A model generated the notes under the pieces. The model did not search any database and had not been told where the DNA came from. It was given only the letters and a program-made list of their open reading frames with translations. This document shows, in pieces, positions 1 through 64,000 of a DNA stretch of 64,000 bases (position 1 is its first letter; each line of letters opens with the position of its first letter). A program made the translations under genes and the position numbers. The DNA is from Oscillatoriophycideae cyanobacterium NC_groundwater_1537_Pr4_S-0.65um_50_18 (lineage in GTDB: Bacteria; Cyanobacteriota; Cyanobacteriia; Elainellales; Elainellaceae). Location: positions 248,001-312,000 of the forward strand of contig JACQYI010000033.1 of the NCBI GenBank assembly GCA_016208305.1. Direction: 5' to 3'.

Positions 1-2199
1 GATGTGCTGGATGACTGGCTGCGCGATCTGTGTGAGGGGCGCTATGGAGCTGCGCCAGAAAATTTGATTGTGACGATCGCCGGACGCAATCCGCTCGACC
101 CACAGCATTGGAGTGACTATGATCCGGCTCAGATGCCGTTGGGTCAGTTTACCGAGGCGGAGGCGCGGCAGTTTCTGGGGCAGAAGGGCATCACGGATGA
201 GCGGGTAATTGAGGTGATTTTTTCGCTGTCCGATAGCCTGCCCGTGCTGCTGGCGCTATTGGCCAGCAATTGTCCTACTGATCCGGCTCAGGTGGGCGAC
301 TGTAGCGGCTCGGCGGTGCAGCGGTTTTTGCAGTGGGAAACTGACCCGCAGCGGCGACAGTTGGCGCTGGATGGGGCATTGCCTCTGCTCCTGAATCGGG
401 ATGTGGTGGCGGTGCTGGCCGGGGAAGAGCAGGCGATCGCTCTGTTCGATTGGCTGAAACAAATGCCGTTTGTGGAGACGCGATCGGAAGGGTGGGTGTA
501 TCACGAGATTGTGCGATCGCAGATGTTGCGCTACAAGCGGCAGGAGTCGCCAAAGGAATGGTCAGAGCGGCATGGCAAACTGGCGGATGAGGCGGAGGCG
601 TTGCGAACACAGCTTCAGTTACCGGAGGCGAGCCAACATCAGGACGCAGACTGGCAGCGGCACACGCTAACGCTGCTCTATCATCGCCTTTGCCAAGCCC
701 CACAGAAACATTTGCCGATCGCCTTGAATGAGTTTTTGGTGGCACTGAAGGAGCAACGTGAATTTGCCGAGCGGTGGGCGAATCAGATATTTCGGGCAGG
801 TCGGGATAGCGAAATGCCCAAGATCCAGCAGTGGGGAGAACGATTGGTTGAGGGGTTGCAAGCTTATGATGAGAGACAGTATGAAGCAGCGCTTGAGCTG
901 TTTTCGACACTGCTGGCAAGCCCTGAGATAGAAGCAAAGTGGAGATATATTGCATTAGCACGGCGAGGTGAAATTTGTCGCCTGATGAAGCATTATGAGG
1001 AAGCGCTTAAGAGCTTTAACCAGGCGATCGATATCGATCCTAAATATGCTTGGGCGATCGCACATCGAGGTGAAACCTATGGATTAATGGAGCGATATGA
1101 GGAAGCGCTTAAAGACTTTAATCTGGCAATTGAACTCAATCCTAAATTTGAAGGGGAGATTGCAAGTCGAGGTCAAGCATATCAGTTTCTGAAGCGATAT
1201 GAGGAAGCGCTCAAAGACTTTAATCTGGTAATTGAACTCAACCCTAAATATGAACAGGCGATCGCGCTTCGGGGTAAAACCTACCACTTGATGGAGCGAT
1301 ATGAGGAAGCACTCAAAGACTTTAATTTGGTAATTGAACTCAATCCTAAATATGAATGGGCGATCGCGCTTCGGGGTAAAACCTACCACTTGATGGAGCG
1401 ATATGAGGAAGCGCTCAAAGACTTTAGCCGCGCAATCGAACTCAATCCCAAAGATAGCTGGGCGATCGCTCGCCGAGGTGAAACCTGTGGATTAATGAAG
1501 CAGTATGAGGAAGCACTCAAAGACTTTAACCGCGCAATCGAACTTGAGCCTAAGTATGAATGGGCGATCGCTCGCCGAGGTGAAACCTATGGATTAATGG
1601 AGCGATATGAGGAAGCACTCAAAGACTTTAACCTGGCAATTGAACTCGATCCCAAAGATAGCTGGGTGATCGGGCTTCGGGGCGCAACCTATGGATTAAT
1701 GGAGCAGTATGAGGAAGCGCTTAAAGACTTTAATCTGACAATTGAACTCAACCCTAAATTTGATTTGGCGATCGCAAGTCGAGGTCACGTTCATCGGATA
1801 CTAAAGCAATATCAACAAGCGATCGTAGACTTCAGCCGATCGATCGAGCTAGATGCTAAGAACGACTGGTATCTATACGAACGATCGCTCTCCTACCAAG
1901 CCCTCAACCAAACTGCTGAAGCGCAAAATGACTTGAAGCAAGCGATTCGGATGGCGCAACAGGACTATGCCAAAAAACCTGAAGATTGGAGAGTCGTTTT
2001 CAATCTTGCTCTCTACTATCTGGCGATCGGCAATATTGAGCAAGCCCGATTTTTCTACCGAGATGCGATCGATCGGGGTGCGCCTAGCGATCGAATTCAA
2101 GTGGCGATCGAGGATCTTGAAGATTTCCTCACGGTTTTCCCCGATCATGCGATGGCAAAAGCGGCAAGAGATGCGTTAAAGAAAAGATTAAACGCATGA
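1..2199 (+). CDS. STAND-type NTPase/TPR protein, C-terminal part (5' cut by window edge)
   Basis: The reading frame is open to the first base, so the N-terminus lies outside the window; the GTG at position 4 is probably not a start. The first ~60 residues contain VTIAGRNPL, which looks like the sensor strand that follows Walker B in NB-ARC/STAND ATPases. A helical or winged-helix section (to about residue 200) follows, then a linker, then nine TPR units of 34 residues from about residue 327 (pattern YEEALKDFN.AIELNPK...AI..RG.TY). The likely role is a signal-sensing scaffold with the TPR array as ligand- or partner-binding part. Known of the family: such proteins are abundant in cyanobacteria, and some bacterial STANDs act in phage defence. 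The specific role here is unknown. The stop is TGA at 2197-2199. Confidence 0.8.
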   Translation, partial: DVLDDWLRDLCEGRYGAAPENLIVTIAGRNPLDPQHWSDYDPAQMPLGQFTEAEARQFLGQKGITDERVIEVIFSLSDSLPVLLALLASNCPTDPAQVGDCSGSAVQRFLQWETDPQRRQLALDGALPLLLNRDVVAVLAGEEQAIALFDWLKQMPFVETRSEGWVYHEIVRSQMLRYKRQESPKEWSERHGKLADEAEALRTQLQLPEASQHQDADWQRHTLTLLYHRLCQAPQKHLPIALNEFLVALKEQREFAERWANQIFRAGRDSEMPKIQQWGERLVEGLQAYDERQYEAALELFSTLLASPEIEAKWRYIALARRGEICRLMKHYEEALKSFNQAIDIDPKYAWAIAHRGETYGLMERYEEALKDFNLAIELNPKFEGEIASRGQAYQFLKRYEEALKDFNLVIELNPKYEQAIALRGKTYHLMERYEEALKDFNLVIELNPKYEWAIALRGKTYHLMERYEEALKDFSRAIELNPKDSWAIARRGETCGLMKQYEEALKDFNRAIELEPKYEWAIARRGETYGLMERYEEALKDFNLAIELDPKDSWVIGLRGATYGLMEQYEEALKDFNLTIELNPKFDLAIASRGHVHRILKQYQQAIVDFSRSIELDAKNDWYLYERSLSYQALNQTAEAQNDLKQAIRMAQQDYAKKPEDWRVVFNLALYYLAIGNIEQARFFYRDAIDRGAPSDRIQVAIEDLEDFLTVFPDHAMAKAARDALKKRLNA
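982..1899 (+). repeat. 102-bp tandem repeats coding nine TPR units
   Basis: Nine consecutive in-frame 102-bp units start at base 982. Units 2 to 8 are nearly identical at DNA level: blocks such as gaggaagcgctcaaagactt recur with only scattered synonymous changes, and the whole motif GGAAGC(G/A)CT(T/C)AAAGACTTTAA returns every 102 bases. The ninth unit (from 1798) is more diverged. Such nucleotide identity suggests recent unit duplication or gene conversion within the array. Confidence 0.9.
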
Positions 2200-2323
2200 T
2201 TACGATGACGTCATTGGCAATCGAAATCTCCTGAGATCGAGGTGAGACAGAAGCGATCGCATGCCAGCTACTAACTTCTCAGCACTGGCTCAATCCCCAA
2301 TTTGCATGGAGAATAAAATAATT

Positions 2324-2509
2324 ATGGCGTATCGAGAACAAATTACGCCTTGGGTTGTCGTGCGTCTGCTGCCCAACTTTCGGCATGTTGATATCGCCCG
2401 GTTCTACAAACTTGCCGATGCCGAAGCCTATGCCCAGATTTTGCGACAGCTCAGTCCAGCCGCAAAATACACCGTCATGTACGACGCAACCGAGAAAGGT
2501 AAACCATAA
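2324..2509 (+). CDS. small hypothetical protein (61 aa)
   Basis: A short frame reading MAYREQITPWVVVRLLPNF and onward to KYTVMYDATEKGKP. I prefer the ATG at 2324 because a GGAGA box lies about 11 bases upstream; an in-frame start at 2306 or 2261 would add residues that look non-coding. The N-terminal half carries PWVVVRLLPN followed by an alternation of polar and hydrophobic residues (DIARFYKLADAEAYAQIL), which suggests a compact alpha/beta fold and a soluble protein. It ends 14 bases before menH on the same strand, so the two may be co-transcribed. I do not recognise the family. Confidence 0.6.
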   Translation: MAYREQITPWVVVRLLPNFRHVDIARFYKLADAEAYAQILRQLSPAAKYTVMYDATEKGKP

Positions 2510-2523
2510 ACAACATCACTAAT

Positions 2524-3348
2524 GTGGAATACGTTGAAGTTGAGCAATACCGCTTTTATTGTCACACCAGGGGACGATCGCACCATCCACCGCTGCTGTT
2601 TTTGCATGGCTTTATGGGCGATCGGCATGAGTTCGATCCGGTGATGGAGCTTCTCTGCGAACAGTTCTATTGCATTGCGGTCGATCTGCCAGGGCATGGC
2701 AAAACTCAGGTATCAGCAGGCGATCGCTATTACACTATGGCGGATACAGCTGAGGGATTAATTCAGGTTCTTACGGCGATCGGCATCCAGCAATGTTGCA
2801 TAATCGGCTACTCGATGGGTGGGAGACTTGCCCTCTACCTAACGCTGCGCTTCCCAGAGTACTTCTTGAAGACTATCCTAGAATCTGCTTCACCCGGACT
2901 CAAAACCGAAGCAGAACGAAACCAGCGCATCCAGCAAGATCATCGCTTAGCCCATAGGCTAGAATCTGAAGACTTCTCGGCATTTCTAGCTCAATGGTAT
3001 CGGCAGCCGCTATTTGCCACGTTGCAAAAGCACCCCAATTTTGAGCTAATGCTCAACCAGCGTCTACAAAATAATCCTCTCAATTTAGCCCGATCGCTGC
3101 GTTACTTGGGTACAGGTTGTCAGCCTTCACTCTGGGAAGATTTGCATCACAATACTGTGCCGCTGCTGCTGATGGCTGGCGAACTGGATACAAAATTCAT
3201 CGGCATCAACACCGAAATGGCTGAGCGATCGCCCTGCGCCACCTTAAGAAAAGTCGATCGCTGCGGTCACAATATCCACTTGGAAAATACAGAACTATTT
3301 GTTCACTGCATCAGGCAATTTCTAACGCAGCCTTTTGATAGCAAATAG
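2524..3348 (+). CDS. menH: alpha/beta hydrolase, MenH-like (SHCHC synthase)
   Basis: A 274-residue alpha/beta-hydrolase with the features of MenH, which removes pyruvate from SEPHCHC to give SHCHC in menaquinone synthesis (phylloquinone in cyanobacteria). Visible motifs: the oxyanion-loop LHGFMG (27-32), DLPGHG (54-59), the nucleophile elbow GYSMGGR with Ser97, an acidic residue in GELDTKF and a histidine in CGHNIHLEN near the C-terminus, in the order expected for the Ser-Asp-His triad. The length is typical. The start is a GTG at 2524; the ATG two bases upstream is out of frame. No other men genes are in the window, so the assignment over a generic hydrolase rests on the motif set. Confidence 0.8.
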   Translation: MEYVEVEQYRFYCHTRGRSHHPPLLFLHGFMGDRHEFDPVMELLCEQFYCIAVDLPGHGKTQVSAGDRYYTMADTAEGLIQVLTAIGIQQCCIIGYSMGGRLALYLTLRFPEYFLKTILESASPGLKTEAERNQRIQQDHRLAHRLESEDFSAFLAQWYRQPLFATLQKHPNFELMLNQRLQNNPLNLARSLRYLGTGCQPSLWEDLHHNTVPLLLMAGELDTKFIGINTEMAERSPCATLRKVDRCGHNIHLENTELFVHCIRQFLTQPFDSK

Positions 3349-3360
3349 CGCCGATCGCTC

Positions 3361-3434
3361 CTGCTGCCATTTACTATTCCCAAATCTGGTCTAAATAGTC
3401 CTGAATCCAGGCTGCAAGCTAGCGAATGTCATTT
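3361..3434 (-). pseudogene. relic of the antitoxin gene (internal fragment)
   Basis: On the minus strand this fragment translates as NDIR, stop, LAAWIQDYLDQIWE, stop, stop, MAA. The intact antitoxin (4022-4243) has NDIRQLAAWIQDYLDQSWEQQMAAD in the same place. Three codons (CAG/CAA-type glutamines) have become stops and the flanks match only in part. It is the clearest proof that the module once existed in two copies. Confidence 0.85.
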
Positions 3435-3700
3435 TAGCTGAGTAGCTGGGTAGCTGGCTTTGCGCGATCGCACAAGACTGTACTGTTAAAAGGCTGCAAG
3501 CGCAACGGTTTAAAGGGAATGTTTGAAAAGTTATCAAAAGTTCTGCCTTCGCCCCCCAACCCCCCAATTCTGGAGGACTTTCAAGCCAATTTTTGTTCAA
3601 AGTCCCCTAGAATTAGGGTCTAGCGCCAGCGGCAAGCAATAAAAGGGTGCTGTCCGAGTAGCAATCGGTGCTTTTCAAGCATCCTCTAAGTTCAGAGAGA

Positions 3701-3783
3701 GATCGTTCCTGTTCTGAGGTGCAAGATTCTTGTTTTGAAGTGGAATGCTTGAGTTGGGAGGGCGATCGCTCAAGCTCAAGCAT
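3701..3783. repeat. direct repeat copy 1 (partner at 4348-4425)
   Basis: GATCGTTCCTGTTCTGAGGT followed by GCAAGATTCTTGTTTTGAAG and GAGGGCGATCGC. The second copy at 4348-4425 differs by roughly one base in ten, including an A for G in ATTCT(T/A) contexts. The pair brackets the toxin-antitoxin genes. Related GCGATCGTTC(C/G)-GTTC-AAAG strings recur at 4957-5030. Confidence 0.8.
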
Positions 3784-3786
3784 CTA

Positions 3787-4044
3787 TTATTTCAGCATCT
3801 CCTCATATTCGTCGTGAGAGCCAATCCAAAACCAGTAATAATCATCACCTTTTTTTAGAGCCAGTGCTCGAAAGCCGCCGCTTAACCGAACAGACCAGAG
3901 GGTTTTACCTACTTTTTTGAAATGCAAGGACGGGTGCAGCAAATTCTCCTGCCAAAGCCGATACGCTTTTTGAGCCTGCTGCTGCATTTCTGGAGATAGC
4001 TGTGCGTATGCTCTCCAAAAATCAGGGGTCGCGAAGGACTTCAT
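3787..4044 (-). CDS. RelE/ParE-family toxin
   Basis: An 85-residue basic-aromatic protein. The C-terminal half reads LWSVRLSGGFRALALKKGDD, then YYWFWIGSHDEYEEMLK, which fits the RelE/ParE toxin fold, where an R-x-GG-(Y/F)-R-A strand is followed by an aromatic strand and an IGSH-(D/E)-Y ending. Known of the family: members are mRNA interferases or gyrase poisons; I cannot tell which here. The start lies inside the end of the antitoxin gene (23-base overlap), so the order is antitoxin then toxin in one transcript, the usual arrangement of type II systems. Confidence 0.82.
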   Translation of the reverse strand: MKSFATPDFWRAYAQLSPEMQQQAQKAYRLWQENLLHPSLHFKKVGKTLWSVRLSGGFRALALKKGDDYYWFWIGSHDEYEEMLK

Positions 4045-4243
4045 TCAAGTCTCTCACTTGATGAGCAGCAATATCAGCCTCTGCTTTGGCGATCAACGCA
4101 TCTAGCTTACCTGCTGCAAGATCTGCTGCCATTTGCTGCTCCCAGCTCTGGTCTAAGTAGTCCTGAATCCAGGCTGCAAGCTGGCGAATATCATTTTGGG
4201 GAAGCTTTTGGATAGCCGCTTCAATGTCTAGTAAATTACTCAT
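4022..4243 (-). CDS. antitoxin of the RelE/ParE-type pair
   Basis: A 73-residue, acidic, helical protein (MSNLLDIEAAIQKLPQNDIR...). It has a short N-terminal region with the (I/L)xxAIxxLPxxDxxxLAxW pattern of cyanobacterial ParD/RelB-like antitoxins, then a helix rich in Ala, Glu and Lys that would wrap the toxin. I chose the ATG at 4243; the longer frame from a TTG at 4262-4264 lacks support. It overlaps the toxin gene by 23 bases. A broken copy lies at 3361-3434. Confidence 0.78.
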   Translation of the reverse strand: MSNLLDIEAAIQKLPQNDIRQLAAWIQDYLDQSWEQQMAADLAAGKLDALIAKAEADIAAHQVRDLNEVLRDP

Positions 4244-4347
4244 TTGGAGAAGTCCGCACTTCAATTCCCATTACCCTCAACGATAATCATAACCCCCTAT
4301 TAGCTGGCTAGCGGCTTTGCGCGATCGCACCGACTTGCACTGTTAAA

Positions 4348-4425
4348 GCGATCGTTCCTATTCTGAAGTGCAAGATTCTTATTTTGAGGTGGAATGCATA
4401 AGTTGAGAGGGCGATCGCAAGAAGC
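4348..4425. repeat. direct repeat copy 2 (partner at 3701-3783)
   Basis: GCGATCGTTCCTATTCTGAA, then a GTGCAAGATTCTTATTTTG segment, then GGAATGCATAAGTTGAGAGG and GCGATCGC. It lies just upstream of the antitoxin's promoter region, on the far side of the module from copy 1, and directly follows a segment (about 4300-4347) that also has a counterpart at 3440-3490. Confidence 0.8.
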
Positions 4426-4433
4426 TTTAAAGC

Positions 4434-4631
4434 TTAATCCTCATCCTCTAAAAGCTTTCCAAGATTGTGAGTATCCATCAATTCCTTATACCGCTCAGAC
4501 AGGCTTTTTCTTAAGGTGTCTTCGACAATGCTGCTGACCGTTTGATCACTAAGACCAGATAGCGTCTTCAACAGCCTATCCAAGTTAGGCGTGATATACA
4601 GGCGCAATTCTGTTTTCTTTTTCCTAGCCAT
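4434..4631 (-). CDS. ribbon-helix-helix (CopG/Arc-like) small protein
   Basis: 65 residues: a basic start (MARKKKTEL), a predicted beta strand (ELRLYITPNLDRLLK), then two helices with the TVSSIVEDTLRKSLSERYKEL pattern. This is the ribbon-helix-helix layout of CopG/ParD/plasmid partition-type DNA binders. No toxin-like partner sits beside it, so it may be an orphan antitoxin or a small regulator. A 14-bp palindrome AAGCTTTAAAGCTT spans its stop codon (4422-4435). Confidence 0.65.
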   Translation of the reverse strand: MARKKKTELRLYITPNLDRLLKTLSGLSDQTVSSIVEDTLRKSLSERYKELMDTHNLGKLLEDED

Positions 4632-4813
4632 TTACGGTTCTTATCGCTCACTTAGCCTCAGCAACCCAACGATCGTAACTAGGTTTGAGAATTATTCTTT
4701 ATCTTTGGCAATTCTGTATTGCTCGAATTGCCGAATTAATTTATAGTGAAGTTACATCAAAACAGTCCAGAAGCCTCATGGTATCTGGGCTATGTCCTTA
4801 TGGAGTTTTAATC

Positions 4814-4939
4814 ATGATTACCCTTTCCACCGATGAAATTGCTCTACTGCGCTCAATCCTCGTTGCCCTCAGAGCCATCAAAGTCCGAGATATTGACAAA
4901 GCCCTCGTGATTCTCAGCAAGCTCGATCGCAACCCATAG
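4814..4939 (+). CDS. small hypothetical protein (41 aa)
   Basis: A short frame starting MITLSTDEIALLRSILVALR and ending LVILSKLDRNP, one long amphipathic helix pair. The ATG at 4814 has a TGGAG ribosome-binding site eight bases before it, which decides against the longer frame from 4685. Function unknown; it could be a small antitoxin or a peptide regulator. Coding status rests on the start signal and the sharp hydrophobic pattern. Confidence 0.5.
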   Translation: MITLSTDEIALLRSILVALRAIKVRDIDKALVILSKLDRNP

Positions 4940-5040
4940 AAAACCTGAGTTCAGCAGGCGATCGTTCGAGTTCAAAGTGCGATCGTTCCGGCTCAAAGGC
5001 ACAACTTTCGAGTTCAGAGAGCGATCGTCTGTAACAATTG
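4940..5040. repeat. cluster of GCGATCGTTC/GAGTTCAAAG short repeats
   Basis: Between the 41-aa gene and the Uma2 gene the sequence is built of three imperfect units: GGCGATCGTTCGAGTTCAAA, GTGCGATCGTTCCGGCTCAAA, and ACAACTTTCGAGTTCAGAGA followed by GCGATCG. It is a HIP1-containing interspersed repeat similar in style to 3701-3783. Confidence 0.6.
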
Positions 5041-5065
5041 AGGAGTGCCAGAGGAACTTGCGAAC

Positions 5066-5662
5066 ATGGTGACTTCACCCCAACAGCCTTTCAAAATGAC
5101 GGTTGAGGAATACCTGGAATGGGAATCTCAGCAAGAGATGCGCCATGAATACGTTAATGGCGAACTGTTTGCCATGACAGGCGGAACAATTCCCCACAAT
5201 GACATTGCACTCAATCTTTACACGGCGTTGCGTCCTCACCTGCGCTCACGAGGATGCCGGATCAATGTTTCGGATGTCAAAGTTCAGGTCAGTCCTGCTA
5301 GCCCTTACTATTATCCGGATATCATCGTCAGTTGCGATACGCAAGACCGCAATGCCCTCAAATTCATTCAGTCTCCCACCCTCATTGTGGAAGTGCTCTC
5401 TCCTAGCACAGAGGCAAGAGATCGGGGCGAAAAGTTCATTTCCTATCAGACCATGTCCAGTCTGCAAGAATATGTCCTGATTGATTCTGAAAAAGTTGCG
5501 GTGGAGTGCTATCGGCGGGGTGAGGGGCGAATGTGGCTCTACTCTCCTTACCGGGCAGGAGACATGATTACCCTAAGTAGCCTTGAGTTTGAGTGTCCGA
5601 TCGAACTGCTGTATGAAGGGGTATTGTTTGAGGAGCCAGAGCAGCTGGAGGTGATAGGGTAG
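5066..5662 (+). CDS. Uma2 family endonuclease (DUF820)
   Basis: A 198-residue protein with the Uma2 layout of the PD-(D/E)XK nuclease fold: N-terminal MTVEEYLEWE..QEMRHEYVNGELFAMTGG, a KVQVSPASPYYYPDIIVSCD strand carrying the PD, then PTLIVEVLSPSTEARDRGEK with the acidic and lysine residues, and EYVLID. The start is set at the ATG at 5066, which follows a GAGGAA box, and not at the GTG at 5045. Known of the family: Uma2 proteins are heavily expanded in cyanobacteria and their role is unclear. It stands alone between repeats. Confidence 0.85.
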   Translation: MVTSPQQPFKMTVEEYLEWESQQEMRHEYVNGELFAMTGGTIPHNDIALNLYTALRPHLRSRGCRINVSDVKVQVSPASPYYYPDIIVSCDTQDRNALKFIQSPTLIVEVLSPSTEARDRGEKFISYQTMSSLQEYVLIDSEKVAVECYRRGEGRMWLYSPYRAGDMITLSSLEFECPIELLYEGVLFEEPEQLEVIG

Positions 5663-5855
5663 CGTTCAGGAGGCGATCGCTCCTTCCATAAAACTTAACT
5701 CCTGCCTCTGGGACGCAAAAGCGTACTCATTACTTCGAATCAATCCAGAAGCGGCTGATGAGTTTGTCGATTCGTATTTGGAGCGAAATTCTCAGAATCA
5801 GCCTCCCGATCGCTTTGAGTAAATTTTTGAGTAAATTCAGGAAAGCTAAAATTAG

Positions 5856-6656
5856 ATGAGTTCTCTAGCTGAGCAGCACATCATGGTCGTTACTCAGAAG
5901 ACTCCGAGCGATCGCCCTTCCAATCCGACTGTCACCTGGGAGAAATTGCCTGATGATTTTCAGTTAGATGACACACCCGTGGAAAATACAGGCCAGCCGC
6001 TTTTAGCGGGCGCACTGCGAGAAGCGTTAGAGCTTGCAGGGCAGATTCAGCCCGAAATGCTGATTGCCTCTAACTTTGGGCTTTGTGCCACAGTGAATGG
6101 CACGTTGGTGATTAAAGCCCCCGATTGGGTTTATGTGCCTTCTGTACTTTCCTACACTGCTTTTCAAGAGCGCCGGAGCTACACGCCCCACCTAGAAGGC
6201 GCAAATCCTCTGATTGTTATGGAGTTTTTGTCAGAAACAGATGGCGGCGAATATTCAGCCAGACGCATTCCGCCGCTGGGCAAATGGTTCTACTATGAGC
6301 AAATTCTTCAGGTTCCCATCTACGCGATCTTTGAGCCAGAATCTGGGCATCTAGAGGTTTTTCGCTTGCAGCAAGGGCGCTACGAGCCGCTCATCCCAGA
6401 TGCCGATCGCTACTGGATTGCCGAGATTAACCTATTTTTGGGCACCTGGCAGGGTGAGAAAGAAGGGCGATCGGGCTATTGGTTACGCTGGTGGGATACA
6501 GACCAAAACTTGCTTCTGTGGGGCATGGAGCGAATTGAGCAAGAGCGCCAGCGGGCAGAGCAGGAACGTCAGCGGGCAGAGCAAGAACGCCAGCGGGCAG
6601 AGCGCTTAGCAGAATATTTACGATCGCAAGGCATCAATCCTGATGATCTGAGCTAG
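5856..6656 (+). CDS. Uma2 family protein with C-terminal coiled coil
   Basis: 266 residues. Residues 60-215 resemble the Uma2/DUF820 nuclease fold ([51 protein letters not shown]). The end is a charged helix built of three EQERQRA heptads followed by [16 protein letters not shown]. That heptad tail is a common ending of this cyanobacterial subfamily. The ATG at 5856 follows AGGAAAG at a slightly long spacing. Its 3' end overlaps the end of the convergent ispD gene by 23 bases. It is not closely similar to the Uma2 protein at 5066. Confidence 0.82.
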
Positions 6657-7344
6657 AAGCAACGGCCAATCGCTGGCGCAAGATAAACTCTGCGATCGCC
6701 AGATCAACCGGAGTTGTCACCTTTAGGTTTGTCTCTTCGCCCAAGACAATCTTGACGGGTAAGCCGCACTGCTCAAATAATGCCGCATCATCTGTCACCT
6801 CCCAGCCCTGACGAATGCCCTGCTCATGACATGCCAAAAGCTGTTTCACATCAAACCCTTGGGGCGTTTGGGCAGCCCAAAGCTGGCTGCGATCGGGCGT
6901 GCTTTGAATCAATGCCGCCTCACCCACAACCTTGATCGTGTCTTTAACTGGCACCGCTGCAATTAACCCTGGCGTTGTCTCAAGCGCTTCAGCACAGCGA
7001 TCGAACAGCTCTGGGGTAGCCAGACAGCGAGCGCCATCATGGATCAAAACGCGATCGGCATGGGCAGGCAAACCTTTAAGACCGCAATAAACAGACTCTT
7101 GTCGGGTTGAGCCACCCTGGATGAACTGAATCCTATCGACTAGACCAAGCTCAACGGCAATTGTTTTAAAGTCTTGCCAATCCATCGGCTGACCGATAAT
7201 GCCAATCCATTCAATCTGACGAGAATGCTGAGCTGCTAAGAGCGTCCAGGCAAGCAAGGGTTTGCCAAATAGGGGCAGCAATAGCTTATTTCGATCGCTT
7301 CCCATCCGTCGCCCTGAACCTGCTGCCGGAATCAATAAATGCAC
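6634..7344 (-). CDS. ispD: 2-C-methyl-D-erythritol 4-phosphate cytidylyltransferase
   Basis: 236 residues, the usual length. It couples CTP to methylerythritol phosphate in the plastid-type (MEP) isoprenoid route, which feeds carotenoids, phytol and quinone tails. Motifs: the CTP-binding loop [20 protein letters not shown] at the N-terminus, VLIHDGARC (about 100), [13 protein letters not shown] (150-162), [11 protein letters not shown], and [14 protein letters not shown] before the C-terminus. It is a single-gene unit convergent with the Uma2 gene. Confidence 0.95.
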
Positions 7345-7390
7345 AGTTGCCTCCGTCGCTTCATGCGATCGCCCTCATTTCGTGATGTGT

Positions 7391-7435
7391 GGGATATTTT
7401 GGGTGGCGCGCTCCGCGCGCCACCCAAAATATCCC
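7391..7435 (-). terminator. 21-bp perfect inverted repeat hairpin
   Basis: Two perfect 21-base arms (GGGATATTTTGGGTGGCGCGC and its complement) around a TCC loop. It lies between the end of the DALR gene (7552, minus strand) and the start of ispD, so it would fold just after the DALR transcript. It lacks a clean U-run, so it may be a mobile palindrome, not a standard terminator. The core GTGGCGCGC resembles the hairpin at 38453-38479. Confidence 0.6.
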
Positions 7436-7551
7436 AAGTAAATTGGCTATAGCCCTCAAAAGAGCGTGATTTTGTGTTGTGCGATTAAAGTCCAGCCACC
7501 CAAAATCATGCCCTGAGTCCCAATATCCGTAACTTTACCGCATCGTTAGGA

Positions 7552-8541
7552 CTACAATTCGACCGGAGCTGCAATCCCTAGCCCTTCTTCCAGAAGCGAT
7601 CGCAGGATCTTTTGGGTGATCAGCACCAGCCCTAACCGCATCTGTGCCAACTGCGGGTCAGATTGCACCACTTCTCCCCAGATCCGGCAGGATTTGTGGA
7701 AAGCTTCAAAGCTGTAGCTCAGCTCTTGAGCACTTCTCCAAATCAGAGCAGGAGGGGTCTGAGCTACCGTCACGTCATTGCAGCTAGCCAGGTTATCTAA
7801 GTTATCTAATACAGTCACCATCTGGCTAACCAAATGCTGCTCAGCGGGGTGCCGCAGATTAAATCGAATTAAATTTTGCTCTCTCAGCGTGAAATTATAG
7901 GAATGGGCGTCAATTAAGTTATCCCTTACAGCCGATCGCAACAGAGAGCAGCATCGAGCATGAACATAGCAAATATGAAATTTACTAGTGGAATCACGGA
8001 TGCAAGGAGCATTTTTTGCAACAATTGATGTAGACTGATCAAGGTTATTACAGTATGTTTGCGGATGAGCGAGGATATGTAGCCATTCTGCTAAGCCTTG
8101 TTCAGTAAGCTCTAAGTAGATCCCTCCTAGGGAATCCACTTGAACCGTGGTGGTCTGCCATATTTTATCCAATGCCGCCAGCGTATTTTTCTGCGATTCT
8201 ATGGCTACCATTCGTTCCCAGGCTTCTCTTATTCCTAAAGCAATGCTCATCGCTTCCTCTGTTCGTGAGCGCTGCCCTGCTAACTTGAGGGCGATCGCAG
8301 AAACATAGGAGATTTGAGTGTGTGCCTTGACTCGGTTCAGTGGAATTTCTGAGGGAAAAGCGAACTTTAGGTGTTCACCGAGTGGGGGGTTAGAAGCGAA
8401 AATAGTGCAGGCCGTCTCCTTAGACTGCTGCGATTGTAAAAAAAGCTGCTCTTTTTGCCAAATCTGAAGGGCTTTTTGTAGCCTATTGACTAGTAGTAAC
8501 CGAATCCCTAGGGATAGGATGGGATAATATGCGGAACTCAC
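7552..8541 (-). CDS. stand-alone DALR anticodon-binding domain protein (ArgRS-like C-terminus)
   Basis: A 329-residue protein without HIGH or KMSKS motifs, so not a tRNA synthetase. Its last ~110 residues (from LIRFNLRHPAEQHLVSQMV through ELSYSFEAFHKSCRIWGEV to RLGLVLITQKILRSLLEEGL) match the DALR all-helical anticodon-binding domain at the end of arginyl-tRNA synthetases, including the closing LGIAAP. The N-terminal ~200 residues are unrecognised, with clustered cysteines (CIRDSTSKFHICYVHARCCSLL). The start is a GTG. An inference is tRNA binding without aminoacylation; such stand-alone DALR proteins exist in cyanobacteria but have no known role. Confidence 0.75.
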   Translation of the reverse strand: MSSAYYPILSLGIRLLLVNRLQKALQIWQKEQLFLQSQQSKETACTIFASNPPLGEHLKFAFPSEIPLNRVKAHTQISYVSAIALKLAGQRSRTEEAMSIALGIREAWERMVAIESQKNTLAALDKIWQTTTVQVDSLGGIYLELTEQGLAEWLHILAHPQTYCNNLDQSTSIVAKNAPCIRDSTSKFHICYVHARCCSLLRSAVRDNLIDAHSYNFTLREQNLIRFNLRHPAEQHLVSQMVTVLDNLDNLASCNDVTVAQTPPALIWRSAQELSYSFEAFHKSCRIWGEVVQSDPQLAQMRLGLVLITQKILRSLLEEGLGIAAPVEL

Positions 8542-8854
8542 GGCATTGCTGTTGAATAAGTTATTTAGTTTGCGTTTAAGTTTTGCATTCAGTCAATTTA
8601 ATCCTTGTATAATTCGCAAAGTCTATTTTTTCGAGGGTAGAATGAAACTTTGCGTAAGTAAATTGACTTAAAAAGCAGAAAAGTTCATAGAAAGTCAGAT
8701 GCCTTCATAGTTTTCTCGATTCCACTGAGGGAGAGTAGACTTAAGCGGGTTCTATTCTTATAAACCGTTTTGCTCTGCGGGAGCCAAGGCAATCTGTTCC
8801 TAGGTGCTCCCAGTCCAAAATGTTCCATCTCTACTGACTTCAAGAACTGCCCCT
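8542..8854. other. divergent intergenic region with nested inverted repeats
   Basis: This region separates the divergent DALR and Crp/Fnr genes and should hold both promoters. It is AT-rich. It contains nested inverted repeats (8591-8668) and a direct repeat TTCATAG (8690s and 8705). I see no convincing -10/-35 pair. Confidence 0.5.
8591..8668. repeat. nested inverted repeat, possible operator or fossil MITE
   Basis: Outer arms AGTCAATTTA (8591-8600) and TAAATTGACT (8659-8668) are perfect complements. Inner arms CGCAAAGT (8615-8622) and ACTTTGCG (8647-8654) are also perfect. The 78-bp unit lies between two divergent genes. Confidence 0.55.
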
Positions 8855-9550
8855 ATGTTTTCAGTGTCATCACAACCCGACAGCGCCCGTCCCTTTCTCA
8901 CCTGGCAACGGATTCTAGATTGGGCACAAGAACATTATCGCTGCCGCACCTTTAGCAAAGATGAAAAGATTCCGACTCGGGCGGGCTTGCTTTATCTGGT
9001 TCAAAGGGGTGCTGTGCGGCTCGTAGGTGAAGCACAAGTTAGCGCCACAACCGCTAGTTCATCACGCATTCCGCGCATTAACTCGGAAGAGGCGTTTCTA
9101 GGCTTTGTGGGCGCAGGGCAGCCGTTTGAAATCGTGGCTCAATCTCCTTTCATTCTGCAAAGTTTTGCCCATGTCGATCAAACCTCGGTGATCTGGCTGT
9201 ATTGGCACGATCTAGACAATTGGCCTCACTTCCGGCGTGAGGTGTTAGATGCATTCCGATACCAGCATCAACGCAAGCTGCTATGGCTCAGCACTTTAGG
9301 TCAGCGCCGGACGATCGATCGCCTGTTAGGTTTTTTGACCCTGTTAATCGAAGAATTTGGCGAGCCTTGCGAAGAAGGATATTGCTTGCCTTGGTCTTTG
9401 ACTCACGCCCAAATTGGCAGTGCGATCGGCTCTACGCGAGTGACCGTGACCCGGCTCATGGGCAAACTGCGCCAGCGGGGGTTAATTCGCACCTATGGAG
9501 ATAATTTACTTTGCCTCCCAGCAGAAGCAGTCGCCCGCAATGCTCAGTAG
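8855..9550 (+). CDS. Crp/Fnr family transcriptional regulator
   Basis: 231 residues from the ATG at 8855 (an upstream in-frame GTG at 8804 would add 17 residues). The N-terminal ~140 residues have the cyclic-nucleotide-fold pattern (LLYLVQRGAVRLVG, then FLGFVGAGQPFEIV). The C-terminal winged helix reads LPWSLTHAQIGSAIGSTRVT, then VTRLMGKLRQRGLI, a good Crp-type helix-turn-helix. The residues that bind cAMP in CRP are not evident, and I would not call it NtcA. It is divergent from the DALR gene. Target genes are unknown. Confidence 0.82.
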   Translation: MFSVSSQPDSARPFLTWQRILDWAQEHYRCRTFSKDEKIPTRAGLLYLVQRGAVRLVGEAQVSATTASSSRIPRINSEEAFLGFVGAGQPFEIVAQSPFILQSFAHVDQTSVIWLYWHDLDNWPHFRREVLDAFRYQHQRKLLWLSTLGQRRTIDRLLGFLTLLIEEFGEPCEEGYCLPWSLTHAQIGSAIGSTRVTVTRLMGKLRQRGLIRTYGDNLLCLPAEAVARNAQ

Positions 9551-9884
9551 GCAAAGGCAACTAAAAGGCACATTACCCATCGCCTAAATTTGCTCTGCCA
9601 AACCATTCTTGTCCCTGTTCCTCAGAAGCAGGCTTGAGCACTTCGCCCATTTGTTTGTCCGTCTTGCATCTCCCTCACCAACCGCCTCTGGAGAAGTGCT
9701 GCTTACTCTGCGATATCCGTATATCCATGAGGTGCCACTGTAGACGATGGCAAATTAGCTCCAGTCATCGGGTTCCAGTTAGTCATAAATCAGGGATCGA
9801 AGGTAAAGACCCTTAAACAATTCGATCGCCAGTTCTACAAGTTTGCAGATTCGACGCCCAGCAGCTCTTTGGCATTGCGCCAAA
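9551..9884. other. intergenic, nothing recognised
   Basis: The 3' ends of two convergent genes meet here (Crp/Fnr on plus, binding protein on minus). I see no strong hairpin, repeat or RNA gene in it. Confidence 0.5.
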
Positions 9885-11321
9885 TCACTGAATCGGCACA
9901 AAATCATAGCCATAGCCTGAGGCAGAACCCGGTTTAATTTCTACGAGCTGTACCGACTGATTGCGATCGCCTGATGGCAGAAACCGAACTGTTCCCGTTG
10001 CTCCTTCAGCCGAGAAATTAGGGTCAGCCAGAGCCTGTTGCACTCCCTGGCGAGTCGGATTTCGTGACAGGGCTGCAATCAGGGCTGCCGTCGCATCATA
10101 AGACATAGCAGTTCGCCAGTTGACGCTGGCACGCCACAGGCTGCGAGAGCTATTGGCAAAAACAGATTGGGGGTTCGCCAAAATATGCCAAGGCACCGCC
10201 ACCACCAGCCCTTGAGCTGCCGCCCCTCCTACTGCCAAGGTTTTAGGTGCATAAACATCATCTCCCGCTAGCATCTTGAGCTGCTGCCGATTGACCTGCA
10301 CTACTTGGAGGGCGCGATCGAGTTGTCCTGAGTTGGGCATCAGTGCCAAGACGGTAGCCCCTTGCTGGGTGGCTTGCCGGAAGCTTTCGGCAGCGCTAAA
10401 GGTCGAGGCCGATAAATCAAATTCGCTGACCACCTGGCCGCCGCCTAACGACATGGCGCGATCGAACTCTGACTTAATCGACTGGCTGTAGCCGCTTTGA
10501 GAATTAAAAAACACAGCAGCTTTCTGCTGTTGCAGCTCTTTCAACAAATAATTGGCCAAGGCACCCGCCGCCACAAAATCACTTGGAACGGTGCGAAACG
10601 TATAGCGACCTAAATTGGACAATTTGACAGACGTGCTGACCGGGGAAATCATCACCAGCCCGCTTTGGTTATACACTTCGCCTGCCGCCAACGAGGCATC
10701 GCTGGCATAATGCCCCACCACCCCCAACACATCTCCAGCGTCAACCAATGCCGAAGCCGTTTGGCGAGCCATTTCTGGCGTACCCCCATCATTGACAATC
10801 AAAACCTTGAGCGGCACACCCGAAATACCGCCCTTAGGGTTAATTTCGTTTTGCGCTTGAGCAATACCCCGCAACATCTCTAGGGAGGCATCCACATCAG
10901 TATCCACAGGGGCGGTGATCGCAAGGGTATAAGCCTTTGCTGCCCCAATTCGAGCATTGTTGAGATAAATCAACCCTTCAGGGTCATTCGGCTGAGCTTG
11001 GAGAGCCGCCTGTAAGTCGGTTACGGCCTGAGGATAATTTTGAGCCGCGATCGCCTCTACCCCCCTCTGTTTTTGCGCTTGTGCCTGCGAATTAGCATTG
11101 GCAGATGCAGGCACCAAGAGCCTGTCTCCTATGCTCTGCCGTGCTTTCAACGCTGTGGAATCAAGCGGGGCATTTCCGGGCTGAGGAGAACTAGTCTGAG
11201 CCGGATTGCTCGATCCGCCCCTAAATAGGCGATCGCGAAACAGCCACAGCCCACCCCCAATCAACCCGCAAGTAATCAGCAAAGACAAAATAAGCGGCAG
11301 CGTTTCATTTTTTTGAGTCAT
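9885..11321 (-). CDS. membrane-anchored ABC-type substrate-binding protein with TPR segment
   Basis: 478 residues from the ATG at 11321. A single membrane helix at about residues 8-28 (LPLILSLLITCGLIGGGLWLF) is followed by a low-complexity linker, one TPR-like pair (RGVEAIAAQNYPQAVTDLQA, about 85-125), then a LivJ-type periplasmic binding domain (DVDASLEMLRGIAQAQNEIN, VVGHYASDASLAAGEVYNQSG, then FRTVPSDF). It looks like a branched-chain-amino-acid-type ligand sensor fixed in the membrane, not a free binding protein. It follows a Ser/Thr kinase gene by 58 bases on the same strand, with no permease or ATPase nearby, so sensing is likelier than transport. Confidence 0.8.
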   Translation of the reverse strand: MTQKNETLPLILSLLITCGLIGGGLWLFRDRLFRGGSSNPAQTSSPQPGNAPLDSTALKARQSIGDRLLVPASANANSQAQAQKQRGVEAIAAQNYPQAVTDLQAALQAQPNDPEGLIYLNNARIGAAKAYTLAITAPVDTDVDASLEMLRGIAQAQNEINPKGGISGVPLKVLIVNDGGTPEMARQTASALVDAGDVLGVVGHYASDASLAAGEVYNQSGLVMISPVSTSVKLSNLGRYTFRTVPSDFVAAGALANYLLKELQQQKAAVFFNSQSGYSQSIKSEFDRAMSLGGGQVVSEFDLSASTFSAAESFRQATQQGATVLALMPNSGQLDRALQVVQVNRQQLKMLAGDDVYAPKTLAVGGAAAQGLVVAVPWHILANPQSVFANSSRSLWRASVNWRTAMSYDATAALIAALSRNPTRQGVQQALADPNFSAEGATGTVRFLPSGDRNQSVQLVEIKPGSASGYGYDFVPIQ

Positions 11322-11379
11322 AGCATTCGTAAGCTGGCGAAAATTCAAACAAGGGTGATGCTTAAGCCCAGATTAGCCT

Positions 11380-12927
11380 CTACATGAAGCGAGAAAGCAC
11401 AGTGTAAATTAAGCGAAATATCAACGCGATCGCCACTACACCTAACCCCCCCAAAACAACCAACGGCACCAGCACTTGCAGCACCTGAGGCAGCGTAGCC
11501 CCCGCAGCTAGACCCAGGGCGGTCAAAATAGAATGCAGCGGCGAAAAGAAGGCGACGACCCCTAGGCTAACTGTGCCAATGATGATCAAATCGATTTTCT
11601 CGATCCAGCGCAGATATTGCGCCACGACTAGCCCAGCGATCGCCATTCCTGTTATCGCCAGCCAAGTCGGTGAGGTCGTGCCCAGCAGGCTTGCCGCTGC
11701 GATCGCGACCACTCCCCCTTCAGAACCAGTAAACGCCGCGTTACCAATCAGCTCTGGCAAAGAAAAAGATCGGACAGCGCGACGCCCAGCGGCCGATTTC
11801 CTCAACGGAGCAGGGGGTGGGGCGATCGGAGGCGGAACCTGGGGAGACGCGATCGGCTTACGAGATTTGCGGGGGGCGGCAGGGGCAGCAGGGGCGGCAG
11901 GAGGTGGGGCAATGGGCGGAGAGGGAGCAGCTTGCACTGCCGTAGGGCTAGGCTTAGGGGGCGGTGGGGCTGGGGGTTGTAGCGCCTGTAAAACCTCTGT
12001 CGCTGACTGAAATCGCTGATTGGGAGCAGCCTGTAGCAGCTGATTCAGAATGGCCTCTAGGCGATCGCTCACCTGAGCATAGGCGCGCCAGTTCCAGCGA
12101 TCGCTGTAGTTGTCATAGAGATCAGCCGGATCTTTACCCGTCAGCATCATGATGCAGGTGACTGCCAGGGCATAGAGATCGGTAGCCGGATAGACGCGAT
12201 CGCCGCGCATCTGCTCAGGTGGGGCAAATCCCATTGAGTAGATACCTGTAGAGCGTCCAGGCTGTGCCCCTACGGCTGCGCCAGAGGTCACCTGTTTAAC
12301 AGCGCCAAAGTCTAGCAGATAGTAGGTGCCATCTCGACTACGGATGATATTGGAAGGCTTGATGTCTCGGTGAATGGAATGGCTATCATGCACAAATTTC
12401 AGGACAGGCAAAATCGCCAGCAAAAGCTGCGTCACCTCTGCCTCCGAAAATGTTCCGGTGCGGCTCAGCATTTCCTCCAACGTCTGGCCATCAATATATT
12501 CTTGAACGAGATAAAAAAACTTATTGGGTTGCCCTGCCGCGCCGCCCGGTGGCGGGTCAATTTCAAAAAAAGCGTATAGATCGGGAATTTGAGGATGTCT
12601 GCCCAAATCCTCTAGCACTTCACCTTCCCGCTCAAACAAGTTTTGGGCGAGCTGAAGCTGATCAGCCGACAAGTTGCCAGCAGGCTGAAATTGCTTGACC
12701 ACCGAGAGACGCATGGCAGGCGTGTAGCGATCGCGCGCCAAAAAAGCGGCCCCAAAGCCTCCTCGCCCTAGCAACTTCAAAGGGATGTAGCGATCTTTCA
12801 AAATCAGCTCCATGCCACAGGCAGTGCAGTATCTCTGGCGAGAGGTTTTTAATGTCGCTTTATTATCTAAATCAGGATACTGATTAACGGGTCTAGGACA
12901 TCCTGGGCGGGTGCAGTAAATTTCCAT
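11380..12927 (-). CDS. Ser/Thr protein kinase with N-terminal zinc motif and C-terminal membrane helices
   Basis: 515 residues from the ATG at 12927. Cys5, Cys10, Cys34 and Cys37 form a zinc-ribbon-like motif (CTRPGC..CTAC). The kinase domain follows: glycine loop GRGGFG (54-59), Lys78, HRDIKPSN (186-193) and DFG (206-208), with APPEQ after it. A proline/alanine-rich linker (about 320-385) leads to three or four hydrophobic segments in the last ~110 residues. This is the cyanobacterial SpkB-like layout. All catalytic residues are present. It is probably co-transcribed with the binding-protein gene downstream. Confidence 0.92.
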   Translation of the reverse strand: MEIYCTRPGCPRPVNQYPDLDNKATLKTSRQRYCTACGMELILKDRYIPLKLLGRGGFGAAFLARDRYTPAMRLSVVKQFQPAGNLSADQLQLAQNLFEREGEVLEDLGRHPQIPDLYAFFEIDPPPGGAAGQPNKFFYLVQEYIDGQTLEEMLSRTGTFSEAEVTQLLLAILPVLKFVHDSHSIHRDIKPSNIIRSRDGTYYLLDFGAVKQVTSGAAVGAQPGRSTGIYSMGFAPPEQMRGDRVYPATDLYALAVTCIMMLTGKDPADLYDNYSDRWNWRAYAQVSDRLEAILNQLLQAAPNQRFQSATEVLQALQPPAPPPPKPSPTAVQAAPSPPIAPPPAAPAAPAAPRKSRKPIASPQVPPPIAPPPAPLRKSAAGRRAVRSFSLPELIGNAAFTGSEGGVVAIAAASLLGTTSPTWLAITGMAIAGLVVAQYLRWIEKIDLIIIGTVSLGVVAFFSPLHSILTALGLAAGATLPQVLQVLVPLVVLGGLGVVAIALIFRLIYTVLSRFM

Positions 12928-13078
12928 GAATATTGGCTGACTGGAAAAACTGAGTTTTAGGCTCTGAGCGATCGACACTCAACCTTGATTAAACCCCTTG
13001 TCATCCATTCTGAACTACCCCCTGTCAAATCCGGCTTTATCTAGGACTAAAGTCGGGCATATTTGCCTGGCAGCTTGC

Positions 13079-14074
13079 TCAAAGGCTTCCTAGCGGAGAT
13101 GTGGTTGGCTCTAGTGCCAAAACTTCACCTGCATTGCCTTTATCAGAGGCTTTGTAATTAGAAAACTGCGGCAAAATCTCCTGCGTAAAGGCTTCTGCGG
13201 CTTTTGAGCGATAGCGATTGGGGTTAATAATGACCGACAGGGTTCGATTCACCACCACTCCCTCAATTCTGACGCGATGCAAAACACCCATTTGCAGCTC
13301 TTTCTCGATCGCTGAAATGGATACAAACGCAGCTCCCAAGCCCGCCTGCACCGCATTCTTGATGCCCTCGATCGTATTTAGCTCCATCTCCACCTTCAGC
13401 CGTCGAGTCTCGATACCGCAGCGGGTCAAGACTTGATCGATGACTTTGCGAATGGTGGATTGAGAGTCTAGCGCAATGAATTGCAGCCGATATAGATCAT
13501 CCCGCTCAATTTGAGCCATGCGGCTAAAGGGGTGGAAAACAGGCAAGACAAGTGCGAGTTCATCTTCCGCGTAGGGAACTATCTCTAGAGAGTCTTGTAA
13601 CTCAGGAGGAATTTCACCCCCAATGATCGCCAGGTCAATTTGCCCATTGGCAACGCTCCAAGCCGTGCGCCGAGTGGAGTGGACATGAAGTTGCACCGCC
13701 ACATCGGGGTATTGTTGCCGAAACAGGCCCAGCATGCGAGGCAACAGGTAGGTACCCGTGGTTTGACTAGCTCCAACAATCAACGTGCCGCCTTGCAGGT
13801 TCTGCAAGTCTTCAATCGCCCGACAAGTCTCTTGACAAAGGCTCAGGATGCGATCGCCATAGCTGAGCAAAAGATGTCCCGCCTCTGTAAGCTGTGCTCT
13901 TCTGCCGCCGCGATCAAACAACGGCACATCTAGCTGGCGCTCCAGGTTTTGCACCTGAAGACTGACCGCTGGCTGAGAGACATAAAGGCTATCGGCGGCG
14001 CGCTTAAAGCTGCCCTCAGCGGCGATCGCTTTAAGAATGCGTAACTGATCCAAAGTAAAAGGGAGATCAGACAT
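13079..14074 (-). CDS. rbcR: LysR-type regulator RbcR
   Basis: 331 residues from the ATG at 14074. The N-terminal helix-turn-helix ([20 protein letters not shown], then [15 protein letters not shown]) and the long opening [20 protein letters not shown] are characteristic of the cyanobacterial and plastid RbcR/Ycf30 group, which activates RuBisCO genes. A LysR effector domain fills residues 95-300. The carboxysome and rbc genes are not in the window. It is divergent from the photosystem-related cluster starting at 14401. NdhR/CmpR-type paralogues are alternatives. Confidence 0.82.
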
Positions 14075-14400
14075 AGCTGCTAAATCCAAAAGGAAGAAAA
14101 GCCTGTACCAGCAAAGCAGTGCCTCTAGAGTTTAGATCCAGAAGGGCAAGACGGATGGTTAATGTTCTAGACCTGCTTGTTTATTTTTTTGAAACACAGC
14201 CAACGGACGAAGAGCCAAGCAAACTAGAACGTGGATGGATATCAAGACAATCAGTAGGTCAGGCTGTGAGCTTGAAGATGATCTCGCATAAGTATGCGCT
14301 AACTGTGAAGAATCGTGATAAATGGAGTTTCTAGGTCGATGGAAACTTTACAACAGATAACTACGGTGAGATGGAATGGTTTAGTACGTAGAGCATTTGT
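14075..14400. other. divergent intergenic region (rbcR / PAP-like cluster)
   Basis: It should hold promoters of rbcR and of the cluster at 14401. A 71-codon frame at 14119-14334 has no family look and no ribosome-binding site. I see no clear repeat. Confidence 0.5.
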
Positions 14401-15276
14401 ATGAAGCGGGAGGTTGTTCAGGACTTTCTGAATTTACCAGGAATTATGGGCGTTGCCCTAATGCATCGGCGATCTCGTCCCTACTTTTGCGGGGTCGATC
14501 AGGTTTTAAACTTTCAGCAAAAGGAAGCATTGGCTCAGGGCATTCAACAGGTGATTGAAACCACTCCTGTTGGGTTTCACTTCTTTGAGTTTCAGTTCAA
14601 TGGCCACCAAGTCTATATCTACAAGTTAGGGCAGGGAATCGTTCTGCTGGTTCTGACGGTAGATAATCTAGGCTACACAGGCTACTCCAAAGTTGTCGAT
14701 CGCCTCAAGGCTGAGCTTCAGGAAAATATCACCGATGCGATCGCCACGTTTCGTTTGCTGGCAGGCAGCACGGCTCTTCCCGAAGAAAACTACTGGAAAC
14801 AGCAGTCGGAATCTTCCCACGCCTCTCCAGTCCAGGCTTCCTCAGCTCAAGCAGCTCAACCCCCGCTCTCCCAACCCCCACTCTCCCCAACCCAGCCTAA
14901 GACTCCGGTTGCTAAGGTCGCCGCTCCAGCCACGCCTGTTTTTCTACGCGATTTACTCCTAGCTCTCAATCATCTTAGCCACTTCACTAAACAATATTTG
15001 GGCGCATCGGTAGCAGCCGGAAATTGGAAATCTTCTCGCCCCGAAGCAGAATGGCTCAACCAATTTCAGATCGATCGCACGGCTCAGATTGGCTTCATGG
15101 GACAAATGGATGGTCAAACCCTGGTTTCCGCCGAACAGCATGAATGGATTCAGATCTGGGTCGCAGGATTTATCGATCGATGCAGCAAAGTCATCCGCAA
15201 TTTTCCCAAAACAGTGCGTCAGAAAGCTCTCAACCCTCAACAAAAGATGCTTTTACTACCAGACCCTGCTGACTGA
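14401..15276 (+). CDS. roadblock/LC7-like conserved cyanobacterial protein (first gene of PAP-like cluster)
   Basis: 291 residues. The first ~130 (VVQDFLNLPGIMGVALMHRR, then FHFFEFQFNGHQVYIYKLGQ, then LLVLTVDNLGYT) read like a roadblock/LC7 fold. A proline/alanine/serine-rich linker (about 140-180) follows, then a C-terminal helical domain (FLRDLLLALNHLSHFTKQYL and on). Its position, 109 bases before a 2Fe-2S ferredoxin and ahead of V4R and phycobilisome-like genes, matches the place of slr0149 beside slr0148 in the Synechocystis PAP operon, but I cannot confirm homology by reading. A role in photosystem II assembly is inferred from context only. Confidence 0.7.
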   Translation: MKREVVQDFLNLPGIMGVALMHRRSRPYFCGVDQVLNFQQKEALAQGIQQVIETTPVGFHFFEFQFNGHQVYIYKLGQGIVLLVLTVDNLGYTGYSKVVDRLKAELQENITDAIATFRLLAGSTALPEENYWKQQSESSHASPVQASSAQAAQPPLSQPPLSPTQPKTPVAKVAAPATPVFLRDLLLALNHLSHFTKQYLGASVAAGNWKSSRPEAEWLNQFQIDRTAQIGFMGQMDGQTLVSAEQHEWIQIWVAGFIDRCSKVIRNFPKTVRQKALNPQQKMLLLPDPAD

Positions 15277-15385
15277 AATCTGTGGCAGATTACTGGTGCA
15301 GCCTACTGGCATAGCCTAAGGGCGCAAACCCCGTTTAGCGATCCCATTCACCCTATTCAAAGCAAAGAATAATCAGGAAAATCTC

Positions 15386-15871
15386 ATGGTAAAAGTTGTT
15401 CGTCTAGAGCCAATCGCCCAAGAAACCTCCGTTGAAACCAATGGCAACCTGCTCTCAGTACTGATCGATAAAGATTTAGATGTTTTAAGAGAGTGCGGCG
15501 GACGCGGCATGTGTGCCACCTGCCATGTGTATGTCAAGCAAGGCATGGAGGCTCTTTCGTCCATCAACCGCCGAGAACAGCGCACTCTGGAGGTGATTAC
15601 CACCTGTAAAACCAACTCTCGTTTGGCCTGTCAAGCTCGAGTGATGGGCAATGGCGTTGTGGTTGAGCTGCCACCAGGGATGTATATTAATTCCATCAAA
15701 GACATTGAAGCGCTGATTGGACGGCGTGCCGAGCAAAACTTACTGCACCCTGTCACAGGCCAAGTTTTGGTGGAAGAGGGCAAGCTAATTACGCGATCGA
15801 TGCTCAAGCAAATTGAAACGACCACCAGCTTTAACTTTGGATCTTTTCTGTCCAACAGCAGTGACGTTTAA
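15386..15871 (+). CDS. 2Fe-2S ferredoxin (Slr0148-like)
   Basis: 161 residues. The iron-sulphur cysteines are Cys37, Cys43, Cys46 (CGGRGMCATC) and Cys82 (RLACQ), i.e. CX5CX2C-X35-C, the adrenodoxin-like spacing, not the CX4CX2C of plant-type PetF. A ~60-residue tail follows the cluster domain (GMYINSIKDIEALIGRRAEQ and on) and would be the partner-binding part. Known: a ferredoxin-like gene belongs to the slr0144-slr0152 photosystem II assembly operon. The start ATG at 15386 follows AGGAAAATCTC. Confidence 0.85.
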   Translation: MVKVVRLEPIAQETSVETNGNLLSVLIDKDLDVLRECGGRGMCATCHVYVKQGMEALSSINRREQRTLEVITTCKTNSRLACQARVMGNGVVVELPPGMYINSIKDIEALIGRRAEQNLLHPVTGQVLVEEGKLITRSMLKQIETTTSFNFGSFLSNSSDV

Positions 15872-16058
15872 GCCGTAGCTCCGATTGGCCGCAGCGATTA
15901 GCACAAGCCCCAATTATCAATCAGGTATCTACAGAACGTCTACAAAATGTTACGCGATGTTGCTAAATATCCTCTGCTGATCACTCATCCCTTGCTACGG
16001 GAATAATCACATTACATTCAACTAATCTAGCCATCCCATTTAGCCAGCCCAGCCTGCC

Positions 16059-16538
16059 ATGCTAAGTCAACTTAAACGTCTCAGTTTGGAAGTCGATGGA
16101 CGTTATGCCAGCGATGCCGAACTTCAATTCATGACCGATTATGTCAAGTCATTTAATTTGCGGTTGCAAACCTATCAAAAACTCCAAGAGATAGAGTCGT
16201 CGCTGTTGCAGCAAGCCTATGCCAAAATGCGATCGCTTGATCCTATGCTATTTGTGCATGGCAAAGAAGAATACAGCCATAAATGGAAGGCTGACACGTC
16301 TCGGACACTGCGCTACGTAGCCGTTGCCGTCTTAATCAACGACCCTGATACTCTGCGAGAAAGACTTCTACTCTGGTTTCAAACTATCCTTCATGCCTTT
16401 GGGATGGAGCAAACCGCCAATGTGACTTATCAAGTTCTGCAAGAGGTGATCAAGCAAGATCTAACACCCCCTCAAGCAAGTTTGGTTTGCCCTATTTTAG
16501 AATTAGTCCGGCGTTCTCTCGGCCCAACTTCACCCTAA
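16059..16538 (+). CDS. phycobilisome-like globin-fold protein, no bilin cysteine (copy 1)
   Basis: 159 residues with the phycobiliprotein pattern: DGRYASDAELQFMTDYVKSF at the N-terminus and RTLRYVAVAVLINDPDTLRE in the middle, which aligns with the YYLRYVTYAVLAGDASVLD stretch of allophycocyanin and phycocyanin. In those proteins Cys84 lies three residues before an Asp and eight before the Leu of LRY. Here those places are Trp76, Asp79 and Leu84, so the attachment cysteine is lost. It probably binds no bilin and acts as an assembly factor. It belongs to the PAP-like cluster. Confidence 0.8.
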   Translation: MLSQLKRLSLEVDGRYASDAELQFMTDYVKSFNLRLQTYQKLQEIESSLLQQAYAKMRSLDPMLFVHGKEEYSHKWKADTSRTLRYVAVAVLINDPDTLRERLLLWFQTILHAFGMEQTANVTYQVLQEVIKQDLTPPQASLVCPILELVRRSLGPTSP

Positions 16539-16778
16539 AATTTCGTGATTGATGAGATATCTAGCCAGTCAAAAACTATAAACCCTTCACCTTCAGGTTG
16601 ATATTTCGCGATCGCTTCATGCACAACATTCTGCCCCAGTATCTAGCTGTAGTTCTGGCTGTAGTATCTGCCTTAAATCTAGACGAGTTTTCAACTCAAT
16701 AGCCTGCAAAGCAGCCGCATTTGAAGACAGCCACATTTCAAAATAATATTTGTTCTCAATCTGTCAAACCCTTGCCCT

Positions 16779-17462
16779 ATGGTTACCCTAATTAACACCC
16801 CAAATCCTGTCAAGCTCAAGCATCCGAAGAAGCATGACCACTATGGTTTTCGAGACTTTTTCACCTTCGACCCCGATAAGGGCACGATCGTAGACTGGAA
16901 CGAAGGCCAAAACCTGCTGACCACCGAAGATTTCATCATTGGTCTGGTGGAAGGCTTGCAGGAAGAGGTGGGTGATGCAGCAGCTGCCACCATGTATGTC
17001 ATTGGATGTGAGTGGGGACAAAAAGATGCTTTCTTTTTCGAGAAATGGTTTGAGAAAGAATTCGATCGCAATATGCGTCAGGCCAATCTGCTGTTTTTGC
17101 TAGAAACCTGGTGGTGGCCTTTTACCTCTCAGGGCTGGGGGCGCTGGGAAGTAGATATGGGCGATCGCAAACAGGGCTTTATGTTCATCAATATTTTTGA
17201 TTCTGCCGTTGCCCGAACCCTGGGCGATGTCGGCAAGCCAGTGTGTTTCCTATATGCGGGTCTGTTTGCCGGGTTTTTCACAGAGCTGGTTAGAAAGCAG
17301 TTGAGCTGCATTGAGATTCAGTGTTACTCGATGGGCGAAACCTACTGCAAGTTTTTGGTAGGCGGGCAAGATCGGATTGATGCAGCAGCCTTCTGGATGA
17401 ACGAAGGTGCAAACGCACGCGATATCGAGAAGCGCCTTCGGACAGGAGAACTCTTGAGATGA
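16779..17462 (+). CDS. V4R domain protein (Slr0144-like)
   Basis: 227 residues. The C-terminal part (GKPVCFLYAGLFAGFFTELV, then SCIEIQCYSMGETYCKFLVG) is a V4R (4-vinyl reductase type) domain with conserved cysteines and an aromatic-rich N-terminal half (LLETWWWPFTSQGWGRWEVD). V4R domains bind small hydrophobic ligands. Known: Slr0144 and Slr0147 are V4R proteins of the PAP operon. It overlaps the next gene by four bases (ATGA), so the two are translationally coupled. Confidence 0.85.
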   Translation: MVTLINTPNPVKLKHPKKHDHYGFRDFFTFDPDKGTIVDWNEGQNLLTTEDFIIGLVEGLQEEVGDAAAATMYVIGCEWGQKDAFFFEKWFEKEFDRNMRQANLLFLLETWWWPFTSQGWGRWEVDMGDRKQGFMFINIFDSAVARTLGDVGKPVCFLYAGLFAGFFTELVRKQLSCIEIQCYSMGETYCKFLVGGQDRIDAAAFWMNEGANARDIEKRLRTGELLR

Positions 17463-17815
17463 GCAGCACTATGGTTCTCAACTCTACCAATGGTCACAAG
17501 CCGCGATCGCCCGAATCTGCCCCTGCCTCGGTTTCAACAACCTCCTGGAAGCGGCAATCTGTGCAGCAGTTCTTTACCGCCTTCAATTGGGACAATCACC
17601 CACCCGAAGTGCAGGAACTCAAAATCTCGGCGGCTCAACAGGGTGTTTACCAACCCCTTAGCCTTGCCCTCAAGGTCAAAGATTTTTTTACTGCCTTTAA
17701 CTGGGATGACAGCGCCATTGCCGCAGCACCCAAATCGCCAGAGACCTTGCCCAACAGCGGCAATGGCAAAGCTGACGATGATTTCACCTTAGACAACTTC
17801 TCAGATCTGTTTTAG
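17459..17815 (+). CDS. small protein with duplicated FFTAFNWD motif
   Basis: 118 residues, mostly disordered. The motif QFFTAFNWDN occurs near residue 38 and DFFTAFNWDD near residue 75, about 40 residues apart; the C-terminus ends DNFSDLF. The rest is Ser/Pro/Asn-rich linker. Two identical short linear motifs in a disordered chain suggest a tether that binds two copies of one partner. The gene overlaps the V4R gene by four bases and lies at the slr0145 position of the PAP operon. An in-frame ATG at 17471 is an alternative start. Confidence 0.8.
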   Translation: MSSTMVLNSTNGHKPRSPESAPASVSTTSWKRQSVQQFFTAFNWDNHPPEVQELKISAAQQGVYQPLSLALKVKDFFTAFNWDDSAIAAAPKSPETLPNSGNGKADDDFTLDNFSDLF

Positions 17816-17869
17816 CGGCCGTTTCACCGATCGCCAAAAGACTCCTACATCCTTCACCCTTCATGCCCT

Positions 17870-18364
17870 ATGCATCCCCAAATTGAAGAACTCTTCGACG
17901 ATGCTGACAGTCGCCACCTCAAAATCGAGGAACTGCGGCTGGTGGCTCACTATGTTAGTTCCATTCCAGAACGGCTGGCAACCTATCGCAGCTTGCGCGA
18001 TTGTGAGCTGGAAGTGATGCAGTGGGTTGCCAACCAACTCCAAGCTGAACTGCCCCAAGAACCTGAGGCCATCCTAGAACGCTGTATTACAAATGCGTTG
18101 CTCATGCTGCGGCACTGCGGCATGGCAATGCTGGTCAATCAAGAGTCGATCGTCAAAGAGCGATTTCTGAACTGGGTACAGCCTACCGTTGAGGTCTACA
18201 ATACGCGGGCGATCGATGCACGGCTCTATCAGCTTCTCAATCAGCGCCTCAATCAAACTTTGGGCAAACGAATGGAGCTGCTTAACCCAACGTTGCTGAT
18301 GGCTCAAAAAGCGCTTGTTCCTGAAAAAGTTGAATCTGTCAACGGTGTGGCGATCGGGTGGTAA
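17870..18364 (+). CDS. phycobilisome-like globin-fold protein with retained cysteine (copy 2)
   Basis: 164 residues, the second phycobilisome-like gene (Slr0146-like position). The core ERCITNALLMLRHCGMAMLV aligns with the phycobiliprotein CxxDxxYYLRY segment. Cys72 falls three residues before Asn75 (in place of Asp) and eight before Leu80, exactly the spacing of the bilin-binding Cys84. A second cysteine (Cys83) follows. Thus it may still hold a bilin or another thiol ligand, unlike copy 1. It is separated from the V4R gene downstream by 97 bases. Confidence 0.8.
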   Translation: MHPQIEELFDDADSRHLKIEELRLVAHYVSSIPERLATYRSLRDCELEVMQWVANQLQAELPQEPEAILERCITNALLMLRHCGMAMLVNQESIVKERFLNWVQPTVEVYNTRAIDARLYQLLNQRLNQTLGKRMELLNPTLLMAQKALVPEKVESVNGVAIGW

Positions 18365-18461
18365 TGCCCTCAGCCATGTTTCTGCCAAAGCACTTGCTCT
18401 ATTCTCCACATTCTCTCTACTTTCCCTGACTTCCCCCTCCTGATTCCCCTCCTGAATTCCT

Positions 18462-19115
18462 ATGATTTCCGTTGCTGATCTACTAACCGACAAACAGCTT
18501 CCAGGCAACTATTTCGCCGCTGAAACCTATGTACGTGGCGATCTGGAAATGGGTCTGATTGAGAACCGTCAGGGCGATCGGCTAATCGCCTTGCCCGAAA
18601 CTTTGATTCAAGCAATCTACTCAGGCTTAGAGAAAGAAACGGGACAAGCCTCCCGTCTGGTACTGTTTAACTGTGGCCGCTGGTGGGGCAAAAACTTCTA
18701 CGCCCGATTCTGCGAACAGCTAACCGACTACTACCATCTCTCGCCCGCTGATATGGCAATGGTTGAGTTTTTGCAGGCGCTTCAGCAATGTTGGATTACC
18801 CACGGTTGGGGCAAAATTGATCTAGAACAAACCCACCAGCAGCGCGGATTTCTAGTTATCAAAGTTTGGAATTCTGCCTTCGCTCGGCTTGCGTCTCAGA
18901 ACAAGCAGCTCTCTTGCCACCTAGAAGCAGGCATTTTATCCGCCTTTTTTAGCCAGCTGACGGGTCGAGAACTACATTGCATTCAAACAAGCTGCGAATC
19001 TATGGGGGCAGACTGCAATCGGTTTGTACTGGGCTTACCTAAGCGGCTAGAGGCAGTCGAAACTTTGGTCGGTGTCTCTGATCATGACTCCATCATGCAG
19101 CAGTTGTGCCAGTAG
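18462..19115 (+). CDS. V4R domain protein (Slr0147-like)
   Basis: 217 residues, a paralogue of the V4R protein at 16779, with the same C-terminal pattern (CHLEAGILSAFFSQLTGREL, then IQTSCESMGADCNRFVLGLP). The N-terminal half is diverged (GLIENRQGDRLIALPETLIQ). Conserved cysteines in LSCHLEAG and SCESMGADC match the 16779 protein positions. It pairs with the phycobilisome-like gene upstream; together they repeat the 16059/16779 pair. Confidence 0.85.
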   Translation: MISVADLLTDKQLPGNYFAAETYVRGDLEMGLIENRQGDRLIALPETLIQAIYSGLEKETGQASRLVLFNCGRWWGKNFYARFCEQLTDYYHLSPADMAMVEFLQALQQCWITHGWGKIDLEQTHQQRGFLVIKVWNSAFARLASQNKQLSCHLEAGILSAFFSQLTGRELHCIQTSCESMGADCNRFVLGLPKRLEAVETLVGVSDHDSIMQQLCQ

Positions 19116-19418
19116 GCTCCCTCCCTCTCTCCCACACTCCCTCTCTCCCACACTCCCTCCATTAAAGTAAACTATCCACCCTTGCAATCTGCTATTGGGC
19201 TAATGGCATTTCAGACATTTTGCTCACAGTTCGCTCAAGACATTTTGCTCAAAATATTTTGCTTAAAAGCAAGCCATAGGCTCAGGGCCTGGTTCTCTAA
19301 GTTTTGGAGCATCTGGGTAAAATACAGCACCCAATTTGAAATACAGCGCCAAGACAGCCAGATTGTTTAGTAAATCGGCGATAATCGGCGATAACCCTTT
19401 ACCCCTTCCTGCTGCCCT
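19116..19418. other. intergenic with short tandem repeats
   Basis: CCCTCTCTCCCACACT occurs twice in tandem plus a partial third copy (about 19122-19160); ATTTTGCTCA-type strings recur at 19218-19262; ATCGGCGATA is doubled at 19374-19393. These are simple slippage repeats before the kinase gene. No gene. Confidence 0.55.
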
Positions 19419-21317
19419 GTGTCCAAGCGTTCAAACTATCGACTTCTCGGTCTGGTTGGACAAGGACAGTTCGGTCAAGTCTTCTGTGCCGTCTCTCGAC
19501 AAAACGGCCGTCTGGTTGCCCTTAAGCGGCTCGACCATAAACGCTTTCCGACCCACAAGTTTCTGCGGGAACTGCGGTTTCTGCTCAGTCTGCGGCATCC
19601 TAACATTGTGGCCTGTCAAGCCGTAGAGCATATGGCAACAGGTCGGCATCTGGTGATGGAATACTGCGAAGGCGGCACCCTGCGTAACCTGATGACAGAA
19701 GAGATTCGGCTCGATCTGACCCAGAGCCTGAAACTTGTGATCGATGTTCTGAAAGGACTAGCTCATGCCCACGATCGCGGCATTGTCCATTGTGATATCA
19801 AGCCTGAAAACATTCTACTGTCGGTGCAGCCAGACGGCTGGATTGCAAAAATTTCGGATTTTGGCATTGCTCGCCTCACCCAAGAAGTAGAAGATCGCGA
19901 GACTAGCAACACCGGATCGCCTGCCTATATGGCTCCAGAGCGGTTTTACGGCGAATATTCCCACACCTCTGATCTCTACTCTGTAGGGGTGCTGATGTTT
20001 GAGCTGGCAGCCGGACACAGACCTTTTTCTGGCACTCCAGTCGAACTGATGTCGGCTCATTTGAACCAGCCCGTCAAGATGCCTGAAGCCATTCCGGCAA
20101 CCTGGCAGCCCATCATTCTGACGGCGCTGCAAAAGCTCTCAGCCCGTCGCTTTAAGTCTGCAAGCGAGATGCTGGAAGCACTGCAAGCGATCGCCTCTTC
20201 TTCGGGTATTCATGCTTCAGACGTTCATGCTTCAGACGTTAACTCCTTAGAAGCGTTGCCCCAGCCTAAACCAGCGCCTCAGCCTCTCCTCGCGCCAGCC
20301 ACTGAGCCGCCAGCATGCCTCTTTCACGTTCAGCAAAAGCAAACGATAGACCAACCCATTGCTGCGCTTGCCGTGATGAAAAATTCGCTCTATCGAGTCA
20401 TGACCGATCGCGTTATTTGCGATCGCTACAGCGCCTCTCTGCTTTCGCCCCTGAAGGATCTGCGTTTTGCCCTGCCCGAAGCCTGTAGCCATATCTTGCT
20501 TCAGGAGCCTGTAGAATCACTGTCGTTGCGATCGCCGGGCTGCTTTGTGGTTGCGGGGCGATCGGTTTATCTCATGCCTGTGCCCGATCAAGATGAGCAC
20601 CTGTTGAGGCCCATTCAAGCTAGAGTCCCGGCTGGTGTGACTGCTATTTCTCCGGGGGGAGATTGGCTGGCCAGCGTAGTTTCTACGGCTCAAGGGGAAT
20701 ATGCCCTGTCCTTTGCCCGACTATCGAAGCGATCGATGCGATTGGCAACGGCACCTGCCGAGGTGTTTTTCAAAAAAAGGCTGCCTGTGCGGCCTCAGCT
20801 CTTTGCTTTGGACAACAAGCATGTGGCGATCGCCATGCAAGTTTCTATGGGTGAATCGGCATCAGTTCCTAGCTCACTCGATGCCAAAGGTGCTCAAACC
20901 CTGATCAAAATATTTACGCGTCGGGGCACCTATGTCGCTTCGTTACTCCTTCCCTTCGCTATGGCTGAGGCGATCGTCACCCAAAAGCCGTATCAGCTCT
21001 TGGCAATCGATCGTCAGCATCCTCAAGCTATTGGGATTATTGATCTAAAGCCGTATCGCATCCGGCGATTTGCCATCAGCATTACGCCAACATTTCTGGC
21101 AGCAACAGACTGGGGCTACATTTTGGCAAATTCTGCTGGGCAGATCGTTCTCCTAGACTTTGAAGGGCGGCAGTTGGGACAAATTACGGTTCCTGAGACG
21201 ATTACAGCGATCGCCCCTTTTGAACAGCGCGGCTTGCTCGTAGCCACTTGGACAGGTCCGCAGGGCAGCCTTTATAGTCTGGATTTGAATGAAATCGGGG
21301 CAGATCTACTGTTCTAG
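19419..21317 (+). CDS. Ser/Thr protein kinase with C-terminal propeller-like domain (SpkG-like position)
   Basis: 632 residues from a GTG at 19419. Kinase domain: glycine loop GQGQFG (14-19), Lys36 in VALK, HCDIKPEN (124-131) with Asp126, DFG (147-149), then APE. The usual Arg of HRD is Cys, a non-RD kinase, so activation-loop phosphorylation need not control it. After a linker with a doubled HASDV motif, the C-terminal ~330 residues show repeated beta strands (LAVMKNSLYRVMTDRVICDR, VISPGGDWLASVV-like blocks), likely a beta-propeller. It closes the cluster as slr0152 (spkG) closes the Synechocystis PAP operon. Confidence 0.88.
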   Translation: MSKRSNYRLLGLVGQGQFGQVFCAVSRQNGRLVALKRLDHKRFPTHKFLRELRFLLSLRHPNIVACQAVEHMATGRHLVMEYCEGGTLRNLMTEEIRLDLTQSLKLVIDVLKGLAHAHDRGIVHCDIKPENILLSVQPDGWIAKISDFGIARLTQEVEDRETSNTGSPAYMAPERFYGEYSHTSDLYSVGVLMFELAAGHRPFSGTPVELMSAHLNQPVKMPEAIPATWQPIILTALQKLSARRFKSASEMLEALQAIASSSGIHASDVHASDVNSLEALPQPKPAPQPLLAPATEPPACLFHVQQKQTIDQPIAALAVMKNSLYRVMTDRVICDRYSASLLSPLKDLRFALPEACSHILLQEPVESLSLRSPGCFVVAGRSVYLMPVPDQDEHLLRPIQARVPAGVTAISPGGDWLASVVSTAQGEYALSFARLSKRSMRLATAPAEVFFKKRLPVRPQLFALDNKHVAIAMQVSMGESASVPSSLDAKGAQTLIKIFTRRGTYVASLLLPFAMAEAIVTQKPYQLLAIDRQHPQAIGIIDLKPYRIRRFAISITPTFLAATDWGYILANSAGQIVLLDFEGRQLGQITVPETITAIAPFEQRGLLVATWTGPQGSLYSLDLNEIGADLLF

Positions 21318-21334
21318 CAGCTTGTGGCCAATGC

Positions 21335-23797
21335 CTAACTCAGATCCACGCCCAAGAACCGATCGAGGAAGCGCGATCGCCAGAGAAATCGCTGAATCAG
21401 GCACCACTCCAAGGCCACTAATCCGATAAAGAAATAGTTGACCGTCCCCAGAGGATACAACTCGAAAAAGCGGCGCAGCGGCGGAATAGAGACAATCAGC
21501 AAATAAACGGCCAGCAACGTTAGCGAGACGATCGTGTAGCGCCAGTCGCCACTGAGAGGTTCGCCCCCTACCCAAGCTGTGGTGGGCGGCTTCAGGAAAG
21601 GAATCAACAACAGCTCGCCCATCACCAAGATCGTCACCAGGGCGCTACGGGGGATGGCGTGATCAATTTGCGCTGGATCGAGTCCAGGCGGCAGCTCCAG
21701 CACAGCCACCACCAGATAAAACAGATAGACCAACAGCGACACAACGGTGAGCGACAGCGTTGAGGGAATAATGAAATGCAGCATCGATCGCAGCATGGTG
21801 CGGCGTGGCATCACCCCTGGCTTGGCCCAGATGGGAATACACATGGTAGGAAAACCTACGCCAATCAGCGCAACGATCGCACTTTGCTTGTTTTGCAGAG
21901 GAAAGTTATCTGTGACGATCGCCGTAGCGAAGATCAGCAGCGTCACGCAAATCGTCCGCACGAGAAACAGCTTCAGCACATCCTGAATGCCGTTGCGAAT
22001 CCGCTGTCCTTCGAGAAAAGCTCGCGGCAATGCCCCAAAGGAATCCTTGAGCAGCACTATATCTGCAACGCCTCTAGTTGCCTTACTGCCGCTTTCCATA
22101 GCGATCGCCAAGTTGGCCTGCTTGAGCGACAACACATCGTTCACCCCATCGCCAATCATGGCGACATAGCGTCCCGATTTGCGTAGCACCGAAACGAGAT
22201 GCGCCTTTTGCTCTGGCGTAATTCGCCCAAACACGGTGTTGCTAATGGCAGCCTGATTAAACTGAGCTTCGTCCATTTCCGCCAACTGCATGCCTGAGAC
22301 GAGACGCACCTCCGTCAATCCGGCTTGTTTGGCTAGTGCTGCCACCGTTTGCGGATTGTCGCCAGAGATAATTTTGACCTCAATTTTGGCCTGGGCAAAG
22401 CCTTGCAGCGTTTCATAAGCTTCTGGGCGCAGCTCATCGCTGAAGCGTAAGATGCCCAAAGGTTTTAGTTCTAGCGGCAGGTAGGGTGCCTCAATCTCTT
22501 GAATGGCCGTAGGATCAGGACTATAGGCAAATAGCACGACCCGCAGCCCCTGCTCAGTTCCGGCTTGAATATAGTCCTTCAGGACAGTATCCAACAGAAG
22601 GTTGGTGGTCAGCATTTCGGGTGCCCCCAGCACATAGGTTCCACGCCGATCGCCCTGGTCAAACGCCAAAGCACTCCACTTGCGCGCCGAGGAGAAAGGA
22701 ATTTCTGCCTTAGGAGCCAAGGACTGTCCGGGGCACACTTGGGCGATCGCCTGACTGGTGCGGTTGCCTGCCGTAGCGTTGGCAGCAAAGTCTCCCAAGA
22801 GCGATCGCAGTTCGGCTTCGGTCATGCCAATGGGCAATACTTCATGCAGCAGGATGTTGTTGGTGGTTAGCGTCCCGGTTTTATCAAGGCAGAGGGTATC
22901 GACATTGCTTAAGGACTCGACAGCGTTGGCTTGTTGAATCAGCACATCTTGCCCTAGCATCCGCACAGCGCCTAGCCCATAGGAGAGAGTGATAGCAATG
23001 AGCAACCCTGCGGGCACCAGTCCTGCAATGACGGCTGCCCGCTGAGCAATCTCGTTGGGCGAATAGGAGCTGCTGAGAAAACTGATGCCCACTAACACCC
23101 AGAGAAAGCAAGCAATCAGCATGAAGACGCGAATCACCAGGTTGATTTCTACCTGAAGAGGGGTGAGCGATCGCCGATAGGCTCTCGCCCCAGACACCAG
23201 CTTATAGGCGACAGTTTCGCTGCCCACCTTTTCAGCTTCGTAATAGGCCGTGCCGCTGACGCAAAAGCTACCCGAAAAAACAGGGGTACCCAACTGCTTG
23301 GGGATATGGTCAGATTCTCCTGTCAGCAGCGATTCATCCACTTCCATCCGCCCATTGCCCACCACCGAACCATCTACCAGAATTTGATCGCCGGGTTGTG
23401 CCACCAGAATATCGCCTCGGACAATTTCGCTAGGGTCGATGTTGCGCTGGGTGCCCTCGCGGATCACGGTGGCCTTGGGTCGGCTGAGCAAGGCAATGCG
23501 ATCGAGCTGCCGTTTTGCCCAAATCTCCTGATAGATATTGACCAACACCCCACCAAAAATCACAATGACAACCAGAACGGCATCACCTGCTCGTCCCAGC
23601 TTGAACATGACTAAGCTGATGGCGAAGAAAATGCCGTTGATGAAGGTAAATAGATTCTCTTGAAAAATTTGGCTGTAGGAGCGACCCGTTTGCAGAATGG
23701 CGTTGTTGCCGTTGCCCGCCGATCGCTGTTGCTCTACCTCACGCTCTGACAGTCCCTGTAGCTCAGGAGCAAGGTTGATCTCTGCGGAGTGACTCAT
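21335..23797 (-). CDS. cation-translocating P-type ATPase
   Basis: 820 residues, complete. Motifs: TGES (actuator domain), phosphorylation site DKTGTLTTN, and GDGVND at the P-domain end. The membrane motif before the P-domain is PAGL (LVPAGLLIAITLSYG), where P2-type Ca pumps have PEGL. That variant and the short N-terminus without CXXC metal-binding heads resemble the CtpE-like group, suggesting Ca or another hard cation over Cu/Zn. Roughly ten membrane segments are spread as in the family. The substrate is not proven by sequence. It is convergent with the kinase gene, 17 bases away. Confidence 0.88.
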   Translation of the reverse strand: MSHSAEINLAPELQGLSEREVEQQRSAGNGNNAILQTGRSYSQIFQENLFTFINGIFFAISLVMFKLGRAGDAVLVVIVIFGGVLVNIYQEIWAKRQLDRIALLSRPKATVIREGTQRNIDPSEIVRGDILVAQPGDQILVDGSVVGNGRMEVDESLLTGESDHIPKQLGTPVFSGSFCVSGTAYYEAEKVGSETVAYKLVSGARAYRRSLTPLQVEINLVIRVFMLIACFLWVLVGISFLSSSYSPNEIAQRAAVIAGLVPAGLLIAITLSYGLGAVRMLGQDVLIQQANAVESLSNVDTLCLDKTGTLTTNNILLHEVLPIGMTEAELRSLLGDFAANATAGNRTSQAIAQVCPGQSLAPKAEIPFSSARKWSALAFDQGDRRGTYVLGAPEMLTTNLLLDTVLKDYIQAGTEQGLRVVLFAYSPDPTAIQEIEAPYLPLELKPLGILRFSDELRPEAYETLQGFAQAKIEVKIISGDNPQTVAALAKQAGLTEVRLVSGMQLAEMDEAQFNQAAISNTVFGRITPEQKAHLVSVLRKSGRYVAMIGDGVNDVLSLKQANLAIAMESGSKATRGVADIVLLKDSFGALPRAFLEGQRIRNGIQDVLKLFLVRTICVTLLIFATAIVTDNFPLQNKQSAIVALIGVGFPTMCIPIWAKPGVMPRRTMLRSMLHFIIPSTLSLTVVSLLVYLFYLVVAVLELPPGLDPAQIDHAIPRSALVTILVMGELLLIPFLKPPTTAWVGGEPLSGDWRYTIVSLTLLAVYLLIVSIPPLRRFFELYPLGTVNYFFIGLVALEWCLIQRFLWRSRFLDRFLGVDLS

Positions 23798-23943
23798 GTT
23801 CGATGCAATTGCAAATGTGACGAGGGGTTAATCTGAACGAATTTGAACAAATTTAGACGAGGTTGAGGTCGCTGTTCTCCAGCATAGCGCCTCCTTCCTC
23901 AGCCTCAAGCGTGTGTCTCAGCGAGATGGGCGATCGCTTTCAA

Positions 23944-23972
23944 TAGATTCACTAGATTCACGCTAGATTCAC
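23944..23972. promoter_or_regulatory. triple TAGATTCAC direct repeat in divergent promoter region
   Basis: Three copies of TAGATTCAC lie at 23944-23952, 23953-23961 and 23964-23972 (spacing 9 and 11 bases), between the P-type ATPase gene and pyrR. Iterated sites at near-helical spacing could bind a regulator, or could be slippage. Confidence 0.4.
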
Positions 23973-24074
23973 AATTCCCACAAACAAGGTCAGTATTGCT
24001 GGCTCTAGCTATGAATTTTTTGGAACAATCCACACCCCCCAGAACCTGCCCAACAAGCTAGGAGATAATGAAGG

Positions 24075-24656
24075 ATGACGCGCACCCTAGCCCTAGCCAG
24101 ACCTATGCCATCTAAACTGGTTGAAATTCTCTCTGCTGACGAGGTTCGTCGTACCCTCAACCGCCTTGCGTCCCAGATCGTTGAGCGATCGGGCGATCTT
24201 TCAGAGCTAGTGCTGGTAGGCATTTACACCAGAGGGGTGCCCTTGGCGGCAATGCTGGCGAAGCAGATTGAGATTTTGGAGCAGAAAAAGGTAGCAGTGG
24301 GGTCTCTAGACATTACGTTCTACCGTGATGATCTGGATCAAATTAATTTACGAACACCCGAAAAAACAGACATGCCTTTTGATCTGTCCGGCAAAACCGT
24401 GATCCTGGTGGATGATGTCATTTTTAAGGGGCGAACCATTCGGGCAGCCCTCAATGCCGTCAACGAGTACGGCAGGCCAGAAGTGATTCGGCTGGCGGTC
24501 TTGGTCGATCGCGGCCATCGAGAGGTGCCCATTCACCCAGACTTTACGGGCAAAAAGCTACCCACCTCTAAAGATGAAACAGTTAAGGTCTATCTGCAAG
24601 AATCAGATGGGCGAGATGCCGTAGAGCTGATTCGCGCTGGTGTAGCCGAAACCTAA
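24075..24656 (+). CDS. pyrR: bifunctional pyr operon regulator / uracil phosphoribosyltransferase PyrR
   Basis: 193 residues. The PRPP-binding loop [20 protein letters not shown] (about 111-130) and [20 protein letters not shown] are diagnostic of PyrR. It converts uracil to UMP and in Gram-positives binds pyr mRNA; in cyanobacteria the regulatory role is less clear. An AGGAG box 11 bases before the ATG at 24075 supports that start over the ATG at 24105. It ends nine bases from the convergent hisIE stop. Confidence 0.92.
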
Positions 24657-24665
24657 CCCAAAGCT

Positions 24666-25304
24666 TTACCTTCTGCGCTCTTGCAGCTTGCGGTATACGT
24701 CGCGAATATCGACCTTGTGATGCGCCATAGCCACTAGGGTGTGATAGAGCAAATCGGCAACCTCCCCGGCGATCGCCTCGCCATCGTCATCCTTACAGGC
24801 CATCACTACTTCAGCCGATTCCTCGCCAATTTTCTTGAGGATTTTATTGTCGCCCCCTGCAAAAAGCTTGCAGGTATAAGAGTCGGGATTGGGGTGATCA
24901 CGGCGATCGCAAATCACCTCAAATACCTGGGATAGGGTGTCAGATGGGGGGGCTTGAATAGAACCTTCTACTTGATGAAAGCAGCTTCGCTCTCCGGTGT
25001 GGCAGGCAATGTCGCCCTGCTGCTCAACGGAGACCAGCAGCGCATCGCTATCACAGTCGTAGCGCAAAGATTTGACATATTGCAAATGCCCAGAGGTCGC
25101 GCCTTTGTGCCAAAGCGCCGATCGCGATCGACTCCAAAACCACGTCTGTCCAGTTTCCATTGTCTTTTGCAGCGACTCACGGTTCATCCACGCCATCATC
25201 AAGACCGTACCGTCTAGATAGTCTTGGACGATCGCAGGAACAAGCCCCTGCTCGTTGTAGGCAATTTGATCCACCGGAATAGCGGCATGAGAAACAGCAG
25301 ACAT
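24666..25304 (-). CDS. hisIE: bifunctional phosphoribosyl-AMP cyclohydrolase / phosphoribosyl-ATP pyrophosphatase
   Basis: 212 residues, two fused domains for steps 2 and 3 of histidine synthesis. HisI half (about 10-115): [60 protein letters not shown] (metal-binding Asp and Cys/His residues present). HisE half (about 125-212): [20 protein letters not shown] and [20 protein letters not shown]. The length matches the usual fusion. It is convergent with pyrR. Confidence 0.95.
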
Positions 25305-25341
25305 GGAAAAACCCTTGATGAGAGTGATCCCATTTTAGGTT

Positions 25342-26421
25342 TTAGATTGGCGATTTTGGATTTAATTTGGCCGATCGGTAATGCCGAGGGGTTTGTCCTG
25401 TCCAGCGCTTGAAGGCACGATAAAAAGCGCTAGGTTCAGAAAACCCCAGCAGAAATGCCACATCGTGAATAGAAGTGTCTTGATTTTGTAGATGCCGCAA
25501 GGCCAGATCGCGCCGAGTTTCATCTAGAAGCTGCTGGTAGGATGTGTTTTCAGTCTGCAATTCCCGCTGAAGCTGTCTCATACTCAGGGTTAGAGTGCGG
25601 GCGATCGCCTCAAGCGTCGGCACTTCTCCCTGAAGCTGCTGGGTGATGGCAGACACGACTTTCTCAAGATAGGGAGTTTGGCTCTGGGTGTTCAGCGTCT
25701 GGGTGTTCAGCACTGGAGCATTAAGCGCCTGAGCATTGAGCATCTGAGCGGCATGCTGCTCAAACACAGATAGCAGGTTGGCATTTGCCGATCGCACAGC
25801 CCAATCGAGACAGTCGGCGCTGAAAATAATCCGGTTGGTGGGCTGGGAAAACTGCGCTTGCGTTTGAAAAATTCGCTGATGCTCGGTCGTATCTCCAGGG
25901 CAGAGATGCTGAAACCAAACTGCCTCAGCCCGTAGAGGGTTACCCGTGAGCTGCTGCGTGGCGACCATCAGAGCCGCAAAGGTGCTTTCGATCGGGTGTC
26001 GCGGCTCATCGATGAGATAGTTTTTTAAGCCTGCTACGATCTCGCAGTCGCACTGCACCCACCCCTCAGCAACCGTATGGTGAATGGCTACACCCTGACT
26101 AAACAGCCGAGTGTATTGAGAAAGCTTTTCCAGAACCTGCCTGTAGGTCTTGCAGTTGAGCAAGACATAACCCACGATGCCGATGGCAGAAAGGTCAAAA
26201 GCTTCGCCAATGTGTAAGCCCAAATCGCGATCGCCCGTTAGCAGCACGGCTTCTCGCCACAGCGACTTCAGCACCTCTCCCGACACCTGCTGATCAGGGT
26301 TGTCTAGACAGGCCGGATCGATGTTGGCAGCTCTATAAAGGCGATCGACCTCGCTGCCCTGCATCGCCACATACTGCACGATGTCTCGCACGATCGCAAT
26401 TGAGAAGGTCGCATCTTGCAT
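25342..26421 (-). CDS. AraC family transcriptional regulator
   Basis: 359 residues from the ATG at 26421, which follows GAGAGG; an in-frame GTG at 26484 would add 21 residues. The N-terminal ~200 residues resemble the ligand-binding domain of AraC-type regulators of the ArgR/OruR sort (LYRAANIDPACLDNPDQQVS, LGLHIGEAFDLSAIGIVGYV). The C-terminal double helix-turn-helix is clear (RTLTLSMRQLQRELQTENTS and DVAFLLGFSEPSAFYRAFKR, then WTGQTPRHYR). A short repetitive linker (ALNAPVLNTQTLNTQ) lies between. It is divergent from the cupin gene and probably regulates it. Confidence 0.9.
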   Translation of the reverse strand: MQDATFSIAIVRDIVQYVAMQGSEVDRLYRAANIDPACLDNPDQQVSGEVLKSLWREAVLLTGDRDLGLHIGEAFDLSAIGIVGYVLLNCKTYRQVLEKLSQYTRLFSQGVAIHHTVAEGWVQCDCEIVAGLKNYLIDEPRHPIESTFAALMVATQQLTGNPLRAEAVWFQHLCPGDTTEHQRIFQTQAQFSQPTNRIIFSADCLDWAVRSANANLLSVFEQHAAQMLNAQALNAPVLNTQTLNTQSQTPYLEKVVSAITQQLQGEVPTLEAIARTLTLSMRQLQRELQTENTSYQQLLDETRRDLALRHLQNQDTSIHDVAFLLGFSEPSAFYRAFKRWTGQTPRHYRSAKLNPKSPI

Positions 26422-26558
26422 AAGCCTCTCAGCACGCCCTTTGAGATTGGCGCTCTCAGTCAATTTTCTGGCGGGGCAAGTCACTGTTTACCTTAGCAGA
26501 AAGCCTTACTTTTGGACTGTTAGCGCATAAATCAAACCGCACACAGGAGGCTTTAACG

Positions 26559-27182
26559 ATGACTGGCACCGACTCTTCCAACTCCGAAAATCTATTTTCC
26601 TCAAGTTCAAAATCTCCGCTGCTAGAACCTACAACGATCGTTAATCCAGCAACAGGCGATCGCATGACGGTTCTTCACGCTTCCCATCAAAGTCAGGGGA
26701 CTTATGCCAAGTTCCGCTTTGACCTGCCTCCCGGAGCCAAAGGCAGTCCGCTGCACTACCACACCGTCATGGATGAAACCTTCACGGTATTAAAAGGCTG
26801 CCTAGAAATGGAGGTGGGACAGAAGGGCAATCGGCGCTGGCTCAAGCCCGGAGAGAGTGTGCGGGTAATGGCTGGAACGCACCATAGCTTTTGCAACAGC
26901 TCAGAGGATTGGGTCACCTTCACATCCGAAAACCTACCTTCAGCTGGGTTTGAGCGCTTCATTCGCGGACTGTATGGCTTGGCGATCGACGGCAAGGTCA
27001 ACCCGGAGGGCATGCCAACGAACCTCCTGCAATTGGCGATTCTCCTCAAGCAGGCAGACACCGTTCCTGTCGGCATACCGCCGCTTCTGTTTAACGGACT
27101 GATCAACCTCTTGCTTGGGGTTGCTCAGGTGTTTCGCACTGAGCGATCGCTGCTGAAGTACTGGCAGGAGGACGCTGAGTGA
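26559..27182 (+). CDS. cupin domain protein
   Basis: 207 residues. A single cupin barrel covers about residues 50-135: FDLPPGAKGSPLHYHTVMDE, VLKGCLEMEVGQKGNRRWLK, PGESVRVMAGTHHSFCNSSE, with His residues in SPLHYH and HHSF as metal ligands. The C-terminal ~70 residues are unrecognised. A strong AGGAGG ribosome-binding site precedes the ATG at 26559. The enzyme function is unknown; it may be a small-molecule dioxygenase, or a storage-like protein. It overlaps the upstream leader of the DUF4386 gene, so the two likely form one transcript. Confidence 0.82.
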   Translation: MTGTDSSNSENLFSSSSKSPLLEPTTIVNPATGDRMTVLHASHQSQGTYAKFRFDLPPGAKGSPLHYHTVMDETFTVLKGCLEMEVGQKGNRRWLKPGESVRVMAGTHHSFCNSSEDWVTFTSENLPSAGFERFIRGLYGLAIDGKVNPEGMPTNLLQLAILLKQADTVPVGIPPLLFNGLINLLLGVAQVFRTERSLLKYWQEDAE

Positions 27183-27275
27183 CAGGACTTGAGCGAGTTG
27201 ACCGAGCGAGCGATACCGGACTTTTACTCGCAGCACTCACCCTTTGCAGCACGATACCCTCTGGAGAGATTTTTG

Positions 27276-28028
27276 ATGAACCGTTTACAACTCGTCCGCT
27301 TGACTGGGCTGCTCTTAATTTCACTCGTCTTGCTGCTGAATATTCCCTACACGCTATTGATTCAGACTTTTGAATATGACGATATTCTGCGTGAATCGGT
27401 CGATCATGTCCTGACAAAATTTCACGCAGGAGGGACGCCGCTGATTCTCACCTGGTTTGCCTTTGGGCTAGCGGCACTTCTGTTTATTCCAGCCAGCCTG
27501 CTGCTGCATCAGATCCTCGATCGCCCAGATACTCCCTATTTGGCCATCGCAACCTTTATGGGTGGGCTTTCAGGCATCCTTCAGGCGATCGGACTCCTGC
27601 GCTGGGTGTTTGTGGTGCCGCTGCTGGCCAATCTCTATACTGATACGGCTTCTAGCCCTGGCACCCGTGAGGCAGTGAGTGTCGTCTTTCAGGCAGTGCA
27701 TCAGTACGGAGGTGTGATTCTGGGTGAGCATTTAGGGCAGACATTGCTGGTGGGCTGGACGATCGGGGTTTGCCTCGCGATGCGATCGTCGTCTTTGTTT
27801 AAGCCTTGGCTCGTTGGGTTGGGGGGGTTGACGACACCTCTCATGCTGCTGGGGCAGAGTGAGCTACTGGCAACGGTCATTCCCGCTATGCCTGTGATTG
27901 AAACCACGCCGATCGGTTTTATCTTGTGGGAAATCTGGCTGCTGCTTCTGGGCGTTGGGCTACTGCGCATACCTCAGAAACAGCTGGCAATCTTGCCCCT
28001 CATACCCGCACGAGGCTTGCACGATTAA
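27276..28028 (+). CDS. DUF4386-like membrane protein
   Basis: 250 residues from the ATG at 27276 (GGAG at 27261). About six or seven hydrophobic segments (LTGLLLISLVLLLNIPYTLL, LTWFAFGLAALLFIPASLLL, and others) make it integral to the inner membrane. The NIPYTLLIQTFEYDDILRES opening and GGLSGILQAIGLLRWVFVVP match the DUF4386 pattern. Its function is unknown. It follows the cupin gene by 93 bases; both are divergent from the AraC-type regulator. Confidence 0.75.
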   Translation: MNRLQLVRLTGLLLISLVLLLNIPYTLLIQTFEYDDILRESVDHVLTKFHAGGTPLILTWFAFGLAALLFIPASLLLHQILDRPDTPYLAIATFMGGLSGILQAIGLLRWVFVVPLLANLYTDTASSPGTREAVSVVFQAVHQYGGVILGEHLGQTLLVGWTIGVCLAMRSSSLFKPWLVGLGGLTTPLMLLGQSELLATVIPAMPVIETTPIGFILWEIWLLLLGVGLLRIPQKQLAILPLIPARGLHD

Positions 28029-28101
28029 TTGGCTATCTGACTTGAAGAGGGGTTTGAGATCTTTGAGGCTAGCAAAGGTTATGCACCCAGATCACCCTGA
28101 T

Positions 28102-28127
28102 GGGGGAAGAGCGATCGCTTTCCCCCC
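28102..28127. terminator. HIP1-centred imperfect hairpin
   Basis: GGGGGAAGAGCGA followed by TCGCTTTCCCCCC: arms meet on GCGATCGC with one mismatch. It lies about 75 bases past the DUF4386 stop and is a candidate terminator, without a U-tract. Confidence 0.5.
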
Positions 28128-28231
28128 GACTATTCTAAAGGTACGGTAGAACGCACAGGCTGAAAAACTTACAGACAGAACCTCATAGAAACTCAGACTC
28201 TGACACAAAGGGGCTAATACCATCGTCTATT

Positions 28232-28251
28232 TGTTCAGTGTTTACTGAACA
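28232..28251. promoter_or_regulatory. palindromic operator, 8-bp arms
   Basis: TGTTCAGT, spacer GTTT, ACTGAACA: two perfect 8-base arms. A third TTCAG half-site follows at 28252. It lies 76 bases before the MarR/GbsR gene and ahead of the efflux operon, where a repressor binding site is expected. Confidence 0.65.
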
Positions 28252-28326
28252 TTCAGAATATGATAGATTTGAGTTACAAAAGGTTACACATTCACCTGTC
28301 GTTGTCTTCCGGGAAGGGGTCTGAAA

Positions 28327-28815
28327 TTGAATAACGATCAACCCTTTGAGCAAATGCACTTTGTTGAGGAAGTGGGTTTGATGTTTGAGCTAGTGGGGAT
28401 GCCGCGCATGTCAGGGCGGATCTTTGGTTGGCTGCTGATCTCTGAACCGCCGCAGCAGTCTAACAATGCCTTGGCAGAGGTTTTACAAGCCAGCAAAGGC
28501 TCCATCAGCACCATGACCCGATTCCTCATCCAGCTGGGGCTGATCGAGCGTGTTAGCATTCCGGGCGATCGGCGTGACTATTTTCAGATTAAAGATCATG
28601 CCTGGTCGCAGTTGACCAAACAGCGGCTAGTGCAAATTGGTGCATTTCGCAAATTGGCGGAGCGGGGACTAGACCTAATGTCCGCTTATCCACCCCAACA
28701 CAAGCGCCGCTTGCAGGAGATGCACGACATTCACTCCTTTTGGGAGCGAGAGCTGCCTCTGTTAGATGAGCGCTGGGAGCAAGAGCAGAACAAGCGACGT
28801 CTAGAGGGGATCTAG
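28327..28815 (+). CDS. GbsR/MarR family regulator
   Basis: 162 residues. The winged helix reads MPRMSGRIFGWLLISEPPQQ, then LAEVLQASKGSISTMTRFLI, then LGLIERVSIPGDRRDYFQIK, typical of GbsR/MarR. A long helical tail (HKRRLQEMHDIHSFWEREL) likely mediates dimerisation. The start is a TTG at 28327; an internal ATG lies at 28354. It sits directly before the HlyD/MacB/ATPase genes on the same strand and after a palindromic site, so autoregulation and control of the exporter are likely. Confidence 0.85.
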   Translation: MNNDQPFEQMHFVEEVGLMFELVGMPRMSGRIFGWLLISEPPQQSNNALAEVLQASKGSISTMTRFLIQLGLIERVSIPGDRRDYFQIKDHAWSQLTKQRLVQIGAFRKLAERGLDLMSAYPPQHKRRLQEMHDIHSFWERELPLLDERWEQEQNKRRLEGI

Positions 28816-28932
28816 CGGATAAACCTGTATGGTTATCTACTGGTATCTAAAATTTGGGAACTCTTAAGTTCAGCGATCGTTATTTCAGTCCCGTCTCAAT
28901 AATTTCTTGTTATTTAATGTGCACCTGGGCTT

Positions 28933-30267
28933 ATGGCAATGCAACTTCCTTTGATTGGCAAACTTCGACAGCCGAATCCCTGGATCGTCGGGCTGATTTT
29001 GGCAGGGGTTCTGGGTGCAGGAGCCATCTCCTACACTCTAGTTCAGCAAAAAGCAGCAGTTCCCGACATTGCCACTCTGACAGTGCCTGTCAAGTCTGAG
29101 CCTTTGCAGGTTCAGATTGGTGCCAGCGGAACGGTACAGCCCATTCAGACCGTTAACCTTAGCCCCAAAAATGCGGGCATTGTAGCTGAGCTGTTTGTTG
29201 AGCAAGGCGATCGCGTCAGCAAGGGTCAGATTATAGCCCGGATGAAAAATGACGATATCGATGCCCAGTTGATGCAGTCTAGAGCCAGGATCGCGCAAGC
29301 CGAAGCCCGCCTCGCTCAGCTTAAAGCAGGCAACCGCCCTGAAGAAATTTCGCAAGCCGAAGCCAGAGTTTCTCAGGCTCAAGCCCAGGTAACTGAAGCC
29401 CAAGCCCGCCTAACTTTGGCTCAAGACAAGCAGCGTCGTAACCAAGTGCTGGTCGATGAGGGAGCCATTTCGAGCGATCGCTTTAACGAGTTCTCTAACG
29501 AAGTCGCCACAGCCAGAGCTAGCGTGCAGCAATCTCAAGCCAACCTTGCTGAGGTGCAGCGCAGTCTAGATTTGTCTAGAAACGGTAGCCGCATAGAAGA
29601 AATTGATCTCGCCCAAGCCCAGCTAGATGAAGCGATCGGCAATCTGCAATCGGTGCAGGTCACTCAAGAAGATACGCTGGTGCGTGCCCCCTTTAGCGGC
29701 ACTATTACCCAGAAGTTTGCCAATGAGGGGGCGTTTGTGACCCCCACAACTTCCGCTTCTGAGGCGACTTCGGCCACTTCTACGGCGATCGTCGCGTTAG
29801 CAGAAGGGCTAGAGGTTTTGGCAGAAGTGCCAGAGGTAGATATTCAGCAGCTCCAGATAGGTCAGAGGGTTGAAATCAAAGCTGATGCTTACCCTGACCA
29901 AAAGTTTCAGGGGCGGGTGCAGCGAATCGCGCCAGAAGCAGTCGTTAAGCAAAACGTTACCTCTTTCCAGGTGCGGGTGTCGCTAGTGACCGGGCAAGAA
30001 AAACTGCTGTCGGGCATGAACGTTGATGTCACTTTTCTCGGTAAGCAACTTGACAACGCCTTAGTGATTCCGACGGTGGCGATCGTCACTCAAGAAGGAC
30101 AAACGGGCGTTCTTGTACCCAACCCATCCAATCAGCCCGAATTTCGCCCCGTAACGCTGGGTGCTGCGGTGGGCAACCAGACTCAAGTGCTCGAAGGGGT
30201 GAAGCCTGGAGACAAAGTATTTACAGATATTCCGCCCAATAGCGACTGGGGCAAAAGCAAGGAGTAG
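28933..30267 (+). CDS. HlyD/MacA-type periplasmic adaptor subunit
   Basis: 444 residues. A membrane anchor at about residues 18-38 (PWIVGLILAGVLGAGAISYT) is followed by a lipoyl-like half (VQIGASGTVQPIQTVNLSPK), a long coiled-coil hairpin rich in Ala, Gln and Arg (about 110-235), the second lipoyl half (VRAPFSGTITQKFANEGAFV), and a beta-barrel domain (VTFLGKQLDNALVIPTVAIV). It is the membrane-fusion protein of the exporter, linking the permease to an outer-membrane channel. The stop precedes the permease start by two bases. Confidence 0.9.
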   Translation: MAMQLPLIGKLRQPNPWIVGLILAGVLGAGAISYTLVQQKAAVPDIATLTVPVKSEPLQVQIGASGTVQPIQTVNLSPKNAGIVAELFVEQGDRVSKGQIIARMKNDDIDAQLMQSRARIAQAEARLAQLKAGNRPEEISQAEARVSQAQAQVTEAQARLTLAQDKQRRNQVLVDEGAISSDRFNEFSNEVATARASVQQSQANLAEVQRSLDLSRNGSRIEEIDLAQAQLDEAIGNLQSVQVTQEDTLVRAPFSGTITQKFANEGAFVTPTTSASEATSATSTAIVALAEGLEVLAEVPEVDIQQLQIGQRVEIKADAYPDQKFQGRVQRIAPEAVVKQNVTSFQVRVSLVTGQEKLLSGMNVDVTFLGKQLDNALVIPTVAIVTQEGQTGVLVPNPSNQPEFRPVTLGAAVGNQTQVLEGVKPGDKVFTDIPPNSDWGKSKE

Positions 30268-30269
30268 GC

Positions 30270-31487
30270 ATGGATATTCTTGAAAGCATCAATATGGCAG
30301 TCAAAACGCTGACTGCAAACAAGATGCGTAGCACGCTAACCATGCTGGGCATCATTATTGGTAACGCCTCGGTCATTATGATGGTGGGCGTGGGGCAGGG
30401 AGCACAGCGCTATGCCTCAGAGCAGTTTGAGTCTCTAGGCCCAAATGTCCTGTTTATTATTCCGGGCAGTGAAAATGCGCAGAGTCGATCGACTGAACAG
30501 CCCCGAACGCTAACCTTGGAAGATGCTGAGGCGATCGCCTCTCAGGTTCCTAGCGTCAGCGCCGTTGCCCCCCAGTTGCAAAACCAGCTATTGGTTACCT
30601 ATCGCAACAAAAAGGCTACGACTTCAATCACAGGCATCACCCCTGAGTTTACTGTTGTGCGCGACTTCAATGTGGCACGAGGACGGTTCATTACCGACCT
30701 TGATGTCCAACGGAGTAACCGTGTGGTGGCTTTGGGTTCAGATCTGGCGCAAAAGCTGTTTGCGGGTTCCGATCCGATCGGTCAAGAAATTCGTATCCGG
30801 AACATTAGCTTTCAGGTTGTTGCCGTCATGGAGTCCAAGGGCGCATTTTTGGGTAGCAACCAAGATGATGTGGCGCTGATTCCCATTACCACCATGTCTA
30901 GCCGTCTGGTGGGTCGCACTTCTCCCTATGGCACCTCCATTAGCTTTATTAATGTCAACGCCAGAGATGAAGCCTCGATCAACGCCGCTCAGTTCCAAAT
31001 CACTAATCTGCTGCGGCGGCGGCATAAAGTTGTCGATGAGAACGATTTCACCATCCGCAACCAGAAAGACGCGCTAGAGCTAGTCGGCAATGTTACCGGA
31101 GCCTTGACGCTGATGTTGGCGGCGATCGCTGGAATTTCGCTGCTGGTGGGCGGCATTGGCATCATGAACATCATGCTGGTGTCGGTACGAGAACGTACCC
31201 AGGAAATCGGCTTGAGAAAAGCCATTGGCGCAGCGCCTAACGACATCCTGACTCAGTTCATGATTGAGGCCATTATCCTATCGGCGATCGGCGGGCTAAT
31301 TGGCACAACAATTGGGGTGGGTGGCATTACCCTTGTGGGAGCCGTAACGCCGCTCAAGGCAGGAGTTTCTGTGCCTGCCATTCTTTTAGCAGTGGGCGTT
31401 TCGGGCGGTATTGGCCTGTTCTTTGGCGTCTTTCCGGCACGGCAAGCGGCAAGACTCGATCCGATCGTGGCACTTCGCAGCGCTTAA
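30270..31487 (+). CDS. ABC transporter permease, MacB type
   Basis: 405 residues. One N-terminal membrane helix region (LTMLGIIIGNASVIMMVGVG) precedes a periplasmic MacB-core domain (ESLGPNVLFIIPGSENAQSR to RIRNISFQVVAVMESKGAFL). Three C-terminal helices follow with the FtsX/MacB signature (GIGIMNIMLVSVRERTQEIG, LRKAIGAAPNDILTQFMIEA). The ATPase is a separate gene (31581), unlike E. coli MacB. The window therefore has a three-gene MacAB-like exporter; substrate (macrolide, peptide or lipid) is unknown. Confidence 0.9.
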   Translation: MDILESINMAVKTLTANKMRSTLTMLGIIIGNASVIMMVGVGQGAQRYASEQFESLGPNVLFIIPGSENAQSRSTEQPRTLTLEDAEAIASQVPSVSAVAPQLQNQLLVTYRNKKATTSITGITPEFTVVRDFNVARGRFITDLDVQRSNRVVALGSDLAQKLFAGSDPIGQEIRIRNISFQVVAVMESKGAFLGSNQDDVALIPITTMSSRLVGRTSPYGTSISFINVNARDEASINAAQFQITNLLRRRHKVVDENDFTIRNQKDALELVGNVTGALTLMLAAIAGISLLVGGIGIMNIMLVSVRERTQEIGLRKAIGAAPNDILTQFMIEAIILSAIGGLIGTTIGVGGITLVGAVTPLKAGVSVPAILLAVGVSGGIGLFFGVFPARQAARLDPIVALRSA

Positions 31488-31580
31488 GCCGTTATTTGTT
31501 TGTCCGTTTATTTCTTAAGCGGATAGCTGAGCCGTTCCCCAAAAATCTAGAGCATAAATCCTTTCTCCTTCAGGTATCCC

Positions 31581-32297
31581 ATGCAGAAGACGATTATCCG
31601 CCTCGAACATATCTTCAAGACCTATGGCGCTGGCGATATTCAAGTCAATGCGCTGTCGGATGTCAATCTGTCTGTGGAAGCTGGGGAATATTGCTCCATC
31701 ATGGGGCCTTCAGGCTCTGGCAAATCGACTGCGATGAATGTGATCGGCTGTCTCGATCGCCCCACTTCGGGCGCTTACTACCTCGATGGTCTAGATGTTT
31801 CTACCATTGAAGATGGCGAGCTAGCCAAAATTCGTAATCGCAATCTGGGCTTCGTTTTTCAGCAGTTTCATCTTTTGCCACAGCTCTCGGCTATGGAAAA
31901 CGTTATGCTGCCTATGGTCTATGCCGGAGTTCCCAATGCTGAGCGGAAGGAACGCGCAGCCGAGGCGCTGACTCGGGTCGGGCTAGCCAATCGTATGGGC
32001 AATCGTCCTAACCAGCTTTCGGGTGGTCAGCAGCAACGGGTGGCGATCGCTCGTGCCATTGTCAACCGTCCGGTGGTGCTGTTGGCGGATGAGCCTACGG
32101 GGGCTTTAGACTCCCACACCACCCAAGAGGTAATGAATATCTTTGCAGAATTGAATGCCTCAGGCATTACCGTCGTCATGGTGACCCACGAGCCTGAAGT
32201 GGCAAGGCTGACGCGGCGGGTTGTTTGGTTTCGGGATGGACAAGTCGTTGAGCCAAACCTGGCACCCACGGATTTGGGTCACATGTTGGTAGCTTGA
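31581..32297 (+). CDS. ABC transporter ATP-binding protein (MacB/LolD-like)
   Basis: 238 residues. Walker A GPSGSGKST (about 42-50), Q-loop in VFQQFHLLPQLSAMEN, signature LSGGQQQRVAIARAIVNRP, Walker B VVLLADEPTGALDS, and H-loop VMVTHEPE are all present. Family: MacB/LolD/FtsE type. It follows the permease by 93 bases and completes the exporter. The ending has a HIP1-centred palindrome at 32296-32318. Confidence 0.95.
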   Translation: MQKTIIRLEHIFKTYGAGDIQVNALSDVNLSVEAGEYCSIMGPSGSGKSTAMNVIGCLDRPTSGAYYLDGLDVSTIEDGELAKIRNRNLGFVFQQFHLLPQLSAMENVMLPMVYAGVPNAERKERAAEALTRVGLANRMGNRPNQLSGGQQQRVAIARAIVNRPVVLLADEPTGALDSHTTQEVMNIFAELNASGITVVMVTHEPEVARLTRRVVWFRDGQVVEPNLAPTDLGHMLVA

Positions 32298-32318
32298 GAG
32301 AGCGATCGCTCCCTCTCG
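32296..32318 (+). terminator. HIP1-centred hairpin after the exporter operon
   Basis: GAGAGAGCGAT followed by CGCTCCCTCTC is a short palindrome around GCGATCGC directly at the end of the ATPase gene. It is a plausible transcript end, with no U-tract. Confidence 0.45.
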
Positions 32319-32416
32319 GCTTTTGCTCAGCCAGTTTTTGCACACCAAGTTTTCAAGATAGAGAGTAGAGTAAGTAGATATACACAAGCAGATCTACTCA
32401 TTTGACGGAAAGGACT

Positions 32417-32704
32417 ATGGCTAGCAGCGAAGCTCATAACTCTGGGGTGCTTTCGGAGCGCGAACTGCAAATTGTTGAATTGGTTGCTGCTGGCTTAACG
32501 AACCAGGAAATTGCTGAGAAGTTAGAAATTAGCAAGCGCACGGTTGACAACCACATCAGCAACATTTTGACCAAAACCTCAACGGGCAATCGTGTCGCTT
32601 TGGTGCGTTGGGCTTTACAGTGGGGCAAAGTTTGCATTGATGATGTCAACTGTTGTACTCTGCCAATCTTCGTAGCCGATCTGCCACCCGCCCAGTCCCT
32701 GTAA
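32417..32704 (+). CDS. pedR: LuxR-type HTH regulator, PedR-like
   Basis: 95 residues from the ATG at 32417, preceded by GGAAAGG. Almost all of it is one LuxR helix-turn-helix (LSERELQIVELVAAGLTNQE, IAEKLEISKRTVDNHISNIL, then TSTGNRVALVRWALQWGK), ending with a DVNCC pair of cysteines. Known: PedR (Ssl0564) is a small LuxR-type protein that responds to photosynthetic electron transport through thioredoxin and a conserved cysteine. The match by pattern is good; I am less sure of the exact orthology. Confidence 0.7.
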   Translation: MASSEAHNSGVLSERELQIVELVAAGLTNQEIAEKLEISKRTVDNHISNILTKTSTGNRVALVRWALQWGKVCIDDVNCCTLPIFVADLPPAQSL

Positions 32705-32717
32705 CGTTCTAGAGTCT

Positions 32718-33005
32718 ATGGATACACCGATCGCTCAAGCTTCGCACCTGCAAATCTGCTGTCCTCAGCTTCCCTATGCGGTCTACCAAGAGGTCGCCGC
32801 CCATTTGCGACAGGTAATGGGGATCACGGTAGAGCTGTTACCGCAGCAGTCCCAAACCTTCGACTACGCCCAAAGCCAAGTGGGTGGGTTACAAATTTTC
32901 TACCCGCCCGAAGTAGATTCTGCTGTTCAGCAGCGAGTCGAGCAGATTTTGGCGTATTATGGCGATCGCTATGGAGCATGGAAACCGTTAGAAGGACAGG
33001 GATAA
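32718..33005 (+). CDS. conserved cyanobacterial protein of unknown function (95 aa)
   Basis: 95 residues: LQICCPQLPYAVYQEVAAHL, then VELLPQQSQTFDYAQSQVGG, then IFYPPEVDSAVQQRVEQILA, and a C-terminal YGDRYGAWKPLEGQG. The soluble alternation of strands and helices suggests a compact alpha/beta domain. It starts 14 bases after the PedR-like gene, so the two are probably co-transcribed. No function is known to me. Confidence 0.8.
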   Translation: MDTPIAQASHLQICCPQLPYAVYQEVAAHLRQVMGITVELLPQQSQTFDYAQSQVGGLQIFYPPEVDSAVQQRVEQILAYYGDRYGAWKPLEGQG

Positions 33006-33061
33006 ATTGGATCAGCGCTAGGCAATAGGCTTGAGTTGCGACCCAATTCCCACAAGAAGAT

Positions 33062-34348
33062 ATGAGCGCCATTCAAGCAACACGGGGTACGCGAGATATT
33101 CTGCCTGAAGAAATTCCCTACTGGCAGCATATTGAAGCGATCGCCAGAGAGATTTTAGGCAGAGCCGCCTATCAAGAAATTCGGACTCCCATCTTTGAGC
33201 AAACCGATCTGTTTGCTAGGGGCATGGGTGAGGCCACAGATGTGGTGAGCAAGGAAATGTATAGCTTCCAGGATCGAGGGGAGCGATCGCTAACCCTACG
33301 TCCTGAAAATACTGCTGGGGTAGTGCGTGCCTTTGTTGAGCATAACTTGCAAGCTCAGGGGGGCATACAGCGGCTCTGGTATCTAGGAGCCATGTTTCGT
33401 TACGAGCGCCCCCAGGCCGGACGGCAGCGCCAGTTTCACCAGCTAGGGCTAGAGTCGTTGGGCAGTGCTGATCCCCGTGCCGATGCCGAAGTTATTGCTA
33501 TCGCCAATGACTGGCTTCAGGCGATTGGCCTCAAAAATTTGCGGCTAGAGTTTAACTCTATTGGCGATCGCACCGATCGGCAGCATTACCGCGAAGCCTT
33601 GATTGCCTACCTGACTCCCCACAAAGCGGATCTTGATGCCGACTCGCAGGATCGCTTGACGCGAAATCCGCTACGCATCCTAGACAGCAAAGATCAAAAT
33701 ACCCAAAAGATTCTGCAAGCGGCTCCCAGCATTTTGAGCTACCTCAGCCCAGAGTCGCAAAAGCGCTTTGAGCAGGTGCAGCAGCTACTGTCAGACTTAG
33801 GGATCAGCTATCGTCTTAACGATCGTTTAGTCCGCGGACTCGACTACTACACCCACACCGTCTTTGAGATTCAGTCTGATGACTTGGGCGCACAGGCGAC
33901 CGTCTGTGCCGGAGGGCGCTATGACGGGCTGATTGCAGAGCTAGGCGGTGCCGAAACCCCTGCCGTGGGGTGGGCAAGCGGCATAGAGCGACTGGTGTTA
34001 CTGCTTCAGAAAATGCAGAAGCCTCCCGTAAAGGCTCTGGACTTTTATCTGGTTTCACGGGGCGATCGCGCCGAAGCCCAAGCGCTAAAGCTGGCACAAA
34101 CTCTGCGGCAAACCGGATTCTCAGTCGAGCTAGACCTGAGCGGCAGCGCCTTTGGCAAACAGTTTAAGCGAGCCGATCGCAGTGGAGCCGCCGCCTGTTT
34201 AATTTTGGGCGATGCTGAAGCCGACAGCCAGACTGTGCAGATCAAGTGGCTTGCCTCCGGACAGCAGGCTTCGCTGGCTCAGGCAGAACTCTTGGCTAAT
34301 CCTGATGCTTTGCGGCAGCAAGTGCAGACGGCTCAGACTGAAGCCTGA
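33062..34348 (+). CDS. hisS: histidyl-tRNA synthetase
   Basis: 428 residues, usual length. Class II motifs and His-specific strings: [12 protein letters not shown] at the start, motif 1 ([20 protein letters not shown]), motif 2 ([20 protein letters not shown]), the HisA motif ([15 protein letters not shown] and [15 protein letters not shown]), and motif 3 ([13 protein letters not shown]). A C-terminal anticodon-binding domain follows ([20 protein letters not shown]). It charges tRNA-His in the cytoplasm. A strong hairpin ends the transcript at 34386-34432. Confidence 0.97.
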
Positions 34349-34385
34349 TACTTCAAGAGCTTAGGCTCGCAAATTAACTGACCTG

Positions 34386-34432
34386 TAGTTTTTTGGAAGT
34401 GCCTCATGCAGCGTGACTCTTCCAAAAAACTA
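34386..34432 (+). terminator. rho-independent terminator of hisS (14-bp perfect stem)
   Basis: TAGTTTTTTGGAAG, a 19-base loop, then CTTCCAAAAAACTA: perfect arms with A/T ends. It begins 37 bases after the hisS stop. The core TTTTTTGGAAG...CTTCCAAAAAA matches the hairpin at 39150-39188. Confidence 0.8.
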
Positions 34433-34645
34433 TTTGATTTTGTTTTGTCTGCGATCCTAGGTCAGCCTGTGGTCAATGGGGGAACAGGAGCCGTCATACC
34501 CTTCAGGCGGCAAAAGCTAGAATCGCTTGCCCTACGGCTAGCCACTTTGCAAACCGCCACAATGCACTCTGAATGGTTAGACACACCTAATACGATCGGA
34601 TTTATGGTTTGGGGTACAATACCTCTGTGGTGTGAATAAGTAATA

Positions 34646-35002
34646 ATGACTAGTTCAAATCAAATGCTCGATAATATAACCAACTTCCCCAGGGTGGAGA
34701 CTATCGTTACCCAATCGATCGACACAGAATTGCCCAGAAAAGACTTGCCCGTTACAGAATCAGAGGCACAACCCAATAGCGCTTCACCTTCTGACTCTCA
34801 CAAAACTCCTGTCTTGAAAGCAGTTAAGCTTCCCTATCAGGCTACCCATCAAGTAGAACTTTTGCATCTCCATGCTGAAATTGAAGCGCTCCTGCAACAG
34901 GTGAGAACCCTGAAACAGCAGCGCCTCTCTGAGCCTGAAGGTCTGAACTCTGAGCAAATGAATCTGAGTGAGTGCGATCGCCCGCTGCTCGCTATCCGCT
35001 AA
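34646..35002 (+). CDS. conserved hypothetical protein (118 aa)
   Basis: 118 residues. The first ~65 are a low-complexity, Ser/Pro/Thr-rich region. The last part has a predicted helix, HQVELLHLHAEIEALLQQVR, then TLKQQRL, that recalls a small, conserved cyanobacterial helix protein. The short tail NLSECDRPLLAIR is unusual. A region of 17-bp repeats and a terminator follow (35087-35194). I do not recognise a function. Confidence 0.6.
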   Translation: MTSSNQMLDNITNFPRVETIVTQSIDTELPRKDLPVTESEAQPNSASPSDSHKTPVLKAVKLPYQATHQVELLHLHAEIEALLQQVRTLKQQRLSEPEGLNSEQMNLSECDRPLLAIR

Positions 35003-35086
35003 AACACTCGATTCTTCAACCCAGCTCTCTCACCCCATGTTGAGAGAATTTTCTGGATGCCTTTTACTCAAGCAAAGCGCAACGGT

Positions 35087-35136
35087 AAACAAAAGGCAAA
35101 AGCAAACAAAAGGCAAAAGCAAACAAAAGAAAAAGA
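35087..35136. repeat. 17-bp tandem repeat (about 2.5 copies)
   Basis: AAACAAAAGGCAAAAGC occurs at 35087-35103 and 35104-35120, then a partial third unit from 35121. A purine-only, A-rich slippage repeat. Confidence 0.75.
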
Positions 35137-35155
35137 GAGAAACACAACGGATACT

Positions 35156-35194
35156 ACCCGCCTTCTGCCTCTGAGCAGTTCGGCGGGTTTTTTA
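35156..35194 (+). terminator. rho-independent terminator
   Basis: ACCCGCC (35156-35162) pairs with GGCGGGT (35182-35188), with an inner CTGC/GCAG stem in the loop, followed by TTTTTT. A textbook intrinsic terminator after the 34646 gene. Confidence 0.85.
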
Positions 35195-35466
35195 ATTTAG
35201 TGGCAGTTTTTTTAATTTAGTTCAGACAGAACATCACAACCTCATGTTTGCCTGCTAAAACTACCTCAATTCAAAAAGTACCCATTAAGGGGGTGGGCAT
35301 CTTTGTCAAACGATTGTTATCTTTTGTAATAATGAAGTGAATACAAGGCTGGTTTGGGAAATCTTTTAACTATAGCCTTGCTCACTGGCTAGATTCCGAT
35401 CTAAAACCCCGCTCAGGGTGTCCGATCGGCTCAACTCGTTCCTTCTCTCAAAACTAGGAGTTCACA

Positions 35467-35664
35467 ATGAATCAACCTATCGAGCTTAGCTTGGAGCAAC
35501 AGTTCAGTCTGCGATCGTTTGAGTCCCAGGTAGAGCACATGAGCCGTGAACAGGCTCAGCATTTTCTTGTCCAGCTCTACGAACAGATGATGCTAAAGGA
35601 AACCATGTACAGACACTTCCTCAAGCATCAGTGGGGAATTGAGACTGGGTCTCAACCCACCTAG
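35467..35664 (+). CDS. nblA: phycobilisome degradation protein NblA
   Basis: 65 residues, the usual size. The helical hairpin reads LSLEQQFSLRSFESQVEHMS, then QAQHFLVQLYEQMMLKETMY, then RHFLKHQWGI, the NblA signature. NblA binds phycobiliproteins and directs Clp-dependent phycobilisome breakdown under nitrogen or other starvation. An AGGAG site nine bases before the ATG supports the start. It is a single-gene unit. Confidence 0.93.
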   Translation: MNQPIELSLEQQFSLRSFESQVEHMSREQAQHFLVQLYEQMMLKETMYRHFLKHQWGIETGSQPT

Positions 35665-35941
35665 TTCATTTCGCCGCAGGAGGCGACCTCCCTCTCTTGC
35701 TTTGTTCCAAACTGGAAAGAAGCTGGGGATGCTGGGGCGCTAGCTCTGCGATTTACGCAAGAAGTGCTTTCGGAAAGTTCAAAGAGAAAATTGTAGAAAA
35801 AAGCTGTAAAGCAATCGCCTAGAGGCATCACTCCCAGAGATCCAAAGCTAGCATAGCGAGCAATCTGTGGCTGTGCGAACATTGAACGAAGCATCAACAG
35901 TGTTAGGGTTAAGATGGTTCGGCATTTTCTACGCTTGCGAT

Positions 35942-36823
35942 ATGTTTCAGCGCCCCCTTATCTGTACTGACCTCACTGATGGCTTGCAGCGCTTGGTTCA
36001 CTTCATCCCAAGCCTCGCAGCCAATGGAATGCAGCAAATTACGTTTCTACATGCTGTACCCTTCTCTCAGAGGCAAACTATTCCCCAAATTGACGAGGCA
36101 AAAGCGCAAGCTGCACGCGATCGCCTCTCCAGCGCGCAAACTTCGCTTCCTGAAAACGTCAAGGTTAATATTGAGATTCAAGGCGGCAAGCCACTCGACT
36201 GCATTCTGAATGCCGTCAAAATCTATAAGCCTGATCTAATCATCTTGGGAACCTCTAGCCAAGGTGCGCTGAGCGGTCGCCTCTTTGGCAGCACCCTCTC
36301 AGAGTTAAGCAAGCGGGCAGTTGCGCCCCTGCTAATTCTCAGACCGCAATTGCTGTCAACATATACGATCGAAGAGCTAGAGTTGCGCTGTCGCCACCTC
36401 TTTCGCTACTTACTCGTTCCTTTTAACGGCAGTAAAGCCTCAAATTATTCTGTTGAAAAGATTAAGCAGCTAGCCGTCAATCGTCCTCCCGATTTTTTGC
36501 AGAAGTGTTTGCTGTATTGGGTGATTGAAGAGGGTAACTACAGTGATCTGCTAGAGTCTTGCATCACGCCAGAGATTCGCCAAAAGCTAGAGTCTGCCGA
36601 GACAGAACTTCAGTCGCTCGGCATAGAGGTCTTGAGCCAGATTGCCCAGGGAGAGTCCGTTCCCCAAACGCTAAATGTCGCTACAGAGCAAGACATTAGC
36701 GCCATCGCCTGCTCCTCCGGAAGCTTTGGCACCTTTGTGGAATGGTCAGTGCCCAGCTTTGCCAGCGAGATTTTAAAGCGAAGCTGGTATCCAGTTCTGT
36801 ATTTTCCACCTCAACGAGGCTGA
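35942..36823 (+). CDS. universal stress protein, tandem UspA domains
   Basis: 293 residues from the ATG at 35942. First UspA domain: MFQRPLICTDLTDGLQRLVH through DLIILGTSSQGALSGRLFGS, with the G-x2-G-x9-G(S/T) type nucleotide loop (GTSSQGALSGRLFGS). The second domain (HLFRYLLVPFNGSKASNYSV to AIACSSGSFGTFVEWSVPSF) has a weaker loop. Cytoplasmic. The role in stress tolerance is general. The longer frame from 35867 would add an unlikely leader. Confidence 0.85.
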   Translation: MFQRPLICTDLTDGLQRLVHFIPSLAANGMQQITFLHAVPFSQRQTIPQIDEAKAQAARDRLSSAQTSLPENVKVNIEIQGGKPLDCILNAVKIYKPDLIILGTSSQGALSGRLFGSTLSELSKRAVAPLLILRPQLLSTYTIEELELRCRHLFRYLLVPFNGSKASNYSVEKIKQLAVNRPPDFLQKCLLYWVIEEGNYSDLLESCITPEIRQKLESAETELQSLGIEVLSQIAQGESVPQTLNVATEQDISAIACSSGSFGTFVEWSVPSFASEILKRSWYPVLYFPPQRG

Positions 36824-37087
36824 GGACTTTCTAGAGGATCGGTCAGTTAGAAGAACTCTGGCAAATTAGAGTTTTTAGATTAGATTTTGTGATGCGCTGA
36901 GCGCACCGCAAGAATTTACGGTGGAATTTGCCCAACCTTGACTGCAATCGGTTGTCTCTTCTGACGGGTTGATCGCTATCATTAGCCTTTGGAAGAGATA
37001 GTTAATGGTCTAGATCTGTGGATTGCTTTTGTGAAACACAACCCACATTGCCATCTGTCGTTCTGTGAAGTTGTGGAAGGAGTGTAG

Positions 37088-38428
37088 ATGGGACGCATTT
37101 TTATTGCAGCACAGACGGGAGCTGAGGAGCAAGCGGGATCTCGATCGATCGCCGATATTGCCAGCGTCACGCGCCAAATGATCTTACTGCGAGATTTAAT
37201 TACGCAAATTTTGCGATCGCGCAGCTATGACACCCTCTCAGTTCCAGATGATTTCAGCGCTTCTCAAGCCATCGATTGGATTAATCGACGGGCACAATCG
37301 GGAGACATTGCCCTGGAACTGCGATCGGCTGCCGCAGATGCGGTTAAAGACACGGCAGCCATCTTCTACATTGCTCAGAATGATCAGCGCCGAATTCAAG
37401 CTGAGCAGCTTTTGCAAGCTTATCTGCGTCGCGTCCCACAAATTGCCCACCAAGGCACAAAGCCTGACACTCAAACAGATTTTGGCAGCCTTGCCTTTTG
37501 CCGTAAAGTCGCTATTCCCTCATTGACGCTGCGGGTAGGGCAGCTTACCAATCTTGAAGACCAGTGGGTCATTCCGGCGCAGCCTCAAGATGTGGCGCTG
37601 GGTATTGCTGAGGGATTGGCAGGTTGGAGCAGCGCCATGACTGAAGCCGAACGATCTATCCATCAGAGCGTCGAATCTATCAGCATTGCGCTCAATGGTG
37701 CCTTGTATGAGGATGAAGGCATTTTGATCAGCGGCAATGCTTATGCGCCATTTGATTTAGTCGATCAGCTTGGGATTGATCTCTCAACTCACCCCACAAT
37801 TCAGCCTATCGGCTATCGTAATCTCGTTTATGTCAGAGCTTTAGATTTGCAAGAGTGCAATATTGCCGTTGAATGGGACAAAGACACTGACACTCTTAAG
37901 CTGCGATCGGCGCTGACTATTCCATCGAGCCAACTCGATCGAATTATGGGACGAGGCTACGCTTCTGAAGTGCAGATGCTGATGTTTCTAAAAGGTCGCA
38001 ATCCAGACGGGTTAAGCCGATTTGCCGATTTACCCAAGCTCTATCGCGAAGAAGGCCATATTGAATGGGTCAATCCTGATATTGCTTTCGCGCAAATGTG
38101 TGTAGAGACTCGCTTTCTTCAGTTTGGCAGCACCTTAAAGCCTGAGCAAAATAATTTTGCTGGCTTGGGAGGTGTGGGTACAGGCATAGAAGGGCAAAGC
38201 TTTTATGACATCCGTATTGGGGTTAGGGCACATATCCAGCACCTCAAAGCTTATGCCAGCAATGAGCCGTTGATCCAAAAACCTGTCGATCCGCGTTTTC
38301 ATCTGGTGCGCCGAGGCGTTTCACCGACGATCGCCCAACTTGCGCCTCGATGGTCAGCCACACCCGGATACGCTGCAAAAATTATGGCGATCGTGCGTCA
38401 GCTCTATGAGTCTGCGGGCTTGATTTGA
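37088..38428 (+). CDS. peptidoglycan hydrolase: amidase-like, stalk and glucosaminidase domains
   Basis: 446 residues, complete, without any signal peptide (starts MGRIFIAAQTGAEEQAGSRS). Residues ~60-190 resemble an Amidase_3-like fold in partly degenerate form (ALELRSAAADAVKDTAAIFY, then FCRKVAIPSLTLRVGQLTNL). Residues ~215-305 look like a copper-amine-oxidase-type stalk domain (YEDEGILISGNAYAPFDLVD). The C-terminal ~130 are a glucosaminidase (NPDIAFAQMCVETRFLQFGS, then NNFAGLGGVGTGIEGQSFYD), with the catalytic Glu in VETRFLQ. It should cut peptidoglycan, but export would need another route. Confidence 0.8.
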   Translation: MGRIFIAAQTGAEEQAGSRSIADIASVTRQMILLRDLITQILRSRSYDTLSVPDDFSASQAIDWINRRAQSGDIALELRSAAADAVKDTAAIFYIAQNDQRRIQAEQLLQAYLRRVPQIAHQGTKPDTQTDFGSLAFCRKVAIPSLTLRVGQLTNLEDQWVIPAQPQDVALGIAEGLAGWSSAMTEAERSIHQSVESISIALNGALYEDEGILISGNAYAPFDLVDQLGIDLSTHPTIQPIGYRNLVYVRALDLQECNIAVEWDKDTDTLKLRSALTIPSSQLDRIMGRGYASEVQMLMFLKGRNPDGLSRFADLPKLYREEGHIEWVNPDIAFAQMCVETRFLQFGSTLKPEQNNFAGLGGVGTGIEGQSFYDIRIGVRAHIQHLKAYASNEPLIQKPVDPRFHLVRRGVSPTIAQLAPRWSATPGYAAKIMAIVRQLYESAGLI

Positions 38429-38452
38429 CTGTAGCCCTCAACCTTGACTATT

Positions 38453-38479
38453 TTGTGGCGCGCATGCCGCACGCCACAA
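38453..38479 (+). terminator. hairpin after the hydrolase gene
   Basis: TTGTGGCG (38453-38460) pairs with CGCCACAA (38472-38479), with additional GC pairs inside. It begins 24 bases past the hydrolase stop. The core resembles the hairpin at 7391-7435. Confidence 0.55.
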
Positions 38480-38592
38480 CACTGTGCTCGGCAACTTCGA
38501 TCAGGCTCATTGCTGACCTTATACGAAAAGCAGCCTCCGCATGGCTTTTCAACCTCATACACAATGGGCTTAGAGCATTCAGCTTGAAATCC

Positions 38593-38943
38593 TTACATGC
38601 CAGGAATGTTGAGTCCTTCGGTCAGGGCTTCCATCTTGGTTCGCATGGTTGCCGTGGATTTGACATAGGCATCCTTCATGGCGGTTGCGACCAAATCTGA
38701 GAGCACTTCAGCACCTTCTCCCAAAGCATCTGGAGAAATTGAAACGCTGCGAGGCTCTTGATTGCCGCTTAGTACAACCTTGACAAGGCCACCGCCTGCT
38801 TCGCCTTCAATCTCCATTCGTTCAAGCTCTTCCTGTAGCTGCTTGGCACCTTCTTGAACTTGCTGAGCTTTTTTGAAGGCTTCGGTCAGTTCCTTCATTT
38901 TGCCAAGACCGAAACCAAAGCCTTGTCCTTGTCCTTTTGACAT
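38593..38943 (-). CDS. YbaB/EbfC family nucleoid-associated protein
   Basis: 116 residues, usual length. The pattern [20 protein letters not shown], then [20 protein letters not shown], then [20 protein letters not shown] matches YbaB/EbfC. It binds DNA and in other bacteria often neighbours recombination genes; here it follows murC-murB on the same strand. Its family is usually called ybaB; no DnaX or recR gene is next to it. Confidence 0.93.
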
Positions 38944-39149
38944 AATTCCCTGCTATCTATCTGTGAGTTGAAACTAGCCTAACAATCTTAGCCCAAACCC
39001 TCTAGGAGGATGGTTGAAAATTTAACTTATGCGACGTACCTATCTTAAACCAAGCAAATTTGCCGTGTGAGCTTTGCCCATACAGCAAAAGGTCTGAGGA
39101 TTTTAGCTCAGGCAAACTTCTCTTAAAGATCAGGGATTAAATAAAATCC

Positions 39150-39188
39150 AATAGCTTTTTGGAAGCGCGGTACTTCCAAAAAGCTATT
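39150..39188 (-). terminator. terminator of murB (16-bp perfect stem)
   Basis: AATAGCTTTTTGGAAG, loop CGCGGTA, CTTCCAAAAAGCTATT: perfect 16-base arms. It starts 24 bases past the murB stop (minus strand), where a U-tract in the RNA would follow. The core is shared with the hisS hairpin at 34386. Confidence 0.8.
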
Positions 39189-39211
39189 CCAGGTTCATTA
39201 ATTTACGAGCC

Positions 39212-40276
39212 TTAGGCAAGATGAAACTCACCGATCATCTTGACTTCTGGCTCCAAGCAGAGGGACCAGCTTTGCTCTACCCTTTGCTGGATGTGGTGAA
39301 TCAATTGAAAAATGTCGTTTGCTGTTGCGCCACCACAGTTGAGGATGAAATTAGCATGTCGCTGGGCAATTTGCGCGCCCCCAATGCTGTGTCCTTTGAG
39401 TCCCGTCTGTTCAATGAGCCAACCTGCCTTATGGGAGGCTGGGTTACGGAAGACGCTGCCACAGCTAGGCAAATGGTAGGGCTGGGTCGTGCGACGGCGA
39501 TCGAGATGCTCGGTTGTGGCCGCCATTAGCAGCCCTGGATCGCCGCCGGGCTGAAGTTGGAGCGTAGCCTGCGTCACCAGACGAATCGCCTCTGCCGCCG
39601 CAACGCTCGTATGGGCTTGCAGGTTGGAACTGCGATAGGTGTAATCGAGCTGATCTGGATACCAGACTTCTAGAGTGCCGTCGATCGCTAGCGTATGGGT
39701 ATCTACCAAAATGTCAGCTGTACAGGCGCTATGTGCCCCCGCATTCATCACAACCGCTCCCCCTAGCGTTCCTGGAATACCAACCGCCCATTCCAGACCG
39801 CTCAAGCCATGCTCTGCGGCTTGCCAAGCCAACCGGGCGATCGGCTCTCCTGCGGCAGCTGTTACTCGCCCAGTCTCAGGGTCAAAGTGGCTGTAGCGCA
39901 AATAGCGCGTACAGACCACAAGACCCGGTATGCCGCGATCGCTAATCAACAAATTGCTACCAGCCCCCAGCAAGGTAATGGGTAATCCGCGAGTCTTAGC
40001 CCAATCAAAGCTGGCTTGTAGGTCTTCAATGCGGCGAGGCGCAACATACATTTCTGCTGGCCCGCCCACCTTAAAAGAAGTCAAGCTGGTTAAAGGCACC
40101 TGGGGCTTAATCATGCAGTTGGTTCCAGGAAGGCGGATGGGTTGAGGCTCCTGCCCCAGAGGCTGTTGTCCTAAAGACGCAAACCGGGAATGCCCGCTAT
40201 CTGCTAGAGCGAGTTTGGAGTTAGAACGTCCTGAGCCAGGTGCATGAATCGTCGGAAAGTCTTTTGAAAGCGTCAT
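39212..40276 (-). CDS. murB: UDP-N-acetylenolpyruvoylglucosamine reductase
   Basis: 354 residues, including a ~55-residue N-terminal leader before MIKPQVPLTSLTSFKVGGPA. FAD-binding strings VTLLGAGSNLLISDRGIPGL-type (ITLLGAGSNLLISDRGIPGL) and GIPGTLGGAVVMNAGAHSAC are present, with GSVFRNP (active-site Ser) and LEPEVKMIG (Glu) at the end. It is the second committed step of peptidoglycan synthesis. It follows murC by 88 bases on the same strand. The leader may be a mis-set start. Confidence 0.95.
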   Translation of the reverse strand: MTLSKDFPTIHAPGSGRSNSKLALADSGHSRFASLGQQPLGQEPQPIRLPGTNCMIKPQVPLTSLTSFKVGGPAEMYVAPRRIEDLQASFDWAKTRGLPITLLGAGSNLLISDRGIPGLVVCTRYLRYSHFDPETGRVTAAAGEPIARLAWQAAEHGLSGLEWAVGIPGTLGGAVVMNAGAHSACTADILVDTHTLAIDGTLEVWYPDQLDYTYRSSNLQAHTSVAAAEAIRLVTQATLQLQPGGDPGLLMAATTEHLDRRRTTQPYHLPSCGSVFRNPASHKAGWLIEQTGLKGHSIGGAQIAQRHANFILNCGGATANDIFQLIHHIQQRVEQSWSLCLEPEVKMIGEFHLA

Positions 40277-40364
40277 GATTTTGAAGGATTGAATGCTATG
40301 CAGCGAGGATTGCGAGGATTTATGAGGTTTCTGGTCACGGAGAACCCTGAAACCTCGCCAGATG

Positions 40365-41855
40365 CTAGGCCGGACTCAAAGCTGAGGATTCTTCGGCTTG
40401 GCAGAACGCCATCAGCTCAGGAATGATGCGATTTAAGTTACCCGCACCTAAGAAAAGAACCAGATCACCCGGCAGCAAAGCTGCTTTCAGATAGGCTGTC
40501 ACTTCTGGCAAAGTGGGTTGGTAGATCACCTGGGCATGGTGCGAGGCGATCGCCTCTGACAGAGTTTTCCCTGACACCTGACCCGTATTTGGTTCACCCG
40601 CGCTATAAATCTCTGTCGTAATCACTAAATCTGCATCTTCAAAAGATTCCGCAAATTCGCTCAAAAATGTTTGAGTACGGCTGTACCGATGGGGTTGAAA
40701 AACGGCTACAACTCGCCGCCGCTGGGTAGAAGTTTGGGAACGGAGCCGCGCTGCATTCAGCGTTACCTGGATTTCGCTTGGATGGTGGGCATAGTCGTCG
40801 ATGAACAGGATTTGGTTGTATTCACCCCGACGCTCAAACCGACGCCTTGCTCCCTCAAAGGTGGCAAGAATCGGAGCAATTTGAGAGAACTCCAGCCCAA
40901 GCTGTCGTCCAACGGCAATTGCCGCCAAAGCATTGCTAAGGTTATGATTCCCTAACAATCCGAGCTGCAACTGCCCTAAGACAGTACCGCGCTCCCAAAC
41001 TTGAGCGATCGTGCCATCTGATTTGTAAACAATTTTATCAACGGTATAGTCAGCTTCAGCATTTGGTTGGATGCTGTAGGTGATATGGGGCTGTAAGCAA
41101 GACTTGAGCGTCGGGCTATCAATACAGCCAATAAGCGTTTGACACTGCTGCGCAAAAGTCTGGAAGGTGGCAATCACCTCCTCTAGCGTGGCGTAGTGAT
41201 CAGGGTGATCTAGCTCAATGTTGGTAATCACACCTATTTTTGCCGCCAGCTTCACCAAAGAGCCGTCCGACTCATCTGCTTCAGCAACGAGGTAAGGGCT
41301 TTGCCCAATCCGGGCATTACCTTCCCAAGCGTTGACCTCTCCCCCCACAATAATGGTTGGGTCTAGACCCGCCTGCATCAGCAAATAGCCAACCATGCTG
41401 CTGGTCGTCGTTTTGCCGTGGGTTCCGGCGATCGCAATCCCTTCATACTCCTGCATCAGGGCTGCCAGTAAATCTGACCGATGAAATATCGGGCAGCCTA
41501 GATTCAATGCTGCCCGATATTCAGCATTTTCAGCATTGATAGCCGTGGAACAAATCACCTGAGGCGTCGCTGCCGCTACTTGAGATCGTTGCGCTGGCGG
41601 CTGAGGCGGCAAAGGATCTTGTAAAAAAAGACTGTCCCCTGCGGTTTGCAAGACATCTAAATTAGCAGCGTCTTGGCTCCAAAAAATATGTGCCCCCTGC
41701 TTTTGCAGCCGCTGCGTAATATGGCTATGGCTCAAATCTGAGCCAGAAACGGGTAGTTTACGCTGGGTCAAGACATACGCGAGAGCCGACATACCGATTC
41801 CACCGATACCGATGAAATGAAATGGTCTCCCGCTGAAATCAACAGAATTCAGCAT
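40365..41855 (-). CDS. murC: UDP-N-acetylmuramate-L-alanine ligase
   Basis: 496 residues. N-terminal Rossmann GIGGIGMSALAYVL, the ATP loop GTHGKTTTSSMVGYL (about 136-150), IEIDHPDHYATLEE-type NIELDHPDHYATLEEVIATF, and DDYAHHPSEIQVTLNAAR with the C-terminal domain GAGNLNRIIPEL. It adds L-alanine to UDP-MurNAc. It heads a murC-murB(-ybaB) unit. Length is within the family range. Confidence 0.97.
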   Translation of the reverse strand: MLNSVDFSGRPFHFIGIGGIGMSALAYVLTQRKLPVSGSDLSHSHITQRLQKQGAHIFWSQDAANLDVLQTAGDSLFLQDPLPPQPPAQRSQVAAATPQVICSTAINAENAEYRAALNLGCPIFHRSDLLAALMQEYEGIAIAGTHGKTTTSSMVGYLLMQAGLDPTIIVGGEVNAWEGNARIGQSPYLVAEADESDGSLVKLAAKIGVITNIELDHPDHYATLEEVIATFQTFAQQCQTLIGCIDSPTLKSCLQPHITYSIQPNAEADYTVDKIVYKSDGTIAQVWERGTVLGQLQLGLLGNHNLSNALAAIAVGRQLGLEFSQIAPILATFEGARRRFERRGEYNQILFIDDYAHHPSEIQVTLNAARLRSQTSTQRRRVVAVFQPHRYSRTQTFLSEFAESFEDADLVITTEIYSAGEPNTGQVSGKTLSEAIASHHAQVIYQPTLPEVTAYLKAALLPGDLVLFLGAGNLNRIIPELMAFCQAEESSALSPA

Positions 41856-42334
41856 TACAGCTCCTTACACACACCACACCACACCAAATATCACGCGATA
41901 TCATAGCAAGAATTGCTTTTTCTGCGATATGCTTTTTCTTCCAGATTTCTCTAGATGAGCAGAATTATCGCTCGATTAATAGAATTTGGTTCAATCAGTA
42001 TCCTGGATTTGAAAGAGATTCTTTAGCATCCGTAGGAACAAAAGTAGATCTAAGTTACACCTAGATAACTCCATGCTCTATCCAGGAGATTCCTGAAACA
42101 GATAAGTAAACTTTTACGGCAGACTTATAACAACTCCATAAGGGAACAGATCGTTCAAAAGCTGCCCAAGATAAGCACTGGCAACGTTTTAAGCGGTTTT
42201 TTATTGTTTGAAAAAGCGCGCACCGCACCCCTTTCCAAACAATAAATAATCTTGTTTGAAATAGTACCCCAAGAACTTGAGCTTCATGTCTCAGGAGCAT
42301 TGATGCCGTTACAGGTTGAAAAAGATTTGGGAGT
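41856..42334. other. divergent intergenic region with orphan hairpin
   Basis: About 480 bases between divergent murC and nadD. It has a CCACA run near the murC start, ATATCACGCGATAT (about 41888), and a strong hairpin at 42200-42246. A transcript ending at that hairpin has no annotated gene. Confidence 0.55.
42200..42246. terminator. orphan hairpin upstream of nadD
   Basis: TTTATTGTTTG (42200-42210) pairs perfectly with CAAACAATAAA (42236-42246), extended by an AAA/TTT pair across a bulge. It is about 90 bases ahead of nadD, and no plus-strand gene lies to its left for it to terminate. Transcript attenuation or an unannotated small RNA end are options. Confidence 0.5.
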
Positions 42335-42955
42335 ATGCAAAAAAAAGCAGTTCTCGGAGGCACATTTAACCCAATTCATCTGGGGCATTTACTAATAGCA
42401 GAAACAGCCCTTAACCAGCTAGCGCTTGACCAAGTGATATGGGTGCCGACCTATCGCCCACTCTACAAATCTGCCAAGGCACTCCTAAACTTTGAAGACC
42501 GATTAGAAATGGTGAAATTGGCAATTGCCACACACCCAAGCTTTGCAGTTTCTACTGTAGAACGAAACCAACCGGATTCGGCCTATGCCGTTGACACATT
42601 TTTTAGCTTGCAGGATGCCCACTCGGCTAGCCAGTGGTATTGGATTGTAGGACTCGATGCTTTTTTAACCCTACCCCGCTGGTATCGACGGCAAGAATTA
42701 TTGGCTCACTGCATCTGGCTCGTCGCGCCTCGTTTGGATACACCCTCAACAAATTTGCTGCACCTCTGTGAACAGGTTGCCCAAAAAGTGGCAGAAGAAG
42801 CGATCGAGTTGAAATGGCAAATCCTCGACATGCCCAACTTAGAAATTTCCTCTCAACTGATTCGGCAATACTGTAGCGATCGGCGTTCAATCCGCTATCT
42901 TGTTCCAGAAGTAGTGAGAGACTATATTCTCCAGAAAAATCTTTATAAAACTTAG
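42335..42955 (+). CDS. nadD: nicotinate-nucleotide adenylyltransferase
   Basis: 206 residues. The nucleotidyltransferase loop GGTFNPIHLGHLLIA (8-22) and the C-terminal ISSQLIRQYC (ISSTxIR type) are diagnostic, with FYWIVGLDAF-type QWYWIVGLDAFLTLPRWYRR in between. It adenylates nicotinate mononucleotide in NAD synthesis. The ATG at 42335 follows TGGGAG. It is a single plus-strand unit. Confidence 0.93.
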   Translation: MQKKAVLGGTFNPIHLGHLLIAETALNQLALDQVIWVPTYRPLYKSAKALLNFEDRLEMVKLAIATHPSFAVSTVERNQPDSAYAVDTFFSLQDAHSASQWYWIVGLDAFLTLPRWYRRQELLAHCIWLVAPRLDTPSTNLLHLCEQVAQKVAEEAIELKWQILDMPNLEISSQLIRQYCSDRRSIRYLVPEVVRDYILQKNLYKT

Positions 42956-43219
42956 AGATCTGGCATCTCAGCAGCGCTTAAGCTCTCATCTCCGAGCAAG
43001 GCTCAGGGTTGTCTCTCGATTAAAGCCTCAATCTAAAAAAATAATAGGCAAAAATACTTATCAGCTCAAAGCCTTGCCCTCTGAGAACTTTAGCTTCCTG
43101 AGCTCCTCTGTCTTAGCTAAAACTACGATCCCCAACTCTTGAGAGGCAAACTCCTAAACGTGTATGATTTGAGGCATTACTTAACGATCTTTTCATTTCT
43201 AGCAAGAGGGCAAGACGCG

Positions 43220-44230
43220 GTGACTAGAGTAGCGATCAATGGTTTTGGACGGATCGGGCGCAATTTTCTGCGGTGCTGGCTGGGACGGCAGAACAGCCAA
43301 CTTGAAGTAGTGGCAATCAATGACACTTCTGACCCTAGAACCAACGCTCACCTTTTAAGATACGATTCTATGCTGGGCAAGCTTGATGCCGACATCAGCG
43401 CTGATGACAACACGATTACAGCCAATGGTCACACCATTAAATGTACGTCGGATCGCAACCCTCTCAACTTACCCTGGGGCGCTTGGGATGTTGATTTGGT
43501 CATTGAGTCTACGGGCGTGTTTATCACCAAAGAGGGGGCCTCTAAGCATTTAGAAGCAGGCGCGAAGAAAGTGCTGATCACGGCTCCTGGTAAAGGGGAA
43601 GATGGAACGTTTGTCATGGGCGTTAACCACCATGATTACGACCACAACAAGCACAACATCATCAGCAATGCCAGCTGCACCACCAACTGTCTGGCTCCGG
43701 TTGCCAAGGTTTTGCACGAGAGCTTTGGCATCATCAAAGGCACGATGACCACGACCCACAGTTACACAGGTGACCAACGGCTGCTAGATGCCAGCCACAG
43801 GGACGTGCGCCGCGCCCGTGCTGCGGCTCTTAACATCGTACCCACCACCACAGGCGCTGCCAAAGCGGTAGCTTTGGTCTTGCCTGAATTGAAAGGCAAG
43901 CTCAACGGGATCGCGCTGCGGGTGCCCACACCCAATGTCTCGATCGTAGATCTAGTGGTTCAGGTGCAAAAGCCAACCATCGTTGAGCAAGTGAATGAAG
44001 CTCTAAAGACTGCCGCTGAAGGTTCGCTGAAGGGAATTTTAGGCTACAGCGAGTTGGAACTGGTTTCTTGCGACTACAGAGGAACTGATGAGTCGTCGAT
44101 CGTAGACTCTTTCTTGACCATGGTGATGGGCGGCGACATGGTGAAAGTGATTGCCTGGTATGACAATGAGTGGGGCTACAGCCAGCGAGTGGTTGATCTG
44201 GCTGAGTTAGTGGCTCAACGCTGGGCTTAA
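43220..44230 (+). CDS. gap2: NAD(P)-dependent glyceraldehyde-3-phosphate dehydrogenase (Gap2 type)
   Basis: 336 residues from the GTG at 43220, whose [20 protein letters not shown] opening matches cyanobacterial Gap2; AGAGGG precedes it by nine bases. The longer frame from a TTG at 43139 is rejected. Motifs: Rossmann NGFGRIG, active-site [12 protein letters not shown], and [15 protein letters not shown]. Known: Gap2 works with NADP or NAD in the Calvin cycle. The gene ends at a large hairpin. Confidence 0.92.
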
Positions 44231-44241
44231 GCAAAGCTAAT

Positions 44242-44293
44242 GCTAGAGGGTGATGGGGGAAGGGCGATCGCCCTTCCCCCCATCACCCTCTAG
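44242..44293. terminator. 26/26-bp HIP1-centred hairpin after gap2
   Basis: GCTAGAGGGTGATGGGGGAA, then GGGCGA, meets TCGCCCTTCCCCCCATCACC, then CTCTAG. The arms are near-perfect (one extra C as bulge) with the axis in GCGATCGC. It lies 12 bases after gap2 and about 45 before the convergent regulator's stop, so it can end both transcripts. Confidence 0.8.
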
Positions 44294-44337
44294 CTAAAAC
44301 TTAGAATCGCTTGTTTTTTTAGATACCTAGCTGCTGC

Positions 44338-45057
44338 TTAAGCAGAAGTCTCTTGAGCCGTTTGAGGAGCTTCAAACTTGTAGCCCACGCCGCGTACTGT
44401 CTGAATCAGTGCGGGCTGTGATGTATCGATTTCGATTTTTTTCCGAATTTGCCCAATGTGGACATCCACCACTCGCTGATCGCCCACATACTCGTAGTCC
44501 CACACCTTTTGAATTAGCTCAGCTCTGCGCCAAACGCGGCCTGGGTGGCTGGCTAAAAAGTGCAGCAAATCAAATTCTAGAGCCGTAAGCGGCACGATTT
44601 CAGCGTTCAGCGTTACCTCACGCCGTACTGGATCGATCATCAGCCCATTAAAAGTGAGACATTGCTGCTCTGCCGTGGTGACAGGACGCTGGCGCTTCAG
44701 AATGGCTCCCACCCGCACCTCTAGCTCCCCTAAGCTGAAAGGCTTCGTGAGGTAGTCGTCTGCACCGAGCGCAAAGCCTCGAATCTTATCTGCTTCATCG
44801 CTACGGCTGGTCAACATCAGAACGAACACCCCAGTCCGGCTCTGCATTTCTTGACAGAGGCTATAACCTGTGGCATCGGGAAGATTCACATCCAAAATCA
44901 CTAGATCTGGATTGAACTGCTCGAACATGATCAGAGCACTCTTCCCATCCTCAGCAGATTCTACCTGATAGTTCTGCTTAGAAAGAAAGCGGTGAATGAG
45001 AGTCCGAATGGCAGGATCGTCATCAACTACAAGAATTTTGGCTGGAGCCATGGCCAT
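44338..45057 (-). CDS. OmpR/PhoB-family response regulator
   Basis: 239 residues. Receiver: acidic pair DDD (12-14), phospho-acceptor Asp56 in LVILDVNLPDATGY, Thr and Lys in MLTSRSD and LTKPF. DNA-binding winged helix: LTALEFDLLHFLASHPGRVW, then VVDVHIGQIRKKI, then QTVRGVGYKFE. Start at 45057 or at the ATG at 45051. No histidine kinase is adjacent, so the partner is unknown. RpaA/RpaB/ManR are possible relatives. Confidence 0.92.
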   Translation of the reverse strand: MAMAPAKILVVDDDPAIRTLIHRFLSKQNYQVESAEDGKSALIMFEQFNPDLVILDVNLPDATGYSLCQEMQSRTGVFVLMLTSRSDEADKIRGFALGADDYLTKPFSLGELEVRVGAILKRQRPVTTAEQQCLTFNGLMIDPVRREVTLNAEIVPLTALEFDLLHFLASHPGRVWRRAELIQKVWDYEYVGDQRVVDVHIGQIRKKIEIDTSQPALIQTVRGVGYKFEAPQTAQETSA

Positions 45058-45611
45058 AACCTTAACGTTATCAAGTGAAAGTGAGTAGAGAGAAAATCGA
45101 AAATCTTAAGGGGCGAGTCTTTAAAGCTAGATAAAAAATAAGCTAGATGAAAATATGAGTGCGATCGCGCCACTTCCGCGCTATTTCAAGGTGAGTAGGG
45201 TCACGATCGGCCTATAGTCTGCATATTGCATCGTTACAGAAACAATTATTGCTCCGAACATTATCAATCCGAGTCGGCTTAAAAAATCGAAAAATTCGGT
45301 GGGCTTGCGCGTCTGAGCCTCGGCATGTCAACAAACGGCATCATCATTTCAGAAATATTCACCGCCGCCAGTCTAACAGCGGTCAGCCTAACATAAGAAT
45401 AGAGGGTTGGAAGTAAGAGGCTGCCAAATCTAATCTTTACGTTGAGTCTATTTGCGAAACGCGAGTAGATGGTTACACTATTGGCTAGCAGCGCTAGCAG
45501 ACCGTATAGGGTGACAACCAATGCCTCGAACCTGTTTTCGAGCGGTCTCCCTGAATGTCATTACGCCAATCATAATCGAATTATGTTGAGGGAGTCTTCC
45601 AGAGGTTGTAC
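45058..45611. other. divergent intergenic region, no gene recognised
   Basis: About 550 bases between the response regulator and the CPP1-like gene. A minus-strand 80-codon frame (45279-45521) has hydrophobic stretches but no start context or family look. A run of short GTC-TAAC repeats (CAGTCTAACAGCGGTCAGCCTAACA at about 45367) is visible. No clear promoter box. Confidence 0.5.
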
Positions 45612-46226
45612 ATGAGCGATAAAAGTTCTTATGAAAGGCTGGGTTTGAGCGAAGATGCGTCGTTTGACGAGATTCAGGAAGCAAAAAGCCGACTGATCGA
45701 GGAAGTAGGGAGCGATCGCAAACAGGTAGAGGCGATTGAAGCAGCCTATGATGCCATCCTGATGGATCGACTCCGCCTCCGTCAAGAAGGCAAGATCAAA
45801 GTGCCCGAGCGCATTCGTTTTCCTGAGCGTTTGGTAGAGCCACCTCCTGAATATACTCCAACTCCAGTTAAACAAGCTCCGGATTGGTTGCAACGATTCA
45901 TTGATACCCCTAGCGGCAAAGATATCATGCTGCCTGCGGCTCTGTTTGGAGCGGCAAGTTTGCTGAGCTTAGGGGCACCTTCCCTAGCGCTAGCGCTGGG
46001 CGTTGGGTTCAGTTTCTACTTTCTCAATCGCAAAGAACGCAAATTTGGCCGAGCGTTTTTGCTGACCCTCGTTGGGCTAGTGTTGGGAATTTTGCTGGGC
46101 ATACAGCTAGGGGGGCTATTGAGTGGCCTGTTTGCCGCGCAGCTAAACGGAGTTTTCTCAGTTGAGAGCTTTGCGGCGATCGTGACTTTCGTGATTTTGT
46201 GGCTAATCAGCAGCTTTCTCCGCTAG
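45612..46226 (+). CDS. CPP1-like (J-like domain) membrane protein
   Basis: 204 residues from the ATG at 45612. A J-like N-terminal part (YERLGLSEDASFDEIQEAKS, then EAIEAAYDAILMDRLRLRQE) lacks the HPD of true DnaJ. Then a Pro-rich linker, and four hydrophobic segments (LPAALFGAASLLSLGAPSLA, LALALGVGFSFYFLN, AFLLTLVGLVLGILLGIQLG, FAAIVTFVILWLISSFL). This is the layout of CPP1, a chaperone-like protein for protochlorophyllide oxidoreductase in plants and cyanobacteria. Its 3' end overlaps the convergent gene by four bases. Confidence 0.85.
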   Translation: MSDKSSYERLGLSEDASFDEIQEAKSRLIEEVGSDRKQVEAIEAAYDAILMDRLRLRQEGKIKVPERIRFPERLVEPPPEYTPTPVKQAPDWLQRFIDTPSGKDIMLPAALFGAASLLSLGAPSLALALGVGFSFYFLNRKERKFGRAFLLTLVGLVLGILLGIQLGGLLSGLFAAQLNGVFSVESFAAIVTFVILWLISSFLR

Positions 46227-46771
46227 TCCGATGAGCCTTCTGGTGAGCCTTCAGGGGGTTGCCACTGATCCTGACTGCCTCGATAAAGCGCTACGAGTGC
46301 ACCGATCGCGTACTTCACCAGCGTGTCACCCACCAAAATAGAGGCAATGACGGCAGGTGGAAATCCTTCAACCCCCCAGAAGGCAATTAGCGTAAATAGC
46401 AGCGTATCTAGGGGCACAGAAACGGCATTGCTGCCGGCAACGCGCACAAGCCAAGAGCGCCTGATCAAGCGCTGATAGATTTCGGTGTCTGCCGTTTCGG
46501 CCAGCACGATCGCCAGGAAGGAAGCCACAATGATCCGTATGGGTACGCCCAGCACTAGGCTCATCAGAACATTGGCACCTGCCGCAACCGCAATCGTTCG
46601 ATACACAAAACGTCTACCGTACTGGTGGAGACGATCGCGCTGGGTGAAGGTGACGCCAAAAATAAAGGTTCCGACTGCCGCCTGACCGTAGAGTGGAAAC
46701 GGAATAAACCAAGTAGCCGTGTAGTTTGCCCCCAGCACGGCCAGAATGTAAATGAGGCTATTGATAACCAT
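46223..46771 (-). CDS. VUT family / queuosine precursor transporter-like protein
   Basis: 182 residues, five to six hydrophobic helices (LIYILAVLGANYTATWFIPF, VLMSLVLGVPIRIIVASFLA, and so on). ADTEIYQRL and the short size match the VUT (YhhQ-like) vitamin-uptake family, members of which import preQ0/preQ1. The family link is by pattern only. It overlaps the CPP1-like gene tail to tail, sharing bases in both stop codons. Confidence 0.8.
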   Translation of the reverse strand: MVINSLIYILAVLGANYTATWFIPFPLYGQAAVGTFIFGVTFTQRDRLHQYGRRFVYRTIAVAAGANVLMSLVLGVPIRIIVASFLAIVLAETADTEIYQRLIRRSWLVRVAGSNAVSVPLDTLLFTLIAFWGVEGFPPAVIASILVGDTLVKYAIGALVALYRGSQDQWQPPEGSPEGSSD

Positions 46772-46896
46772 GCGATCGCTCTAGAGAGATTTCAGACCCT
46801 CTAGTTTAGCGTCTAGGGCAACCCTTCTAGAAACCAGCTTCAGAGATCAGCCTATCTGTCATCGCTGTAAGTCTAATGAAAATCAGCAAGAGGTCT

Positions 46897-47331
46897 TTAC
46901 TCGTCGTCGCTGGACTCTGCGTGCAGCTTGGAAAATGTTGTAGATAGACCTGCTTTGATGGCAAATCCGATTTCGCTAGAGGGGGCAGCACTAGTTGTAG
47001 AGAGGCTGCCGGAGCCGCTGGGTAAGACGGGCTGATGGCACAGCACCGTCAACACGCAAGAGCAGAGCGCTAGAACCATAAAATCTAAGTTGCCACCCGA
47101 CTGAAGCCAACGCAGCAGATAGGGAGTAGCCGATGCCTGAGAAGATCGATGAGCCGATGCTAGAGACATCTGGAGAGGCGCTTGGGCAGAGGCGGTTTCA
47201 GGCACAACCCAATCGGTAGGAAACGCTGAAAATAGAGGCGGCATCGGAGGCAAGCCCTCGGCGAAGGGTTTTGGTGCTTGTCGATCGCGATAGTGTAGCG
47301 ATTGTTTTTTCCTATCGTTGTTCACAGTCAT
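46897..47331 (-). CDS. hypothetical protein (144 aa) with one hydrophobic segment
   Basis: 144 residues. A basic start (NNDRKKQSLHYRDRQAPKPF) precedes a Pro/Ala/Ser-rich part, one hydrophobic segment (LDFMVLALCSCVLTVLCHQP, about 82-101) and an acidic end (AESSDDE). A single-pass membrane protein is likely. No family is recognised; coding status is supported by clean frame and length only. Confidence 0.5.
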   Translation of the reverse strand: MTVNNDRKKQSLHYRDRQAPKPFAEGLPPMPPLFSAFPTDWVVPETASAQAPLQMSLASAHRSSQASATPYLLRWLQSGGNLDFMVLALCSCVLTVLCHQPVLPSGSGSLSTTSAAPSSEIGFAIKAGLSTTFSKLHAESSDDE

Positions 47332-47720
47332 ACGCCTCGATTTCTAACCCTTGTCATACTTGAATGCTTGGCAACCCAAATTCTAGCCTTGTTCTTCGGC
47401 TGTTTTTCTCAACCCTAATTTATCTCTAACCCAATTTATTGTTTGCCCTACTCTATAGACTGCCCTCTGTCGATCGCGAAGTTGCAGTTTAGCCTTCGTC
47501 AATCTTGCGCCATACCAGACCTCATGCCCTTATTTCCTCATCTCCTTATTTAAGTAAACGTTGTCTCTTGCCAAATTGTTGCCGCAAGGTCTGGGTAAAT
47601 TACCGAACCTCACGCCTGGGTTGCCCTCTTGCAGGAGTATAGCGGTAGACAGCAAGGACAGGGGCGTTTTGGGTAGCCTGCACCGCAACAATTTAGGCTA
47701 GAGGTTTCATCTAATAGCCC
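47332..47720. other. intergenic, nothing recognised
   Basis: Between the 144-aa gene and sbcC (both minus strand). AT-rich part (47395-47580) with AACCCAATTTATTG-type strings. No hairpin, repeat or RNA gene is evident. Confidence 0.5.
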
Positions 47721-50700
47721 CTAACAAACAAGACTAATTTGAGATCCTTGCTCCGTTTTATAGACCTCAATCCGGGTTTGGAATGCCTCTTTGAGGTGAG
47801 GCATGTGGGTGACGGTGAGAATGCAGGCAAAATCGGATGCGATCGCATTAATAGCGCTAATCAGGCGATCGCATCCGGCCTCGTCTTGGGTACCAAACCC
47901 TTCGTCAATCACCAAAAGCTGGAGGGCAGTTCCCGATCGCTGAGCCAGCAGCCGCGCTAGCGCCAGTCGAATGGCAAAGTTGATCCGGAAGGCTTCGCCG
48001 CCTGAGTAAGTTTCATAGGGTCTTGTCCCCTGGACATCGCTAATCAAAATGTCTAGCGTATCGATCAGCTTTCCAGCATCCCGTTGAGAAGCCCCTCGAC
48101 GGGCGCGCTGGGTGACAAACTGCACATGGAGTTGGTTAGCGCTCAGTCGTCCCAAAATCTGGTTGGTTTCGGCTTCGAGCTGGGGCAGCAGATTTTCAAT
48201 CATCAAGGCTTGCAGGCCATTTTTACCGAAGGCTTGCGCCAGTTCTTGATGAATTCTGAGCTGGCGGCGCGTTGTCTCAAGCTGGGTGCTCAGGGTTGAC
48301 TGCTGGGTTTTGAGGGCTTCGAGCTGTTGGCGCTGTTGCTGGAGGCGACCGAGGTGAGAGAGGCGATCGTCAAGCTGTTGGCGCTGTTGCTGAAGCTGCT
48401 GTTCTAAATCAATCAAGGCTGAACTGGCATTGGGGGCTTGCCGGATTTCTTGCTCTAAACGTTGGACTTGAGCCGACAGCGCCTGAAGGCTTTGCATGCG
48501 GCTAACCCAGAGTTCATGGAGTTCATGAACACGCTGCTGCACCTGGGGATAGTGCTGTTGGGCTTGCGTGAGTTCGCGATAGCGCAATTGCCAGGGTTGG
48601 GCTTGACGCAAAGACTGCCGTAGAGCCGTATGGTGTTCTAGGCTGTAGCCGATCGCCCCTAGTTGCTGAGTTAATTGCTCAATTTGCTGTTGCAGAGGCG
48701 ATCGATCTAGATGAGAGAGTTGCTGTTCGAGCTGGGCGAGGGCAGATTCCAGCGCAGGCTGACGCTCGGCAATCTGCGCCTGCCGCTTCTGGGCTTGCTT
48801 GATTTCGGCCTGCTTAATTTCGGCCCAGCGCCAGCGATCGACCTGTCCCCTAGCTAGCGCATGGTCTTTATCGTCGTAGTTAAATTGGGCGAGACTCTGC
48901 TCTAAAAGCCGCAATTCTTGATGCAGTTCAGTCGCATAGTCTTGCTGATGCAGCGATCGCTCAATTTCGGCCTGCTCTGCGGCAATTTGCTGCAAGCGAG
49001 CCTGATTCTCAGTCGCGCCCTGCAACTGCTCCTGCAATTGGCCTCTGCGCTCTAGCAGAGCATTGTACTGAGCCAGCTCTTTATCTAACTCGCGATATTC
49101 CTGGCGCAAAATTTTGATTTCGCGATCGGAGGTGGTCAACTGTTCGCGGAGCACCCAAATCTGGCTCAAGGTGTCTTCATGCTCAGCCCGATGTTTTTGC
49201 AGCACAAGCTGCCAGTGGGGTTCATCCAGAGGGCGATCGCATAGCGGGCAGGGAGGATAAGCGTCGGAGGGAAGAGAGGAGGACAGCGTTACCCAAGCTT
49301 CTCCCCCAGTCGTCGGTTCGGAAATTCTTTCGGCGCGATGCTCGGCTAAGTGCTCCACCAAGTGCTCCACCAAAAGCTCGCCTGCACCCACGGGCTGCTG
49401 CTCTCGACTCACTTCCTTTTGCAACATCAAAAGCTTGTGGTCTAGCTCTGCCAGGTTGCGTTCGCAATCGCGCTGCTGTTCTTGAAGTCGCTCCAAAAAG
49501 GTGCGCCGCTCAATGCCTTTATCCCGCACTTTTTCTTGATAGCTGCGCCGCTGTTCCAGGTGCTCAATTTGTTCGGCAAGCACAAGCACAGCTTGTTGAA
49601 GCTGCGGCTGCCGCTGTTGTTGGGCTTCGAGCGATCGCCGGATGGATTGAAGCTCCTCTAGCCGAGCAGCCAGCCTCGCCTGAGCGCGATCGAGCTGGAG
49701 CTGAATCTGCTGACGACGTTGCAGCAGGGGGGTGGCCTGCATTTGCAGTTGATCTAGCTCAGCCAGTCGGGTTCTGGCTTGCCGCAATTGCTCTAACCCA
49801 GCCTCGATCTCGCTAGATTTTGAGAGGGTTTGCTGAATTTCTTGCTGCTGCTGATGCAGCGAATCTAACTGAGTCTGAACCTGCTGAAGTTGCTGAGTCA
49901 GGTGATGCGCTTGCTCAGTCTTTTGCTGCTGAAGCTGGTGGCACTGAGCTTGCACAGTTTGATGGGTCTGAAACTTAGCCGCCTGGATTTCTTCTTCCTG
50001 CTGAAGCTGCTGGAGGCGGACGTACTGAGCCGTGATGGCTGATTGATCTCGCAACAGGGATTCCAGATCTTGCTGCTGCTGCTGAGCTTTGGCAAGGTCT
50101 TGCTGCAAGCGGCGACAGTCTTGAGTGAACTGCTGCTGCTGCTGCTGCTGAAAGCCAAGCTGCTGCTGCCAGGTTTGCTGCTGCTGTTGTAAAGCCTGAA
50201 ACCGCTGCTGCTGGAGGCGATCGCGATGATGCTGTTGCTGCATCTGGGCGATCGCCGTTGTTAGCTGAACTTCTTCATCGGCTAGCTGGGTCGCCTGCTC
50301 TAGCTGAGCAGCCATTCCCTCTAGGTTGCGTTCTAACAGGGTCAGTTCGGCCTTAAACTGACGGGCTTTGTCTTTGGCTTGCTCTGCCAACTCATCGTAG
50401 CGATCGAGCTTGAGCAAATCGGCCAAGATCTGTTTGCGATCGGTGGGGCGCTTCAGCATAAACTCATCGGCTCTGCCCTGGCGCAGGTAGGCGGAGTTGA
50501 TGAAGGTGTCATAGTCTAGCTTCAGGTGCTGCAAGATAATCTGCTGCGTTGCCCGCACGCCCTTTTCAGTCAGCGATCGGAATCCGTCGGGGGTCTGAAT
50601 CTGGAACTCTAAGGTGCTAGCTTGCCCTCGGTAGCGGCTGCGAATGATTCGATAGGTCTGCTGGCGACATTGAAAGATGAAATCAATCAGGGCTTCGGTG

Positions 50701-50894
50701 CTGCCCATGTGAACCACATCATCTTCGGTCAGCGCCCGACTTTCACCCCATACCGCCCAAGCGATCGCCTCTAGCAAAGAAGATTTCCCAGCCCCGTTGG
50801 CACCACAAATGCAAGCCACATGAAGCCCTCGGAAGTCTAGCGTTGCCTCCCGGTAGCTTAGAAAGTTTTTCAGCGTGAGTTGCAGCGGTATCAC
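47721..50894 (-). CDS. sbcC: DNA repair exonuclease subunit SbcC
   Basis: 1057 residues, normal length. Walker A GANGAGKSSLLEAI (about 31-44), a long coiled coil with the zinc hook CPLCDRPLDEP (around 545) at the apex, the signature YSGGEAFRINFAIRLALARL, and Walker B LQLLVIDEGFGTQDE. With SbcD it cleaves DNA hairpins and blocked ends. SbcD is not next to it. The coiled coil is very Gln-rich; a (CTG)7 tract encodes seven Gln (50130-50150). A Glu/His-rich insert LVEHLVEHLAEHRAER lies near the hook. Confidence 0.95.
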   Translation of the reverse strand: MIPLQLTLKNFLSYREATLDFRGLHVACICGANGAGKSSLLEAIAWAVWGESRALTEDDVVHMGSTEALIDFIFQCRQQTYRIIRSRYRGQASTLEFQIQTPDGFRSLTEKGVRATQQIILQHLKLDYDTFINSAYLRQGRADEFMLKRPTDRKQILADLLKLDRYDELAEQAKDKARQFKAELTLLERNLEGMAAQLEQATQLADEEVQLTTAIAQMQQQHHRDRLQQQRFQALQQQQQTWQQQLGFQQQQQQQFTQDCRRLQQDLAKAQQQQQDLESLLRDQSAITAQYVRLQQLQQEEEIQAAKFQTHQTVQAQCHQLQQQKTEQAHHLTQQLQQVQTQLDSLHQQQQEIQQTLSKSSEIEAGLEQLRQARTRLAELDQLQMQATPLLQRRQQIQLQLDRAQARLAARLEELQSIRRSLEAQQQRQPQLQQAVLVLAEQIEHLEQRRSYQEKVRDKGIERRTFLERLQEQQRDCERNLAELDHKLLMLQKEVSREQQPVGAGELLVEHLVEHLAEHRAERISEPTTGGEAWVTLSSSLPSDAYPPCPLCDRPLDEPHWQLVLQKHRAEHEDTLSQIWVLREQLTTSDREIKILRQEYRELDKELAQYNALLERRGQLQEQLQGATENQARLQQIAAEQAEIERSLHQQDYATELHQELRLLEQSLAQFNYDDKDHALARGQVDRWRWAEIKQAEIKQAQKRQAQIAERQPALESALAQLEQQLSHLDRSPLQQQIEQLTQQLGAIGYSLEHHTALRQSLRQAQPWQLRYRELTQAQQHYPQVQQRVHELHELWVSRMQSLQALSAQVQRLEQEIRQAPNASSALIDLEQQLQQQRQQLDDRLSHLGRLQQQRQQLEALKTQQSTLSTQLETTRRQLRIHQELAQAFGKNGLQALMIENLLPQLEAETNQILGRLSANQLHVQFVTQRARRGASQRDAGKLIDTLDILISDVQGTRPYETYSGGEAFRINFAIRLALARLLAQRSGTALQLLVIDEGFGTQDEAGCDRLISAINAIASDFACILTVTHMPHLKEAFQTRIEVYKTEQGSQISLVC
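50130..50150. repeat. (CTG)7 trinucleotide tract inside sbcC
   Basis: Seven uninterrupted CTG units (CAG on the coding strand, a poly-Gln run). Nearby CTG triplets continue it. Such tracts form hairpins and slip; this one is inside a gene for hairpin-cleaving nuclease. Confidence 0.9.
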
Positions 50895-51099
50895 GGGCGT
50901 GCAGCGGTAACTTAATTTGGATAGATCTAACCTACCAGTACATTAGCTCGTTAATACACCCGAACGGTAGTATTTGCGAACTATTTTATGAGATTTTTTG
51001 AGAAATGGGTAAGAAATTAGCGATCGCACTACCGATCACGGGTCTGATTCGCTGACATTCTTGCCTAAGATCGATCGACAGCGGTTCTCAGCACCCTGC

Positions 51100-52917
51100 C
51101 TATAAATCGAGCGATCGGTAGTCTGCAATGATATTGAGAAAATCTTCCCGTCTGATTTTTAGCGTTTTGCGGTTGTCTCCATATCCGGTGTAAAACCACT
51201 CGCAGGCGTGATGGGCAATGGCACTATCCACAAATTTCAAGATAGGAGCCTCTGGCTCAAATCCAAAAGGGGCAATTCCCCCAACCGGAAAGCCCAGTTT
51301 TAGAACTTCTTTCTCGGTCGCAAATTTGATTTGATAGGCTCCAACTCCAAATAATTCTGCCACCTTAGCTTTATCAAATCGCTTCTCAGACTGAATCAAA
51401 ATGACAACATACTGATCAATCTTTTTATTATGAAAAATTACTGTTTTAATCATGCAGTTGGCAAAGTAACCAATCTGCTTTTTTACATCTTCCATAGACA
51501 GTACAGGATCATGTTCTAGCACTTCATAGCGGGCGTTGAAGGCGCTTAAAATTTGCTCAACGTTGAGGCGGCTATTGGCTTCGGGTTGAGGTTTTTGAGC
51601 TATCACGGTGACGTAATAGCCATTCTGCCCTTCTCGATTTTCAGCCAAGGTGCGATCGGCTGATACAAAAGAGGCGCGGGCAAATTCATTTTCGAGTAAG
51701 CTATTGGGCAAAAGCGCCATAATCATGGGATAGGTCGTGACGGTATCAATATTAAAAATCTTATTGATTTCCCCTTCTACACCTTCATCAAAAAGCTTGC
51801 AGAAAATGTTAAATCTGGTTTTAGCCGTTAGATAAACTTCTAGCGAATGATTTTCTTTATCAACCTGAGCAGCCAGGGCTGAGTCACGCCAGCTAGGCGT
51901 CACATTGAGTGTAATAGCATTGGCGTTATAGAACGAGATAAAAACATAGCCTCCTGGCTTCAGCCACTCATAAAATCGTCGCAGCATCGTTGCCGTATCT
52001 TCGATAAAGCTGCCCATACCAAAGCTGGCAACTACCAGATCACACTTGCCGTAAAACTGTTGCTCATCAATTAACTCTTCATATTCAAAATCATTAATAG
52101 CGAAATAAATATTGCGAATGTCCTGCTTGCGTTTGACTGCATTGGCCTCCTCGATCATGTTAGAAGAAAAGTCGTAGCTATAGACATCTTCAAAGTGTCG
52201 AGAAAGGACAAAGCTGTGTCGTCCGGTACCGCAACCGATATCTATAGCAATGTCCCTTTTGCCATCCATCTTGAGTTTTTTAATCAACAGATTGAGCTTG
52301 TCGCTCTCAAACTCCATCGCTTCGTAGGTCGCAATTTTAGATTTTCCGTAGAACTTGTTATAAATGGGCGCACTAATTTCTGAAAGCACTAAGTGAAACA
52401 TTTTTCTTAGGCGTTTGATTAACCGTTCAGAAATAAGGTTGACCCTTAAGGAATAAATTAAGTCGCCACCTTCGATCGGGATAAAATAGCTGATAGATTT
52501 TGTTTTATTGATTTCTTCAACCGTGGGAATATCAATAAAAATTAGATCAGCCGTAATCTTTTTCAAGAGCTGAACATTTTCTGGCTGAACTTCTACGGTA
52601 GACCACAGTACAATTCGGTCAATGTTGTCCTTATATTGCAGGCGTTCGATCGAACTCTGAAGCATCCGAGAAAACTCAGTTTCCTGATAGAGATTAAAAA
52701 TAATCAACATGCGATAAACCGGAGATTTAAAAATCTCTGGGAATTCCTCATAGGGTTTGTCAAACTCTAGGAGAATGCAGTTTTCTGAATCTAGCGATAA
52801 CAATCCGCTAGCGCTGACAAACTGATAGGGACGAATTTCAAAAAATTTGCCAATCAAGCCTTCAACTTCAAACTTGGTCTTGATGGTTGAGACGATATGA
52901 GGAACGTTTATTTGCAT
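51100..52917 (-). CDS. class I methyltransferase fused to YbaK/ProX-type tRNA-editing domain
   Basis: 605 residues from the ATG at 52917 (an upstream in-frame start at 53037 would add 40 with no family look). Residues 1-215 are unrecognised (EGLIGKFFEIRPYQFVSASG, then RMLIIFNLYQETEFSRMLQS). Residues ~220-355 are a Rossmann SAM methyltransferase (AIDIGCGTGRHSFVLSRHFE, DVYSYDFSSNMIEEA, then FISFYNANAITL). Residues ~455-605 are a YbaK/ProX editing domain (EVLEHDPVLSMEDVKKQI, CMIKTVIFHNKKIDQYVVIL with Lys491, GGIAPFGFEPE). YbaK domains strip wrong amino acids from tRNA. The pair in one chain suggests a methylated or edited aminoacyl-tRNA. The gene is AT-rich and free of GCGATCGC, unlike both neighbours. 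Confidence 0.8.
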   Translation of the reverse strand: MQINVPHIVSTIKTKFEVEGLIGKFFEIRPYQFVSASGLLSLDSENCILLEFDKPYEEFPEIFKSPVYRMLIIFNLYQETEFSRMLQSSIERLQYKDNIDRIVLWSTVEVQPENVQLLKKITADLIFIDIPTVEEINKTKSISYFIPIEGGDLIYSLRVNLISERLIKRLRKMFHLVLSEISAPIYNKFYGKSKIATYEAMEFESDKLNLLIKKLKMDGKRDIAIDIGCGTGRHSFVLSRHFEDVYSYDFSSNMIEEANAVKRKQDIRNIYFAINDFEYEELIDEQQFYGKCDLVVASFGMGSFIEDTATMLRRFYEWLKPGGYVFISFYNANAITLNVTPSWRDSALAAQVDKENHSLEVYLTAKTRFNIFCKLFDEGVEGEINKIFNIDTVTTYPMIMALLPNSLLENEFARASFVSADRTLAENREGQNGYYVTVIAQKPQPEANSRLNVEQILSAFNARYEVLEHDPVLSMEDVKKQIGYFANCMIKTVIFHNKKIDQYVVILIQSEKRFDKAKVAELFGVGAYQIKFATEKEVLKLGFPVGGIAPFGFEPEAPILKFVDSAIAHHACEWFYTGYGDNRKTLKIRREDFLNIIADYRSLDL

Positions 52918-53195
52918 CCGAGTTGCAGAAAATGGCGATCGCCAGGTGGGCCTATCTAAACCCATCATCAGAGTTGACTTGGATTTATGCAACTGACTTG
53001 CACCATATCTAGCGCATTTTTGGGATGCCAGGAGCATAACTAGCTACAGCATCTATAGCAGGTGTCCACAGCAGGCATCTGGGTGATGCTGATTGTAGCG
53101 ATGAATTTTATGGTGAGACGCGAGCCTGCCCCTATAAAATTCATCGCCGGATCAAGCTGTGCTGAAATCTGTATCCGCTATCAGAGGCGATCGAC

Positions 53196-55844
53196 TTAAA
53201 CTGAGCTGAGAACTTGTTGCACCCTTTGCACTTGCCGAGGCGCATTCATCTGTTGAAATAGGGCGATCGCCTTCTGTAGGCAATTGCGGCTCTCGGCTAA
53301 CTCGTTCATTTGTCGGTAGGTGAGGCCAAGCTGATAGTTGACCTCGGCCAGATCCCCTTTGGCTTCGATCCGATCGAGCAGCCGCTTGGCCGCTAAATGA
53401 TTTGCGACTGCGCCTTTGAAATCCTGCCGCGATCGACAAATCATAGCCAATCCGTTGAGCGCTTCAGCTTTGACCTGCGTATAGCGGCTTTGCTCAGCGT
53501 AGTTCTTAGCCAGCTCATACATTTTCTGCGCCTGCTCTGCATCCCCAATATTGCGCAGCGTACCGCCCAAAAATAGCAGGCTGTAGCCCCGACTCCAGGC
53601 GCTATAGCCAATGGCGGTATATTCATTTAACACCCGCTCCACCAGTCTCAGCGCTTCTGAGGTGCGCCCATTCACCGACTTGAGCAGCGCAAGGCAAAAC
53701 CAGCAGCCCACTGCATACATATGCCATTCAGTATTTTCGGCCTGAGCATTGGCTTGCTCAAACAGGGCTTCGGCTTCTGGCAATTCCCAAAGGCTGAGTT
53801 TGCACAAGCCAATATTGAACAATCCCTGAATCTCTAAATCTTTGAGCTGAAAGTCGATCGCCATATCTCTCGATTTTTGATGCGCCCCGATCGCAGCTTG
53901 CAGGTTGCCCGTCAGCCAATAGAGGTCACCTAAAATGTTGTAGAGCTTGCACAGGGGATATCCCGGCTGGAGGCGATCGAGAATGCGGGTAATGGCATTG
54001 ATCATGCGCTGAAGCAAGCCTAAGCGATAAAACGAGATTCCTAAAGGCTCACCTTTTTGCCACTGACAGTCGCGTCCATAGAGAATGACGGCAGCCGCCG
54101 AATCCCAGTCTTCAATCTGGACATAGTGGCGATAGGCTTCGGCAGCCATCATGGCATCTTCAACCGTGGCGATCGTCGTCACACGCTCTGTCCAAAAGTC
54201 AGCCACTTTACGGTTTGTCAGATCCCACTCTTGAAAGTTTGACCGCAGTATTGCCAGCGCCTTAGCCTGAATCACCGGATGCAGTCGATATTCTTCGTTA
54301 TCGACCTCTACCAAAAACAGATCCCGCAGAAACCGGACGATGCTGCGATGTTTGAGCACTGGCACATCCCAAAGCAAGCAATAGAGAACCTCTACAGGCA
54401 CAGTCGCCACATCCTGAAAGCGGCAGCAGCCCATCCGGCAGAGAAGCGTATAGGCTTCGGGATAGATTTGCTGAAGACGGGTGAAATGGCTAGAAACCAA
54501 ATCTTCTAGATCGGCAGTGTCTAGTAGATTGGTCTGATGATCGTGCCAAAAAGCCTCTATATCGCCACCATAGTCTACGCTGATGGCGCTAGAGAGAATG
54601 CTCATGGCTTTGGCGTTGCCGCTGTAGGCTTGGTGCATGGCGGCCAGAGCCGGAGAGTCAGTCGGCAGACTGCGGCTGCCAAAAAACTGTCGCCATGCCG
54701 TTTCATCTAGCCCTGAGAGGGTATAGGTTTGTGGGGCGATCGTCGGTTCATGCATTGGCTCTCGGCTGGTGATCAGCGTGACGCAATCCAATACCGGATC
54801 GGCCAGAACTTCCAGCAAGGCCACATAGCCTCGATGAGCTGGCAAAATCTGACCCTTGCGATCGAGGGCAGGCTCCAGGTTATCGATCAAAACTCCAACT
54901 TTGCCTAGCGGATTCATCGGGCTAGATTTGGCTTGCAGGTGCCGCCGCAACTGCTCTAGAGAGGCCGCAAAGGTTCGTCCAGCCTCTTCTTCAAAGTATT
55001 TCTGCAACCAGGCCAAAACCACCCCTTCAGCAGAGGTAATATTTTGAGTTTCCTTGGCCATCCAGCACTCCAGCACCATATCAAAGTTAGCTTGACTGAA
55101 GTACTGCTGAGCCAAGACCGTTTTGCCAATGCCACCCTCACCCAGAATTGTGATGATTTGGGCTTTTTCATCGACCAAGCGCTGGAGATCGGCGATCGCC
55201 ATATCGCGTCCGACAAAACTCAAGTCGTCTTTTGCCTCTGCTTGCAGCTCTTGAGCCTCTGACACATCGGCTGGCTCTAGTTCTGCCTCGGAATCACCAT
55301 AGCCAACCACCTCTTTCCAAGGCAGCTCTAAGACATCGCAGCAGGCTTGAAAGGTTTTGATGTAAATCGGCTTGCCTTGAATGAAGCGTTGCCAGGTTTC
55401 TGGGGCGATCGGCTCTACCGGATTCTGCCCCACCGGATTCGGCGATTCACGCGCCAAAAATTCGGCAATTTGTCTATCCTTACCAGATCCCTGAATGCGC
55501 GATCGCTGTTGGATCGCCTGTCGAACTTTGATCAGTCCAATATAGGAGGCAGTGAGCAAAAAAGCAGGCTCGACCAGCAGCGTAATATTTTGGATGCCAA
55601 TGACATCGACTAATTCATGGGGAGAGATATCAACAGGCTGGTCACAGCGCGCAAACCAACGTGAGCCTTTGAATCGAACTCGTCCAGGTTTACCCGGCTG
55701 GATGATTTGCTCCACAATGGCCTGGCCGCTGTAATAACCCAAATTTGCCGGGAGAGGCGATCGGGGGGTGGGGACATTTGGAGAGCTGTCAGTTGTGGTA
55801 GAAGTCTGAAACGACTGAAAAACATTAGAGAAATTGAAGTTCAT
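53196..55844 (-). CDS. STAND/NB-ARC NTPase with N-terminal NfeD-like OB domain and TPR tail
   Basis: 882 residues. Residues ~35-95 (SGQAIVEQIIQPGKPGRVRF, then HELVDVIGIQNITLLVEP) match an NfeD-like OB fold. Residues ~105-190 form a helix-turn-helix-like module (APETWQRFIQGKPIYIKTFQ, then ACCDVLELPWKEVVG). The NB-ARC core has Walker A GEGGIGKT (235-242), Walker B VGVLIDNLE and the sensor TLITSREPM. A winged helix and ~250 residues of TPR-like helices follow. It is a signal-responsive ATPase of the STAND class. It lies 159 bases before the downstream methyltransferase-YbaK gene in transcript order, so co-expression is possible. Confidence 0.88.
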   Translation of the reverse strand: MNFNFSNVFQSFQTSTTTDSSPNVPTPRSPLPANLGYYSGQAIVEQIIQPGKPGRVRFKGSRWFARCDQPVDISPHELVDVIGIQNITLLVEPAFLLTASYIGLIKVRQAIQQRSRIQGSGKDRQIAEFLARESPNPVGQNPVEPIAPETWQRFIQGKPIYIKTFQACCDVLELPWKEVVGYGDSEAELEPADVSEAQELQAEAKDDLSFVGRDMAIADLQRLVDEKAQIITILGEGGIGKTVLAQQYFSQANFDMVLECWMAKETQNITSAEGVVLAWLQKYFEEEAGRTFAASLEQLRRHLQAKSSPMNPLGKVGVLIDNLEPALDRKGQILPAHRGYVALLEVLADPVLDCVTLITSREPMHEPTIAPQTYTLSGLDETAWRQFFGSRSLPTDSPALAAMHQAYSGNAKAMSILSSAISVDYGGDIEAFWHDHQTNLLDTADLEDLVSSHFTRLQQIYPEAYTLLCRMGCCRFQDVATVPVEVLYCLLWDVPVLKHRSIVRFLRDLFLVEVDNEEYRLHPVIQAKALAILRSNFQEWDLTNRKVADFWTERVTTIATVEDAMMAAEAYRHYVQIEDWDSAAAVILYGRDCQWQKGEPLGISFYRLGLLQRMINAITRILDRLQPGYPLCKLYNILGDLYWLTGNLQAAIGAHQKSRDMAIDFQLKDLEIQGLFNIGLCKLSLWELPEAEALFEQANAQAENTEWHMYAVGCWFCLALLKSVNGRTSEALRLVERVLNEYTAIGYSAWSRGYSLLFLGGTLRNIGDAEQAQKMYELAKNYAEQSRYTQVKAEALNGLAMICRSRQDFKGAVANHLAAKRLLDRIEAKGDLAEVNYQLGLTYRQMNELAESRNCLQKAIALFQQMNAPRQVQRVQQVLSSV

Positions 55845-56253
55845 CGCCGACCTGCCCCTGATAAATAATCGCTGCGCTAGGAGGATTATGCTCCAAGATA
55901 GCGCTACCTCTTAATTAGATCACCAGGTTCAGCCAGATTTGTTGATTTGCTTAATGCTAAGGAGCGTGAATTCAATAACCGTAGTTCTAGTTTGACCTTG
56001 TCTAGTTTGACCTTGTAATCCCATTACGTAGAGGTTCGTCAAAGACAATCTTCATGCTGGATTTGAAGTTTCCAACGACTTTTCGACCCGTTTGATAGGT
56101 TTTATCGAAAATGGTCGTAAACACATGGAGTCTGGTGCGAGTCGTCGCCATCCGTTCTTGTGCAGTCTGGACACTTGCAAAGATGACACCCTAACACCCC
56201 TGAGAGACAAGAGGAAACAACCGATGCTCAATTGGATTGCACCTGTATTGAGA
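55845..56253. other. intergenic: STAND promoter and tail of 56254 gene
   Basis: About 400 bases upstream of the STAND gene and past the stop of the 56254 gene. TCTAGTTTGACCTTG is doubled in tandem at about 55987-56016. No other feature is visible. Confidence 0.5.
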
Positions 56254-56973
56254 TCAAAACCTCAGCCAGTTGGGGTAGTAAATATACTGTGGCCCCGATG
56301 GCTTAAATCCGCTGTACCCCACGGTACCAGGGAAAAATCGTCGCTCTCCACGACTGTTGATGAAGATGCGATCGGGGGCTCCCGTAAGCAGCTCAGACCC
56401 CTGCCGAGTGGTGCTCATAGAGATGGATGTAATGGCCAGGTTTTCTCCCGAAAGGGGATATTGGGCGATCACAGCTCTGGCGTAGTCTGGTTCATCTCCA
56501 AAATAGGAGGCGATGGAGGGGAAACCGACGTAAAGCAGATTAAATCCTTCCACCGTCGGAGGAAGACGCTCAAGACCAAACTCATCGCTATAAAACAAGG
56601 CACCTAGCGTGGGCCTCCCCGGACTAGGAACGGGAGTTGCCAGGGCTGAAGAGGCCAGAGACAGCTGGTAGGCAGTCTGCCGCCCCTGAGCTAAGACACG
56701 CAAAAAGTAGGTTCCTGGCTCTAGCGCTGCATTGATTTGTTGGCTACGACTACCGGGTCGGGCAGACTGGGCGATCGCCGTTCGGTTACGGAACAAGGTC
56801 AAGGCTACGTTTGACGCTGGGTTGCTCAAAATGGCTCTAATACTGCTTCGCCGCTGCACATTTAACCGAAAGTAGTCAAATCGATCGCGCCCACCAATGC
56901 TATCGCGCAGAATGGCATTAGGCGTAAGCGGTGTCGCCTGATTGAGCGTGTTTCCTCCCTTGTCCCTGGCCAT
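56254..56973 (-). CDS. pre-peptidase C-terminal (PPC) domain protein
   Basis: 239 residues. Residues ~10-110 (GNTLNQATPLTPNAILRDSI, FDYFRLNVQRRSSIRAILSN, LEPGTYFLRVLAQGRQTAYQ) match the beta-rich PPC fold often fused to secreted peptidases. The C-terminal half (ALFYSDEFGLERLPPTVEGF, then GVGYSGFKPSGPQYIYYPNW-like end) is unrecognised. No signal peptide is visible at the start ATG at 56973, and no peptidase partner is nearby. Confidence 0.75.
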   Translation of the reverse strand: MARDKGGNTLNQATPLTPNAILRDSIGGRDRFDYFRLNVQRRSSIRAILSNPASNVALTLFRNRTAIAQSARPGSRSQQINAALEPGTYFLRVLAQGRQTAYQLSLASSALATPVPSPGRPTLGALFYSDEFGLERLPPTVEGFNLLYVGFPSIASYFGDEPDYARAVIAQYPLSGENLAITSISMSTTRQGSELLTGAPDRIFINSRGERRFFPGTVGYSGFKPSGPQYIYYPNWLRF

Positions 56974-57205
56974 TAATTACCTCATTGTCAAACTGTGGGT
57001 CAGATGGAGTCAGGCTTTCGAGCAGATGCCTAACTCAGCACCCTTTACCCCCGGCAACCCTATGAAACCATACCAGATTTGGTCAATCGTCGGGCAACTG
57101 CATCTGCCATTCTAAAAAGAACGGTTCATCTTCAGTTCGCGATAGATTCAAGCGCCTTTCTGCCTCGACAAGGGTCATGATTGCTTTGGACAAGTGAGGA
57201 ACGTA

Positions 57206-57814
57206 ATGGTTGATATGGAAAAGTATCTAAGCGTGAGTGAGGTCATTAATTGGCAGCACCCAGACATTATTGAACGCGCCAAACAGATTGCAGCAGGACA
57301 TCCAACTTCAGAGGCGATCGCCAAAGCCTGCTTCGAGTGGGTACGAGATGAGATTTGCCATAGCTACGACCACCAAAAAAATCCTGTGACCTGCCGAGCC
57401 TCAGATGTTTTGCACTACAAAACGGGCTATTGCTTTGCCAAAAGTCATTTGTTAGCCGCCTTGTTACGAGCAAACCAGATTCCAGCCGGGTTTTGCTATC
57501 AGCGATTAAGTGTCGATGATCAAGGTGCGCCCTATAGCCTGCACGGATTTAATGCAGTTTATTTACCTCACTTAGGTTGGTATCGCATTGATGCAAGAGG
57601 CAACAAAGCAGGCGTTAATGCTCAGTTCACTCCACCGCAAGAACAGTTAGCCTACCGGGTTCGGCTGGCCGAAGAAGCAGATTTTCAAGTCATTCTGGCC
57701 GAACCGCTTCAGCTGGTCGTGGAAGCGCTGCAAACATACCGCACCTGGGATGATCTGCTTCATCATCTGCCAGATATCTCATTAGAGACTGCGGATCACT
57801 ATGGCTTGGCGTAA
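57206..57814 (+). CDS. transglutaminase-like domain protein
   Basis: 202 residues from the ATG at 57206, preceded by GAGGA (the GTG at 57194 is less likely). The triad fits: Cys in HYKTGYCFAKSHLLAALLRA, His in SLHGFNAVYL, Asp in WYRIDARGNK. This is the transglutaminase-like cysteine peptidase superfold. Substrate unknown; family members act as proteases, amidases or crosslinkers. It is a single unit. Confidence 0.85.
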   Translation: MVDMEKYLSVSEVINWQHPDIIERAKQIAAGHPTSEAIAKACFEWVRDEICHSYDHQKNPVTCRASDVLHYKTGYCFAKSHLLAALLRANQIPAGFCYQRLSVDDQGAPYSLHGFNAVYLPHLGWYRIDARGNKAGVNAQFTPPQEQLAYRVRLAEEADFQVILAEPLQLVVEALQTYRTWDDLLHHLPDISLETADHYGLA

Positions 57815-58006
57815 ATGGTTTGGCGTAGGGGGTTTGATGTAACAGATCGCCAGAAGCAGATCTACGACACTTCCCAGAAACCAGCCTATGGGACTGTTAC
57901 TCACGGCGGTTAAAACAGAAAGATTTTTGTGGGCACACAGAGCGCGTCCACAAAAATCTTCTAAGCGTAATGGCTACGGCTACAAAAGCAGGTGAGCAAA
58001 AGCAGG

Positions 58007-60541
58007 TCAATGGAGCACTTTCAGCAGATGCTTAATTTTGTCGGCCTGCTGTTCGGCCAAATGCCCCGGAAAAGCCAGCTCGATCGCCAGATGACCCCGA
58101 CGGGCTGAGCCAGAATCGATCGCTTTGATTTGAGCAATTAGCCGAGTGGGCGGATCGTTAGGATGCTGACTCAGCAACAGACCCACCGGAGGCTGATTTT
58201 TTGCCAATTGATCCAGGTGGGGTAGCGACTGCGCCAATTCCACTTGCAGGGCAGATGAGCTGATGTCGGTGGCAACGCCCGTATAAAACTGTCCTTCCCA
58301 GTAGACTTGGGCGGCCGCCTGAATATGCTTACGCACAGGCGGAGTTGGCGCAGGTTCCAGGCTGCGAAACACCCGAGACAACCCTGTCAGCAAAAAGCCC
58401 AGAGAAGAAAAAGGGCGATCGACTTCTGTGCGCTGTTGGCTATACCACTCTTCTACATCCGAATACAGCACCAGCACCAGGGCATCCGATTGGGCAGGGG
58501 TAAGATCGACAAAATCGATCGCTAGCAAGACCTGAGTGTCCTGCATCGGCTGCACGCGGGTAATTTTGCCGTTGACTCTGGCGCGAGTCCCCGAATCACC
58601 GATTAACTCTAGCTCTACCCAGTCAGGTAGGTTAGGCCAGCTCTCTAGCAAAACCCGCGCCCCGCTTTCGCTAACATCGAGCGTTTTGCCCTGGCAGACC
58701 GGATCAATGCTGTGAATCAACGTCGTCAACTGGCGGTGCAAACGGTGGGTGCGCCGGAGCTGCGGCTGCTCTAGCGCCACCAGCAGGGCTGTAGCCAGCA
58801 GCGCTAAGTTAAACAGCGCCCACAGGGCGTTAATGACAACGGCTTCCTGGTTTTCGGGACGCATGACCAGCCAGAAGGGCACCGCCATCAGCGAGATTAC
58901 CAGCAGCGCCACCATGAGTACAGACACCCGCGACGCATTCCAATTGAAGCTGCGCTGGGTAACAGATACGCCTTTTGCCGTGACGTTGAAGGTACCCATT
59001 TTGGGATTAATCAGCGCCAACAGCGTTACCAGTCCCTCTTGAAAGGCGATCGCATATTCAAACACTTCGTTCCAAAACGAGAACCGTACTGTCTTATTAG
59101 TGATGTAGTTAGCATTCATCGCCAGAAAGATGTGCGGCAACGCGTAGGCCAGGGTTTCGATCCCTAACCCGCGCACCAGGTTAATCCCAAACACGAGGTA
59201 CAGCGCTGGAGCCAGGGCATACATCAGACGGGGAAAGCCAAAGAAAAAATGGAACGTAGCGGAGAAATAGCAGAGTCGTTGGGGAAAGGTGAGGTGCAAT
59301 TTGCGATTAAACAGCGGATTTTCTAGCCGCAAAATTTGCGCCATACCGCGTGCCCAGCGCACCTGCTGCCCAATATAAGAAGAGAACTGTTCGGGAGCCA
59401 GTCCGGCCACCATAATTTTGTCGTAATACACCGACTGATAGCCGCGAGAATGCAGCCGCAGCGAGGTATGACAGTCTTCCGTGACAGTCTCTACCGCAAT
59501 GCCGCCCACTTCTTCCAGCGCCGATTTGCGTACTACGGCAGCGGAGCCGCAAAAGAAGGTGGCATTCCAAAAGTCATTGCCCTTCTGGATGACTTTATAG
59601 AACAGCTCGTTGTGAACTGGAACCCGTCCCTGCGTTAGCAAATTGCGCTCGAAGGGATCAGGATTATAGAACCAGTGGGGCGTTTGGACGAGAGCAACCT
59701 TGGGATTGAGAAAAAAGCCGACCGTCTGCTGAAGAAATTGTCGAGCCGGGATGTGATCACAGTCGAGAATCAGGATCAAGTCGCCCTGTGTTTGATGCAG
59801 CGCAGTGTTGATGTTGCCTGCTTTAGCGTGATCGTTATTGTCACGCACCAGCAGCGCACAGTCGAGTTCTGCACACATCTGGCTCAAAAGCTCACGACGC
59901 TCTGGAAACTTACGTCCATCATCCAGCACGTAAACCCGTTTTTTCGTCGCCGGATAATCGATCGCCATTGCCGCCATTGCTGTTTTGCGCACGATCGCCA
60001 CATCCTCGTTATAGGTGGGGATGTAGATATCGACCTCAGGCCACTGCTCTAGCGGAATGTTGGCCAAACTCACCGGGTAGCGATCGCGCAGCTTCAGCGT
60101 CTGGAAGTAAGACAGCATTAGCGTGGCGATCGCATACAGCTCGGCAGCCAGCAGCAGCAGGCTAAAAAAGCCGCTAATCCAGCTGTCCAAATTGAGGGTA
60201 TAGCTGACGCGATAAAACAAATAGCGCAGCGTCGTGACGATACTCAACCAGGCCAGCAGCAAATGCAGATATTCGCTGATGCCCTGCTGAGCCTGATGCT
60301 GCTCTTGGCGAATCATCAGCCAGCTCACCAGCACCAAGACGCATCCGGCGATCGCCTGTTGCCAGAGGCTCAGCGGCGTAATGATCAGCGGAATCGACAT
60401 CGCCATCAGCAGCAGGATGATCCAAAACAGCTGCCATTTGCCAATCCAGGGCATGATTTGCTCGAAACGGTCAGGCAGGCGCATGACGCGCTGCAACCAC
60501 CAGGGCGATCGGCCAGATTGAACAGGGGGAATGCTGGTCAT
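58007..60541 (-). CDS. bcsA: cellulose synthase catalytic subunit (UDP-forming), with PilZ
   Basis: 844 residues. Eight or so membrane helices. The GT2 motifs are all present: DDG (207-209), DCDH (260-263), TED (354-356), QQVRW (392-396). A PilZ domain follows near residue 600: RRTHR (RxxxR) and DVSESG (DxSxxG), the c-di-GMP contacts. A second PilZ-like block near residue 750 (IQAAAQVYWEGQFYTGVATD, then ISSSALQVEL) lacks the glycine. It polymerises glucose from UDP-glucose at the inner membrane. Its ATG directly follows the bcsB stop (TAAATG). Confidence 0.95.
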   Translation of the reverse strand: MTSIPPVQSGRSPWWLQRVMRLPDRFEQIMPWIGKWQLFWIILLLMAMSIPLIITPLSLWQQAIAGCVLVLVSWLMIRQEQHQAQQGISEYLHLLLAWLSIVTTLRYLFYRVSYTLNLDSWISGFFSLLLLAAELYAIATLMLSYFQTLKLRDRYPVSLANIPLEQWPEVDIYIPTYNEDVAIVRKTAMAAMAIDYPATKKRVYVLDDGRKFPERRELLSQMCAELDCALLVRDNNDHAKAGNINTALHQTQGDLILILDCDHIPARQFLQQTVGFFLNPKVALVQTPHWFYNPDPFERNLLTQGRVPVHNELFYKVIQKGNDFWNATFFCGSAAVVRKSALEEVGGIAVETVTEDCHTSLRLHSRGYQSVYYDKIMVAGLAPEQFSSYIGQQVRWARGMAQILRLENPLFNRKLHLTFPQRLCYFSATFHFFFGFPRLMYALAPALYLVFGINLVRGLGIETLAYALPHIFLAMNANYITNKTVRFSFWNEVFEYAIAFQEGLVTLLALINPKMGTFNVTAKGVSVTQRSFNWNASRVSVLMVALLVISLMAVPFWLVMRPENQEAVVINALWALFNLALLATALLVALEQPQLRRTHRLHRQLTTLIHSIDPVCQGKTLDVSESGARVLLESWPNLPDWVELELIGDSGTRARVNGKITRVQPMQDTQVLLAIDFVDLTPAQSDALVLVLYSDVEEWYSQQRTEVDRPFSSLGFLLTGLSRVFRSLEPAPTPPVRKHIQAAAQVYWEGQFYTGVATDISSSALQVELAQSLPHLDQLAKNQPPVGLLLSQHPNDPPTRLIAQIKAIDSGSARRGHLAIELAFPGHLAEQQADKIKHLLKVLH

Positions 60542-63097
60542 TTAGGAATCTCCTGAGCTGACAACGCGGTTAATAAAGAGCTGTGACATGCTGTAGAGCA
60601 ACAGCGCCAGGATCACAATGCCCAGCGGCACCAAGTACCAGTTGTCTTGCAGGAAGAGCTGAAGGCGCGTTACCCAATCTGTATTCTCTAGGCGGCGCGT
60701 GGGCGCGGCTTGCAGAAACTCCATGTTGTAAGCGCTAGAGTCATACGCCACAGGATTGGCTCGGTTACGGCTGATCAGCAGCGTGTCTCCCTCCAGTCGA
60801 GAAAATAGCGGCTCTTGACCAAACAAATCTTGCAGATCTTGTAACCCCTGATCTGTCTGACCTGTGAGCGCCAGCAGCAAGCGATCGCTGTTCCAAGGCG
60901 ACACAATTTCTTTGACCATGCCTTCAGGATCAGGCAAAGCCTGCACTTGGCTACCGCCCAGCAGCCGCACAAAGCTGTCACCCAGATTAAGTCCGGCAGT
61001 TTCAAACGCTTCAGGGAAGGGGAAGCGATCGCGGGTGCCAATGCCGACTAGGTGGCTCTGGCTTTTGGCATCCGCAGGCAAATCTTTGGCGGCATAGACC
61101 TGAAGCTGAATCGCTTCTGAACGGCTGAGCCGACCCATGCGATCGCTAAAGGCAATCAGCGTCTTTAAGTCGGCAGGCTTGGGGTCATCTGGCAAGACGA
61201 CGATCGTATTGGAGAGATCTTGGGGAGCCGTCACCGGAAAGCCCGTTTTGAGCAGCTTCAGATCCGGCAACTTCACCACATTGTCTCGCACCATATCAAA
61301 TCGGCTATCGCTATGCAGCGTGCCCCAGAGCTGCCGATCGGCCACCAACCCGCAAGATCCGGCATTTTGGGGTTGCAAAACAAAATGCACGCCTAATCGA
61401 GAGTCGGGCTTAATCAGCCTTTCGGGCAGCTCCACGTTAAACGACTCTCGACCGCCATTGGTCGAAGTCAGCCGCTTAGCACCGATCGTGACATCGTCAA
61501 GCGTCACCTCGATCGCTGAGCTACGCGGATTCACCTGAGGGCTATAGCTATAGTTAAGCGTGGCGGTGCTGCCTCGCAAAAAGCGATCGTCGGGCAGGGC
61601 ATGAAAATCAATAATGATCGGCAAGGTTTTGCTGCCATGCACCGTCACTTCTTCAAACGGTTTGCGGTTGCGCATCAGCAAATCGTTAAGCTGAAACCGT
61701 TTTGCCGTCGGCAAATAGCCCGACCAGTCGCGTGGGTTAGGCGAGGGCACCTCGGACAGGGTGGATACGGTCAAGGCTTGTCCAGCCCCAATTTCGCGAT
61801 CTTTGGTCTGCACCAAAAACTGTACGGCTTTCAGTACGGCAACATTGGAGTTTCCAGTGGCCACCAGCACAGGCACACCGCTATTTTTCACCGTCGTCAG
61901 CATCAGCACCCCCACATCGTCAGGGAGCGGCGCTTTGTTGCCATCGAGAATCTGGCCATTTTTGACGGCGTAGGGCAGGGTTAGCTGGCTGAGGGCAGGC
62001 TGCTCGGTCGGCGTGCCCACAATTACCAGCTTCTCGCTGGGCTTGACCGCCGCCAAATTATTGACAAGGCGGGTATCCAGTGGCCGAAAATCGACGATGC
62101 GGGCGGCAGAAGCCTGAAAACGGGCGATCGCCGTTAGCCAGCTACTGCTCACCGTTTTGGGTTGCAGATAGCTCAACTGATTGGCATCGAGGCTGAGGTT
62201 ATCTAAAAAGGGAAAGGGATAGCGGCTGAAATTAAGCTGTACGGGCTGCGGCCGATACTCAAACAAAATTTTAGAATCGGGCAAGATTTCCGTCCACAGG
62301 GTCGGATCGGCAGCATTGGTGCAGTTTTCAGAGGTCTGTTGCTCTGCCAGCATCGAAATTTCGTTGTAGTCCTGAATCAGGTTTTTCGGAATTTCAAACG
62401 TGGCTTCTGCGACCCGTGAATTGGGGCGATCGAGCTTGACGCTGCCAATGCTGGTATCGTTGACCCGCAACGTTAGGTGAGACTGCTCAGGCAGCAGCGA
62501 AGGCGAATGCTGGAATCGCACCACTGCTTTGGCAGAAGCAATCTGCCAGTTTTGCGGACGGGTAAACCCCAAACGGCTCTCGGCATAGACCCCCTCTAGC
62601 CGCAGTCGATTGCCCACCACAGGGCTGCGCGTAAACTCCAAAACATACGGCAGCAGCGGCGATCGGGCAGGGCGGGGCGACTGCGCTGCGCCAGCACGAG
62701 CGGGCGGGCGATTCTGGGCAGCCGCAGGCGCACTCCCTGACTGAGGGGCGGGTTCAGAATAGGCAGGTTCAGAATAAGCTGGTTCAGAGTAAGCAGGTTC
62801 AGAATAAGCTGGCTCTGGCTGATAAACAGGCGGAGCCGCAGGCGCAGGCGGCAAAGCCAACTCTCGAATGACCTGATTTTCCTGCCTTTGGAGGCTGCCA
62901 TCTGACTGGGCGCTCAGTCGAGGGGCAAAGCCAAAGCTAATCCCGGCAACGCTGAGCAACCCAATCAAGGCATAGATCGGCCATCGCCAAGACGATCGGC
63001 GTGAAACAGAATGAGATCGATCCGCTGAAGAACTCCGATCGGCGGAGGTTCGGTGAATGAAACGGTCAGAAAACCAGTGACTCAGAAAACGCAACAT
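60542..63097 (-). CDS. bcsB: cellulose synthase regulatory subunit BcsB
   Basis: 851 residues. A basic N-terminal segment then a membrane helix (PIYALIGLLSVAGISFGFAP, about 40-59), a proline-rich spacer with four EPAYS repeats (95-114), and a long beta-rich periplasmic domain (RLRVEGVYAESRLG-like, LDDVTIGAKRLTSTNGGRES, LPAVLPDD-like stretches). The C-terminus has one membrane helix (WYLVPLGIVILALLLYSMSQ) that contacts BcsA. It guides the glucan through the periplasm. It is downstream of a TPR gene and immediately upstream of bcsA. Confidence 0.93.
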   Translation of the reverse strand: MLRFLSHWFSDRFIHRTSADRSSSADRSHSVSRRSSWRWPIYALIGLLSVAGISFGFAPRLSAQSDGSLQRQENQVIRELALPPAPAAPPVYQPEPAYSEPAYSEPAYSEPAYSEPAPQSGSAPAAAQNRPPARAGAAQSPRPARSPLLPYVLEFTRSPVVGNRLRLEGVYAESRLGFTRPQNWQIASAKAVVRFQHSPSLLPEQSHLTLRVNDTSIGSVKLDRPNSRVAEATFEIPKNLIQDYNEISMLAEQQTSENCTNAADPTLWTEILPDSKILFEYRPQPVQLNFSRYPFPFLDNLSLDANQLSYLQPKTVSSSWLTAIARFQASAARIVDFRPLDTRLVNNLAAVKPSEKLVIVGTPTEQPALSQLTLPYAVKNGQILDGNKAPLPDDVGVLMLTTVKNSGVPVLVATGNSNVAVLKAVQFLVQTKDREIGAGQALTVSTLSEVPSPNPRDWSGYLPTAKRFQLNDLLMRNRKPFEEVTVHGSKTLPIIIDFHALPDDRFLRGSTATLNYSYSPQVNPRSSAIEVTLDDVTIGAKRLTSTNGGRESFNVELPERLIKPDSRLGVHFVLQPQNAGSCGLVADRQLWGTLHSDSRFDMVRDNVVKLPDLKLLKTGFPVTAPQDLSNTIVVLPDDPKPADLKTLIAFSDRMGRLSRSEAIQLQVYAAKDLPADAKSQSHLVGIGTRDRFPFPEAFETAGLNLGDSFVRLLGGSQVQALPDPEGMVKEIVSPWNSDRLLLALTGQTDQGLQDLQDLFGQEPLFSRLEGDTLLISRNRANPVAYDSSAYNMEFLQAAPTRRLENTDWVTRLQLFLQDNWYLVPLGIVILALLLYSMSQLFINRVVSSGDS
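62756..62815 (-). repeat. EPAYS pentapeptide repeat (4 units) in bcsB
   Basis: Four 15-base units coding EPAYS lie in the BcsB linker at residues 95-114, continued by EPAPQ. Repeat-number variation here would alter the spacer length only. Confidence 0.9.
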
Positions 63098-63210
63098 AGG
63101 CTAGTGACAACGGATTGCTTAATCTTCGAGTTCTGTCTCAGGATGCAGAATTAAATTCACCACCCCAGCAGAACCCCCAGGCAAGAAACGCTTAATGAAA
63201 CCCAAACAAC

Positions 63211-64000
63211 CTAAAACCGCTCCCAAGGCGGCTGAAACCCTCGCTGCTGCAAGAAACCTTCTTCCAAAAGCTGCTGCTGACGCGCCAGATCAGGATTGGC
63301 GATCGCTGCCGACTGCTGCAAAGCCTCTAGCTGCTCAATGGCCGTCAGGCGTTTGCCTTGAGCCGCTGTCAGACTAATCAGAGCCGTTTGGGCGATCGCA
63401 TTTTCTGGCTCTAGCTCTAAGGCACTGGTGTAGAGCTGGCTCGCTGAGTCGTAGCGACGCTGCTGAAAGCGCACCCCCCCCAAAGCCGATAGCGCATCAA
63501 CATTTTGGGGATCTTGCTCAAGAATCGCCTGGTATGCCCGACTGGCTAAGCTCAAATTGCCCTGCGTTTGCGCCACTTCTCCTTGGACAAAATAGGCGCT
63601 GACATTGGCCGGATCATTGGCAATCAGACGATTGACATAGGCTTGCGCCTGCGCCGGGCTACGCGTTGCCAACACTTGCACATAGCGCAACTGAAGTGCC
63701 GGACTCTCCGGATTTTCCTGAAGCAGCGCCGTGTAGAGCGCTTCTCGGCGAGGATCGGCAGGCAGGGCAGCCGTCAGGCTGACCAACTCAGGCGAGGTAT
63801 CCGTCAGGGTGTGGGAGGCCAGCCAGCGATCGAGCACCGCTTCGGCTTCGGCTTGCGAAATCAGCTTGGCTTGATAAGCCAGACTGGCGCGCCCTAGAAG
63901 CAGGCGATCGTCTTGGGGGTTGAGCTGCAGCAATCGATCGTAAACAGCTACCGCTTCGGGTAAGCGTCCTTGGCTCTGACGGATGCCCGCTAGCCCCTGT
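63211..64000 (-). CDS. TPR protein of the cellulose operon (BcsC-like, N-terminus outside window)
   Basis: The frame is open past the right edge (QGLAGIRQSQGRLPEAVAVY...), so the N-terminus is missing. All visible sequence is TPR helices (ALYTALLQENPESPALQLRY, AYFVQGEVAQTQGNLSLASR, AYQAILEQDPQNVDALSALG). It ends QRGFQPPWERF without the beta-barrel that closes E. coli BcsC. A periplasmic TPR scaffold for the glucan is likely; an outer-membrane pore must be encoded elsewhere. Same strand as bcsB, 113 bases apart. Confidence 0.75.
   Translation of the reverse strand, partial: QGLAGIRQSQGRLPEAVAVYDRLLQLNPQDDRLLLGRASLAYQAKLISQAEAEAVLDRWLASHTLTDTSPELVSLTAALPADPRREALYTALLQENPESPALQLRYVQVLATRSPAQAQAYVNRLIANDPANVSAYFVQGEVAQTQGNLSLASRAYQAILEQDPQNVDALSALGGVRFQQRRYDSASQLYTSALELEPENAIAQTALISLTAAQGKRLTAIEQLEALQQSAAIANPDLARQQQLLEEGFLQQRGFQPPWERF

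Follow-up and report, generated by a model that had tools for sequence, protein, structure and literature searches.

The window analysed here, a 64,000-nucleotide stretch of a cyanobacterial contig, carries at 51100..52917 on its minus strand a single uninterrupted frame of 605 codons plus stop, as the sequence-only reading had proposed in placing one intact gene there. Its product is a fusion of three modules in the order N-terminal part without recognised sequence (residues 1-205), class I SAM methyltransferase (approximately 206-445) and YbaK/ProX (INS) domain (approximately 450-605). The open frame runs 40 codons further upstream, to an ATG at 53037, but the start at 52917, giving the 605-residue protein, is favoured by alignment with the orthologues, which begin there; in one of them (locus L004) a stop codon is found a few codons upstream of the equivalent ATG. 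Upstream of the fusion gene lies a gene for a STAND (NB-ARC) NTPase of 882 residues (53196..55844, minus), in which Pfam recognised an NfeD-like segment at 43-93, the NB-ARC domain at approximately 210-308 and C-terminal TPRs. The syntenic neighbour downstream encodes an sbcC-like ATPase of 1057 residues (47721..50894, minus). A cellulose synthase pair, ie a glycosyltransferase with a PilZ domain and a BcsB-like subunit, was also observed in the window (58007-63097, minus). Rfam and tRNA scans of the 64 kb led nowhere, and the promoter and terminator scan gave no excess over shuffled sequence.

The same domain order was found in ten of the 36 genomes of the window's own family, which in this genome set is the whole order. 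Named carriers are Phormidium tenue FACHB-886 and the metagenome-assembled Synechococcales cyanobacterium C42_A2020_086. Full-length orthologues are 63-79% identical to the window protein. Their mismatches are distributed over codon positions 1, 2 and 3 as 0.28, 0.17 and 0.56, and dN/dS is approximately 0.07-0.21 where computable, most orthologue pairs being saturated at synonymous sites. As read from these alignments, purifying selection acts on all three parts of the fusion. Because of the full-length orthologues, the pattern of codon-position mismatches and the low dN/dS, a chance frame or a sequencing join is excluded for the window gene. That a sequencing error had joined two genes was a possibility raised in the sequence-only reading, and we regard it, or a pseudogene in erosion, as extremely improbable. 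A decayed remnant does exist in one relative, G397, where part of the N-terminal region persists immediately upstream of sbcC (L053 2229-2549, minus), but the full frame is common to ten genomes and is under purifying selection. In one of the ten, G395, the fusion is cut by contig ends into two pieces, and the STAND gene and sbcC lie on the same contigs as these pieces.

Across the phylum, a sample of 386 genomes gave no other full-length match, the remainder being isolated methyltransferase or editing-domain matches. Searches of viral contigs and plasmids led nowhere, and no full-length relatives were found in phages. The genome-contig scan relied on exact peptides taken from a single sequence and missed known members, so relatives in other phyla may exist. 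The architecture is rare, conserved and unusual. It is also apparently undescribed: literature searches, with limited coverage of subscription journals, found no paper on a YbaK-methyltransferase fusion, which agrees with the earlier statement that no characterised enzyme is known to have this order.

No Pfam family matched residues 1-199, in keeping with the earlier description of some 215 unrecognised N-terminal residues. Searches with the N-terminal domain gave three weak, partial matches across the phylum, and a search of PDB sequences led nowhere. Modelled alone from the ten sequences, the domain had a pLDDT of 84.5 and a pTM of 0.80, with the element order helix-three strands-helix-strand-helix-strand-helix and a long helix at 153-190. 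The latter belongs, with its lead-in, to residues 141-205 (52303..52497, minus), in which 42% of the columns are invariant. For the alpha/beta domain proper (residues 1-140; 52498..52917, minus) the best Foldseek match in the PDB was EndoMS, at E=1.5e-3. Further matches included EcoT38I, more EndoMS structures, RPB5 and restriction-endonuclease chains, with unrelated ones mixed in and TM-scores mostly 0.2-0.4. The model topology and many of these matches agree on the alpha-beta-beta-beta-alpha-beta core of the PD-(D/E)XK fold, and we tentatively assign the modelled domain a restriction-endonuclease-like fold, given that E is only 1.5e-3 and the TM-scores are low. Of the catalytic residues D...(D/E)XK, the member alignment shows an invariant E51, but no conserved ExK or (D/E)XK and a variable D43; nuclease activity is therefore not expected, and an active nuclease at the N-terminus was set aside. 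Between the long helix and the methyltransferase, the G410 fusion (L051 7982-9973) contains a repetitive charged insertion of about 33 residues (KRDEKRDEK...), which by its position in the alignment marks a domain border.

Profile search bore out both domain calls of the earlier reading and their order, each above its Pfam cut-off. The methyltransferase (51583..52302, minus) matched Methyltransf_31 at residues 223-357 with E=2.8e-15 (56.7 bits, cut-off 27). SAM motif I, DIGCGTG, lies at residues 226-232 (52222..52242, minus), with GCGTG and D226 invariant in all members; profile match and conserved D-x-GCGTG together place the domain among the class I SAM-dependent enzymes. Columns 206-445 are the most conserved of the fusion (47-49% invariant), and the segment 331-382 was poorly modelled in the full-length structure. 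The assignment of the methyltransferase to a particular activity is less direct. The best PDB sequence matches are phosphoethanolamine-type, ie small-molecule, N-methyltransferases. Foldseek also returned the latter, together with CmoM crystallised with tRNA (8joz), mRNA cap methyltransferases and others, and the best PHROG match (E=1.6e-12) is annotated as a tRNA methyltransferase. The best NCBIfam match was the OvoA C-terminal methyltransferase; this, CmoM, UbiG, BioC and other equivalogs, ie all 24 methyltransferase models among the matches listed, scored far below cut-off. The sequence matches to phosphoethanolamine enzymes and to OvoA would suit an enzyme of small-molecule or specialised metabolism, one which methylates an amine, amino acid or lipid head group and whose INS domain hydrolyses a non-proofreading aminoacyl ester, such as an aminoacyl-tRNA donor. 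The loci examined have no biosynthetic cluster adjoining the fusion, and we consider such a role quite unlikely.

Editing domains are proofreaders which protect translation. The one in the fusion (residues 450-605; 51103..51570, minus) matched tRNA_edit, PF04073, at residues 469-594 with E=1.4e-15 (57.9 bits, cut-off 25.5), and this profile and Methyltransf_31 were both matched above cut-off in all ten members. K491, the lysine of MIKT (51445..51447, minus), is invariant and lines up with that of 8huz and 1wdv. It corresponds to the INS-superfamily catalytic lysine, strictly conserved in INS domains and represented by K45 of ProXp-ala (PMC10164551). The GGIAPFGF loop (residues 546-553; 51259..51282, minus) is invariant in the nine complete copies. 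Since both signatures are invariant, the editing site looks intact, as far as conserved residues can tell. The closest solved relative is ProX 8huz, by profile (E=1.7e-10) and by fold of the full model (Foldseek, 3.1e-10). Satellite phages Javan120, Javan121 and Javan97 were seen to carry stand-alone YbaK/ProX-like editing genes, 28% identical to the editing domain; in Streptococcus satellite phage Javan120 the gene lies between those for a DNA-binding protein and an integrase (L139 5998-6486).

The window's genome gave four PF04073 matches: the fusion, two short stand-alone INS proteins (open frames of 167 and 219 residues) and a fourth which is presumably ProRS. As two separate short INS proteins are encoded, the fusion is not the sole editor of this genome. 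A housekeeping YbaK was ruled out by these proteins and by the score against the YbaK/EbsC Cys-tRNA(Pro) deacylase model TIGR00011, 27.2 bits against an equivalog cut-off of 153.25. A more specialised form of quality control would be a diverged proofreader which clears a particular mischarged tRNA while the methyltransferase modifies that tRNA, the STAND link being incidental. The intact INS signature and the CmoM-like fold match are consistent with it. The separate editing proteins argue against it, and the patchy presence with losses (10/36) and the adjacency of the STAND gene at nine of ten loci suit a housekeeping function poorly; we hold this reading to be fairly unlikely.

The STAND gene, which was absent from the sequence-only reading, is the most informative context of the fusion. 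It stands directly upstream, on the same strand, at nine of the ten loci. In G416 its stop codon and the start of the fusion overlap (ATGA), and in G393 and G410 the pair has been kept together away from sbcC. In G404 each of the two lies on a contig of its own. The sbcC-like gene adjoins the fusion at seven of ten loci, but 32 of the family's 36 genomes have it, with or without a fusion gene, which gives it the look of a long-standing neighbour rather than a component. That it lies elsewhere in G393 and G410 weakens its candidacy further, and it is probably not part of the unit. STAND orthologues occur in all ten fusion genomes compared with, by our count, 16 of 36 overall (hypergeometric 3e-5, a value which ignores kinship and linkage). 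Solo STAND genes, ie without fusion, are found in G388, G390, G403 and others, and G397, with its remnant only, gave no STAND match at E<=1e-60. The STAND and fusion trees share the groups window+G404, G394+G393+G410 and G416+G392+G418, an agreement which would fit a pair inherited for the most part vertically and lost later in some lineages. Because the trees largely agree, the link may reflect inherited synteny as much as function. We conclude that the STAND NTPase is the probable partner of the fusion. Two irregular copies of the STAND gene were noted: in G418 an in-frame TAG splits it into two ORFs, with the fusion behind it intact (L050 6973-9665), and in G396 a copy whose N-terminus differs adjoins a separate 96-residue ORF resembling the NfeD-like N-terminus of the window protein (L101 6564-9517).

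A partner of signalling type would also suit a regulatory protein, in which the INS domain is a non-catalytic module for binding a ligand or RNA. The substrate of its methyltransferase would be a protein or small molecule belonging to a STAND signalling pathway. In SadB, a regulator already known, the YbaK-like domain has no assigned function (PMC6543031) and is suspected of being such a module; SadB was also among the Foldseek matches. The invariant INS lysine and glycine-rich loop would not be needed in a purely structural module, and we find this explanation doubtful, if possible.

The reading we tentatively prefer, at somewhat less than even likelihood, is that the fusion protein works as an effector whose target is tRNA or aminoacyl-tRNA and which the STAND protein controls. 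Both enzyme domains exceed their cut-offs in every member, the INS lysine is invariant, and the separate short INS proteins mean that another editor is available. Also in its favour are the fold matches to CmoM with tRNA and to mRNA cap methyltransferases and the PHROG annotation, as well as the adjacency of the pair, preserved in G393 and G410 and reaching overlap in G416, the presence of a STAND orthologue in all ten carriers and the lack of a close match in G397. Against this stand the separate contigs in G404, the solo STAND genes, the agreeing trees, the phosphoethanolamine-type enzyme as best PDB sequence match, the poorly modelled 331-382 segment and the surroundings of the locus, which is set among housekeeping genes and not in a defence island. 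It is plausible that both halves act on one aminoacyl-tRNA. The TPR repeats of the STAND protein would sense a signal (stress or invasion), and the protein would then switch on or recruit the fusion protein. The editing domain might hold an aminoacyl-tRNA by its 3' end and hydrolyse the ester, with the methyltransferase modifying that tRNA or the amino acid it carries, and the N-terminal domain, a probably non-catalytic nuclease-like fold, could bind nucleic acid or the partner. The net outcome would be a controlled or emergency change of translation.

A narrower version of the STAND-controlled effector is a two-gene stress or immune system, whose STAND sensor switches on the deacylation and methylation of aminoacyl-tRNA and so stops or redirects translation. 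We rate it as rather unlikely, and literature searches gave no description of such effector chemistry in STAND systems. Any role in defence is hypothesised from the STAND partner and not from PADLOC matches. With PADLOC the methyltransferase part matched the mad2 model at E=1.7e-18. A 510-residue protein of G363 (L006 796-2328), whose N-terminal half appears GNAT-like and whose other half is a methyltransferase, scored 5.1e-27 on the same model. As this protein of another genome outscores the fusion, the match is unspecific, and the mad2 model can give false defence calls. Membership of MADS was ruled out by this control and by a locus without the mad gene set. The STAND protein had weak matches to defence NTPases; the match to Avs4 (PADLOC, E=0.003) covers only its NTPase stretch, and an Avs-type assignment does not hold. 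If the conserved fusion beside a STAND switch protein reflects what we suggest, editing chemistry may have been turned to the regulated control of translation, and the two genes form a small, clonable unit for testing such control.

Each part of the pair resembles a known system and departs from it. With the INS superfamily (ProXp-ala, YbaK, ProX 8huz) the fusion shares profile, lysine and glycine-rich loop, at approximately 25% identity to 8huz, but its domain sits C-terminal to a methyltransferase and fits no characterised subfamily. CmoM shares the class I fold (TMt 0.55 to 8joz), but on the CmoM equivalog model the fusion reaches 33.2 bits where 366 is the cut-off. Its methyltransferase also differs from CmoM and the rest of class I in being fused on both sides and in having a strongly conserved C-terminal part (346-445) outside the reach of the library models. 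SadB, a known regulatory fusion, likewise contains a YbaK-like domain, but has no methyltransferase and has HDOD as the partner domain. The likeness to MADS is confined to the methyltransferase part, through Mad2, and the neighbours are other genes. In the STAND/NTP-dependent conflict systems of multicellular bacteria, common in cyanobacteria, effector candidates are linked to the NTPase (Kaur et al. 2020, PMC7159879; its main text contains no methyltransferase and mentions tRNA once). The pair described here shares with them a STAND NTPase and a linked effector candidate, but here the candidate has a gene to itself and combines editing with methyltransferase domains.
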